Below, one piece after another: positions 1-35,210 of a DNA stretch of 35,210 bases. The stretch is taken from assembly GCA_028866655.1 (NCBI GenBank), contig JAGWHQ010000015.1, positions 1 to 35,210 of the forward strand, given 5' to 3'. The notes under the pieces were generated by a model. The model worked only from the letters and a program-made list of their open reading frames with translations, was not told the DNA's origin and did no database searches. Position numbers and translations under genes: made by a program. Position 1 is the first letter of the stretch. Every line of letters starts with the position of its first letter. Source of the DNA: Nitrososphaerota archaeon (GTDB lineage Archaea; Thermoproteota; Nitrososphaeria; Nitrososphaerales; Nitrosopumilaceae).

Positions 1-57
1 ATAACGAGAAAAATTATCTTGGCAATGATTATATTCTGTTGTTGATGGCCATCTTTC

Positions 58-990
58 ATGTCTATGAATCAATCTGTCTTGATCTGTGATCAAGTGGCAC
101 CAATTCTAAATGACATATTACAAAAAAATGGATTAAAAATAACATATGAACCGGAAATTATGCCAGATCAAATAAAAGAAAAAATTTCTAATTTTGATAT
201 AGTTATAGTTAGAAGCAGAACAAAGATCACAAAAGAAATGATTGACCGTGCAACCCAGTGCAAAATAATTGCACGTGTAGGAGTGGGTCTTGATAATATT
301 GATACTGATGCAGCAAAGGCAAAGGGAATACGAGTTATCAATGCAGTAGAAGGAGCAATGAATGCAGTTGCAGAACTTGTTTTGGGATTGATGCTTTCAA
401 TGGCAAGAGAAATTCCAAGAGCAGACCGAGAGATTCGAAACGGCAAATGGCTCAAAAAAGAACTGATGGGAAGTGAACTTTCTGGGAAATATCTTGGTAT
501 AGTTGGCTTGGGAAATATTGGAAAAAGACTTGCAAAGCTTGCAAGAGGCTTGAACATGAATATCATTGGATTTGATGTAATGCCAATTGCAGACGATTTT
601 GCGCGTGATGTAGGATTGATAAAAACAGATATTGACACTCTACTCTCAAGTGCTGATTACGTTTCATTTCATGTACCACTAACTGAAACTACACATCACT
701 TAGTAAATGCCAAAAGGCTTGCTACTATGAAAAAGACATCATATATCATAAACACATCAAGGGGTGAAATTATTGATGAAGATGCATTGCATGATGCACT
801 CAAGGAAGGGAAAATTGCAGGTGCTGCACTTGATGTCTTTGAAAAAGAACCTGCAGTTGGAAACAAACTTACACTGCTTCCAAATGTTGTATGCACTCCT
901 CATATTGGTGCCCAAACAAAAGAAGCTCAGACACTTGCAGCAAATGTCATAGGCGAAAAAATAATCATGATCCTTCGCGGCGTTATCTGA
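58..990 (+). CDS. serA: D-3-phosphoglycerate dehydrogenase (short form, no ACT domain)
   Basis: This enzyme oxidises 3-phosphoglycerate to 3-phosphohydroxypyruvate with NAD, the first step of serine synthesis, in the cytosol. The 310-aa product has the D-2-hydroxyacid dehydrogenase layout: a split catalytic domain around a Rossmann fold with GLGNIG (about 150-155), followed by the substrate/NAD motif NTSRGE with Arg235, the Glu of DVFEKEP (about 264) and the catalytic His282 in CTPHIGAQT. It ends just after the catalytic core, so the C-terminal ASB/ACT regulatory part of long SerA is missing and serine feedback through ACT is not expected. A TATA-like stretch near 28-36 lies about 26 nt before the ATG, which fits a leaderless mRNA; ATG 64 is an in-frame alternative. 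It is convergent with the next gene. Another 2-hydroxyacid dehydrogenase specificity (glyoxylate/hydroxypyruvate reductase) is the main alternative. Confidence 0.85.
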   Translation: MSMNQSVLICDQVAPILNDILQKNGLKITYEPEIMPDQIKEKISNFDIVIVRSRTKITKEMIDRATQCKIIARVGVGLDNIDTDAAKAKGIRVINAVEGAMNAVAELVLGLMLSMAREIPRADREIRNGKWLKKELMGSELSGKYLGIVGLGNIGKRLAKLARGLNMNIIGFDVMPIADDFARDVGLIKTDIDTLLSSADYVSFHVPLTETTHHLVNAKRLATMKKTSYIINTSRGEIIDEDALHDALKEGKIAGAALDVFEKEPAVGNKLTLLPNVVCTPHIGAQTKEAQTLAANVIGEKIIMILRGVI

Positions 991-1023
991 TAACTTAAAA
1001 CAAAAAACAATTAAAAATAAAAC

Positions 1024-1653
1024 CTAGACTCGAATAATTCCGTTTTCAAGTAGATATTCTATTGCCATGCCAAATTCATTGTCTGAGATGGAATCATTTG
1101 ACCACAACTGGATACTGTTTTTGAACCACTGTGGGATGTATACTTGACTTGTGGAATTGTTGTAATTTGGAACACTAAGTATGTTGTTATTTATCATCTC
1201 TCTAATTATTCCTGCATACACCTTGTCTGTGGGTGATCCTTGTTCTAATGTTCTTACAAGTGACTTGAATTCTGTAGGTATGACAATTTTACCAGTGTCT
1301 ATTAGATCAAAAGAAACACTCGCAGTAGCGTTGGCGTATTCTGCGTCAATACGGTAGGTTCCAGGATTAAATGTTGTCTTGTAAAATGGAAATGGTGAAG
1401 TGATTGTGCTGTTTAGTTTGTCTATTGGTAAGTCAATTGGTGCGCTTGTCTTGTTTGAGCTGTCTGTGATGTGTAAGGTTATGTTGTTGTTGACAAGTTC
1501 TGAGACCTGGAAGTTGATTGAAAGAAAGTCTCCATATTCGTAAACATGTTTGCTTGTAGATATCTCAAGGGAAGGGGTTGCAAAACTGTACTGTGTGCTA
1601 AAAACTAATGCCCCAATCATAACAAATGCCAAAATTTGTCTTGGCCATTTCAT
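1024..1653 (-). CDS. Secreted Ig-like protein with thaumarchaeal C-terminal helical motif
   Basis: I do not recognise a named family, but the parts can be described. Residues 1-26 look like a signal peptide (short basic start, hydrophobic core, small residues before TPSLEIS). Residues about 28-115 look like an Ig/macroglobulin-type beta domain (YEYGDFLSINFQV, then PGTYRIDAEY near the end), with several N-x-S/T sites. Residues about 125-165 and 172-209 look like two related helical units; the second (IPQWFKNSIQLWSNDSISDNEF) resembles a short W-rich motif that recurs at the C-termini of many thaumarchaeal exported proteins. No C-terminal membrane anchor is visible. It is convergent with the dehydrogenase gene and divergent from L15e across 108 nt. 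It probably acts in the pseudoperiplasm or at the S-layer; its function is unknown. Confidence 0.75.
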   Translation of the reverse strand: MKWPRQILAFVMIGALVFSTQYSFATPSLEISTSKHVYEYGDFLSINFQVSELVNNNITLHITDSSNKTSAPIDLPIDKLNSTITSPFPFYKTTFNPGTYRIDAEYANATASVSFDLIDTGKIVIPTEFKSLVRTLEQGSPTDKVYAGIIREMINNNILSVPNYNNSTSQVYIPQWFKNSIQLWSNDSISDNEFGMAIEYLLENGIIRV

Positions 1654-1761
1654 AAAAACTAGGAAAAATTAATTTCATAAATAGGCTTCCTTGAGATTTG
1701 ATTTATTTTGTAAGTAAAATCACGCTTAATTTTCTAACAGAATATAAAGGGTAAATTTGTA

Positions 1762-2229
1762 GTGCCGAGTATGCCTAGTCAACAGGACCAAATCTGGATC
1801 AAGATGTGGAAAGAAAATTCTCCAGAGCTTAGGGCAAAGGCCATACAATGGAGAAAAGAAAATGCTCTAACACGTGTGGATAGACCAAGCAGGATCCAAA
1901 GAGCACGAAGACTAGGATACAAGGCAAAACAAGGAATTGTTGTAGTAAGAATGCGTGTGGGTAAAGGTAACATGCGCAAGAAAAGACCAGTTGCAGGAAG
2001 AAGACCAAAACATTTGGGTGTACTTAGAATCAAGCCTGCTCTTAGCATGCAAAGAGTTGCAGAGCGTAGAGTGTTAGAGAGATTTCCAAACATGGATCTT
2101 CTTGGCTCATATTATGTTCATCAAGACGGTTTGTATCTCTGGTATGAAGTAATACTTGCAGATGTCTCACATCCAAGAATTGTAAAAGACAAGGAAATTC
2201 GCGGTAAACTTGCTACTCTGAAAAATTGA
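1762..2229 (+). CDS. rpl15e: 50S ribosomal protein L15e
   Basis: This is a structural protein of the large ribosomal subunit found only in archaea and eukaryotes. The product is very basic and carries the family core: the RARRLGYKAKQG region, GKGNMRKKRPVAGRRPKHLGV in the middle and ERFPNMDLLGSYYVHQDG followed by YWYEVILADVSHP-like residues near the end. About 150 aa is close to the usual archaeal length. The annotated GTG at 1762 gives an N-terminus of three extra residues; ATG 1771 lies about 26 nt downstream of a TATA-like stretch (aatataaa, 1741-1748) and may be the true, leaderless start. Its stop overlaps the TTG start of the next gene, so the two are probably translated from one message. 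Confidence 0.95.
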   Translation: MPSMPSQQDQIWIKMWKENSPELRAKAIQWRKENALTRVDRPSRIQRARRLGYKAKQGIVVVRMRVGKGNMRKKRPVAGRRPKHLGVLRIKPALSMQRVAERRVLERFPNMDLLGSYYVHQDGLYLWYEVILADVSHPRIVKDKEIRGKLATLKN

Positions 2230-2723
2230 GAATTCAAATTTTCTTATCATGTGTCATTTTACTAGGTATATTGTCCGCACCAGCTTTTGCACAAATCTCA
2301 GTTCCAAAAAACCTTGACCACCCTGGAATAAAATGGGACTGGCCAATAAAAGCAGAAAATTACACCTTTGATGTAACAACTGTATCAAACTTTGATCTAA
2401 AGAATGTAACATTTAACAAAATGAACAAAGAACTTGTCTTTCTTGGTAACAGTTCATTTGTTGGAAGCATTGCTGAAATTACAATTCCTACCAATCTGAT
2501 AGGTGGAAATCTTACAGTAACACAAGATGGAAAACCACTACCTGCTATTGTAATTCATGGAACTGACAGCTCTACTGTAATGCTAAAATTCAATCAGACT
2601 GGTACTACAAACACAAGTATCATGGGTACCACATATCTTCCAGAGTTTTCAAATGTTGCTTTACTTGTAATGGTATTATCAATCATGATGGTCTTGGTAA
2701 TACCAAAGATTAGAAAATTCTAA
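2226..2723 (+). CDS. Exported protein with PEFG-CTERM-like sorting signal
   Basis: This is a 165-aa secreted protein. Residues 1-22 form a signal peptide ending near AFAQ. A beta-rich middle (about 45-135) with several N-glycosylation-type sequons is followed by LPEFSN, a hydrophobic segment and a basic tail (KIRKF). That tripartite tail matches the thaumarchaeal PEFG-CTERM type, thought to be cut and anchored by an archaeosortase; here the G is replaced by S. The middle domain resembles those of the proteins at 22216-23076 and 32453-32953. The TTG start overlaps the TGA of L15e (TTGA), which implies translational coupling. The 3' end overlaps the convergent membrane-protein gene by 4 nt. Role unknown; surface or S-layer-associated is the likeliest location. 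Confidence 0.75.
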   Translation: MRIQIFLSCVILLGILSAPAFAQISVPKNLDHPGIKWDWPIKAENYTFDVTTVSNFDLKNVTFNKMNKELVFLGNSSFVGSIAEITIPTNLIGGNLTVTQDGKPLPAIVIHGTDSSTVMLKFNQTGTTNTSIMGTTYLPEFSNVALLVMVLSIMMVLVIPKIRKF

Positions 2724-3403
2724 AATCCGTTGTTATAGTCTTCCCACATGTTTGTTCTTGTGGTAAGTGTGTTCATCTGATAAAATATTCCACCTACAAT
2801 TCCTGCTTGATAAAATGCATACAGGTAAACTTGAGAATGTGCTGGGTCTGCATGCGTAAAGCTGAGTGCAAGCATGGAAAAGAAGATGTATGTTCCAACA
2901 AATGTGTATATTCTACTAAATGCTCCATCCATTCCTACTATTTTTTTTGTTGCAGCTGCCATTATTGTTATACTTGATATTATCAAAAATGTCAATCCGC
3001 CGTTTGACTGGATAAACTCTGTTGCCCATGGAATCAAACCATCTGTAAAAATTGACTTGTGTGATGGTTGTATACCCCCGTGAAGTGCAAAAGATACTGA
3101 CGTAAGGATCGCACCCATCATGAACAAAAATAAAAATCCTTTGAAGAATGCTCGTTTTAGTGGGCTATGGGATTCTGAAGGACGCATTACTCTGTCAGTC
3201 ATTTTTAAGCCATATAGAAAACCAATTCCAAAGGATGGCACAAACATCAAGTCGATAATCAAAGGACTTTGTTTTAGCAACTTGTCAATATCAGGTCCAA
3301 ATATGAAATATGAGACAAGTGCTAGTGCTGCTGCTACTGCAAATACTGCAATGTCAATCCATCTCCTATTCTTAACTTCTAGGTCTGTTCCCCACTCGTC
3401 CAA
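2720..3403 (-). CDS. Multispanning membrane protein, unknown function
   Basis: The 227-aa product has about six hydrophobic segments (roughly 16-36, 45-65, 83-106, 130-150, 164-184 and 190-208), a short acidic cytoplasmic start (MDEWGTDLEV) and an acidic tail. It has no cysteine and none of the Cys/Arg/His signature of archaeosortases, so it is not the sorting enzyme for the neighbouring PEFG-type protein. I do not recognise the family; it looks like a lineage-specific thaumarchaeal membrane protein. The TTG start is chosen because an in-frame stop lies a few codons upstream and no ATG intervenes. It is divergent from the small membrane protein to the right and overlaps the PEFG-type gene tail to tail by 4 nt. 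Confidence 0.7.
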   Translation of the reverse strand: MDEWGTDLEVKNRRWIDIAVFAVAAALALVSYFIFGPDIDKLLKQSPLIIDLMFVPSFGIGFLYGLKMTDRVMRPSESHSPLKRAFFKGFLFLFMMGAILTSVSFALHGGIQPSHKSIFTDGLIPWATEFIQSNGGLTFLIISSITIMAAATKKIVGMDGAFSRIYTFVGTYIFFSMLALSFTHADPAHSQVYLYAFYQAGIVGGIFYQMNTLTTRTNMWEDYNNGF

Positions 3404-3434
3404 TTTGATTTGCTGTTGGATTGTTGATTAAAGA

Positions 3435-3722
3435 ATGAAATCAAAAGAATTTTTTGCCTTTCTTATCAACTCCTTTTGTCTTTTATTGGGGACCTATTCA
3501 TCACATGCTATGAAAATAGGAATCGCAATCATGTCTATTGGCATTATTGTTTTTGTATTTGGTGTAATTTTCTACCTTCAAGGAAATTCAATAGTTGGCC
3601 CTACCTCATCGTTCATGTATTCAAATCCGAAATGGATTGTAAACGGCCAATGGATTGCCGTTGGTGGTGCATTGATCTTTGTTGCAGGCCTTGGAATTAG
3701 CTTACGACGCCCAAAGTCATAG
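3435..3722 (+). CDS. Small two-helix membrane protein
   Basis: As called from the first ATG it is 95 aa with two clear transmembrane helices (about 28-48 and 72-89), a polar loop containing GPTSSFMYSNPKW, and a basic C-terminus (LRRPKS). The internal ATG at 3510 (MKIGIAIM) is a better start: it leaves a 70-aa protein beginning directly with the first helix, and a TATA-like tttatt near 3480-3486 lies about 26 nt upstream, as for other leaderless genes here. The longer form would leave only 31 nt for two divergent promoters. Function unknown. The last 26 nt overlap the convergent RAM-domain gene. Confidence 0.6.
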   Translation: MKSKEFFAFLINSFCLLLGTYSSHAMKIGIAIMSIGIIVFVFGVIFYLQGNSIVGPTSSFMYSNPKWIVNGQWIAVGGALIFVAGLGISLRRPKS

Positions 3723-3927
3723 TGGATCTGACCTTGGATAATTGACGAATCTTTTTTGTAATCAGACTATCCATCTGAGATTCGGAATCGGTTTCAGCTT
3801 CTACTACAATGTCGTAATCTCCGTATACGACTCGTGCGTCCTTTACCTTGTCTATTTTCTTCAATTTTTCAACAATCTCGCTTTCGGCACCAAGCTCGCA
3901 ACCGATCAAAACGTATGCCTTTTCCAT
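3697..3927 (-). CDS. Stand-alone Lrp/AsnC ligand-binding (RAM) domain protein
   Basis: The 76-aa product is one RAM/AsnC_trans_reg domain with no DNA-binding helix-turn-helix. The pattern is typical: AYVLIGCELGAE at the start, the EIVEKLKKIDKV helix, then ARVVYGDYDIVVEAE with the conserved GDYD turn, and a final RSTMTLGVV strand. Such domains form dimers and higher rings, bind amino acids or other small effectors, and can associate with full-length Lrp regulators or act as effector sensors. The start ATG fits the beginning of the first strand exactly. It is divergent from the gene at 4029. Which partner or effector it uses cannot be read from the sequence. Confidence 0.85.
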   Translation of the reverse strand: MEKAYVLIGCELGAESEIVEKLKKIDKVKDARVVYGDYDIVVEAETDSESQMDSLITKKIRQLSKVRSTMTLGVVS

Positions 3928-4028
3928 ACTATCAAATCATGACACAAGCTTAAATCCTTATTCCATAAATTCAACACACTCGTTCCTACAATCTATTGTG
4001 ATTTGACTCAAATTTTTCATATTGGCTA

Positions 4029-4334
4029 TTGGCCATGGAATTAAATGGCGGTCTTTTAAAATATTATTTCATGGGATTATTTGGAAAATCAAAGCCCAAA
4101 GATGACACCATTGAACAAATGAGAATATTACTTGATAACTTTCAGTTTGCTGACTTGCAGACCTTTTGTACTGAAATACTTGGAGCTAAACCTGCAATTG
4201 ACCAGGAGCATTTGTCAAGCATCGAGATACTTGATTTTGTATGGGATCAATATCACAAGGGAAAAATACAATTTTCTCAGATAAAGGAATTTGCACTAAA
4301 ACATGAGATTGTTGCAGAAAACTTTTTTGAATAA
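4029..4334 (+). CDS. Hypothetical small soluble protein
   Basis: I do not recognise it. It is soluble, mostly helical and mildly acidic, with no signal peptide and no cysteine motif (one Cys in the middle). The first possible starts are TTG 4029 and ATG 4035, but the internal ATG 4071 gives the more natural N-terminus MGLFGKSKPKDD and an 87-aa protein; the 14 residues before it look like translated leader. The protein ends four bases from the convergent thioredoxin-NHL gene. Composition and codon use match the neighbours, so it is probably a native thaumarchaeal gene. Confidence 0.6.
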   Translation: MAMELNGGLLKYYFMGLFGKSKPKDDTIEQMRILLDNFQFADLQTFCTEILGAKPAIDQEHLSSIEILDFVWDQYHKGKIQFSQIKEFALKHEIVAENFFE

Positions 4335-4338
4335 ATTT

Positions 4339-5829
4339 TTAAATTTGTATATCTAATGTCTTGAGAATATTTGCTGTGAGATCATAGATGCGTATTAGAT
4401 GATTATTGGTATCTGCAATGTACAGCTTGTCTTGGTATAATTTTACATCACTTGGCTCGTATAGTCCTAATGTGTCGCAGCTTGGATCATCCAACCTGCA
4501 TGATGTACTCGTGCCTTGTTTTCCAATTAGTGTCTCAACTGAATCGTTATCTTGATCAATTACTCTAATTGAAGAATTGTAAGTATCTGCCACAAATATT
4601 TTGTTTGCAGTTGCACACAATCCTAATGGGTGCTGAAATAATGCCTCACCGGTTTTACCGTCCTTGTGTCCAAATGCAAATAATCCATGACCTACAATAG
4701 TTCTGATATATTCTGTCTTGAGATCTATCTCTCGGACAGATGATGTTTCACTGTCTACAAAGTATACTATGTCATCATGGATGAAAACTCCGCTTGGTTG
4801 TGCAAGCTGTGCTTGCATCCTGTTACCGTCGATGATGTCTTCTTGACCATTTCCTGCAAAAGGTCTTGCCATCTCAGTATTGATGTCATATGTCCATATC
4901 TGATGATTTCCTGCCATTGTGATAAAGATCAAGTTGTCTTTTACTGCAACATCCCATGGGGATGAAATTGCAATATCTTTTCCTTTACCGCCTGCTGATC
5001 TCCATGGGCCTTGTTTTCCTGTTCCAACAAGTGTAGTGACTTGGTTGTTTTGCAAATCTATTTTTCGCAATGCATGGTTTTCTGTGTCTGCAACAAAAAT
5101 AAAATCATCTTTCCATGAAACCCCTTGAGGTCTAAAAAATATGGCATCTGAAAATCTACCATCCGCTAGACCTGCCTTGCCACTTCCAATGGTATGTAAT
5201 ATTCTGCCTGCAAGATCAGTTACAATGACTCGGTTGTGGTTCGAGTCAGATATGGCAATCCTATCTTTTGATATTGATATCTTGCCTGGAAAAGATAATG
5301 CTGTGTTGCTCTTCTTGATGGTTTTTACAATCTTGATTGGCTCTCTTGCCAATGTGTGAGATTTTTCATGTTTTTCCAAAAGAACATCAATTGTATCCTC
5401 TACCATCTCCTTTTGTCCCTCACCAGACTGTCTGTATACTAGAATTCCATTGGGATCAATTATGGTAATGGTGGGCCAACCACTAATTCCAAACTTGTTC
5501 CAGACAGTCATTTTCCTGTCTACAAGTACTGGATGTGATATCTCGTATCTTTCTACTGCCTGCTCGATATTTTTCATATCTTGCTCATTGAAAAATTTTG
5601 CAGAATGTACTCCTATGAATACAACTGGCATGTCTTTGTATTTTTCTTCAAGTTCTGCAAGTACTGGTAGCGTATGCATGCAATTTATGCAACAATAAGT
5701 CCAAAAATCTAGTACGATGACATGACCCTTGAGTTTTTCAAGAGAGAGTGGCTCTTTTGTATTGACCCAATCAAACTCTGAAGGAAACTCTGGTGCCTTG
5801 GTAACTTTGGAAAATATGTTATCAAACAT
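4339..5829 (-). CDS. Thioredoxin-like domain fused to NHL beta-propeller (NHLRC2-type)
   Basis: The 496-aa protein joins two modules. Residues about 20-155 are a TlpA/AhpC-type thioredoxin fold: VLDFWTYCCINCMHTLP holds the redox pair Cys47-x-x-Cys50 plus an extra Cys46, and the cis-Pro loop is GWPTITIID. Residues about 175-490 are a six-bladed NHL propeller with repeated units of the type GRFSDAIFFRPQGV...VADTENHALRKIDL, LAQPSGVFI...VDSETSSVREID and YEPSDVKL...ADTNNHLIRIYDL. The same architecture occurs in animal NHLRC2 and many bacterial proteins; the substrate is generally unknown, but a disulfide or redox role with propeller-mediated binding is likely. No signal peptide is seen, so it should be cytoplasmic. 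It is divergent from the zinc-finger gene across 99 nt. Confidence 0.88.
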   Translation of the reverse strand: MFDNIFSKVTKAPEFPSEFDWVNTKEPLSLEKLKGHVIVLDFWTYCCINCMHTLPVLAELEEKYKDMPVVFIGVHSAKFFNEQDMKNIEQAVERYEISHPVLVDRKMTVWNKFGISGWPTITIIDPNGILVYRQSGEGQKEMVEDTIDVLLEKHEKSHTLAREPIKIVKTIKKSNTALSFPGKISISKDRIAISDSNHNRVIVTDLAGRILHTIGSGKAGLADGRFSDAIFFRPQGVSWKDDFIFVADTENHALRKIDLQNNQVTTLVGTGKQGPWRSAGGKGKDIAISSPWDVAVKDNLIFITMAGNHQIWTYDINTEMARPFAGNGQEDIIDGNRMQAQLAQPSGVFIHDDIVYFVDSETSSVREIDLKTEYIRTIVGHGLFAFGHKDGKTGEALFQHPLGLCATANKIFVADTYNSSIRVIDQDNDSVETLIGKQGTSTSCRLDDPSCDTLGLYEPSDVKLYQDKLYIADTNNHLIRIYDLTANILKTLDIQI

Positions 5830-5928
5830 GATCTCAATTTGATATTTTGATTATTTAACATCTTTTCGGTAGTGTAATCGTATCTTAATACGACAGTCTT
5901 ATTAGTACGCCATATCTCCTCGTTAACG

Positions 5929-6216
5929 TTGGATCTTTTTAAAAAGAAATTCAAATGTGAACAATGTGATACCAAGTTTACAGTTTATGAGGATCTGATA
6001 AAACATGCTCGTCATGAACATCATCATGACATTGTCAAATGTGTTACTTGTGGGAAGGAGTTCATCCATGAAGCAGATAGACTTCATCATTCACGAGAAG
6101 AACATCAAAAGAAAATGTTTGGTCGTGTTCACAAAGGCGAACACAAACATGACAATTCTCCTTCTACACAGGACGAAGTTGATGAGCATACGAAAAATTT
6201 TGGCGACAAGCTATAA
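5929..6216 (+). CDS. Two-finger C2H2 zinc-finger protein
   Basis: The 95-aa protein has two tandem classical C2H2 fingers. Both have C-x2-C-x12-H-x4-H spacing: Cys10/Cys13/His26/His31 and Cys38/Cys41/His54/His59, each with the usual aromatic and Leu core positions (F17/L23 and F45/L52). The rest is a His/Lys-rich polar tail with no fold. Archaeal C2H2 proteins are usually small like this and are taken to bind DNA, RNA or protein; no target can be inferred here. The TTG start at 5929 is the first in-frame start, and a TATA-like cttattag (5899-5906) lies about 26 nt upstream, which supports a leaderless TTG. Confidence 0.85.
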   Translation: MDLFKKKFKCEQCDTKFTVYEDLIKHARHEHHHDIVKCVTCGKEFIHEADRLHHSREEHQKKMFGRVHKGEHKHDNSPSTQDEVDEHTKNFGDKL

Positions 6217-6324
6217 CTTACCTGTAGACATCCTTACTTTCTGTAACAGTTTGACAATTTGTTGTACTTAGATGTTATATTACATTGTGTGCTAACTATA
6301 ATTCCTGTTTTACTATACTGATGT

Positions 6325-6792
6325 ATGATTCACATTGTATCAAAAATAATGATAAACGCGTCTGCTAAACAAGTCTGGAGTGTAATTTCTGCAATTGAGA
6401 GGGATCCATATTTTTGGAAGGGCATGGAAAGAGTACGAAATACTTCTCATGCTAGGAATGTGTTCACTCGCGAGGTGACATTGAGTAATTCTGACAAGTG
6501 CTATCAAAAAGTTACTCTTTTTCCTATTGAGGGTATTCATATCAAGTGGACTCGGGGCTCAATAATTGGCATAAAAGACATTTTGGTAACGCAAATTGGA
6601 AATCAAACCCTTTTGGAAGTTGAAATGAATTATGATCTCAAAGGAATTGCACAAGTTCGTTCCAAGGAAATTTCAGAAGAATTACAAAACGAAGCTAAAT
6701 TGGCATTACAGTTGATAAAAGAAGACATTGAAAAAATTCGTCCTTTTCAGATTCAGAATAGAAAACAATGGGCAGATTTGATGCGTGAATAA
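6325..6792 (+). CDS. SRPBCC (START/polyketide-cyclase-like) family protein
   Basis: The 155-aa soluble protein has the helix-grip layout of SRPBCC proteins: a first strand (IVSKIMINASA), the KQVWSVISAIERDPYFWKGM region typical of this superfamily, a run of beta strands (residues 45-105) and a long C-terminal helix (about 112-140) that would close the hydrophobic cavity. These proteins bind lipophilic ligands or act as cyclases, hydratases or chaperone-like factors; no catalytic residue points to one function. A TATA-like ctataatt (6296-6303) sits about 26 nt before ATG 6325, fitting a leaderless start. A second, unrelated-looking SRPBCC gene lies at 20998-21387. Confidence 0.75.
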   Translation: MIHIVSKIMINASAKQVWSVISAIERDPYFWKGMERVRNTSHARNVFTREVTLSNSDKCYQKVTLFPIEGIHIKWTRGSIIGIKDILVTQIGNQTLLEVEMNYDLKGIAQVRSKEISEELQNEAKLALQLIKEDIEKIRPFQIQNRKQWADLMRE

Positions 6793-6915
6793 ACATACGA
6801 AGATTTTGACCTGTGTGTAAAAAGACAATTCTTGAATTGACGTTTACGAGGATCTTTACTAAAAATGGAAGCAAAAATTGACGACCGTAATTCTAATTTG
6901 AATTCTCTGAATGAT

Positions 6916-7983
6916 TTATCTGGTATTTGTTTTATTTCTGTATATTTTTACAAATATTGTGACTCCTCCCATTATTGCAGCGGCTATGATTGATAGTACT
7001 AGTATGATGTTATTCCACATGGGATTATTCTGAACAAGTTGAGTTGTGGAATTGTTTTGCGCATGATTGATTGCTGAAGAATTTTGCTGTATTTGTAATG
7101 AAATAATATCTTGTGTTCTGATTACGTGGGTGTTGGCATTTAACTGAGTTTCTAGGTGTGCTATATTTTCATTTGCGGTATTTTTTTGTACAGTGTTTGT
7201 AGAGTTGATTGTAGAGTTTTGATATATTGGTAATTTGTAATCTGGACCTGATATGCCCATCTGGTGTGGTAGTTTTCCTATCACTGCAAGTGCCTGTCTT
7301 ATCTGTTCATCAGTCCAGCTCCGTGCCTTGAGTTCTGTATAAAACTGGGTCTGACTGATAGTTCCATTTTGATATTCTTTTAAAATGGTATCACCATTGT
7401 CTGCAACTGGAGCCCCAGAAGGAGATGTTCCAGGCGTAACTAGGAATGGAATTGTATCTGTAGTATAATTCTGCCCAGAATCACTTTCAAGTACCCATCC
7501 AAGATTGATTTGATATATTCCTGAGGGCTCATCTTTTGTATTACAGAGAGTGGAAAACCTCTCCAATATCTTTCCATTTGATGTCACATCGCATACGGAA
7601 TTTTCAAAACCATTGAGAAAGATGGGTTTTGAATTGTTTGTACTGGGCAATGAAAATGTAATGATCCTGTCTGCTGAATCATGATTTGCTGCATCATCAT
7701 ATGTGTAGATTGGAAAACAATCTTGTCCTCCACAATGACTTGTCAAAGTGGTACCAAAGGGTTGTGAGAATGGGAGGTAAATGTAGAGATCTGGATATGG
7801 GTAGCTTGTTTTTGATATGTCTGGAATATGAGACACGGTGATAGTTATCTTGGTTCCAGGGGGTCCAGAGTGTGGATATATAGTAACGTATGGACTACCA
7901 AGTGTACCAAGATCTGTGGCCCATACTGCATTACATAATGGTATGATTCCAAGTCCTATCAATAGTAATACAGTACTTTTCAA
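6916..7983 (-). CDS. Exported protein with C-terminal membrane anchor
   Basis: The 355-aa product has a signal peptide (residues 1-22), an N-terminal beta domain starting VTIYPHSGPPGTKITITVSH, which resembles an IPT/TIG-like or quasi-Ig fold, and four cysteines in the ectodomain around DCFPIYTYDD and the CDVTSNGK region. Residues about 190-235 (ILKEYQNGTISQTQFYTEL, then WTDEQIRQAL) form a small helical unit. A low-complexity, Asn/Gln/Thr-rich stretch (about 255-315) leads to a single transmembrane helix (about 322-345) and a basic cytoplasmic tail. It has no PEFG motif. It is likely a surface-exposed anchored protein of unknown function. It is the last gene on this strand before the convergent SRPBCC gene. 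Confidence 0.7.
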   Translation of the reverse strand: MKSTVLLLIGLGIIPLCNAVWATDLGTLGSPYVTIYPHSGPPGTKITITVSHIPDISKTSYPYPDLYIYLPFSQPFGTTLTSHCGGQDCFPIYTYDDAANHDSADRIITFSLPSTNNSKPIFLNGFENSVCDVTSNGKILERFSTLCNTKDEPSGIYQINLGWVLESDSGQNYTTDTIPFLVTPGTSPSGAPVADNGDTILKEYQNGTISQTQFYTELKARSWTDEQIRQALAVIGKLPHQMGISGPDYKLPIYQNSTINSTNTVQKNTANENIAHLETQLNANTHVIRTQDIISLQIQQNSSAINHAQNNSTTQLVQNNPMWNNIILVLSIIAAAIMGGVTIFVKIYRNKTNTR

Positions 7984-8160
7984 TTATGCAAAACGCTGCA
8001 ATCAATAATTAATAAGACTTGAGTTGAATTTGTTAGTAATATTTTGTGTAGTATACTTATAGATGATTGTTCTATGTGGTATATTTTGAAATTTTATAAA
8101 ATAAATGGTGATTAACAATATTCTTTCTAAGAGGTTAATTGTTGTTTTCTGATGTTGAAA

Positions 8161-9360
8161 TTAAAATCCAGCAGCTATTGGGTCTGATGGTTTGATTATC
8201 TCACGTAACAGTATGGTTGCATATGATCCTCTTGAAAGAGTAAAATCGACATACGGTTCCTTTATTGCAAAGTCTTTGCATGACATGATGGCCTGTCTGA
8301 ATCCTCCTTCTGTACTTGCCTCTTGCATCTCTTTTATGAAGAATTCTTTTGGAGTTATCTGTTCTTCTACAAGTATTTGCGATATGAAACTGTCAAAGCG
8401 ATTCTTTTTTGAATACGAGTAACCAACTAGCGGGACTGCTAATCTCTGCTCTGGGTCGTTTTGGTATCTTCCAAGGTTGTCGTCTCTGTCAAAACATACA
8501 TCTCCTTGTTGTGGTTGTATCATGTCTTCTCCAGCTTCGTATGCCTTTGATATCGTTTGATTATACACAAATGACTGGAATGCTTCAACAAAAAATCTCC
8601 GCAATTGGATTGGTATTGCACGAAGTGCCTTTAGAGCATCACCGTGGTTTATCATTTCGCCTAATACGACTCTTTCAATGTCCATTTGTGGAGGAACTTG
8701 GTCAAAGACCTTGGCATAGTTTGACTTGTCCTTGAGCATTTCACGTATCTTGTTATTGTGTTCTAAATCATACTCTGAGGTAAATGAGAGTAGAGTCTCT
8801 ACTGCGTAATCAAAATTTTTTTGTAAAATGGCTTTTCCTATTAGATGAGATACAGGTCTCCTGCTTCCAAATCTCTGGTATCCGAAAAAATTTAAAATCT
8901 TGTTGTAGTCTGTAAACTGGGAAACTCTGGAAAAGTTTGCACCCTCTATTTTTATCTTGAAATTGTTTCCAACCATGTCTTTTTTTGTAAGAGGTTTTTG
9001 GACAAGACCAATTTTTTCAAGTGTGTATCTATTTGTGATCAGGGTATCTGTGGATCTTCCTGTTGTCATGTCGCATACATATTGCTCCGTTGTGGCATTT
9101 GCATCCTTGAGACCCAGAGCCTTGAGTCTTAGGCCATATTTTGTAAAAATGTCTGATAATGCATGGTTTGTATCTATGCCTTGTTTTTTTAATTTGTATA
9201 CAGCATAACTTCCTGAAGATGAAATCTTGTCCAATGTCTTGTCTCGCAATATTTCAGATACAAAAAATTGTTCTGGAGATGACTTGATCTTGCCTCCAGT
9301 GCCCTCTATCTTTGTACAATAAGTAGAAATTCCAATCAGTTTGTCTAGGTTGGGAACCAC
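8161..9360 (-). CDS. truD: tRNA pseudouridine synthase D
   Basis: TruD converts U13 of tRNA to pseudouridine; archaeal members (the Pus7 group) may also modify other sites. The 399-aa length is typical. The hallmark motif is ALGLKDANATTEQYV with catalytic Asp86, preceded by the N-terminal PEQFFVSEI motif and followed by FFGYQRFGSRRPVSHLIG, which is diagnostic for the family. The inserted TRUD domain and the SRGSYATILLREIIKP ending are present. The GTG start at 9360 lies 3 nt after the stop of the Vgb-like gene, so the two are probably on one transcript. Nothing suggests that the propeller protein works with tRNA; the linkage may be only transcriptional. Confidence 0.95.
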   Translation of the reverse strand: MVPNLDKLIGISTYCTKIEGTGGKIKSSPEQFFVSEILRDKTLDKISSSGSYAVYKLKKQGIDTNHALSDIFTKYGLRLKALGLKDANATTEQYVCDMTTGRSTDTLITNRYTLEKIGLVQKPLTKKDMVGNNFKIKIEGANFSRVSQFTDYNKILNFFGYQRFGSRRPVSHLIGKAILQKNFDYAVETLLSFTSEYDLEHNNKIREMLKDKSNYAKVFDQVPPQMDIERVVLGEMINHGDALKALRAIPIQLRRFFVEAFQSFVYNQTISKAYEAGEDMIQPQQGDVCFDRDDNLGRYQNDPEQRLAVPLVGYSYSKKNRFDSFISQILVEEQITPKEFFIKEMQEASTEGGFRQAIMSCKDFAIKEPYVDFTLSRGSYATILLREIIKPSDPIAAGF

Positions 9361-9363
9361 TTC

Positions 9364-10917
9364 TTACTCTATTGTAACACTGATGTACTTTGATACTGTA
9401 ACATCTTGATATCTTGCACTTATCAAGACCTCATACGTTCCTGGCGTTGCAAAGTTGTCTGCTGTTATTCCAACTTTGACAGTTTGTGGCGCATTTGTTG
9501 TAACTTGGGTCTGTTGTGCCTTGACTGAAATGGTCTGAGATCCTACAGTACTTGATGTGATGATGGATACTGGGGAACTGAGTTGTTCTTGTGGGTTTAT
9601 GCCAAACAAAACTGTTGCATTTTGCCCGTGATGTATGGTGATTGAAGAATCTGATGCAGTCACGTTAATTGGAAGTGGAACACTAGGATCCAATACTCCA
9701 ATGTTGTTTTCAACCCATTCTGAGAACCATATCTTGTTGTGGTTTACTGTAAAGTCCAATATCTGAGCCACTCCACAGTCTGATGAGGGTGCACAATCTG
9801 ACCAGTTGGGATTCTTGGATGGAACTTCATACTCTACAAGAGAGTGTGCTGATGGATCATATACTCCAAAACTGTTTGCAACTTGTTCGTTGAACCATAA
9901 TCTTCCGTTGTCATCAAAATGATCCCAATATGGTCTTGATATTGGTGTCTTAATGAGTCCTGATGCATTACCATATGATGATACTGGTGGAGGAGAAGTT
10001 GTGTGCTTGGTGAATTTTTTACTTGCAGGATCAAAATCAAAAAAGTAACTACTTGCAGTATCCATTATCCATAACTTTCCTGAAGAGTCGATTGTTATTC
10101 CATTTGGTGCTTGGATGTCTTGAGGTAAAGGATATTGTGTAGAACTACCTGTTTTTTGGTCATAGCTTACAAGATTTCCTCCCTGTTGGTATATCCAAGT
10201 TGTATACCACAACTTTCCTGAAGGATCAGTAACCATTGAACTTGTAAAGTTGTTATTGCCAGGAGCTGGGATGCTAGTCATGCCCATATCTGGACTTGTA
10301 TTATCTGTAGAAAATACTCCAATCTTTCTTCCAGTGAAATCATTGATGTAAGCATTTTTGCCATCTATTAGTAACATCTGTGGGAAAGAACCATCTGATG
10401 AGTTACTCTTGGGGAATACAAATCTTTGATAGCTCTTGTCTACTGGATTGAATTTCCAGATCAAACTATGTTGTGAATCTGTAATCCAAATGTTTCCATC
10501 TTGTGCAGTACCAAGTCCCCACATCATGGATTTTTCTCCACTTTGCCATTGTGAATTGGTAAATTCTTGGAATGATTTTGAAGATGGGTCAAACTTGCCA
10601 AGGTTTCCTGTATTTGATTCTGTAAACCAAACATTACCTGACGAGTCTACCATTACTGCAAGCGGTTGGGTACATGCTGTAGGTATTTTGTATTCTGTTA
10701 TGTAGTTGCTTGATTTTGCTGGACCTGTCTGACAAAATGTTGGTCTGTCCTTGTCTTTGTAATTGTCTTGAGGTGTTCCAGTGATTGTTCTATCTGTAGT
10801 GGTGGTATTGACTTGGTTTGCAACCCTACCTCCTCCTAGAAATGCAACACTTACTGTAGAAACGATGAAAATTGCCATAAATGATAGTGCAAGAAGCTTT
10901 TTGGTATTCTTGTTCAT
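9364..10917 (-). CDS. Membrane-anchored Vgb/SMP-30-like beta-propeller protein
   Basis: The 517-aa protein has one N-terminal hydrophobic segment (about 8-28, signal anchor) and then an extracytoplasmic beta-propeller made of repeated blades such as ITEYKIPTACTQPLAVMVDSSGNVWFTES, NIWITDSQHSLIWKFNP and GKLWIMDTASSYFFDFDP. This is the virginiamycin B lyase-like / streptogramin-lyase repeat; most members are not antibiotic lyases and their activity is unknown. After the propeller a C-terminal beta-sandwich (about 415-517) starts NVTASDSSITIHHGQN and ends with strands like TPGTYEVLISARYQDVTVSKYISV, resembling an Ig/NEW3-type domain. There are four Cys in the propeller, including Cys-Ala-Pro and Asp-Cys pairs that could form a disulfide. 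It lies just upstream of truD and 69 nt downstream of the artubulin operon. Confidence 0.8.
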   Translation of the reverse strand: MNKNTKKLLALSFMAIFIVSTVSVAFLGGGRVANQVNTTTTDRTITGTPQDNYKDKDRPTFCQTGPAKSSNYITEYKIPTACTQPLAVMVDSSGNVWFTESNTGNLGKFDPSSKSFQEFTNSQWQSGEKSMMWGLGTAQDGNIWITDSQHSLIWKFNPVDKSYQRFVFPKSNSSDGSFPQMLLIDGKNAYINDFTGRKIGVFSTDNTSPDMGMTSIPAPGNNNFTSSMVTDPSGKLWYTTWIYQQGGNLVSYDQKTGSSTQYPLPQDIQAPNGITIDSSGKLWIMDTASSYFFDFDPASKKFTKHTTSPPPVSSYGNASGLIKTPISRPYWDHFDDNGRLWFNEQVANSFGVYDPSAHSLVEYEVPSKNPNWSDCAPSSDCGVAQILDFTVNHNKIWFSEWVENNIGVLDPSVPLPINVTASDSSITIHHGQNATVLFGINPQEQLSSPVSIITSSTVGSQTISVKAQQTQVTTNAPQTVKVGITADNFATPGTYEVLISARYQDVTVSKYISVTIE

Positions 10918-10986
10918 AAAATCTTGGCTGTTTTTACCTCGTTATATCTTATACGTAAAATTTTGTGAATAAGGGTTTCTTGTAAG

Positions 10987-11532
10987 TTATTTTCTCTTGA
11001 TTGATAAGGTCTTTTGAACTTCATTCATACTGCTAAGGAATTTTTGTTTGGCTTCATATTCGTCTGTTACCTTGATTGTTATCTCAGAGGCTGCGAACAT
11101 TACATCCTTGACAAGTATTGGTGGGGATAGCCCCAAAAGTTCGCTTAGTATTGTCAATATGTTGTTAAAAACTGCATTATTTTTATAGTGAAATATGGTA
11201 TTACCGTCTGCAACCTTTGGGTTTGGCTCTAGAGGGATGACTAGATCATGTGAAGTAAATTCTGTTATAAATAATGCAATGTCTTCTTTTATCTTTGTAC
11301 TAAGATCTTCTTTTTGTGCAATTAGCTTTTCTTTTGCTTTTTCCAAATCCACAGATGCATCGTAATAATCTTGACCTATCATTTTTGCAAACGTGGATTC
11401 GGTTGGACTCTTCAGTGGAATTTCATGAATTCTAAAATTCACTGTTGCAAGCTCATCTTCTGTATCTTTTAGCTGTGTTCTATTTTCTTTAATGCGTGTT
11501 GCAACCTGCTCCAGAAAGGCAAAGTCAGACAT
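10987..11532 (-). CDS. Coiled-coil protein encoded directly downstream of the tubulin-like GTPase
   Basis: I recognise no family. The 181-aa soluble protein has two long helices with heptad-like spacing (residues about 5-35, QVATRIKENRTQLKDTEDEL; and about 58-90, DASVDLEKAKEKLIAQKEDL), which could form an antiparallel coiled coil. A compact alpha/beta part follows (about 95-160), then a last basic helix (about 160-181, ending SIKRK). It has no signal peptide and no cysteine. Its ATG lies only 2 nt after the stop of the tubulin-like gene at 11535-12923, so the pair is almost surely one operon. That makes it a candidate partner, regulator or cargo adaptor of the filament; this is inference from context only. 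Confidence 0.75.
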   Translation of the reverse strand: MSDFAFLEQVATRIKENRTQLKDTEDELATVNFRIHEIPLKSPTESTFAKMIGQDYYDASVDLEKAKEKLIAQKEDLSTKIKEDIALFITEFTSHDLVIPLEPNPKVADGNTIFHYKNNAVFNNILTILSELLGLSPPILVKDVMFAASEITIKVTDEYEAKQKFLSSMNEVQKTLSIKRK

Positions 11533-11534
11533 TT

Positions 11535-12923
11535 CTAGCTAAACTCATGGACTACATCCATAAGGCTTGCCTTGAATTCTTCTGTAGTCAATCCCCACTT
11601 GCCATATTCATCTTTGAATGCATCCCATGAAGCTTCTGCTTCACTTGCAATCTCCAAAATCTTTGTTCCTATTGCTTTTGTATTAACAAGTATTGTAATA
11701 TTTGCTTGTTCTGTTTCTAGAATTGGAATCTTGATGAATATCATTCTTGATTCCTCAATGTGGAATCTGTCCTTTATGATATTCTTTAGAGTATCTCTTT
11801 CTTTTGCTTCGAAATCTCCTTTTACTTTAACAAGTACACAACAAGAATCTCTTGGGCCTCCCTTGTCTCTTATGTCATTTTCATCAATATCAAACAATAC
11901 TGCATCTTCTTTCTTGTTGATGTGTTCTACTATTCCTTCCATGGTGTTACCCTTAGTTCCTGCCATCAAGTCAGAGTTCCATTGTCTTTCTTCTGGAATA
12001 ACTGGAATTACCCAAGTAACTGCAAATCTTGGTCTCTTTGTTGCAAGCCATGTTCTATAGTTTGACATGTCCCATTCTGTCTCTCTTGCAAAAGATGCAA
12101 TAAACATGGAGATTGCATTTGCTGCAATCAAGTTCATTCCTCTGTAATCCTTCCAACCTACTTCGTGTTCCTTTGGAAGATCATCTATGATTGAGGACAT
12201 TTTGTCTAACCTCTTTTCATGTTTCTGTGCAAGTTCTCTTAGTCTTTTATTTGAAAATAATATCGAGCAGTCACTGTATTTTATCTGGTGTTCTAGATTC
12301 ATCACGATGTTGATTGCAGATGCTTCTAGAATTACTGGATCCCATCCGAATTCTGGTAATAACCCAAATGATGCAATTGTTGCATGTTCTTTTGTGTCCT
12401 TTTTGATATATTGCATAAATGCACTTGCAAAAGAAGCACCTGTACCACCGCCCATTGCAAATGGAATTGTAAAGCCTCTTACTGGTTCTGGGGAAAGACT
12501 TGAGAGTTGTTTCTGCATGTCGTACTTTGTACTTACTTCTTTGATGAATCTTGTACGACCTTCTGCCCAGTTTCTGGCAGCACCCCCTGCGCCAGAAATT
12601 ACATGCTTGTCTCTTAGGGCAAACAAGTCTGGATATGATTGTAAAATCAAGTTGGCAGCTCTTGGGTCTAGATCAATTAAGAGTGCTCTTGGAATAAGTG
12701 GAATTTCACTTCCACCGTATGCATTTGGAAATCGTAAGATTGTACTTCCGTATCTTTTGAGTATGCGGGATTCATCTTTTTCGCCCTTTAATGTTGGCTT
12801 TAATGGATCTGCTCCAACATCAATCAATAGTCTTCGATATGATTCTGCACCAAGACCAATTCCACAGTGACCAAAACATGTCATGATAACCGGGGCTGGT
12901 GGTAATGGGTCGAATTTTGACAA
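11535..12923 (-). CDS. Tubulin-superfamily GTPase, artubulin-like
   Basis: The 462-aa protein is a tubulin/FtsZ-superfamily GTPase whose motifs match eukaryotic tubulin more closely than FtsZ or CetZ. The T1 loop is GHCGIGLGAE (18-27; tubulin GQCGNQIGAE). IPRALLIDLDP (77-87) matches tubulin VPRAILVDLEP. GAGGAARNWAEG (111-122) matches GAGNNWAKG. The signature GGGTGAS (158-164) matches GGGTGSG. The ribose/base region 185-232, with its SNKRL turn, follows the tubulin DNEAL region. The C-terminal domain (300-462) is full length. By hand alignment the T7 position of the catalytic Glu254 of alpha-tubulin is Asn288. The TTG start is the only upstream option, because an in-frame stop lies two codons before it. 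Its message continues into the coiled-coil gene. Artubulins are known from Nitrosoarchaeum; a divergent thaumarchaeal FtsZ-like protein is the alternative. It probably forms a cytoskeletal filament. Confidence 0.85.
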   Translation of the reverse strand: MSKFDPLPPAPVIMTCFGHCGIGLGAESYRRLLIDVGADPLKPTLKGEKDESRILKRYGSTILRFPNAYGGSEIPLIPRALLIDLDPRAANLILQSYPDLFALRDKHVISGAGGAARNWAEGRTRFIKEVSTKYDMQKQLSSLSPEPVRGFTIPFAMGGGTGASFASAFMQYIKKDTKEHATIASFGLLPEFGWDPVILEASAINIVMNLEHQIKYSDCSILFSNKRLRELAQKHEKRLDKMSSIIDDLPKEHEVGWKDYRGMNLIAANAISMFIASFARETEWDMSNYRTWLATKRPRFAVTWVIPVIPEERQWNSDLMAGTKGNTMEGIVEHINKKEDAVLFDIDENDIRDKGGPRDSCCVLVKVKGDFEAKERDTLKNIIKDRFHIEESRMIFIKIPILETEQANITILVNTKAIGTKILEIASEAEASWDAFKDEYGKWGLTTEEFKASLMDVVHEFS

Positions 12924-13071
12924 ATCTAATCACCATTTGAAACTAGAACTTGTCTCTTTAATGGTATTGTCCAAGATTGTACAGTCCATGCTTGATTGTT
13001 GTAGACATGATATTCCAATTTTAATCCTGAAAATTAGATTATTCTTTTTGAATTTAAGATTTAAGAATGAT

Positions 13072-13371
13072 TTATCCTTCTTCTGTTAGAGCTTGTTTGA
13101 GTACGCGAAATTCTTCTATTGATATCTGTCCTTCTGCAAGTCTAATTCGGAGAAGTTCAATTGATGTATCTTTTTTGGGTGAAGGTGTGACTCGAGGTTG
13201 TTCTACTTCTGTATTGTTTGCTGATTCTAGCAAGTCATGGATGTATCTATAATCTGACATTACAATTGGCTCATCATTTTTTACAGTCTCCATTATTTCT
13301 CGCAGCCTCTTTGGGTTTCCCTTACCTGCTGCAAGCAAACTCTTGATTGTTTTTAGCATATCTTCTGACAT
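13072..13371 (-). CDS. Small SHOCT-domain protein with an N-terminal module shared with another protein
   Basis: The 99-aa protein has three parts. Residues 1-52 form a helical module starting MSEDMLKTI. Residues 53-68 are a Pro/Thr-rich linker. Residues about 70-97 match the SHOCT type (LRIRLAEGQISIEEFRVLKQAL), a short two-helix oligomerisation-like domain usually found at protein ends. The first 52 residues align without gaps, with 20 identities, to the start of the membrane protein at 24310-25068. It begins 1 nt after the stop of the TPR gene, so the two form an operon; the tubulin-like gene follows on the same strand after 148 nt that contain a possible promoter of its own. Probably an adaptor or assembly protein; function unknown. 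Confidence 0.75.
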   Translation of the reverse strand: MSEDMLKTIKSLLAAGKGNPKRLREIMETVKNDEPIVMSDYRYIHDLLESANNTEVEQPRVTPSPKKDTSIELLRIRLAEGQISIEEFRVLKQALTEEG

Positions 13372-13372
13372 T

Positions 13373-14182
13373 TTATTTCACTATTGTTTTGAACCTTGAA
13401 TCCCCTTTTATCATATCGAATGCTGAATCCTTAATGGCCCAGTTTTTTATGGTTTTGCCATAATAAGATATTGCCTGTGCTAGAAGAATTAAAGAATCAT
13501 CATTTTGTCTCATTTGGGCTTTGCTTCTTGCCTTTGCGTAAATCACTGTACCATTTTTTGGAAACTCTTTTAGTATTTTATCAAAGATTATGATTGCTTC
13601 GTCATGTCTACCAAGCTCAGATAGTTCCGTTGCCTTGTAAAATATCGCCTCATTGTTTTCCGGCTCTTTTTCTAAAATTTTATCAAAATATGATAGTGCT
13701 TCTTCGTGTTTTTTTTGCTTGCCAAGAACTAGTCCCTTGTAGTGTATCGCCTGCATGTTTTCCGGTTCTTTCTCAAGTACTTTATTCAAACAATCTATGG
13801 CGTCATCATACTTTTCAAGCCTGATTGATGTAATTCCTTTATTGTATAATGCTGGGAGATATCCTGGATCATTTGATAATGCCTTGTCATAATATGTAAC
13901 TGCTTTTTCAAACTGTTGCAACTCTGCAGAATGGTTTCCTAGGTTGTTTAATGCATCAACATGGTTGGGATCATATTCTGTTATTTTCTCAAAGCATGAT
14001 ATTGCATCCTTTATTTTCTTTAATTTCAATAAAGACATTCCTTTGTTGTATAATGCGTCTACGTTTTTTGCATCTTGTTTTAGCGCCTTGTCGAAAAATG
14101 ATATTGCATCCTTGTGTTTTTCAAGCTTGGCATAGCTTATTCCTTCTAAAACTGTTCTTTCTGTTTGACTTTTTTCACTCAT
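13373..14182 (-). CDS. TPR-repeat protein
   Basis: The 269-aa soluble protein consists of about six tetratricopeptide repeats (roughly 9-42, 43-76, 77-110, 111-144, 145-178, 179-212). They show the usual W/L-G-Y-A-F-A-P positions, for example YNKGMSLLKLKKIKDAISCF, NNLGNHSAELQQFEKAVTYY and HYKGLVLGKQKKHEEALSYF. A non-repeat helical cap follows (213-269). TPR arrays are protein-docking scaffolds. There is no signal peptide or membrane segment, so it is cytosolic. It is the first gene of a tight pair with the SHOCT protein and lies upstream of the tubulin-like operon on the same strand, which makes a common assembly plausible but unproven. Confidence 0.88.
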   Translation of the reverse strand: MSEKSQTERTVLEGISYAKLEKHKDAISFFDKALKQDAKNVDALYNKGMSLLKLKKIKDAISCFEKITEYDPNHVDALNNLGNHSAELQQFEKAVTYYDKALSNDPGYLPALYNKGITSIRLEKYDDAIDCLNKVLEKEPENMQAIHYKGLVLGKQKKHEEALSYFDKILEKEPENNEAIFYKATELSELGRHDEAIIIFDKILKEFPKNGTVIYAKARSKAQMRQNDDSLILLAQAISYYGKTIKNWAIKDSAFDMIKGDSRFKTIVK

Positions 14183-14297
14183 TTTTATACACTAGGAGAT
14201 ATCTGGGATGTCTTGTTTAATGCTTTTTGATGGAGTCATGCAAGATTGATGATTCTATGATCTTCAAACAAAATAAATTCTTCTCATGATTGTGATG

Positions 14298-15581
14298 CTA
14301 ACTACTTGGTGTTTCTTGTCCTGCTTCCGGAAATGCCTTTTTGATATATCTTGAAAGAATTGGGTACTGGAGTATTAGAGATGATAACACCACTCCGAAT
14401 GTGATTGTTTTCAGTATCTCCTTGAACTCACTTTCAGGAAGAGTTGCAACTAACGCTACTGAGAGTGCCCCTCTCATACCTCCAATCATGACAACGTGTC
14501 TCCATGGACCTTTTGTCTTTTCTTTTGTAAATCTGTGTGTTGCTGCAAGTATTGGATATGTCGATGCTGCTCTTGCTGCTAATACAATTATGATTGCAAG
14601 TGCAATCAGAGGAATATTTTGACCTATTCGAACAATATCCATGTTCAATCCAAGATACAAAAATGCAACAGAGTTTGCAAAAAATGCTATCATTTCCCAA
14701 AAGTTAGTTGTGTATGCTCTTACTTTTTCACTTATGATGTGGGGCTTTCTCATGATTACTCCAAACCATAATCCTGCTGCAGCTGCTGCAACAAGTCCTG
14801 ATAGACCAAGTGAATTTGCAATTACAACTGCACCAAAAAGAACTGCTACTGAAAGTGCTGTCTCAGAAAGCGGTTCTTCTAACAATTTATGCAAAAATTG
14901 TGAACCTACTGCAAGACCTATTCCTATACTGATACCGCCAAAAAATACAAGTGCGAAATGTCCAATAGTTTCTAAAATGTTAACATTGATTCCTGTTGAA
15001 ACATCAGGGGAAAGTAATGATCCTTGTGCGACTGATACTGCAATGATTGAAGAAAATATGATTGCACCAGCTGCATCATTGAAACTAGCTTCTGATTCCA
15101 TCAATGTTGCAAGTTGGCCTGGAACTTTCATTCTCTTGAAAACTTCGATTACTATTGCAGCATCGGTTGGTGCAATTAATGCAGCAAAAGCAAAAGCAAC
15201 AATTGTTGGAAGCCCTGCAAGATATGAAAGTAATAATCCTCCAACTATGGTAGCAACTCCGACTCCTACTGTGGATAATAACAAAGATGATATCCTGATT
15301 GTTTTAAACTGTTCACGATCTATTCTCATCATTGCTTCAAAAATTAGAGGCGGTATGACAAAGTAGAGAATGAGTTTTGGATCCACCTTGAATCCTGAAA
15401 TATTTGGAATTCCATGGCCTGTGAAATCTATGACTGATATTGAAATACCAATTGCAACTAGAATCATGGTATAAGGAATTTTTACCTTGGTTGCAATCAG
15501 AGAAGCAAGAAATATTGTTGCAAGAAATACTGGGATAACAAACTCACTTGATAGGAGGTGACCCAAACTTAGATCTGCCAT
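14298..15581 (-). CDS. CPA1-family Na+(K+)/H+ antiporter
   Basis: The 427-aa polytopic membrane protein has about 12 hydrophobic helices. Family motifs are present: FVIPPLIFEAMMRID (about 74-88), LIAPTDAAIV with the TD unwound-helix motif (139-140), and ESEASFNDAAGAII with the Asn168-Asp169 ion site that marks the electroneutral CPA1 (NhaP/NHE-like) group. The late RHVVMIGGMRGALSVAL region holds the conserved Arg-Gly of this family. It exchanges cytosolic Na+ (or K+) for external H+ or the reverse, for pH and salt homeostasis. There is no large C-terminal regulatory domain; the protein ends soon after the last helix. It is the first gene after a 58-nt gap from the small membrane protein gene upstream. 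Calling it NhaP specifically would be a guess. Confidence 0.92.
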   Translation of the reverse strand: MADLSLGHLLSSEFVIPVFLATIFLASLIATKVKIPYTMILVAIGISISVIDFTGHGIPNISGFKVDPKLILYFVIPPLIFEAMMRIDREQFKTIRISSLLLSTVGVGVATIVGGLLLSYLAGLPTIVAFAFAALIAPTDAAIVIEVFKRMKVPGQLATLMESEASFNDAAGAIIFSSIIAVSVAQGSLLSPDVSTGINVNILETIGHFALVFFGGISIGIGLAVGSQFLHKLLEEPLSETALSVAVLFGAVVIANSLGLSGLVAAAAAGLWFGVIMRKPHIISEKVRAYTTNFWEMIAFFANSVAFLYLGLNMDIVRIGQNIPLIALAIIIVLAARAASTYPILAATHRFTKEKTKGPWRHVVMIGGMRGALSVALVATLPESEFKEILKTITFGVVLSSLILQYPILSRYIKKAFPEAGQETPSS

Positions 15582-15639
15582 CCTTAGACTTTTGATGTCA
15601 AATTATAAAAGTGGTTGCTAAATCTGGGATGATTTATGA

Positions 15640-15882
15640 TTATTTTCGTCGGTCCATCATTTTTTGTCTGTTTCTTCTTAGAATGCGAAACCCCAAAAAT
15701 ATTCCAAGTGATATGTTTACCATGCCAAGTGCAGTAAGAATGAAGTTTGGATTGGTAAATACGACCAGTCCCATGAATATGCCCCAAAATCCTGCGATGA
15801 AAAACATGACTGTTATGATTGTCAATCTGCGATTGGAGGGGGTAGTCATTAGCGATTTTGATTTTATGGCACTATTAAACAT
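15640..15882 (-). CDS. Small two-helix membrane protein
   Basis: The 80-aa product has two transmembrane helices (about 22-42 and 47-66) joined by a short VFTNPNF loop, and a strongly basic C-terminus (RILRRNRQKMMDRRK), so both ends should be cytoplasmic. The internal ATG at 15849 (MTTPSNRRL) is a good alternative start and would leave 69 aa. It has no cysteine or obvious active residue. It sits between the aminopeptidase and the antiporter on the same strand, with gaps of 43 and 58 nt, so co-transcription is possible. Not recognised; probably lineage-specific. Confidence 0.65.
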   Translation of the reverse strand: MFNSAIKSKSLMTTPSNRRLTIITVMFFIAGFWGIFMGLVVFTNPNFILTALGMVNISLGIFLGFRILRRNRQKMMDRRK

Positions 15883-15925
15883 TGAGAGAATTGTATTCTA
15901 AATTACAAAATTATGGAAAACCTAT

Positions 15926-18412
15926 CTAGGAAAATTCTTTTCTTATGCTCTGAACGAATCTTGTATGAATTCTTATTCTCTCCAAAGTTTGTGCAAGTTT
16001 CATCTCAGTTCCAGGGACGTGATGTCTTGCAAAAAAGTTTCTAATTTCTTTTTCTTTTTCAAAATCAGCTTCAATTGAAACACTACCAATTATTCTGTTA
16101 AGAAGTGGGTTTCCTATTCCAAATCTTGATACAATTCCTTTCCAGTTTTGTTTTATCCATGGCAAAACAAGTTCTTTGCCTTGTGGATTTGTGACCATTC
16201 TTGCAATTGGCTGGAATAAATTTTGTGTTCGGACCTCTTTTGAGAGTGTAAACAAGAGTGTCTTTGATAATAATTTTTTGTCTTGAAAGTTTGCAAGTGA
16301 GCTGAGTAGTCTGACCATCTCTTCTTGTGTTGGTGCCTTGCGATATAGGCTAAGCATTTTTTGATATGTAGATGAATCTCCTGTCCACGCTATTATTGAA
16401 TATACAGGACCGCGAAGATCTGGATTTAATTTTCCAGTCTTTAACAAATTAGTAAATCTTGATTTTGCCTCTGTAACTATGTCTTGATCTTCTAGTCTTC
16501 CTAGCGAACTAATTACTTGAGAACGTAAAAGTGAACTTGTTGATTTTTCTTCATTGGCTGGATCCCATCCAAGTTTTGCAAATATCTTGTTAAAGAAATC
16601 AAGATTGAATTCTTTTATTTCGTCCCAGAACTTTTCTTTTGATGATATTATGTAGAAAAAGTTCAGGCTAGATATGATATCTGATAATACAACATAATCG
16701 TCTTCATCTTCATAATGTCTAACAAAGTCAAGATAGTCTCTAAATGATATTTGATTTGATATGCAAAGTGCAAAAAGATCATGATGGATGCTCCAGCGGT
16801 CTACATTTGATATTGTCTTATCTTCAACTTGTCTTGCTAGTGAATCAAGTGCGTCCTTGTCATATTTTACTCGATAAAATCCCTTTTGGCCATCATTTAC
16901 CTTGAACCAGTCTTCCTTGTAGGGTATGGTAATTGGTTCCTTCATTAGTTTGGTAGTTACCTTGTCTCCAGTTCTCACAGAGAGTGGAATAATCCAATTT
17001 CCTTGTTTTGCTTTACCGTTGTTTTCTAATAGAAATCTACTCTGAGATAATTTTAATTTCGAGTCTTTTATCTTGGCTTCAATCACTGGGTATCCTACTT
17101 GTCTTACCCATGTGTTCATCATTTGTCGTACTGGTTGTCTTGATATTGATCCAAGTGAGTTCCAGAGATCTTCAGTTGTTGCATTTGCATATTCGTGTTT
17201 TTTGAGATAACTGTGTAATCCTTTTCTAAAATTATCATCTCCGATGAAATTCTCTAACATCATAAGCACACATCCTCCCTTGTTATAACTAATTTCATCA
17301 AATATCTGTCGAACATCTGAAGGACTTTTCACTGGTACATCAATTGGATGTGATGATTTTAGAGAATCAAGACTCAAACCTCCTGTCATTTCTGAAATGA
17401 GGAACTGGTCCCAGAAATCCCACTCTGGATATAATGCATCAACTGCCTTTGTTGCCATGAATGTTGCAAAACTTTCGTTGAGCCATAGGTCATTCCACCA
17501 CTTCATGGTGACTAGATTGCCAAACCATTGATGCGCTATCTCATGTGCAATTACTTCGGCAATGTGTTGTTTTGTTTCAGTAGAAGATGTTTTTGGATCA
17601 TAAAGCAATATAGTCTCTCTAAATGTGATTGCACCCCAATTTTCCATCGCACCTGATGCAAAGTCAGGTATTGCAATCATGTCAAGCTTGGGTAATGGAT
17701 ATGCAATTTTGAAATATTTTTCAAAGTATGATAGGAATTGTTTTGTAAATTCTAATGAAAGCTTTCCTTGTTGCTTCTTTCCTTGTGTGGTTATTACTCT
17801 GATCAAAGTCTTGCCAGATTTAGTTGAGATGTGTTCAAACTCTCCAACTGCAAGATAGAGAAGATATGTGGACATGATTGGAGTGGTATCAAATTTGTAC
17901 AGGATCTTCTGAGCTACTGTTTTCTTTGATATTACTGGCATGTTTGAGATTGCAGTATGTGTCTTGTCAACTAAAAGTGAAACATCAAATGTTGCCTTGG
18001 CTTCTGGTTCATCCCAGCATGGGAATGCTCTTCGCGCATCTGCTGCCTCAAACTGAGTGGTCGCAAGGTGTTTTTCTCTTCCCTTGTACTTGTATTTGCT
18101 CCTGTAAAACCCAACAAGTTTGTCATTTAATTGTCCTATGAAATCAATTGAAAGAACTGCCTTGCCTGATATCTTTTTAGAAAATACAAGTGTGAGTTCT
18201 TCTGTCTTTTCATCAAGCCTTGGCTTTGGTTTGATCTCTATTCCATTCCAAGATATCTTGCACTGTTTTATCTCAAGTTCTGCCGCATGTAACACAATTT
18301 TGTTTGTAGGTCTTGATATCTTGATTGATATTTTTTCTCTTCCTCTAAATGTAAATTTCTTAAAATCTGGTTCAAACTCTAATTCATAATTTATTGGAAA
18401 GACGTCTTTCAC
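15926..18412 (-). CDS. M1-family zinc aminopeptidase (tricorn-interacting-factor-like)
   Basis: This cytosolic metallopeptidase removes N-terminal residues from peptides, probably downstream of the proteasome. In 828 aa it shows the complete M1 plan: an N-terminal saddle domain, exopeptidase motif GAMENWG (254-260), zinc motif HEIAHQWFGN with His290, Glu291 and His294 and the third ligand Glu313 in LWLNESFATF, a Tyr-containing catalytic region and a long helical C-terminal domain (about 500-828). Archaeal relatives include tricorn-interacting factors F2/F3. The GTG start gives an N-terminus (MKDVFPINYELEF) that fits the family. No signal peptide is seen. It lies 35 nt downstream of the VTT-type membrane protein gene, both on the minus strand. 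Confidence 0.93.
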   Translation of the reverse strand: MKDVFPINYELEFEPDFKKFTFRGREKISIKISRPTNKIVLHAAELEIKQCKISWNGIEIKPKPRLDEKTEELTLVFSKKISGKAVLSIDFIGQLNDKLVGFYRSKYKYKGREKHLATTQFEAADARRAFPCWDEPEAKATFDVSLLVDKTHTAISNMPVISKKTVAQKILYKFDTTPIMSTYLLYLAVGEFEHISTKSGKTLIRVITTQGKKQQGKLSLEFTKQFLSYFEKYFKIAYPLPKLDMIAIPDFASGAMENWGAITFRETILLYDPKTSSTETKQHIAEVIAHEIAHQWFGNLVTMKWWNDLWLNESFATFMATKAVDALYPEWDFWDQFLISEMTGGLSLDSLKSSHPIDVPVKSPSDVRQIFDEISYNKGGCVLMMLENFIGDDNFRKGLHSYLKKHEYANATTEDLWNSLGSISRQPVRQMMNTWVRQVGYPVIEAKIKDSKLKLSQSRFLLENNGKAKQGNWIIPLSVRTGDKVTTKLMKEPITIPYKEDWFKVNDGQKGFYRVKYDKDALDSLARQVEDKTISNVDRWSIHHDLFALCISNQISFRDYLDFVRHYEDEDDYVVLSDIISSLNFFYIISSKEKFWDEIKEFNLDFFNKIFAKLGWDPANEEKSTSSLLRSQVISSLGRLEDQDIVTEAKSRFTNLLKTGKLNPDLRGPVYSIIAWTGDSSTYQKMLSLYRKAPTQEEMVRLLSSLANFQDKKLLSKTLLFTLSKEVRTQNLFQPIARMVTNPQGKELVLPWIKQNWKGIVSRFGIGNPLLNRIIGSVSIEADFEKEKEIRNFFARHHVPGTEMKLAQTLERIRIHTRFVQSIRKEFS

Positions 18413-18447
18413 AAGATTTTTGTTCTAATATACACGTAATATACTTT

Positions 18448-18945
18448 CTAGTGCATTAGTCGGACTAGCCAATGTATGAAATGCACACCAAAAAATACTA
18501 TTGCAACTGCTTTGACTGTCTTGCCTGTTGTCATTGCAATAGAATATTTTACAATGTTATACTTTTTGGTTCCAGCCACTATTGACACAACATCACCAAG
18601 TATTGGAATCCATGGAGAGATGAAAATTACTGTAAACCAGCCATATTTTGTCATGATGCTGATGCTTTTTTCCTCATGTTTTTTTCCTGGAGTCTTTCTG
18701 AGTTTCTTTAACAGTCTTCCATTGTATCCAATATAGTATGCAATATAGCCACCAATTATGGAACCAACTATCAAAACCAAAAATACATCAAGCATGTTTG
18801 TTCCACTTAGCAATAAAGCTGAAATGGTAATCTCTGTTGGAATTGGGATAAAACTTGAAAACATTCCATTGAAAAAAAGTCCTAGTAAACCGTATTTTAT
18901 GAATATTGCATTGTGAAACAGAAAATGCATTATCTCATTTGGCAT
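18448..18945 (-). CDS. VTT/DedA-like (YqaA-type) membrane protein
   Basis: The 165-aa membrane protein has four to five hydrophobic segments. It matches the short YqaA-like branch of the DedA/VTT (SNARE-associated Golgi protein) family. Visible marks are the FIPIPTEI loop (a re-entrant loop with prolines in this family), GSIIGGYIAYYIGYNGR in the middle, and a late segment VIFISPWIPILGDVVSIVAG followed by a final helix. DedA-type proteins are linked to lipid scrambling or undecaprenyl-phosphate and proton-motive homeostasis; which applies in an archaeon is unknown. The start ATG lies 15 nt from the end of the upstream small gene, so they may share a transcript. Confidence 0.8.
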   Translation of the reverse strand: MPNEIMHFLFHNAIFIKYGLLGLFFNGMFSSFIPIPTEITISALLLSGTNMLDVFLVLIVGSIIGGYIAYYIGYNGRLLKKLRKTPGKKHEEKSISIMTKYGWFTVIFISPWIPILGDVVSIVAGTKKYNIVKYSIAMTTGKTVKAVAIVFFGVHFIHWLVRLMH

Positions 18946-18960
18946 TGCCTAAACTTTACT

Positions 18961-19194
18961 CTAGCTCATTTTAAATGAATTGCCATATTTTACATCATGA
19001 TCATAAATTGCATTACCTATTTTTTTGAGAAGTTTTGTTTTAGATTTTTGCGCTTTCTTGTCATGGCTGTAATCTTTTTTCTCTATCAAATCATGTAGAT
19101 GTTCAAGCTCTGCTCTTGATAATGCATTGATTCCTCTTGTGAATATGATGTCTAAAAGTTGAAGTCTTTCAAGATCTTCATTATTGTCTTCCAT
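18961..19194 (-). CDS. Hypothetical small charged helical protein
   Basis: I do not recognise this 77-aa protein. It is highly charged, with acidic residues at the start (MEDNNEDLERLQ) and basic ones after residue 40 (DKKAQKSKTKLLKKIG), and should be mostly helical. It has no membrane segment, cysteine or signal peptide. The region RGINALSRAELEHLHDLIEK looks like a helix-turn-helix-like pair of helices but lacks a clear recognition-helix pattern. It is 15 nt upstream of the VTT-type gene and divergent from the DUF167 gene across 48 nt. Confidence 0.6.
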   Translation of the reverse strand: MEDNNEDLERLQLLDIIFTRGINALSRAELEHLHDLIEKKDYSHDKKAQKSKTKLLKKIGNAIYDHDVKYGNSFKMS

Positions 19195-19242
19195 GATTGT
19201 TACATCTCTATCTTTAATATTTGTCTTACATAAAGACAGAAC

Positions 19243-19455
19243 ATGTTCTACCGAGTCACTGTGTCATTTCACAAGGATTATCTAAAAATAAAAAATGATT
19301 TAATAGAAATTGGCATAATGGAAAAACCCGTAAAAAGCAAGGCAAATGCGGTAATAATAAAACAGATTGCAAAACACCTTGGAGTATCAAAATCCAAAGT
19401 GAGAATAGTCGCAGGAGAAAAATCTCAAGACAAGATAGTTGAAGTGTTACAATAA
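19243..19455 (+). CDS. DUF167 (YggU-like) family protein
   Basis: The 70-aa protein matches the small, widespread DUF167/YggU family: a first strand (FYRVTVSFHKDYLKI), the conserved KPVKSKANAVIIKQIAKHLGV segment (family form: P-x-x-G-K-A-N ... A-x-x-x-G-V) and the closing KSKVRIVAGEKSQDK-I motif. The family glycine before Lys-Ala-Asn is a serine here. The structure is a compact alpha/beta fold; the biochemical role is unknown. The ATG at 19243 gives a full domain. It is followed after 41 nt by a secreted-protein gene on the same strand. Confidence 0.85.
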   Translation: MFYRVTVSFHKDYLKIKNDLIEIGIMEKPVKSKANAVIIKQIAKHLGVSKSKVRIVAGEKSQDKIVEVLQ

Positions 19456-19496
19456 TTTAACAAACCCTAAAAAACAAGTCAAGTCCAGTTTATCTT

Positions 19497-19895
19497 GTGA
19501 ACACGTCTGCAATTTTGATAATTTTTGCCATTGCGCTTGTCTCTATGATGGCGCATTCGGGATATTCTCAACTTGCCAAGTCTAGTGCCACACTTGAGAA
19601 TGGTATCTGGTATACTACTGTTGGAAAACAAGTACAGGTTACAACCGATGTTGCAAACGGACAAGACAAGGCCCAGCCATTTGCGTATCTTGTACAGATT
19701 GAAAACCAAGATGGAGTCGTGTGTTCTTTATCGTGGATAACAGGTACACTTGATGCAGGTCAATCTTTGAGTCCATCCCAGTCCTGGATACCAACTACAT
19801 CTGGAACCTATACTGCACAGATCTTTGTATGGGAGAGTGTAGGGAATCCTGACGCACTATCTCCTCCACTTACAATGAAAATTGTTGTGTCATAG
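19497..19895 (+). CDS. Small exported beta-sandwich protein
   Basis: The 132-aa product starts at a GTG with a hydrophobic signal peptide (about 1-24, cleavage likely after GYSQ). A beta-rich domain follows (WYTTVGKQVQVTTDVANGQ ... AYLVQIENQDGVVCSLSWITG ... TSGTYTAQIFVWES) with the pattern of a fibronectin/NEW3-like or CARDB-like extracellular domain. A single cysteine is present. There is no C-terminal anchor, so it may be free or S-layer associated. Thaumarchaea carry many such small exported proteins. Its function is unknown. It is followed after 40 nt by another small membrane-attached protein gene in the same direction. Confidence 0.65.
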   Translation: MNTSAILIIFAIALVSMMAHSGYSQLAKSSATLENGIWYTTVGKQVQVTTDVANGQDKAQPFAYLVQIENQDGVVCSLSWITGTLDAGQSLSPSQSWIPTTSGTYTAQIFVWESVGNPDALSPPLTMKIVVS

Positions 19896-19935
19896 ATTAG
19901 CATCAGTTATAATTTAGAAATTTACAGCATAATGT

Positions 19936-20271
19936 ATGGACGTTAGGCGAAGAATTCCGGTTTATCTTATGATTGGAGTAGCGTTTGCCTTTACACTTTA
20001 CTTTTTTGTATCTCCGTTTCTCTCTTCATCCGATCAAGGCGGTACAGTGCCTCCCCTTAACCAAAGTCCTGATTCTGTTTCTACGCTAGGAAATGATATT
20101 GATACATGTGTAACAACTCCAACTTCAGACTGTGATCAAGAAATGTTACAGATAAAAAATTATTGTACTAGTAACAGGGGCCAAAACATTCCTATCTGCT
20201 CTGATGTTAGGGTTCAGGAATATATTGATAGCAGAGGACTTGAACGTCCTGTCATAAACACTGGAAGTTAA
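19936..20271 (+). CDS. Small membrane-anchored protein with cysteine-containing ectodomain
   Basis: The 111-aa product has basic residues (MDVRRR), one transmembrane helix (about 8-27) and a mostly polar outer part. The linker is Ser/Pro/Gly-rich (28-50). After it come four cysteines within about 35 residues (Cys58, Cys65, Cys74 and Cys83), suggesting two disulfides or a metal site outside the cell. I do not recognise the family. Its stop lies 3 nt from the stop of the convergent gene. Same strand and close spacing suggest co-transcription with the secreted protein upstream. Confidence 0.6.
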   Translation: MDVRRRIPVYLMIGVAFAFTLYFFVSPFLSSSDQGGTVPPLNQSPDSVSTLGNDIDTCVTTPTSDCDQEMLQIKNYCTSNRGQNIPICSDVRVQEYIDSRGLERPVINTGS

Positions 20272-20274
20272 TTG

Positions 20275-20685
20275 TTATTTCTGAGCTTCTTGCATGAATC
20301 GTTCCATGTTCTGCTTTACAAGAGGAATTATCTTCTTTGTTATGATCTGATGAAAGTCGTCTGCATCAGGATCAAATGACAACAAAAGTACATGGGCAAG
20401 CCTTCTGTTTTCATCGGCAATTGGTATTGTTGCCCTGATTATTTTTGTATAGTGTGAACTTGCATAAGAAATTCTTCCAAGTAGATATTCCCATCTGAGT
20501 CTGGTGTACTGTCTTGTGGCTGCAGTTATTGCATATTGAGCCCTCTCTTCTGGTTTCATTACTGGTGTAAGCCCTGTTCTTTCAGATGCACCTTCTAGTG
20601 TTCCGTCTCCATCTGCAATTCCTGCAAATCTTATCTTACTGTCTAGTGCTACTACGCTTTTACAGAAATCCTCAAAAAATGCCAT
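20275..20685 (-). CDS. Conserved soluble protein of a thaumarchaeal sensor-like family
   Basis: The 136-aa soluble protein begins with a helix (FFEDFCKSVVALDSKIRFAGI) and continues with a beta/alpha domain. The pattern D-x-K-I-R-F-A-G-I-x-D-x-x-G recalls a small family with many copies in ammonia-oxidising archaea (I think the DUF6659 type) that resembles roadblock- or profilin-like ligand-sensing folds. That assignment is from memory and weak. The product has no membrane segment. Residues 92-112 (IADENRRLAHVLLLSFDPDAD) would be the last strand pair. Role unknown; a small-molecule or protein-interaction domain is likely. Confidence 0.65.
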   Translation of the reverse strand: MAFFEDFCKSVVALDSKIRFAGIADGDGTLEGASERTGLTPVMKPEERAQYAITAATRQYTRLRWEYLLGRISYASSHYTKIIRATIPIADENRRLAHVLLLSFDPDADDFHQIITKKIIPLVKQNMERFMQEAQK

Positions 20686-20735
20686 TGACTATGGGTATCA
20701 GTTAATGCTATATTTGCTTTCTGGGAAATTTCTCT

Positions 20736-20948
20736 TCACATATTGTCTTGTTTTATGCTAGCAGGCCTTACCTTTTGAAAGATAAAGTTACACAATAGCA
20801 TAAACCCAATCCATATCACAATCATAAGAATGGGTGTATAGTGTCCTATGCACTGACTACAGATGAACTTGTTTACAAGAAATACAATGGCACCTCCAAC
20901 AAGGGCACCTGTTGCATAATCTGCTAGTCTCCACAAGAAATATTTCAT
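20736..20948 (-). CDS. Small two-helix membrane protein
   Basis: The 70-aa product has two transmembrane helices (about 11-29 and 38-58) with a short loop holding a CSQC pair (Cys30 and Cys33) right at the membrane face, then a basic tail (QKVRPASIKQ). The paired cysteines next to the membrane could bind a metal or form a disulfide. Not recognised. It lies 50 nt upstream of the gene at 20275-20685 and 49 nt downstream of the SRPBCC gene, all on the minus strand, so a three-gene transcript is possible. Confidence 0.6.
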   Translation of the reverse strand: MKYFLWRLADYATGALVGGAIVFLVNKFICSQCIGHYTPILMIVIWIGFMLLCNFIFQKVRPASIKQDNM

Positions 20949-20997
20949 TTGTTCTATGTTGACATGTCCAAAATATAAGATTGATTTTACTTGTCTG

Positions 20998-21387
20998 CTA
21001 GGAAAAATATCTCTTGATGTTTTCCACTTCGACTTTTATCCATTCGCAAAAGACCTGCCAAATAGCATCTGGTGTGGAATCATACTGGAAAAAAGTAAAC
21101 ATTACTGCAGTGGAATCGTTAGGCAAAGAAATTATCCTCATGTATGCAGGTGTCATGTCATCTTCGGTAGGTCCTGCATAGATGTCAATCAAACCTGACT
21201 TTTGGTTTGTGTCCAATCTGATGAATACCTCACCAATTGGTGTTAGTGCCTTGTGTTTGCCATCAACTAGTATCAATTTCTTGACAAACTTTGTAGACCA
21301 CTTTGAAATATTTTCAATATCTGATAAAAACCCAAATACCTTGTCTGTCGGTACGTTTACTACACAAGTCTCAGTTATGGAATTCAC
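20998..21387 (-). CDS. SRPBCC (CoxG-like) family protein
   Basis: The 129-aa protein has the typical start of the SRPBCC fold: ITETCVVNVPTDKVFGFLSDIENISKWS, a first strand followed by the V-x-x-F-L-x-D-x-x-x-x-x-W motif. Strands follow to about residue 100, then a last helix (DAIWQVFCEWIKVEVENIKRYF). It is about the minimal domain length. Such proteins bind hydrophobic ligands; no specific function is visible. It is divergent from the hotdog thioesterase gene, so a shared control region of about 75-93 nt lies between them. Confidence 0.75.
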   Translation of the reverse strand: MNSITETCVVNVPTDKVFGFLSDIENISKWSTKFVKKLILVDGKHKALTPIGEVFIRLDTNQKSGLIDIYAGPTEDDMTPAYMRIISLPNDSTAVMFTFFQYDSTPDAIWQVFCEWIKVEVENIKRYFS

Positions 21388-21480
21388 TGTTTTGTCTGAA
21401 AATGTCTATTAATTAAATGGTGTTTTGCTAGCAAACAAAAGAATGACTCATAAATCCATGGCTTGATTTATTGTAATATC

Positions 21481-21954
21481 ATGTCTCTAAAACCAAAGAG
21501 TGCGGAGGAATCAAGAGCAGAGATGACTGTTCGAATGTTTCCATCTGATGCAAACCCTGCAGGAAACGTGTTTGGTGGAGAGATATTAAGACAGATTGAT
21601 TTGATAGCAGGTCTTGTAGCACAGAGACACTGCAAGAAAAATGCAGTTACTGCATCAATTGACCGAGTCAACTTTTTAAAACCTGTTCTAGTTGGAAATG
21701 CGCTAATACTAAATGCCAAACTAAACTATGTGTCCCACTCTTCAATGGAGATTGAAATTAAAGTAGAGGCAGAAGATCTACTCACTGGAATTAGAACACT
21801 TACAAATACTGCATATGTTACTTCGGTTGCATTAGATGAACACGGCAAGCCAACTGATGTACCTCCACTTTTGATTGTCACAGAAGATGACAAGAAGAGG
21901 TTTACAGAGGGCGAACAGAGAATGTTACAGAGAAAAAGAGAACGAAAACACTAG
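21481..21954 (+). CDS. Acyl-CoA thioesterase, hotdog fold (BACH/YciA-like)
   Basis: The product hydrolyses acyl-CoA thioesters. It has a single hotdog domain of the YciA/BACH type: SRAEMTVRMFPSDANPAGNVFGGEILRQIDLIAG with the catalytic region N-x-x-G-x-x-F-G-G (the Asp/Asn-Gly active segment), then RVNFLKPVLVGN and the VAEVDL-type strand pair. The conserved Asp of the QIDLIAG helix is present. A charged tail (about 135-157) ends RKRERKH. The open frame extends upstream to 21463, but ATG 21481 begins MSLKPKSAEES and has a TATA-like cataaat (21450-21456) about 26 nt before it, so I take that as the leaderless start. Thaumarchaea lack fatty-acid membranes, so the natural acyl-CoA substrate is not obvious. 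Confidence 0.85.
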   Translation: MSLKPKSAEESRAEMTVRMFPSDANPAGNVFGGEILRQIDLIAGLVAQRHCKKNAVTASIDRVNFLKPVLVGNALILNAKLNYVSHSSMEIEIKVEAEDLLTGIRTLTNTAYVTSVALDEHGKPTDVPPLLIVTEDDKKRFTEGEQRMLQRKRERKH

Positions 21955-21971
21955 TATTTTTAAAATAAAAA

Positions 21972-22005
21972 TCAGAGGGCGTGACTGGATGTCTGTTCCC
22001 TCTGA
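21972..22005. repeat. Perfect 8-bp inverted repeat after the thioesterase gene
   Basis: TCAGAGGG (21972-21979) and CCCTCTGA (21998-22005) flank an 18-nt loop that itself holds a short GAC/GTC stem. It lies 17 nt after the thioesterase stop in a 261-nt gap. No T-tract follows it on the plus strand, so it is not a simple terminator. The rest of the gap (22006-22182) shows nothing I can name, apart from the promoter of the next gene. Confidence 0.5.
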
Positions 22006-22215
22006 GAAATCATGTCATGGATACGTTATGCAAGAAATAAACTATCCACAATTAGTTTTCCAAGATTAGTTCTCCTTGTCACATATATCACTCGTTAAAG
22101 ATTACAGCTTAATTTTCATAACTTGAGCTTAGTCTCCAAGTCCATATGATTAAGCACTTTCGTCAATATTAGTAGAAATGACTTTATCCTATGACGTTAG
22201 GCAACTTGTGTTAAT

Positions 22216-23076
22216 TTGAAAATAAAATCTATTTGGTATTTTGTAATGCTTGCTAGTACATCTGTCTTTTTCATGACCGTTTCACCTGCTGCGGCTGATC
22301 CTCTCTCACCGCCTACAGCAGCACAAATTGTGATGAAGATAGACAAGAATCGGTATAATCTAGGTGATATCCTGGTAATCTCAGGCCAAGTCCAAAGTGT
22401 AGTGTCTGACATGCAGTTGACAATTCAGATACTTGACCCTAACAATAACTTGGTTCACATTGATCAGATACCTGTTACATCTGATGGGAAATTTTCATTG
22501 CCAGTGAAAATTTATGGCCCATTGTGGAGTATGCCAGGCAAGTACTCTATTATTGCACAATATGGATTCAAACATATCTCTGCAATAGTAAACTTTCAAT
22601 TTGAGCAAGTCAGTGTTCCGATACAAAATGCATTCAATGTAAAAGATCCTTCCAGTGGACAAAATTTTGATCTTAATTACACCATTACTGGAGGTCAAGT
22701 TGAAAACATGGCTCTTGATAAACAAAACATTGCTCTTGTTGTACAAATCAATTCCACAGATTCTGGCATGTTGCATCTCCAGATACCGAGATTGTTGCTT
22801 GATTCAAAAAAACCTAGTAATGCAGATGAATCATTTCTAGTCTTTATCAATGGCGATGAAATAACATCGTTCCAGCAGACTGGTTCTGATTATAACTATA
22901 GAATATTAGATATTCCAATTGTAACTGGGGATTCCAAAATTGAAATTATTGGAACCAACGTGATTCCTGAATTTGAAAATATATCTAGTCTAATACTTGT
23001 TCTGGCAGTTGGATTAACAACAATATTTTCAATATTGTTACAAACAAGAATGAATACTAAACTATTGAATCTGTAA
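22216..23076 (+). CDS. Exported protein with PEF-type C-terminal sorting signal
   Basis: The 286-aa protein has a signal peptide (1-27, cleavage near AAAD). It has an Ig-like first domain typical of thaumarchaeal surface proteins (KIDKNRYNLGDILVISGQV ... PGKYSIIAQYG, about 40-120). A second beta domain (about 135-250) is shared with the two shorter PEFG-type proteins of this window. The end is IGTNVIPEFENI followed by a hydrophobic helix and a basic tail, matching the PEFG-CTERM plan with E in place of G. The start is a TTG; a TATA-like ctttatcc (22182-22189) lies about 26-30 nt upstream. It probably sits at the cell surface after archaeosortase processing. The 261 nt before it hold a perfect inverted repeat. 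Confidence 0.75.
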   Translation: MKIKSIWYFVMLASTSVFFMTVSPAAADPLSPPTAAQIVMKIDKNRYNLGDILVISGQVQSVVSDMQLTIQILDPNNNLVHIDQIPVTSDGKFSLPVKIYGPLWSMPGKYSIIAQYGFKHISAIVNFQFEQVSVPIQNAFNVKDPSSGQNFDLNYTITGGQVENMALDKQNIALVVQINSTDSGMLHLQIPRLLLDSKKPSNADESFLVFINGDEITSFQQTGSDYNYRILDIPIVTGDSKIEIIGTNVIPEFENISSLILVLAVGLTTIFSILLQTRMNTKLLNL

Positions 23077-23102
23077 CTATTTCCTTGATTTTTCTCAAAT
23101 AA

Positions 23103-23741
23103 CTAGTGTTTTTCATGATCTTCTATTGTGTATAGTGCAGCACTTTTTGCAGCCATCTCTGCAATTTTTTTATTCTGTGAACTTCCTATTATTATCACGT
23201 CATTTTGTTCAGGTAATAATTTTTCCATGATGAGTGAATGTATCTTTTGATCATTTCGCATCAAATCCTCTCCAGTTCCTGGTAGCACAAGCCTCTCATT
23301 TTTACAGATTAGTGTGGTTGCTCCTACTGCACCTGCCTTGATTGCGGCATCGCGTTGTTCAATTCCACTTTTTATGTTGTAAGCCATATTCTTTAGAAGC
23401 ACAGCGTGATTGAATTTTCCCAAGGCTACTGAACACTTGGTAATATCAGTCTCTCTTGGAATTATGGCATGTAATTTGGCATAAAGTGAATCTCCCTTGT
23501 TTGTAAGCCACATTCCTGCATTGGAATTTTCAACAAGACCATGCATCTTTAGGTGTTTTACTAGAGTCTTGATAGAGCCTTCTCCTAGTTCGAGTTCTTG
23601 CATCATAACAGATCTGCTTATTTTGTGATTCTCTGACATCATCTGCATTGTTTTAAAGACATGAATCAGATCAAAACTAAGCATTCGACTTGGAGCATGT
23701 CTTTGCGCTACCTTTGAAAGAAGATGTATTACTTGATGCAT
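23103..23741 (-). CDS. Winged-helix regulator with DUF4443-type domain
   Basis: The 212-aa soluble protein begins with a winged helix (about 22-90: MLSFDLIHVFKTMQMMSENHKISRSVMMQELELGEGSIKTLVKHLKMHGLV, then NSNAGMWLTNKG as the wing). Its C-terminal part (about 95-205) has the DUF4443-type pattern, with IEQRDAAIKAGAVGATTLICKNERLVLPG in the middle. It should be an archaeal transcription regulator with an effector-binding domain. It is divergent from the CbtB-like gene across 101 nt and could control it, though no operator was identified. It is convergent with the PEF-type gene (26 nt between stops). Confidence 0.8.
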   Translation of the reverse strand: MHQVIHLLSKVAQRHAPSRMLSFDLIHVFKTMQMMSENHKISRSVMMQELELGEGSIKTLVKHLKMHGLVENSNAGMWLTNKGDSLYAKLHAIIPRETDITKCSVALGKFNHAVLLKNMAYNIKSGIEQRDAAIKAGAVGATTLICKNERLVLPGTGEDLMRNDQKIHSLIMEKLLPEQNDVIIIGSSQNKKIAEMAAKSAALYTIEDHEKH

Positions 23742-23809
23742 ATTGGTATGAAATCTGTTATTCTATTATTAGATTTGTGGAATATCGAGTCGGATAAACC
23801 ATCCAATTG

Positions 23810-23817
23810 TTTAAATA
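23810..23817 (+). promoter_or_regulatory. TATA box of the cbtB promoter
   Basis: The stretch tttaaata lies with its centre about 29 nt before the cbtB ATG, the typical archaeal distance for a leaderless or nearly leaderless transcript. It sits in the 101-nt divergent gap shared with the DUF4443 regulator. Confidence 0.5.
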
Positions 23818-23842
23818 ATGATATAATGACACGAACATAGAA

Positions 23843-24070
23843 ATGGTTAACACATCACAAATCACAAAGACAAAACATGCAGTTCCACTCATTGCTGCAG
23901 TAGTTCTGTTTGCAATATTTGGAATGGGATACTTTGTAGTGGGCTTTGACCAAGGACAAATCTTTAGCATATTTGAAGGACAGTCTGCATATGCACAAAT
24001 GAACGGCGTTGGATTAATGCATGAATATACTCATGACATGAGACACGCATCTGGTTTTCCATGCCACTAG
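23843..24070 (+). CDS. cbtB: CbtB-like cobalt transporter subunit (solitary)
   Basis: The 75-aa protein has one transmembrane helix (about 14-34) and a C-terminal metal-binding-like tail: His60, His64, His68, Cys74 and the terminal His75 in HEYTHDMRHASGFPCH. This tail is the hallmark of the CbtB family, proposed to work with the membrane protein CbtA in cobalt uptake for cobalamin synthesis. Ammonia-oxidising thaumarchaea make cobalamin, so a cobalt role is sensible. No cbtA lies nearby. The ATG is about 29 nt downstream of the centre of a TATA box (tttaaata, 23810-23817), so the mRNA is leaderless or nearly so. It is divergent from the DUF4443 regulator. Confidence 0.85.
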   Translation: MVNTSQITKTKHAVPLIAAVVLFAIFGMGYFVVGFDQGQIFSIFEGQSAYAQMNGVGLMHEYTHDMRHASGFPCH

Positions 24071-24100
24071 TTTTTTAACGAAATTTTTTATTTTATTCTT
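24071..24100 (+). terminator. T-rich terminator after cbtB
   Basis: Directly after the cbtB stop come six T, then a second run of T6-A-T4-A-TT on the plus strand. Archaeal RNA polymerase stops at such T-tracts without needing a hairpin, so this is a likely terminator for cbtB. Confidence 0.5.
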
Positions 24101-24109
24101 GTCTTGACT

Positions 24110-24165
24110 CTAGTTTTTACTTACAAAAACTAGCTACATTTTCTAGGATTACATTATGTGTAGCT
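24110..24165. repeat. Two adjacent inverted repeats between cbtB and the convergent gene
   Basis: CTAGTTTTT (24110-24118) and AAAAACTAG (24125-24133) form a perfect 9-bp stem with a 6-nt loop. AGCTACA (24132-24138) and TGTAGCT (24159-24165) form a perfect 7-bp stem with a 20-nt loop that shares two bases with the first. They lie between the ends of convergent genes and may serve as a two-way termination or RNA-stability region. Confidence 0.5.
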
Positions 24166-24220
24166 TATTCAAAGTGACAAAACACGGACATAAGATATTG
24201 TATCACGTATAGAATTCATT

Positions 24221-24275
24221 CAACTAGAAGGGGACTCAGATCTTCCATTGGTGGTCTGAACGACCCCTTTTAATT
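24221..24275 (+). ncRNA. Candidate small RNA or terminator hairpin
   Basis: AAGGGG (24228-24233) pairs with CCCCTT (24264-24269), and inside it TCAGATC (24236-24242) pairs with GGTCTGA (24253-24259, one G-U), giving a 13-bp interrupted stem followed by TTTTAATTT. A TATA-like taagatatt (24191-24199) lies about 26 nt before 24221, so a short independent transcript is possible; otherwise it is a structured terminator for a longer cbtB message. Confidence 0.35.
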
Positions 24276-24309
24276 TACAGAAGACGAATTATTGCTGTAT
24301 TTTACACTA

Positions 24310-25068
24310 CTAGGGAAAACAGTCAAAGGTACCAGGAGGTGGATTTTTTATCATTTTCTGAAAGTCTTCGGCAGCATATTTCTTGTCAACTGAATATGGA
24401 ATGACACCAAAGATTGGTGCACTAACAGAAGTTGTTATGGTTGCCTTGGATGGATCAAACGTAGCATTTTCTTGTCCGATTTTGGTTACTGCATCTTTGT
24501 TTATTGCAAATATTCCGTCTAATGTTGCAGCTGATTTTGGTGACAAAGTAGAGCCTCCTACTGTGGCTTTTTCTATAATATCTGAATTGTAAAATGCGTC
24601 TATCTCATACTTGGTAAATATGGCAGGAAAATACGATGGATTACATGCATCAGTTTGTATGCTAAGCTCAGTGTCTGAAATTGCTACTTGCTGACCATGA
24701 TGAGGACGAAACTGTAAACTATCTACTGCGTATACATCTAGTCCAATATATGCTACAATTATGATTGCTGCTATGATGCCTATTGAGGCGTATTTTTTGG
24801 TAGATATTTTCCTTACAGGCTCTGTTGGAATTTCAGGACTTGGAACTGTATTGTCTGGTACACTTTCCGGTTTGAAATCTGTGGTATCATCACTTGGAAT
24901 TTGATTGGGTTGAGGTTGATTTTCTGTTAAATTTTCTATGTATTGATGGTCTTCGAATGAAACTGGTTCACCGTTTTTGACTGCAGCTAGAATATTTTGT
25001 AATCTTGCAACATCTCCTTTCTGAGATTTTATCGTCTCTTCAATCTTATTGGCCAGATCTTCTGACAT
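24310..25068 (-). CDS. Membrane protein with the MSED module and an outer domain
   Basis: The 252-aa protein has a cytoplasmic N-terminal module (1-52, MSEDLANKI ... GEPVSFEDHQYIENL), a Pro/Thr-rich linker (53-85), one transmembrane helix (about 92-112) and an outer domain (113-252) with two cysteines (about 136 and 250) that could pair. The outer domain resembles a long set of strands with VTKIGQENATFDPSKATIT in the centre; I do not recognise it. The first module aligns without gaps to that of the SHOCT protein at 13072-13371 (20 of 52 identical). The architecture suggests a signal or assembly link between cytoplasm and surface. It is convergent with cbtB across 239 structured nt. Confidence 0.75.
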   Translation of the reverse strand: MSEDLANKIEETIKSQKGDVARLQNILAAVKNGEPVSFEDHQYIENLTENQPQPNQIPSDDTTDFKPESVPDNTVPSPEIPTEPVRKISTKKYASIGIIAAIIIVAYIGLDVYAVDSLQFRPHHGQQVAISDTELSIQTDACNPSYFPAIFTKYEIDAFYNSDIIEKATVGGSTLSPKSAATLDGIFAINKDAVTKIGQENATFDPSKATITTSVSAPIFGVIPYSVDKKYAAEDFQKMIKNPPPGTFDCFP

Positions 25069-25208
25069 TCATTCAAAAGCAATTCATTCTTAATTTAAAG
25101 CAAGTGGATTGTAATTAATCTGTAAAAAAACTGGATTGAAAGATTCTCTGAAATTATTCTATATCTTAAAAATTAGACTTAATTTAAAAAATGAGTATTG
25201 ACTGGATG

Positions 25209-25505
25209 CTAGTATCTTATCTTGATCTCTTGAGCAATCTCTAGGAATTTTTGCATCTCTTGGTAGAGCCTGATTCCTTTTTCTGTAATGACAAAACTAC
25301 GACTTTTATTGTCTATTCTTGATTCTAACAATCCAAAGTCAATTAGCTTTTGACATTTTTCCATCGCTGTATAGTGCGATAGATTGGCTCTGCGCGCAAT
25401 TGAGGATATTATGATACCCTGCATACCACAGTCCATTGCAACCTGCAGTATCTCTGAGATCACTCCGATCTCTGATCTGTATTGTTGCTTCATGCTTACT
25501 GCCAT
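25209..25505 (-). CDS. Winged-helix transcription regulator (HTH_45-like)
   Basis: The protein is a small single winged-helix domain: YRSEIGVISEILQVAMDCG at the start, IIISSIARRANLSHYTAMEKCQKLIDFGLLE as the recognition-helix region, then the wing and ITEKGIRLYQEMQKF as the last helix. This is the archaeal HTH_45 type, very common in thaumarchaea. The open frame runs to 25565, but the first 20 codons look like leader. ATG 25505 (MAVSMKQQYRSE) or ATG 25493 (MKQQYRSE) are the natural starts. A TATA-like tgtataata (minus strand, fwd about 25546-25554) fits a start site near 25525. It is divergent from the MarR gene. Confidence 0.8.
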   Translation of the reverse strand: MAVSMKQQYRSEIGVISEILQVAMDCGMQGIIISSIARRANLSHYTAMEKCQKLIDFGLLESRIDNKSRSFVITEKGIRLYQEMQKFLEIAQEIKIRY

Positions 25506-25567
25506 TAGATTGCATCCCCGTTTGGTGCTACATAACTTGTCTTCATGTATTATACAACAGAACAAGG

Positions 25568-25575
25568 TCTATATA
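25568..25575 (+). promoter_or_regulatory. TATA box of the marR promoter
   Basis: The stretch tctatata sits two bases before a perfect inverted repeat. A start about 26 nt downstream of its centre falls near 25598, between the two possible ATGs of marR (25591 and 25606). If transcription starts there, ATG 25606 is the first usable codon. Confidence 0.5.
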
Positions 25576-25576
25576 T

Positions 25577-25594
25577 TCATTAGGGATCTAATGA
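25577..25594. promoter_or_regulatory. Candidate operator at marR: 7-4-7 inverted repeat
   Basis: TCATTAG (25577-25583), four bases, then CTAATGA (25588-25594): a perfect 18-bp palindrome immediately downstream of the marR TATA box and over or just before the start. A MarR dimer bound here would block the start site, so auto-repression is the simplest reading; it is inferred from position and symmetry only. Confidence 0.5.
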
Positions 25595-26085
25595 TTAGAA
25601 GTCAAATGAAAAAGTTTGATTATGAAAACAGCATTGGATTTGTCATATATTCTGCGTCAAAGATGATGCAAAAAGCGTTTGATCTGGAATTACGAAATAA
25701 AATTGGAATAAACTTGGTCCAGTCAAAGGTCATATTTGCATTGTATATGCAGTCTGGTCCAACTCAGCGAGAGATTGCTGATGTGATTGGAGTTGAAACA
25801 CCATCGCTTGTACCAATAATTGATAAATTAGAAGAAGACGGGTATGTAAAAAGAAAATCAGATGCCAACGACAGACGAATAAAAAGGATCTATGCTACTG
25901 CAAAGACTGATTCACTGTGGGATTCCATGATGGAGTGTATTACGCATCTAAGAAAGGTATCGGCAAAAGATCTTTCAGAACAAGAGATAAAGTCTGCACT
26001 TGATACGGTAAAAAAAATAACTGAAAACTTGACTAGCTATCTTAATGACTCAAAATCACCAGATCTCAAAAAGACAAAAGACTAA
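25591..26085 (+). CDS. MarR-family transcription regulator
   Basis: The 164-aa protein has the MarR plan: N-terminal dimerisation helices (NSIGFVIYSASKMMQKAFDLELR), a winged helix with PTQREIADVIGVETPSLVPIIDKLEEDGYVKRKSDANDRRIKRIYAT (the DxRxxR wing motif D-R-R-I-K-R) and long C-terminal helices. MarR dimers bind inverted repeats and often respond to phenolic, antibiotic or redox signals. The open frame extends far upstream to 25384, but there it only overlaps the divergent regulator; ATG 25591 or 25606 is the true start. A perfect 7-4-7 inverted repeat lies at 25577-25594, right behind the TATA box, suggesting self-repression. Confidence 0.88.
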   Translation: MIRSQMKKFDYENSIGFVIYSASKMMQKAFDLELRNKIGINLVQSKVIFALYMQSGPTQREIADVIGVETPSLVPIIDKLEEDGYVKRKSDANDRRIKRIYATAKTDSLWDSMMECITHLRKVSAKDLSEQEIKSALDTVKKITENLTSYLNDSKSPDLKKTKD

Positions 26086-26170
26086 AAAATCGATGCGCAA
26101 GTTTGAATAATCTATTATTTTACCAAAAAAGGGTTCAAACAATGACATCCTGTAACTAATTCATATTTAC

Positions 26171-26188
26171 TAGTATCACTAGATACTA
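26171..26188. promoter_or_regulatory. Candidate operator before the 57-aa membrane ORF: 7-4-7 inverted repeat
   Basis: TAGTATC (26171-26177), ACTA, then GATACTA (26182-26188): a perfect 18-bp palindrome between the TATA-like element (26162-26169) and the ATG at 26191. It has the same length, spacing and position relative to the TATA box as the repeat at marR, but the half-site sequence differs. Confidence 0.5.
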
Positions 26189-26190
26189 TT

Positions 26191-26364
26191 ATGGCAATAC
26201 TGAAGACAATTGGACGCGCTCTAGTGTTAATCGTAAGCGGAATTGCCATAGTAGTTGTTGGTGGATTCATGATGGGTGCAGTTGCCAAGTTGTATCTGCC
26301 AGGACGAAAAAAGGACAGACAAGAACCGCCTGAAAAATTTTATGAACGCAAAAAAACAGATTAA
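26191..26364 (+). CDS. Small single-helix membrane protein
   Basis: A 57-aa ORF begins MAILKTIGRALVLIVSG. One hydrophobic helix (about 8-33) is followed by a basic and polar tail (LPGRKKDRQEPPEKFYERKKTD), so the tail is cytoplasmic or the helix is a signal anchor. A TATA-like catattta (26162-26169) lies about 26 nt before the ATG, which supports a leaderless gene. Between them is a perfect 7-4-7 inverted repeat (26171-26188). It lies 105 nt after marR in the same direction, so it may be a MarR target. Function unknown. Confidence 0.6.
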   Translation: MAILKTIGRALVLIVSGIAIVVVGGFMMGAVAKLYLPGRKKDRQEPPEKFYERKKTD

Positions 26365-26392
26365 TATTAAACCGAGAAGTTTTTGAATAAAG

Positions 26393-27046
26393 ATGAGCAA
26401 AACAAATACTGATTCCCAGTTATCCAAGTTACAATCACTAAAGTATCTCACTCCTGCAAGATCTATTTCTGATGCAAACGCTCTCTTACCAAAGGTATCA
26501 GAGATTGTAGAAAAATATGTCAAGGCATTGACTCCGTGGAAAAAAGAAAATGGTACTTTACAGCATGCAGCTGACTCACTTTGGGATTTGGCTAGAATTG
26601 AAGCAATGAGGTCTGGGCGTACAAATATCTGGGACTTGGCATGGAACTCTGCATGGAAAGCTGCAAGCCAATCTGCTCGTGATAATTATGGGTGGTATGG
26701 AAGTGAATTTGTCTCTGGGGAAACTGCAAGAGATGCAGCAAGAGATGCTGCAAAATATGCCGCACGATATGCAGCATGTGAATCAGTCAAGGATAAATTT
26801 GGTGGAAACAATCCATTTGAGCATGTGATAGAATTGTATTCAATGGGTCTCAAACCGACATACTTTAAAAAAATCGAAGAACAAGAAAAATTTGTGATAG
26901 ATTTTCCATTAAATCTTGATGGCAAAGGTGTACTAGGCTGTTATGCACATGGTGACAAGGAAATATCTTTTACACATAACTGGATTGATTATTGTGTTCA
27001 CTTGAATCCTGTGAATAATCCAGAACTGAAACGATCATTTGCATAA
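26393..27046 (+). CDS. Ala/Trp-rich helical repeat protein
   Basis: The 217-aa soluble protein has a helical start. Residues about 62-130 are rich in Ala, Trp, Arg and Asp with a short periodicity (WDLARIEAMRSGRTNIWDLAWNSAW ... TARDAARDAAKYAARYAA), and then comes the block NPFEHVIELYSMGLKP followed by a last alpha/beta part (FVIDFPLNLDGKGVLGC). From memory, bacterial proteins with AARDAAW-type helices also carry an NPFE-x-x-x-x-L-Y-x-x-G block, some annotated as putative immunity proteins; I rate this relation as likely but not proven. It has no membrane segment. It follows the 57-aa membrane protein gene by 28 nt, so co-transcription is likely. Confidence 0.7.
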   Translation: MSKTNTDSQLSKLQSLKYLTPARSISDANALLPKVSEIVEKYVKALTPWKKENGTLQHAADSLWDLARIEAMRSGRTNIWDLAWNSAWKAASQSARDNYGWYGSEFVSGETARDAARDAAKYAARYAACESVKDKFGGNNPFEHVIELYSMGLKPTYFKKIEEQEKFVIDFPLNLDGKGVLGCYAHGDKEISFTHNWIDYCVHLNPVNNPELKRSFA

Positions 27047-27089
27047 AAGATACGCACATCTTAAGTATCACAATTTTCTATAAAATACC

Positions 27090-27203
27090 ATGTGCGAAAT
27101 GATGGATGAAATTGAAATCGAACATCTCAGAATGGCTCTAGCCAGAGCAAGAAAAGAGATGCAAGAACCTGTACAAGAAAAACCACTTGCTGCAGTAGCC
27201 TAG
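27090..27203 (+). CDS. Very small helical protein (37 aa)
   Basis: A 37-aa ORF begins MCEMMDEIEIEHLRMAL and ends KPLAAVA. It should form one amphipathic acidic-basic helix. A TATA-like cttaagta (27060-27067) lies about 26 nt before the ATG, the same spacing as at other leaderless genes in this window, which is the main reason I count it as real. Its stop overlaps the convergent gene by 4 nt. Function unknown; it may be a peptide partner or regulatory microprotein. Confidence 0.5.
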   Translation: MCEMMDEIEIEHLRMALARARKEMQEPVQEKPLAAVA

Positions 27204-27451
27204 TAATTCCACTCGTTAGAGATGTTATTCCAAAGTGAACGATATGGCTTGGCATCTTTTGAGATCTCTTCTCTAATTCGATGTTCTATTGAAAAATACA
27301 TGTTCTCAAGTGCATCTATGCCCCCATCTGCAAACAATTCATGACCTATCTCCTTTACCCTGTCTTCCTTGGAAGCATAGTCTGACGCATTTGGATTCTG
27401 AATACAGTATGTTAGAAGATCATACAATTCTTCTTCAAGATATGCATCCAA
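27200..27451 (-). CDS. Hypothetical small acidic protein
   Basis: I do not recognise this 83-aa protein. It is acidic and predicted helical, with one cysteine and several aromatic residues (YLEEELYDLLTYCIQNPNAS, then a last helix region FSIEHRIREEI and a Trp-rich end RSLWNNISNEWNY). It has no membrane segment. The ATG at 27451 starts a compact domain. It is divergent from cdc48 across 130 nt and overlaps the 37-aa ORF tail to tail by 4 nt. Probably a native thaumarchaeal protein. Confidence 0.65.
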   Translation of the reverse strand: MDAYLEEELYDLLTYCIQNPNASDYASKEDRVKEIGHELFADGGIDALENMYFSIEHRIREEISKDAKPYRSLWNNISNEWNY

Positions 27452-27531
27452 CGATATTCGAACTGTATTTACAGTATTAAAGTTCTTGATTATTTTTGTA
27501 TTATGGTTTTTACCTTTGATCTCAATCCGGG

Positions 27532-27540
27532 TTTAAAAAT
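27532..27540 (+). promoter_or_regulatory. TATA box of the cdc48 promoter
   Basis: The stretch tttaaaaat is the best TATA-like element in the 130-nt gap before cdc48. Placing the transcription start about 26 nt downstream gives a start near 27562 and a short leader of about 20 nt before the ATG. The leader contains aaaggta (27567-27573), which could act as a weak Shine-Dalgarno element. Confidence 0.45.
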
Positions 27541-27581
27541 TAGTCAGTTACGTATCCAAAATTCCAAAGGTATAACAAGAC

Positions 27582-29798
27582 ATGCCTGTAAGTATAGTCA
27601 TAGTCCAAAACTCTGTTCAATTAAAAATATTGGAAGCGTACACCCGTGATGTAGGTAGGGGAGTTACTAGAATCGATTACGAATCCATGGATGCCCTTGG
27701 CGCATCAACTGGTGATATTTTAGAAATTACAGGCAAGCGAAGATCTGTAGCACGATGTCTTCCACTATATCCATCTGATGAAGGAAAGGGAATAATCAGA
27801 GTAGATGGATTGGGAAGAAACAACACCGGTGTAGGAATTGGCGATACTGTAACTGTGAGAAAAATAAAGACAGTGCCAGCAGAAAAAGTCATAGTTGCTC
27901 CACTTGATTCGATACCTCCAATTGACGAAAGATATCTTACTGATTCTCTAGAAAATATTCCGCTTGTAAAGGGGGATAATATCATGGTACCATACTTTGG
28001 TGGCAGGTTGACATTCCAAGTAGTTGGAATAACTCCTGCGTCTGATGCAGTACTTGTAACTCCAAAGACGGAATTTCATATCGCTGAAAAGGGTGAGAGT
28101 TTGCGTGGAGTACCACAGGTGTCATACGAAGACATTGGTGGAATGTCTGACGAGATAAAAAAAGTTAGAGAGATGATTGAATTGCCAATGCGACATCCAG
28201 AAATATTTGAAAAATTAGGAGTTGAAGCTCCAAAAGGTGTGTTACTATATGGTGTACCAGGAACTGGAAAGACACTACTTGCCAAAGCAGTTGCAAATGA
28301 AACTAATGCTCATTTTATCAGCATATCCGGTCCTGAAATAATGAGCAAGTTTTACGGAGAAAGTGAAGCTAGACTACGTGAAATATTCAAAGAGGCAAAA
28401 GAAAAAGCACCATCAATTATCTTTGTAGATGAAATTGATTCAATTGCACCAAAACGAGAAGAGGTCACAGGAGAAGTGGAACGAAGAGTTGTTTCACAAA
28501 TGTTGTCATTAATGGACGGTCTTGAAGGTAGAGGTAAAGTAATTGTCATTGCTGCAACAAACAGACCAAATGCGCTAGACCCGGCTCTTAGAAGACCTGG
28601 TAGATTTGACAGAGAAATTGAGATCAAAGTTCCTGACAAAAAGGGAAGACTCGAAATTTTATTAATTCATACAAGAAACATGCCTCTAAACGAAGATATT
28701 AATTTGGAAAAAATTGCTGGCACTAGCCATGGATATGTGGGAGCAGATTTGGAATATCTCTGCAAGGAAGCTGCAATGAAATGTCTTCGAAGATTATTGC
28801 CTGAGATCAACTTGTCTGATGAGAAAATTCCTCCGGAAACTTTGGATAAATTAATTGTAAACTCTGAGGATTATCAATTTGCATTCCGTGATGTAACTCC
28901 AGCAGGAATGCGTGAAGTATACATTGAAACTCCTGATATCAAATGGAACGAAATTGGTGGTCTTGAGAATGTAAAGCGTGAACTCCAAGAAGCAGTAGAA
29001 TGGCCAATGAAATATCCTAATCTTTACGCTCAGCTTGGATATAGAATGCCACGAGGTATCTTGTTGCATGGCCCAAGTGGAACTGGAAAGACACTACTTG
29101 CTAAAGCAGTTGCAACAGAGAGTGAGGCAAACTTCATCTCTGTAAAAGGTCCTGAATTGCTATCAAAATGGATTGGAGAATCCGAACGAGGGATAAGAGA
29201 GATATTCAGACGAGCAAGACAGTCATCACCATGTGTAATATTTTTCGATGAGATTGATTCTATTGCACCAGTTAGAGGAATGGGTGAGAGTGCAACTACA
29301 GAAAAAGTTGTCAGCCAATTGCTAACAGAAATGGATGGAATCACATCACTTAATGGTGTAGTGGTAATTGCTGCAACAAACAGAGCAGACATGATTGATT
29401 CTGCACTACTTCGACCAGGTAGATTTGATAAAATTATTCTAGTTCCAATCCCAGACAAGGAAGGCAGAATGAAAATATTGGAGATTAGCTCTGCTGATAT
29501 TCCAATTGAAAGAGAGATGGGAACACCAAATGGACTAAATCCAGATTATGTTGACTTGGCAAAGATTGCAGAGATGACTGATGGCATGAGTGGTGCAGAT
29601 GTTGCTGCTATTGCAAATACTGCTGCATCTATTGTATTGCATAACTTTGTTGAAAAGTATCCTGATCCAAAAGAGGCAGAAAAACAAGTAGAAGCCGCAA
29701 AGGTGAAGATGCGGGACTTTGAGGAAGCAGTAAAGAAAGTCAAGATCCAAAAAGAACTAAAGATCGGACAAAAGGTAACTGTATCTCACTTTAGGTAA
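27582..29798 (+). CDS. cdc48: CDC48/VCP-type AAA+ ATPase
   Basis: This is a hexameric unfoldase that extracts and unfolds proteins, feeding the proteasome. The 738-aa order is canonical: an N-terminal double-psi barrel plus 4-stranded barrel substrate domain (1-175), a D1 ATPase with Walker A GVPGTGKT (224-231), Walker B IIFVDEID, sensor-1 ATNRP and arginine fingers in [10 protein letters not shown], then a D2 ATPase with Walker A GPSGTGKT (about 498-505), Walker B VIFFDEID and [10 protein letters not shown]. The third residue of the D2 P-loop is Ser rather than the usual Pro. The C-terminus is VTVSHFR, which has no HbYX proteasome-docking motif. The ATG fits the family start. It is convergent with TFB. 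It may cooperate with the PAC2-family and proteasome system; the ectodomain-type genes nearby have no clear link. Confidence 0.96.
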
Positions 29799-29860
29799 TT
29801 TTCTTTACAAAAAATATAATTATCTACTCAAAGTTGACCGATTTTCAAAATTAGTTATAT

Positions 29861-29957
29861 GTTATAAAATAATACTAGTGTAAATTGATAGTGAGTCTCA
29901 CAGTTTTTGAACTAACAGTTAGTCCAAGTCCGAGAGTTTTGTAGCCTTATTTTTAGA
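29861..29957 (+). ncRNA. Candidate small RNA between cdc48 and tfb ends
   Basis: A strong TATA-like element (ttataaaataat, about 29862-29873) lies in a gap where no protein gene starts. A transcript starting about 26 nt later (near 29893) would run through GTTAGT/ACTAAC (29911-29923, imperfectly extended to 21 bp) and end at ttattttt (29948-29955). A short palindrome GTGAG-T-CTCAC (29891-29901) sits at the would-be start. This is only a pattern; no RNA family is recognised. Confidence 0.3.
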
Positions 29958-30923
29958 CTAGTCTTCAGTAGACTCGGGCTTTGTCTTTTTGTCAGGAACC
30001 TGAATATCTAATAGTTCTCGTAATCCCTTGTACCTATTTCGTATAGTAACTTCAGTTACACCAGCTGCTATTGCAATCACTTTTTGCGTTGTACTGTCTC
30101 CATGTATTGCACAGGCCAAATACAATGCAGCTGCTGCAAGACCCATTGGATCTTTTCCTGCAGAGATCTCTTTTTTATTTGCCTGCTCTAAAATTTTCAG
30201 TGCCTCTCGTTTTACTTTCTCACTAAGGCCTGATTCACTTGCAATTCTTGACATGCATTTTATTGGATCTAGTACCGGCATTGTCATGTCAAGTTCTTGT
30301 AATAATAATCTGTAACATCGCGAAACATCTTTCTTTTTTACATTGATTCTTTTTGCAACTTCATTTAATGTTCTTGGAGTACCGGTTTCTCTGCAGGACA
30401 AATACAGTGCAGCTGCAATTAATCCTGGAATGGATCGGCCCTTTGCAAGTCCTTTTTCCAATGCTTTTCTGTAAACATATGCAGTTTTTTCTACCACTGC
30501 ATCAGATAATGCAAGTTTGTCCTTTAGTCTGCTAAGCTCACTGAATGCCTGTCTACAATTTCTCTCAGTTGCTTCATGAACCTGACTTCGACTGTCCCAT
30601 GTCCTAAGACGAGTGATTGTATTTTTCATTGATGCTGACAAGGGTTTTCCAGTGGAATCCTTGTTTGCCTGTCCAATTACTGTTGCAAGTCCCATGTCGT
30701 GCATTGCAAGAGATGTTGGAACACCAGTTCTTGCTCTATCTTCGAACTGTTCTTTTGAAAATGACTGTCTTTCAGGACCTAAATCATTTACAATCTCATT
30801 TACTACTAGCCCACACCCTCCACAAAATCGCTCACCTGTGGTGCCATCTGTTAACATCTTGGCTTTGCCACATCTAGCGCACTTTGCATTCATCTCTGAG
30901 CTTTGTACTGTCATGAATAACAC
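29958..30923 (-). CDS. tfb: Transcription initiation factor IIB (TFB)
   Basis: TFB bridges TBP-bound TATA/BRE promoter DNA and RNA polymerase and sets the start site. The 321-aa protein has an N-terminal zinc ribbon (Cys15, Cys18, Cys34, Cys37: CARCGK ... FCGGCG). The B-finger/linker follows (LGPERQSFSKEQFEDRARTGVP), and then two cyclin-fold repeats (about 115-205 and 210-300), with AALYLSCRETGTPRTLNEVAKRINVKKKDVSRCYR in the first and the matching AALYLACAIHGDSTTQKVIAIAAGVTEVTIRNRYK in the second. The open frame starts at ATG 30923; ATG 30914 (MTVQSSEMNAKC) is equally possible. Thaumarchaea usually carry several TFB copies, so this may be one of a set. Convergent with cdc48. Confidence 0.95.
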   Translation of the reverse strand: MLFMTVQSSEMNAKCARCGKAKMLTDGTTGERFCGGCGLVVNEIVNDLGPERQSFSKEQFEDRARTGVPTSLAMHDMGLATVIGQANKDSTGKPLSASMKNTITRLRTWDSRSQVHEATERNCRQAFSELSRLKDKLALSDAVVEKTAYVYRKALEKGLAKGRSIPGLIAAALYLSCRETGTPRTLNEVAKRINVKKKDVSRCYRLLLQELDMTMPVLDPIKCMSRIASESGLSEKVKREALKILEQANKKEISAGKDPMGLAAAALYLACAIHGDSTTQKVIAIAAGVTEVTIRNRYKGLRELLDIQVPDKKTKPESTED

Positions 30924-31013
30924 ACATGTCCAGCTTTTATCAAATAATAACCCAGCTATTTGCAGTCTAAATCACTCAAATCTGCTGTTTCTATAGTACC
31001 ACAGGTGCCTAGT

Positions 31014-31649
31014 CTAGGCATAAAGAAATTCTGATGGCACCAAGCAAGTCTCTTGATAGTCCAAGTTCTTGTCAACTAGTAACATTCCAAGTTTGTATTT
31101 TTTTGCCATGTCTATAATCATATCAGAAAGTGTGTCTTTTTCTAGAATGTATGGCAATTCCTGGATATCTGTAGCCACTAGCACTCTGGTACTTGGCATC
31201 TCTTTTTTGACACCAAAGACATCTTTTTGAATTTCTAATATTGCTTGTCGTGTGATTTCTGGCAGGATCAATACTACAATGGTTCTTTTTTCTTTTCTTG
31301 CCACCAGATCAAATCTATAGTGTGGATCAAAATCTGAATTGGCTACGTCATTTTTTACATGCCACTGCATGTCCTTGAGATAGTCTGATACGATATCCTG
31401 AATCATGCCAATCTCAAGCGGGTCTCGTGCAAATTCTGCCTTTTTGTGTATGCGTAGTAATGACTTGAAATATCTATCAATTAGCTGCTTGGAATACTTT
31501 GACATTTTCTCCTTCATGAAGATTGAATTCAAAAGATGCTTGTTCTCTTGGTACGTGCTAAATGGATCTGGCTCTCTATCTCCCAATGCTGATTTGATAC
31601 ATCTCTGGTAATTAATCGCTCGCCATGGTGTGATTTTGATACCATTCAA
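31014..31649 (-). CDS. Hypothetical protein, possible nuclease-like fold
   Basis: I do not recognise the 211-aa protein. Its first half is helical and basic (MNGIKITPWRAINYQRCIKSAL ... KYSKQLIDRYFKSLLRIHKKAEF). The second half looks like alternating strands and helices, with DPHYRFDLVARKEKRTIVVLILPE at about 106-130, DVFGVKKEMPSTRVLVATDIQEL after it and YKLGMLLVDKN as a late strand. The FDLVARKEKRTIVVLIL segment loosely recalls the D-...-hydrophobic-strand part of PD-(D/E)XK folds, but the second acidic-x-Lys motif is absent, so I would not call it a nuclease. It is divergent from the PAC2-type gene across 48 nt and lies 90 nt upstream of tfb. Confidence 0.6.
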   Translation of the reverse strand: MNGIKITPWRAINYQRCIKSALGDREPDPFSTYQENKHLLNSIFMKEKMSKYSKQLIDRYFKSLLRIHKKAEFARDPLEIGMIQDIVSDYLKDMQWHVKNDVANSDFDPHYRFDLVARKEKRTIVVLILPEITRQAILEIQKDVFGVKKEMPSTRVLVATDIQELPYILEKDTLSDMIIDMAKKYKLGMLLVDKNLDYQETCLVPSEFLYA

Positions 31650-31697
31650 GGATGCACTAGAAGAATAAGAGATAAGGTATTAATCATAAAAGGTCAA

Positions 31698-32420
31698 ATG
31701 ACTAGTGTGGATTTTATCCAAAAGGGCGAGCCTGATGTATCAAAACCGCTCTTGATTGCAGCCATGCAAGATATGGGAGATGTTGGAAGTATTGTCATTG
31801 ATTTTATAAATTCAAATCTTAACACATCAGTATTTCGTGAAGTCCAACCATCGTATCCTGCATATGTAATTGACAATGGCGGATACATTGACATTCCAGA
31901 AGAAAAGTGGGATTACCGATATGCTAAAGATATTATCGTATTTGGTGGAGGCTCTGGCCAACCATCTTCTACAGAAGAGCTAAACGTCTTGTGCCAAGAT
32001 GTAATTGATGTTGCAAAAAAATATTCTGTTCGTTTCATCTACACACTAGGTGGATTTCATACAAAAAATCCAATTGACGGAGAACCCAAAACATTTGTCA
32101 CTACAACATCAAAGGAACTTACAGAACAGGTACGAAAACTTGGAATCTTGACTACACCTGAGGCTTCAATCATTACAGGATTTAATGGATTGATACTTGG
32201 ATTTGCAAAGATGAATGGAATCCAAGGGATTGGATTGTATGCAGAACTGAACCAGCCCAAGTTACCGCAGTATCGGTCTTCCAAGAGTATAATCAAGATA
32301 CTTGAAAAGATGACTTATCGCAAGTTTGGTGACACTTCGGAATTTGATTCCATGGCAAAAGATGTGGAATCCCACAGTCATGGAAAACGTTTTGATCCTG
32401 ATCAAAGCTACTCTACGTGA
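31698..32420 (+). CDS. PAC2-family protein (proteasome assembly chaperone-like)
   Basis: The 240-aa protein matches the archaeal PAC2 family (DUF75). Marks are PLLIAAMQDMGDVGSIVIDFI near the start (family pattern with G-x-V-G), IVFGGGSGQPSSTEELNVL in the first third, FIYTLGGFHT and the GFNGLILGFAKMNGIQGIGLYAEL segment, a typical G-L-L-L-x-x-A-x-x-x-G-I core. The C-terminal part is helical and charged. Archaeal homologues resemble PbaA/PbaB, which form tetramers or larger chaperones linked to the proteasome and other partners. The ATG at 31698 gives a natural start. It is divergent from the hypothetical gene and convergent with a PEFG-type gene. Confidence 0.9.
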   Translation: MTSVDFIQKGEPDVSKPLLIAAMQDMGDVGSIVIDFINSNLNTSVFREVQPSYPAYVIDNGGYIDIPEEKWDYRYAKDIIVFGGGSGQPSSTEELNVLCQDVIDVAKKYSVRFIYTLGGFHTKNPIDGEPKTFVTTTSKELTEQVRKLGILTTPEASIITGFNGLILGFAKMNGIQGIGLYAELNQPKLPQYRSSKSIIKILEKMTYRKFGDTSEFDSMAKDVESHSHGKRFDPDQSYST

Positions 32421-32452
32421 TATAATAAAATAAGAAAAAATTCTAGACTATT

Positions 32453-32953
32453 TTACAGACGCATTGGTCCAAGTCTTGTAACTGCAACTATGGCTACAAT
32501 GGAAACTGCTAGGACGATGGCAGCTACTGGTCCAAACTCTGGCACTACAGTTGTTCCAACTAGGGAAATGTTCTCAGAGAGTGGAGTGATTGGTATTGAT
32601 ACGATGGTATCTGTTGCCTCGTTAGTTGTAGTATAGTTTGTTATTATCTGACCGTCAACAATGACTCCAATGAATCCACTGACAAGTCCAGTTGGAACTT
32701 TTAGAACTAGGTGGCTGTTTGTGTCAGCATTTCCTGCAAGAACAAAGTTGACAGATTTGTCTTTTGTACTAACTGATGCGCTAACGATGTTTTTCAGAGA
32801 TGAATATGGCACATCAAATGTTGTTGCACCGTCTCCTGCATCTTTTCCAACGCCTTTAACAGTCTTGTCAAACTCTACTTGTTGAGCAAAGGACGATGTT
32901 GCCATTGGAGCAAGCAAAATTATGATTGCTGCGGCAATTATTACCTTGAACAT
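32453..32953 (-). CDS. Exported protein with canonical PEFG-CTERM sorting signal
   Basis: The 166-aa protein has a signal peptide (1-23, cleavage after SFAQ), a beta-rich domain (about 24-130), and the sequence TVVPEFGPVAAIVLAVSIVAIV followed by a short basic end (RLGPMRL). The VPEFG plus hydrophobic helix plus basic tail is the standard thaumarchaeal PEFG-CTERM signal. The domain before it (V-x-F-x-L-x-G-N ... L-V-L-K-V-P-T-G-L ... V-x-V-D-G) closely follows those at 2226-2723 and 22216-23076. The product is expected to be cut by an archaeosortase-type enzyme and attached to a lipid or surface polymer. Function unknown. Confidence 0.82.
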   Translation of the reverse strand: MFKVIIAAAIIILLAPMATSSFAQQVEFDKTVKGVGKDAGDGATTFDVPYSSLKNIVSASVSTKDKSVNFVLAGNADTNSHLVLKVPTGLVSGFIGVIVDGQIITNYTTTNEATDTIVSIPITPLSENISLVGTTVVPEFGPVAAIVLAVSIVAIVAVTRLGPMRL

Positions 32954-33001
32954 TAATTCAGGTTTGTCATCTTGCTAGTTAACGGGCTGGGCTAAATATT
33001 T

Positions 33002-34306
33002 TTACGAAACCGCGAATTTCTTTGAAGCTTCAAGCAGGTTTTTGACATCTGATTCTGAATGCACGTACGACATGGCACCTAGTTTTCCTGGCAAAAAGAA
33101 TATTCCATCTCTTGCAATCAACTCAAAATGATATCTCTTGAGTGTTTCAATATCGCACTTGGACGCCTCTTCTGCATTTGTCACCCGGGTTACTCCATTT
33201 GCAAGAAAATGCGGCATGAAAAGCGAGCCCATGCCAGTGATTACTGCTTTATCTTGGAATGTTTTTGCCAACCCCTTTCGTACCTCTTCTCCAAGTCTTC
33301 CAATTTTTTTGTACACCGGACCAGAGTTTTTCTTTAAAAATTTCAGCATTGTTCTTCCAGATGTCATTGTCATTGGGTTTGCAGAAAATGTTCCACCTCC
33401 TATGTATGACCTATCAAGTCGCTTGTTTGCATTGGTATCTGTAATTTTTATGACCTCGTCTTTTCCACAAATAACTCCAATTGGAAATCCTCCACCAACA
33501 ATTTTTCCAAGTGTTACGATATCTGGATCAAGTTCCATGGTATTGTACAGACATCCAAACCTAAACCTAAATCCTGTAACAATTTCATCTAAAATATACA
33601 AAGCATTTACACGGTGGATAAATTCCTGTATTCCAATTAGATACTCTTTTGTTGCAGGGATACATCCAGCACCACCCAGTACTGGCTCTATTATAACACC
33701 TGCAAGATCATTTTTTACAGACTCTAAAATTGCAATTGATTTTTCCAAATCATTGTACGGGATGGATACAATATTTCTCTCATCAGTTAGTCCTGCACTC
33801 TCTGATTGATCAAATGGATAGTTGACTGATTTTAGCAAGTCACTAGTGTATCCATGCCAGCCTCCGTCAATTTTTGCAATTATTTTTTTTCCAGTCTTTG
33901 CCCTTGCAATTCTTGTTGCATACATTGTAGCTTCAGTACCTGTAGAAACATAACGAATTTTTTCTGCAACTGGAACTGCCTTTTGTATCACCTCTGAGAA
34001 ATCAATAGTATTTTCATTTACAGTTCCATGCATCCAACAATTGTTCACTTGTTTTTTGACTTTGTCTGCAATTTTTGGAGCAGCGTGTCCCAGAATCAAA
34101 CTCCAGTGACCCATCCAGTAATCTGTATACTTGTTATCGTCAACATCTATGAGATACTTGCCTCTTGCAGACTTTGTAACAAATGGGTATGGCTCGAAAA
34201 ATCGTATGTTATGTGACACGCCATTGATGTGGAGTTTTTTTGATCGCTCAAACAACTTGCTAGATTTTTTTGTATGTTTTTTGTAAATATCTAAAGCCGA
34301 AGACAA
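33002..34306 (-). CDS. Class III aminotransferase, glutamate-1-semialdehyde aminomutase-like
   Basis: This PLP enzyme resembles glutamate-1-semialdehyde 2,1-aminomutase (HemL), which makes 5-aminolevulinate for tetrapyrroles. The 434-aa length fits. PLP motifs are [19 protein letters not shown] (121-139), the Trp-His-Gly of DGGWHG (148-152), [10 protein letters not shown] (205-214), [11 protein letters not shown] (Asp240-Glu241) and the Schiff-base Lys268 in [14 protein letters not shown]. The N-terminus ([15 protein letters not shown]) and the LILGHAAP block are also GSAM-like, but the G-G-V-N-S-P-V-R motif of true HemL is altered, so a sister aminotransferase or mutase is possible. A TTG start at 34306 lies about 26 nt from the centre of a minus-strand TATA box (aatattaaa, fwd 34327-34335), so the mRNA is leaderless. 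It has no other tetrapyrrole gene next to it here. Confidence 0.85.
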
Positions 34307-34379
34307 TGGTAATAATTACGAGTTTGTTTAATATTAGTGATCGGAAAAAACTTGTAAAAAAAGCAAGATTTGTGCATGG

Positions 34380-34388
34380 TTTATATTA
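34380..34388 (+). promoter_or_regulatory. Probable rRNA-operon TATA box
   Basis: The stretch tttatatta is the strongest TATA-like element in the gap between the aminotransferase and 16S rRNA. A start 24-28 nt downstream falls near 34408-34412, right at the base of the leader hairpin. No second strong plus-strand TATA was seen nearer to 16S. Confidence 0.5.
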
Positions 34389-34414
34389 TTTCTCTTTGAT
34401 CCCATTTTTGCATA

Positions 34415-34487
34415 CGTAACAGCAAGGCGGCGCTTGTGATGATGTTTGGTAGTATACCAGTTTGTGATTCACAGGCCTCCAGTTACG
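34415..34487 (+). other. Structured 5' leader of the rRNA precursor (long hairpin)
   Basis: Three inverted segments are nested: CGTAAC 34415-34420 with GTTACG 34482-34487; GCTTGTGA 34432-34439 with TCACAGGC 34469-34476 (one G-U pair); and TGGTA 34447-34451 with TACCA 34455-34459 closing a 3-nt loop. Together they make a long imperfect hairpin that would begin within a few nucleotides of the predicted transcription start. The rest of the 314-nt gap before 16S (34488-34620) holds no ORF I trust and probably carries one arm of the 16S processing stem, whose partner lies outside the window. Confidence 0.5.
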
Positions 34488-34620
34488 CATACAACATGTG
34501 GGTTTGATCTTGAAGATCTTATCCGAAGTTTGAAGAAAGTGTGTGTGCAATCCACCAATTTCCAATAAAAAAGAATTACGTCTTACTTCGACGCGTACTG
34601 AAAAATGTACGAACAAAACG

Positions 34621-35210
<590 letters not shown>

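What the first reader, a model, noticed from the sequence alone, without database searches (positions are those of the whole stretch)
11535..12923. A eukaryote-like tubulin (artubulin) in a thaumarchaeal chromosome
The protein carries tubulin-type rather than FtsZ-type motifs: GHCGIGLGAE, IPRALLIDLDP, GAGGAARNWAEG and GGGTGAS, plus the tubulin-like spacing of the base-binding region and a full C-terminal domain. The Asn-Trp-Ala-x-Gly and Pro-Arg-Ala-hydrophobic-Asp-Leu-x-Pro blocks are not found in FtsZ or CetZ. Artubulins are established for Nitrosoarchaeum and tubulins for Odinarchaeia, but they are rare, and their role beside the Cdv division system is unclear. A copy with readable operon context is valuable for the origin of tubulin.
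Basis: partly seen in the sequence, partly recalled or inferred. Interest (0 to 1): 0.9.

Follow-up and report, generated by a model that had tools for sequence, protein, structure and literature searches.

The report
Archaeal tubulin with a constant partner
The gene is a real artubulin, a known archaeal relative of the protein that builds our microtubules, and comparison across related genomes shows that it is regularly followed by a second, unstudied coiled-coil gene that may help it work.

Summary
The reading is right: window 11535-12923, on the MINUS strand, encodes a 462-aa artubulin in a Nitrosotalea-like archaeon. Pfam Tubulin E 3.9e-16; best PDB sequence matches are Asgard tubulins; the predicted fold matches tubulins over its whole length. 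Grouping with FtsZ or CetZ is rejected (AU p 0.0004-0.01), but sister to all tubulins or nested inside stays open, as in print. The family is known (2012), so this is a new member of a known kind. It is less rare than stated: 87 of 400 sampled genomes of the class, 16 of 82 genera, including two families without detected amoA. New here: (1) the gene 2 bp downstream (10987-11532), a 181-aa helical-hairpin plus alpha/beta protein without a named family, follows artubulin in 75 of 80 named loci, the other five being contigs that end there, and is present in all 87 artubulin genomes, while other neighbours change; the published Snf7 (ESCRT-III) neighbour is confined to one genus group; (2) the T7 loop is nearly invariant (ETEWDMSNYRTW) but the catalytic Glu/Asp position is Asn in 36 of 37. 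I propose a slow-hydrolysing, stable filament organised by the partner. Identity near certain; mechanism inferred.

The parts
11535..12923 (-). artubulin gene, 462 aa, TTG start, stop TAG
   Evidence: (Pfam Tubulin E 3.9e-16)
12843..12872 (-). T1-type nucleotide loop GHCGIGLGAE (aa 18-27); G18, H19, G21, G23, G25, A26, E27 invariant in 37 of 37
12558..12572 (-). tubulin-type NWAEG block (aa 118-122), invariant in 37 of 37
12432..12452 (-). glycine-rich GTP-binding T4 signature GGGTGAS (aa 158-164)
12045..12086 (-). T7 loop and start of helix H8: RETEWDMSNYRTWL (aa 280-293); the catalytic Glu/Asp position is Asn288
   Evidence: conservation; position between predicted helices 258-284 and 287-294; lined up with E. 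coli FtsZ NVDFADVRT
10987..11532 (-). partner gene, 181 aa: helical hairpin (4-51, 60-92) plus alpha/beta domain (about 105-180); 2 bp after the artubulin stop codon
   Evidence: distribution; structure, pLDDT 91.6; no significant fold match; no family
13072..13371 (-). upstream small protein, 99 aa, SHOCT-like C-terminus; lineage-specific context
   Evidence: (E 0.0015, below the cut-off)
13373..14182 (-). upstream TPR protein, 269 aa, same strand; its family is within six genes of artubulin in 11 of 39 loci, all in groups g1 and g5

Best explanation
The gene is an artubulin, a tubulin-family GTPase of the archaeal order around Nitrosopumilaceae, and it forms one inherited unit with the coiled-coil gene directly downstream. 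Likely mechanism: artubulin binds GTP (GGGTGxS, NWAEG and N/Y residues at the base-contact positions kept: shown by sequence), stacks head to tail through its nearly invariant T7 loop into protofilaments (inferred), and hydrolyses GTP slowly or not at all because the T7 loop offers Asp285 but Asn288 instead of the catalytic Glu/Asp (substitution shown, consequence inferred), giving stable filaments. The partner, probably co-transcribed (inferred from a gap of -20 to 18 bp in 36 measured loci), a helical hairpin with a small alpha/beta head, binds these filaments and cross-links or anchors them (inferred). In this draft genome it is the only tubulin-superfamily protein found with an intact GTP signature, since the resident FtsZ is degenerate. 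My estimates: identity as artubulin 0.97; dedicated functional pair 0.75; polymerises 0.7; slow hydrolysis 0.45.
For: Identity. Pair: partner directly downstream in 75 of 80 named loci; the five misses (L107, L109, L123, L133, L152) are contigs that end within artubulin or at most 142 bases after it. The same in 39 of 39 loci (the window and 38 from whole genomes) where the script called an artubulin ORF, 36 by BLAST family and three by translating the DNA; L057 and L064 were missed by the ORF picker and show the pair. All 87 artubulin genomes have the partner; in three of them (G225, G294, G283) the two genes lie on different contigs, each at a contig end. The next most common neighbour family is within six genes in 15 of 39 loci. 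In the families that have artubulin, partner without artubulin occurs in 4 genomes: two decayed relics (G087, G108), one frame-broken copy (G195), one contig end (G258). Pairwise distances of artubulin and partner correlate at 0.99, and at 0.94 after removing EF-2 (24 genomes). T7: E283, W284, D285, M286, S287 invariant in 37 of 37; position 288 is N in 36, S in 1, never acidic; lined up with NVDFAD of FtsZ. Role of E254 versus K254 in tubulin: PMC13394414, passages read. Two PF00091 matches in the genome, the other being the FtsZ with AGKSGA.
Against: No complex, filament or GTPase activity was tested. The artubulin model is only fair (mean pLDDT 74.3; the other four models 54-66). The FtsZ profile alignment as a whole has low probability (3.6%), so the T7 mapping rests on local agreement and position between two predicted helices. 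T7 is not the longest invariant run: GGAARNWAEG (113-122) is. Gene linkage gives correlated trees even without contact. Partner homologues live without artubulin in 6 genomes of family f2 and 29 of f3, with no tubulin in the 16 neighbourhoods read, so the partner can have another job. The loci share descent, and the named and unnamed sets overlap in species. Two artubulin copies (G120, G220) are N-terminally truncated beside an intact partner.
Confidence: 0.55

Rival explanations
1. Artubulin works with ESCRT-III (Snf7/CdvB) in cell division, as proposed by Yutin and Koonin from gene neighbourhood in Nitrosoarchaeum.
For: Snf7-type gene directly upstream in group g4 (PF03357 E 6e-7 for the L041 copy, the one scanned); g4 records are mostly titled Nitrosarchaeum, one Nitrosopumilus. 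The window's genome has weak Snf7 matches elsewhere, E 1.3e-5 and 0.0016, both under the family cut-off. Proposal read in PMC3349469.
Against: The Snf7-family neighbour occurs in 6 of 39 loci, all g4 (one further weak profile match in L039 is a polymerase-like gene). Other groups have SHOCT-like, Nre, zinc-ribbon-like or vWA genes there. PMC3835317 already noted its absence beside the N. uzonensis gene.
Confidence: 0.15
2. A divergent FtsZ or CetZ that only looks like tubulin.
For: Same superfamily; 16-20% identity to the tubulin matches; long branch.
Against: AU test rejects grouping with CetZ (p 0.0005), FtsZ (0.0004) and the genome's own FtsZ (0.010); tubulin-only residues; the 50 fold matches shown all come from tubulin or tubulin-complex entries.
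Confidence: 0.02
3. [quoted passage not shown]
For: Placement next to gamma-tubulin cannot be told from a basal one (AU p 0.66 and 0.53).
Against: Very long stem to tubulins (1.83 substitutions per site); deep split inside artubulins between f4+f9 and f1 that agrees with EF-2 in outline, so the family is old in these archaea.
Confidence: 0.05
4. A non-polymerising GTP sensor or switch that regulates the coiled-coil protein.
For: No acidic residue at the catalytic T7 position in 37 of 37; stable pairing with one small protein.
Against: T7/H8, which in relatives contacts the next subunit, is among the most conserved stretches, which suggests subunit-subunit contact.
Confidence: 0.15
5. A DNA-segregation filament like TubZ with the partner as adaptor.
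For: Filament plus small partner is the general layout of such systems (recalled).
Against: No DNA-binding family found in the partner; in chromosomes and mainly vertically inherited; no PHROG match below E 0.07 for either protein. TubZ itself was not compared.
Confidence: 0.06

Closest known systems
Artubulins of Nitrosoarchaeum and Nitrosotenuis uzonensis (PMC3349469, PMC3835317)
   Same: Same family: 75-80% identity to the window protein in loci titled Nitrosarchaeum and Nitrosotenuis; tubulin-specific residues.
   Different: Window copy is from Nitrosotalea; no Snf7 beside it; SHOCT-like and TPR genes upstream instead. The partner and the T7 substitution are not discussed in the parts I read.
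Asgard tubulins AtubA/B, Heimdall tubulins, OdinTubulin
   Same: Best PDB sequence matches (AtubA E 1e-16; Heimdall alpha 1.6e-21 by profile); same fold (TM to target 0.73 for AtubA, 0.78 for OdinTubulin).
   Different: 17-18% identity, very long branch, usually one gene copy, no acidic residue at the catalytic T7 position.
Prosthecobacter BtubA/B with the TPR protein bacterial kinesin light chain (BtubC)
   Same: Tubulin with a linked non-tubulin partner (figure legend of PMC3349469); a TPR gene lies two genes upstream of the window gene.
   Different: The TPR family is near artubulin in 11 of 39 loci only; the constant partner is a coiled-coil protein, not TPR.
Thaumarchaeal FtsZ-like protein (L002)
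   Same: Same superfamily and same genome.
   Different: GTP signature replaced by AGKSGA; the N. maritimus homologue lacks the motif and did not form polymers in yeast (PMC3684127, passages read).

Membership tests
Artubulin | Tubulin/FtsZ GTPase domain with tubulin-type residues absent from FtsZ | tested here: met
   (37 of 37 members match PF00091)
Artubulin | Clade with other thaumarchaeal artubulins, outside FtsZ and CetZ | tested here: met
   (53-98% identity)
Artubulin | Tubulin-like C-terminal domain | tested here: met
   predicted structure only
Artubulin | Snf7 (ESCRT-III) gene beside it (proposed association, not strictly defining) | tested here: not met
   not among the window genes scanned around it; 6 of 39 loci elsewhere
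Eukaryotic/Asgard tubulin sensu stricto | Nested inside the eukaryotic-Asgard tubulin clade | tested here: inconclusive
   sister and nested positions not distinguished
Eukaryotic/Asgard tubulin sensu stricto | Forms tubes (microtubules) | not testable with these tools
   needs electron microscopy
Catalytically competent tubulin/FtsZ T7 loop | Acidic residue at the E254 (alpha-tubulin) / D212 (FtsZ) position | tested here: not met
   N in 36, S in 1 of 37; mapping, the latter of low overall probability
FtsZ / CetZ | Tree placement in those clades | tested here: not met
   AU p at most 0.0104
TubZ | Tree placement with TubZ | not tested
   no TubZ sequence fetched; PMC9871819 (passages and section 8 read) argues against

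The most novel reading that the evidence does not exclude
Artubulin and its partner are an ancient two-protein cytoskeleton of this archaeal order, already side by side in the common ancestor of families f1, f4 and f9, in which a tubulin that has given up its catalytic T7 residue makes long-lived filaments bundled or anchored by a dedicated coiled-coil protein; where artubulin was lost (f2, f3) the partner survived alone.
Probability: 0.35. Interest if true: 0.78.

Novelty: new member of a known kind. Interest (0 to 1): 0.55.

Why it matters
Artubulins are a proposed link to the origin of tubulin, yet I found no functional study of them and their position in trees is unresolved. A constant genetic partner and one nearly invariant, apparently non-catalytic T7 loop turn the question into two direct experiments (co-purify the pair; measure GTPase and polymer lifetime). 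The gene occurs in Nitrosotalea devanaterra (record LN890280.1), a cultured organism (recalled). The result also argues against reading the Nitrosarchaeum Snf7 neighbourhood as the general functional link.

Tried and rejected
A hidden diverged tubulin beside the artubulin-free partner homologues: searched the ORFs of 20 fetched loci with the artubulin profile at E 10, no hit. A named family for the partner: only weak, scattered matches: Pfam best E 0.0019 in 1 of 16 members, NCBIfam best 0.00033 in 1 of 56 and an SMC-related model in 14 of 56 at best 0.0006, PHROGs 0.07, PDB sequences 0.00016 to a repeat chain of a C-type lectin and designed coiled coils, Foldseek 0.064, ZapB 0.001 below cut-off for an f2 homologue. 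These were not followed, as coiled coils attract such matches. CetZ through a plasmid search with an Asgard tubulin query: no match; one CetZ-type protein was then found on a Natronorubrum plasmid (annotated tubulin/FtsZ family protein, the name CetZ is mine from recall). Global hhalign gave nothing useful. Artubulin outside family f1 in a sample of 398 genomes of the phylum: none (23 matches, all f1).

Papers: PMC3349469 parts 1-3 of 5 read; PMC9871819 passages and section 8; PMC3835317, PMC13394414 and PMC3684127 passages; PMC7203096 searched, no passage in the held part; other papers only as listings. That the partner and the T7 substitution are not in print rests on searches of one open-access library; supplements and figures were not seen, and the gene marked conserved hypothetical in Figure 2B of PMC3349469 may be the partner.

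Full report
What is there. The open reading frame at 11535-12923 lies on the minus strand and encodes 462 aa. Pfam gives Tubulin (PF00091) at E 3.9e-16; the PDB sequence search gives Asgard tubulins first (AtubA 1e-16; with a profile of 17 artubulins, Heimdall alpha-tubulin 1.6e-21). The window genome is Nitrosotalea-like: the closest named locus is a Nitrosotalea record at 98% identity, and Nitrosotalea devanaterra has 94%.

Is it tubulin rather than FtsZ or CetZ? In a 20-sequence, 210-column alignment of the GTPase domain the artubulins and five tubulins share PRAxxxDLxP residues and a loop before them; the FtsZ and CetZ rows lack both. The branch between tubulins plus artubulins and FtsZ plus CetZ has support 100. 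Constrained trees joining artubulin with CetZ, with FtsZ, or with the genome's own FtsZ are rejected (AU p 0.0005, 0.0004, 0.010); sister to all tubulins, or next to gamma-tubulin, are both accepted (0.53, 0.66). This agrees with the unresolved position reported in PMC13394414 (passages). The AlphaFold2 model (mean pLDDT 74.3, pTM 0.82) has the GTPase domain, core helix 258-284, and C-terminal helices 420-441 and 447-461. All 50 fold matches shown come from tubulin or tubulin-complex entries, with TM to target up to 0.78 for OdinTubulin, over 470-493 alignment columns (the chain names themselves are not printed).

How widespread. In 400 genomes sampled from the class, a profile finds artubulin in 87, in 16 of 82 genera (86 by single-sequence search), in families coded f1, f4, f5 and f9. 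Contig sizes or match coordinates tie g1 to Nitrosotalea, g2 to Nitrosotenuis, g4 to Nitrosarchaeum, g7 to Nitrosopumilus and g10 to CSP1-1 as titled. amoA is found in 10 of 11 tested genomes of f1, f2, f3 and f5 (the miss is the window's own draft genome) and in 0 of 9 of f4 and f9, so artubulin is not tied to ammonia oxidation. A sample of 398 genomes of the phylum gave 23 matches, all f1. A scan of one genome per species for two exact peptides gave 85 relatives, of which the best 80 were kept and analysed.

The constant partner. In 39 loci with a called artubulin ORF, the same-strand gene directly downstream is in each case a protein of one family, 178-193 aa in the 36 loci where the script called it; three more were seen by translating the DNA. 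The gap in those 36 is -20 to 18 bp. Profiles run over 80 named loci found the partner in 75, and the other five are contigs that end within artubulin or at most 142 bases after it. The two sets overlap in species and are not independent. Other neighbours change: SHOCT-like and TPR genes (g1, g5), Nre (g2), Snf7 (g4), a zinc-ribbon-like gene (g7, g10), an AAA-associated domain (two of three f9 loci), vWA (6 of 7 f4 loci) (one copy of each was scanned). Over whole genomes the partner is found in 126 of 400: all 87 with artubulin, 6 of f2, 29 of f3, and 4 others in artubulin families, of which two are decayed remnants, one is frame-broken and one lies at a contig end. In three of the 87 the two genes lie on different contigs, at contig ends. 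In f2 the homologue is full-length (E 1e-32 to 1e-37) and lies beside a gene that reads as radical SAM (not scanned) in 6 of 6 loci; in f3 mainly the C-terminal part matches. No tubulin lies near in the 16 of these 35 loci that I read.

Shape of the partner. The model is confident (mean pLDDT 91.6): a helical hairpin (4-51, 60-92) followed by a strand-helix-strand-helix head. Foldseek finds no match below E 0.06, and Pfam, NCBIfam and PHROGs give no convincing family. It is, as far as these libraries go, an unnamed family.

History. EF-2 and artubulin trees agree that f4 and f9 belong together and apart from f1; f5 has two artubulin-partner pairs that sit near f1, whereas its EF-2 groups with f2, which suggests transfer. 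Artubulin and partner distances correlate at 0.99 (0.94 after removing EF-2; 0.86 within f1). Because the pair is adjacent in f1, f4 and f9, I infer that it was adjacent in their common ancestor; rooting was by midpoint only. Loss is visible: G087 and G108 keep partner fragments without artubulin, and G120 and G220 keep only the C-terminal 167 and 233 residues of artubulin beside an intact partner.

Mechanism. Residues 280-293 (RETEWDMSNYRTWL) are among the most conserved stretches: 280, 282-287 and 290-293 are invariant in 37 sequences; the longest invariant run is 113-122. They lie between predicted helices 258-284 and 287-294, where tubulin and FtsZ carry the T7 loop, and align with NVDFADVRT of E. 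coli FtsZ so that D285 matches the first catalytic-loop Asp and N288 the second acidic position (low overall probability). In tubulin that position is E254 in alpha, which completes the GTPase site, and K254 in beta, which prevents hydrolysis (PMC13394414). Artubulin has Asn in 36 and Ser in 1 of 37. I infer GTP-dependent assembly with slow or absent hydrolysis, unless Glu283 compensates. The genome's FtsZ has lost the GTP signature (AGKSGA), as reported for N. maritimus (PMC3684127, passages), so artubulin is the only apparent GTP-competent member in this 94.6%-complete draft (two PF00091 matches). The partner is best seen as a filament-binding coiled-coil cross-linker or anchor; this is inference.

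Against the reading. No biochemical evidence exists here; linkage need not mean contact; the partner family has an artubulin-free life in other families; the artubulin model is only fair. The published ESCRT-III link remains possible in Nitrosarchaeum but is not general: 6 of 39 loci.

Verdict. A correctly recognised artubulin, a new member of a known family; the added value is a two-gene unit and a testable catalytic oddity.

Noticed in passing
L051 (G120:C8) and L052 (G220:C41): Nitrosopumilus-group copies keep only the C-terminal part of artubulin (aa 296-462 and 230-462) with an intact partner; in L051 the divergent upstream gene also looks shortened at its start, as if one deletion removed both 5' ends.
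   Followed up: partly
L043 and L044 (G112, family f5): One genome with two artubulin-partner pairs on different contigs; EF-2 places the genome with f2, artubulin places it near f1.
   Followed up: partly
L056, L059-L063 (family f4): A von Willebrand factor A domain gene (PF00092, E 2.3e-8 in L060, the one scanned) lies divergently just upstream of artubulin.
   Followed up: partly
L002:1021-1974 (G000:C93): The genome's FtsZ-like protein has AGKSGA in place of GGGTGTG.
   Followed up: partly
L153-L158 (family f2): Artubulin-free partner homologue beside a gene that reads as radical SAM and near at least one divergent pilin- or archaellum-like gene, in all six f2 loci (by eye, not scanned).
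   Followed up: no
L213:384-1466 and 2100 onward: A CetZ-type gene of Natronorubrum is followed about 630 bp later by a gene annotated coiled-coil protein.
   Followed up: no
L105, L134: Artubulin loci in records titled Gammaproteobacteria bacterium and bacterium, probably mislabelled archaeal MAGs.
   Followed up: no
window 4339-5829 and 9364-10917: A protein that reads as thioredoxin-like followed by NHL-like repeats (not scanned), and an apparently exported Vgb-lyase-like beta-propeller, close to the artubulin pair.
   Followed up: no
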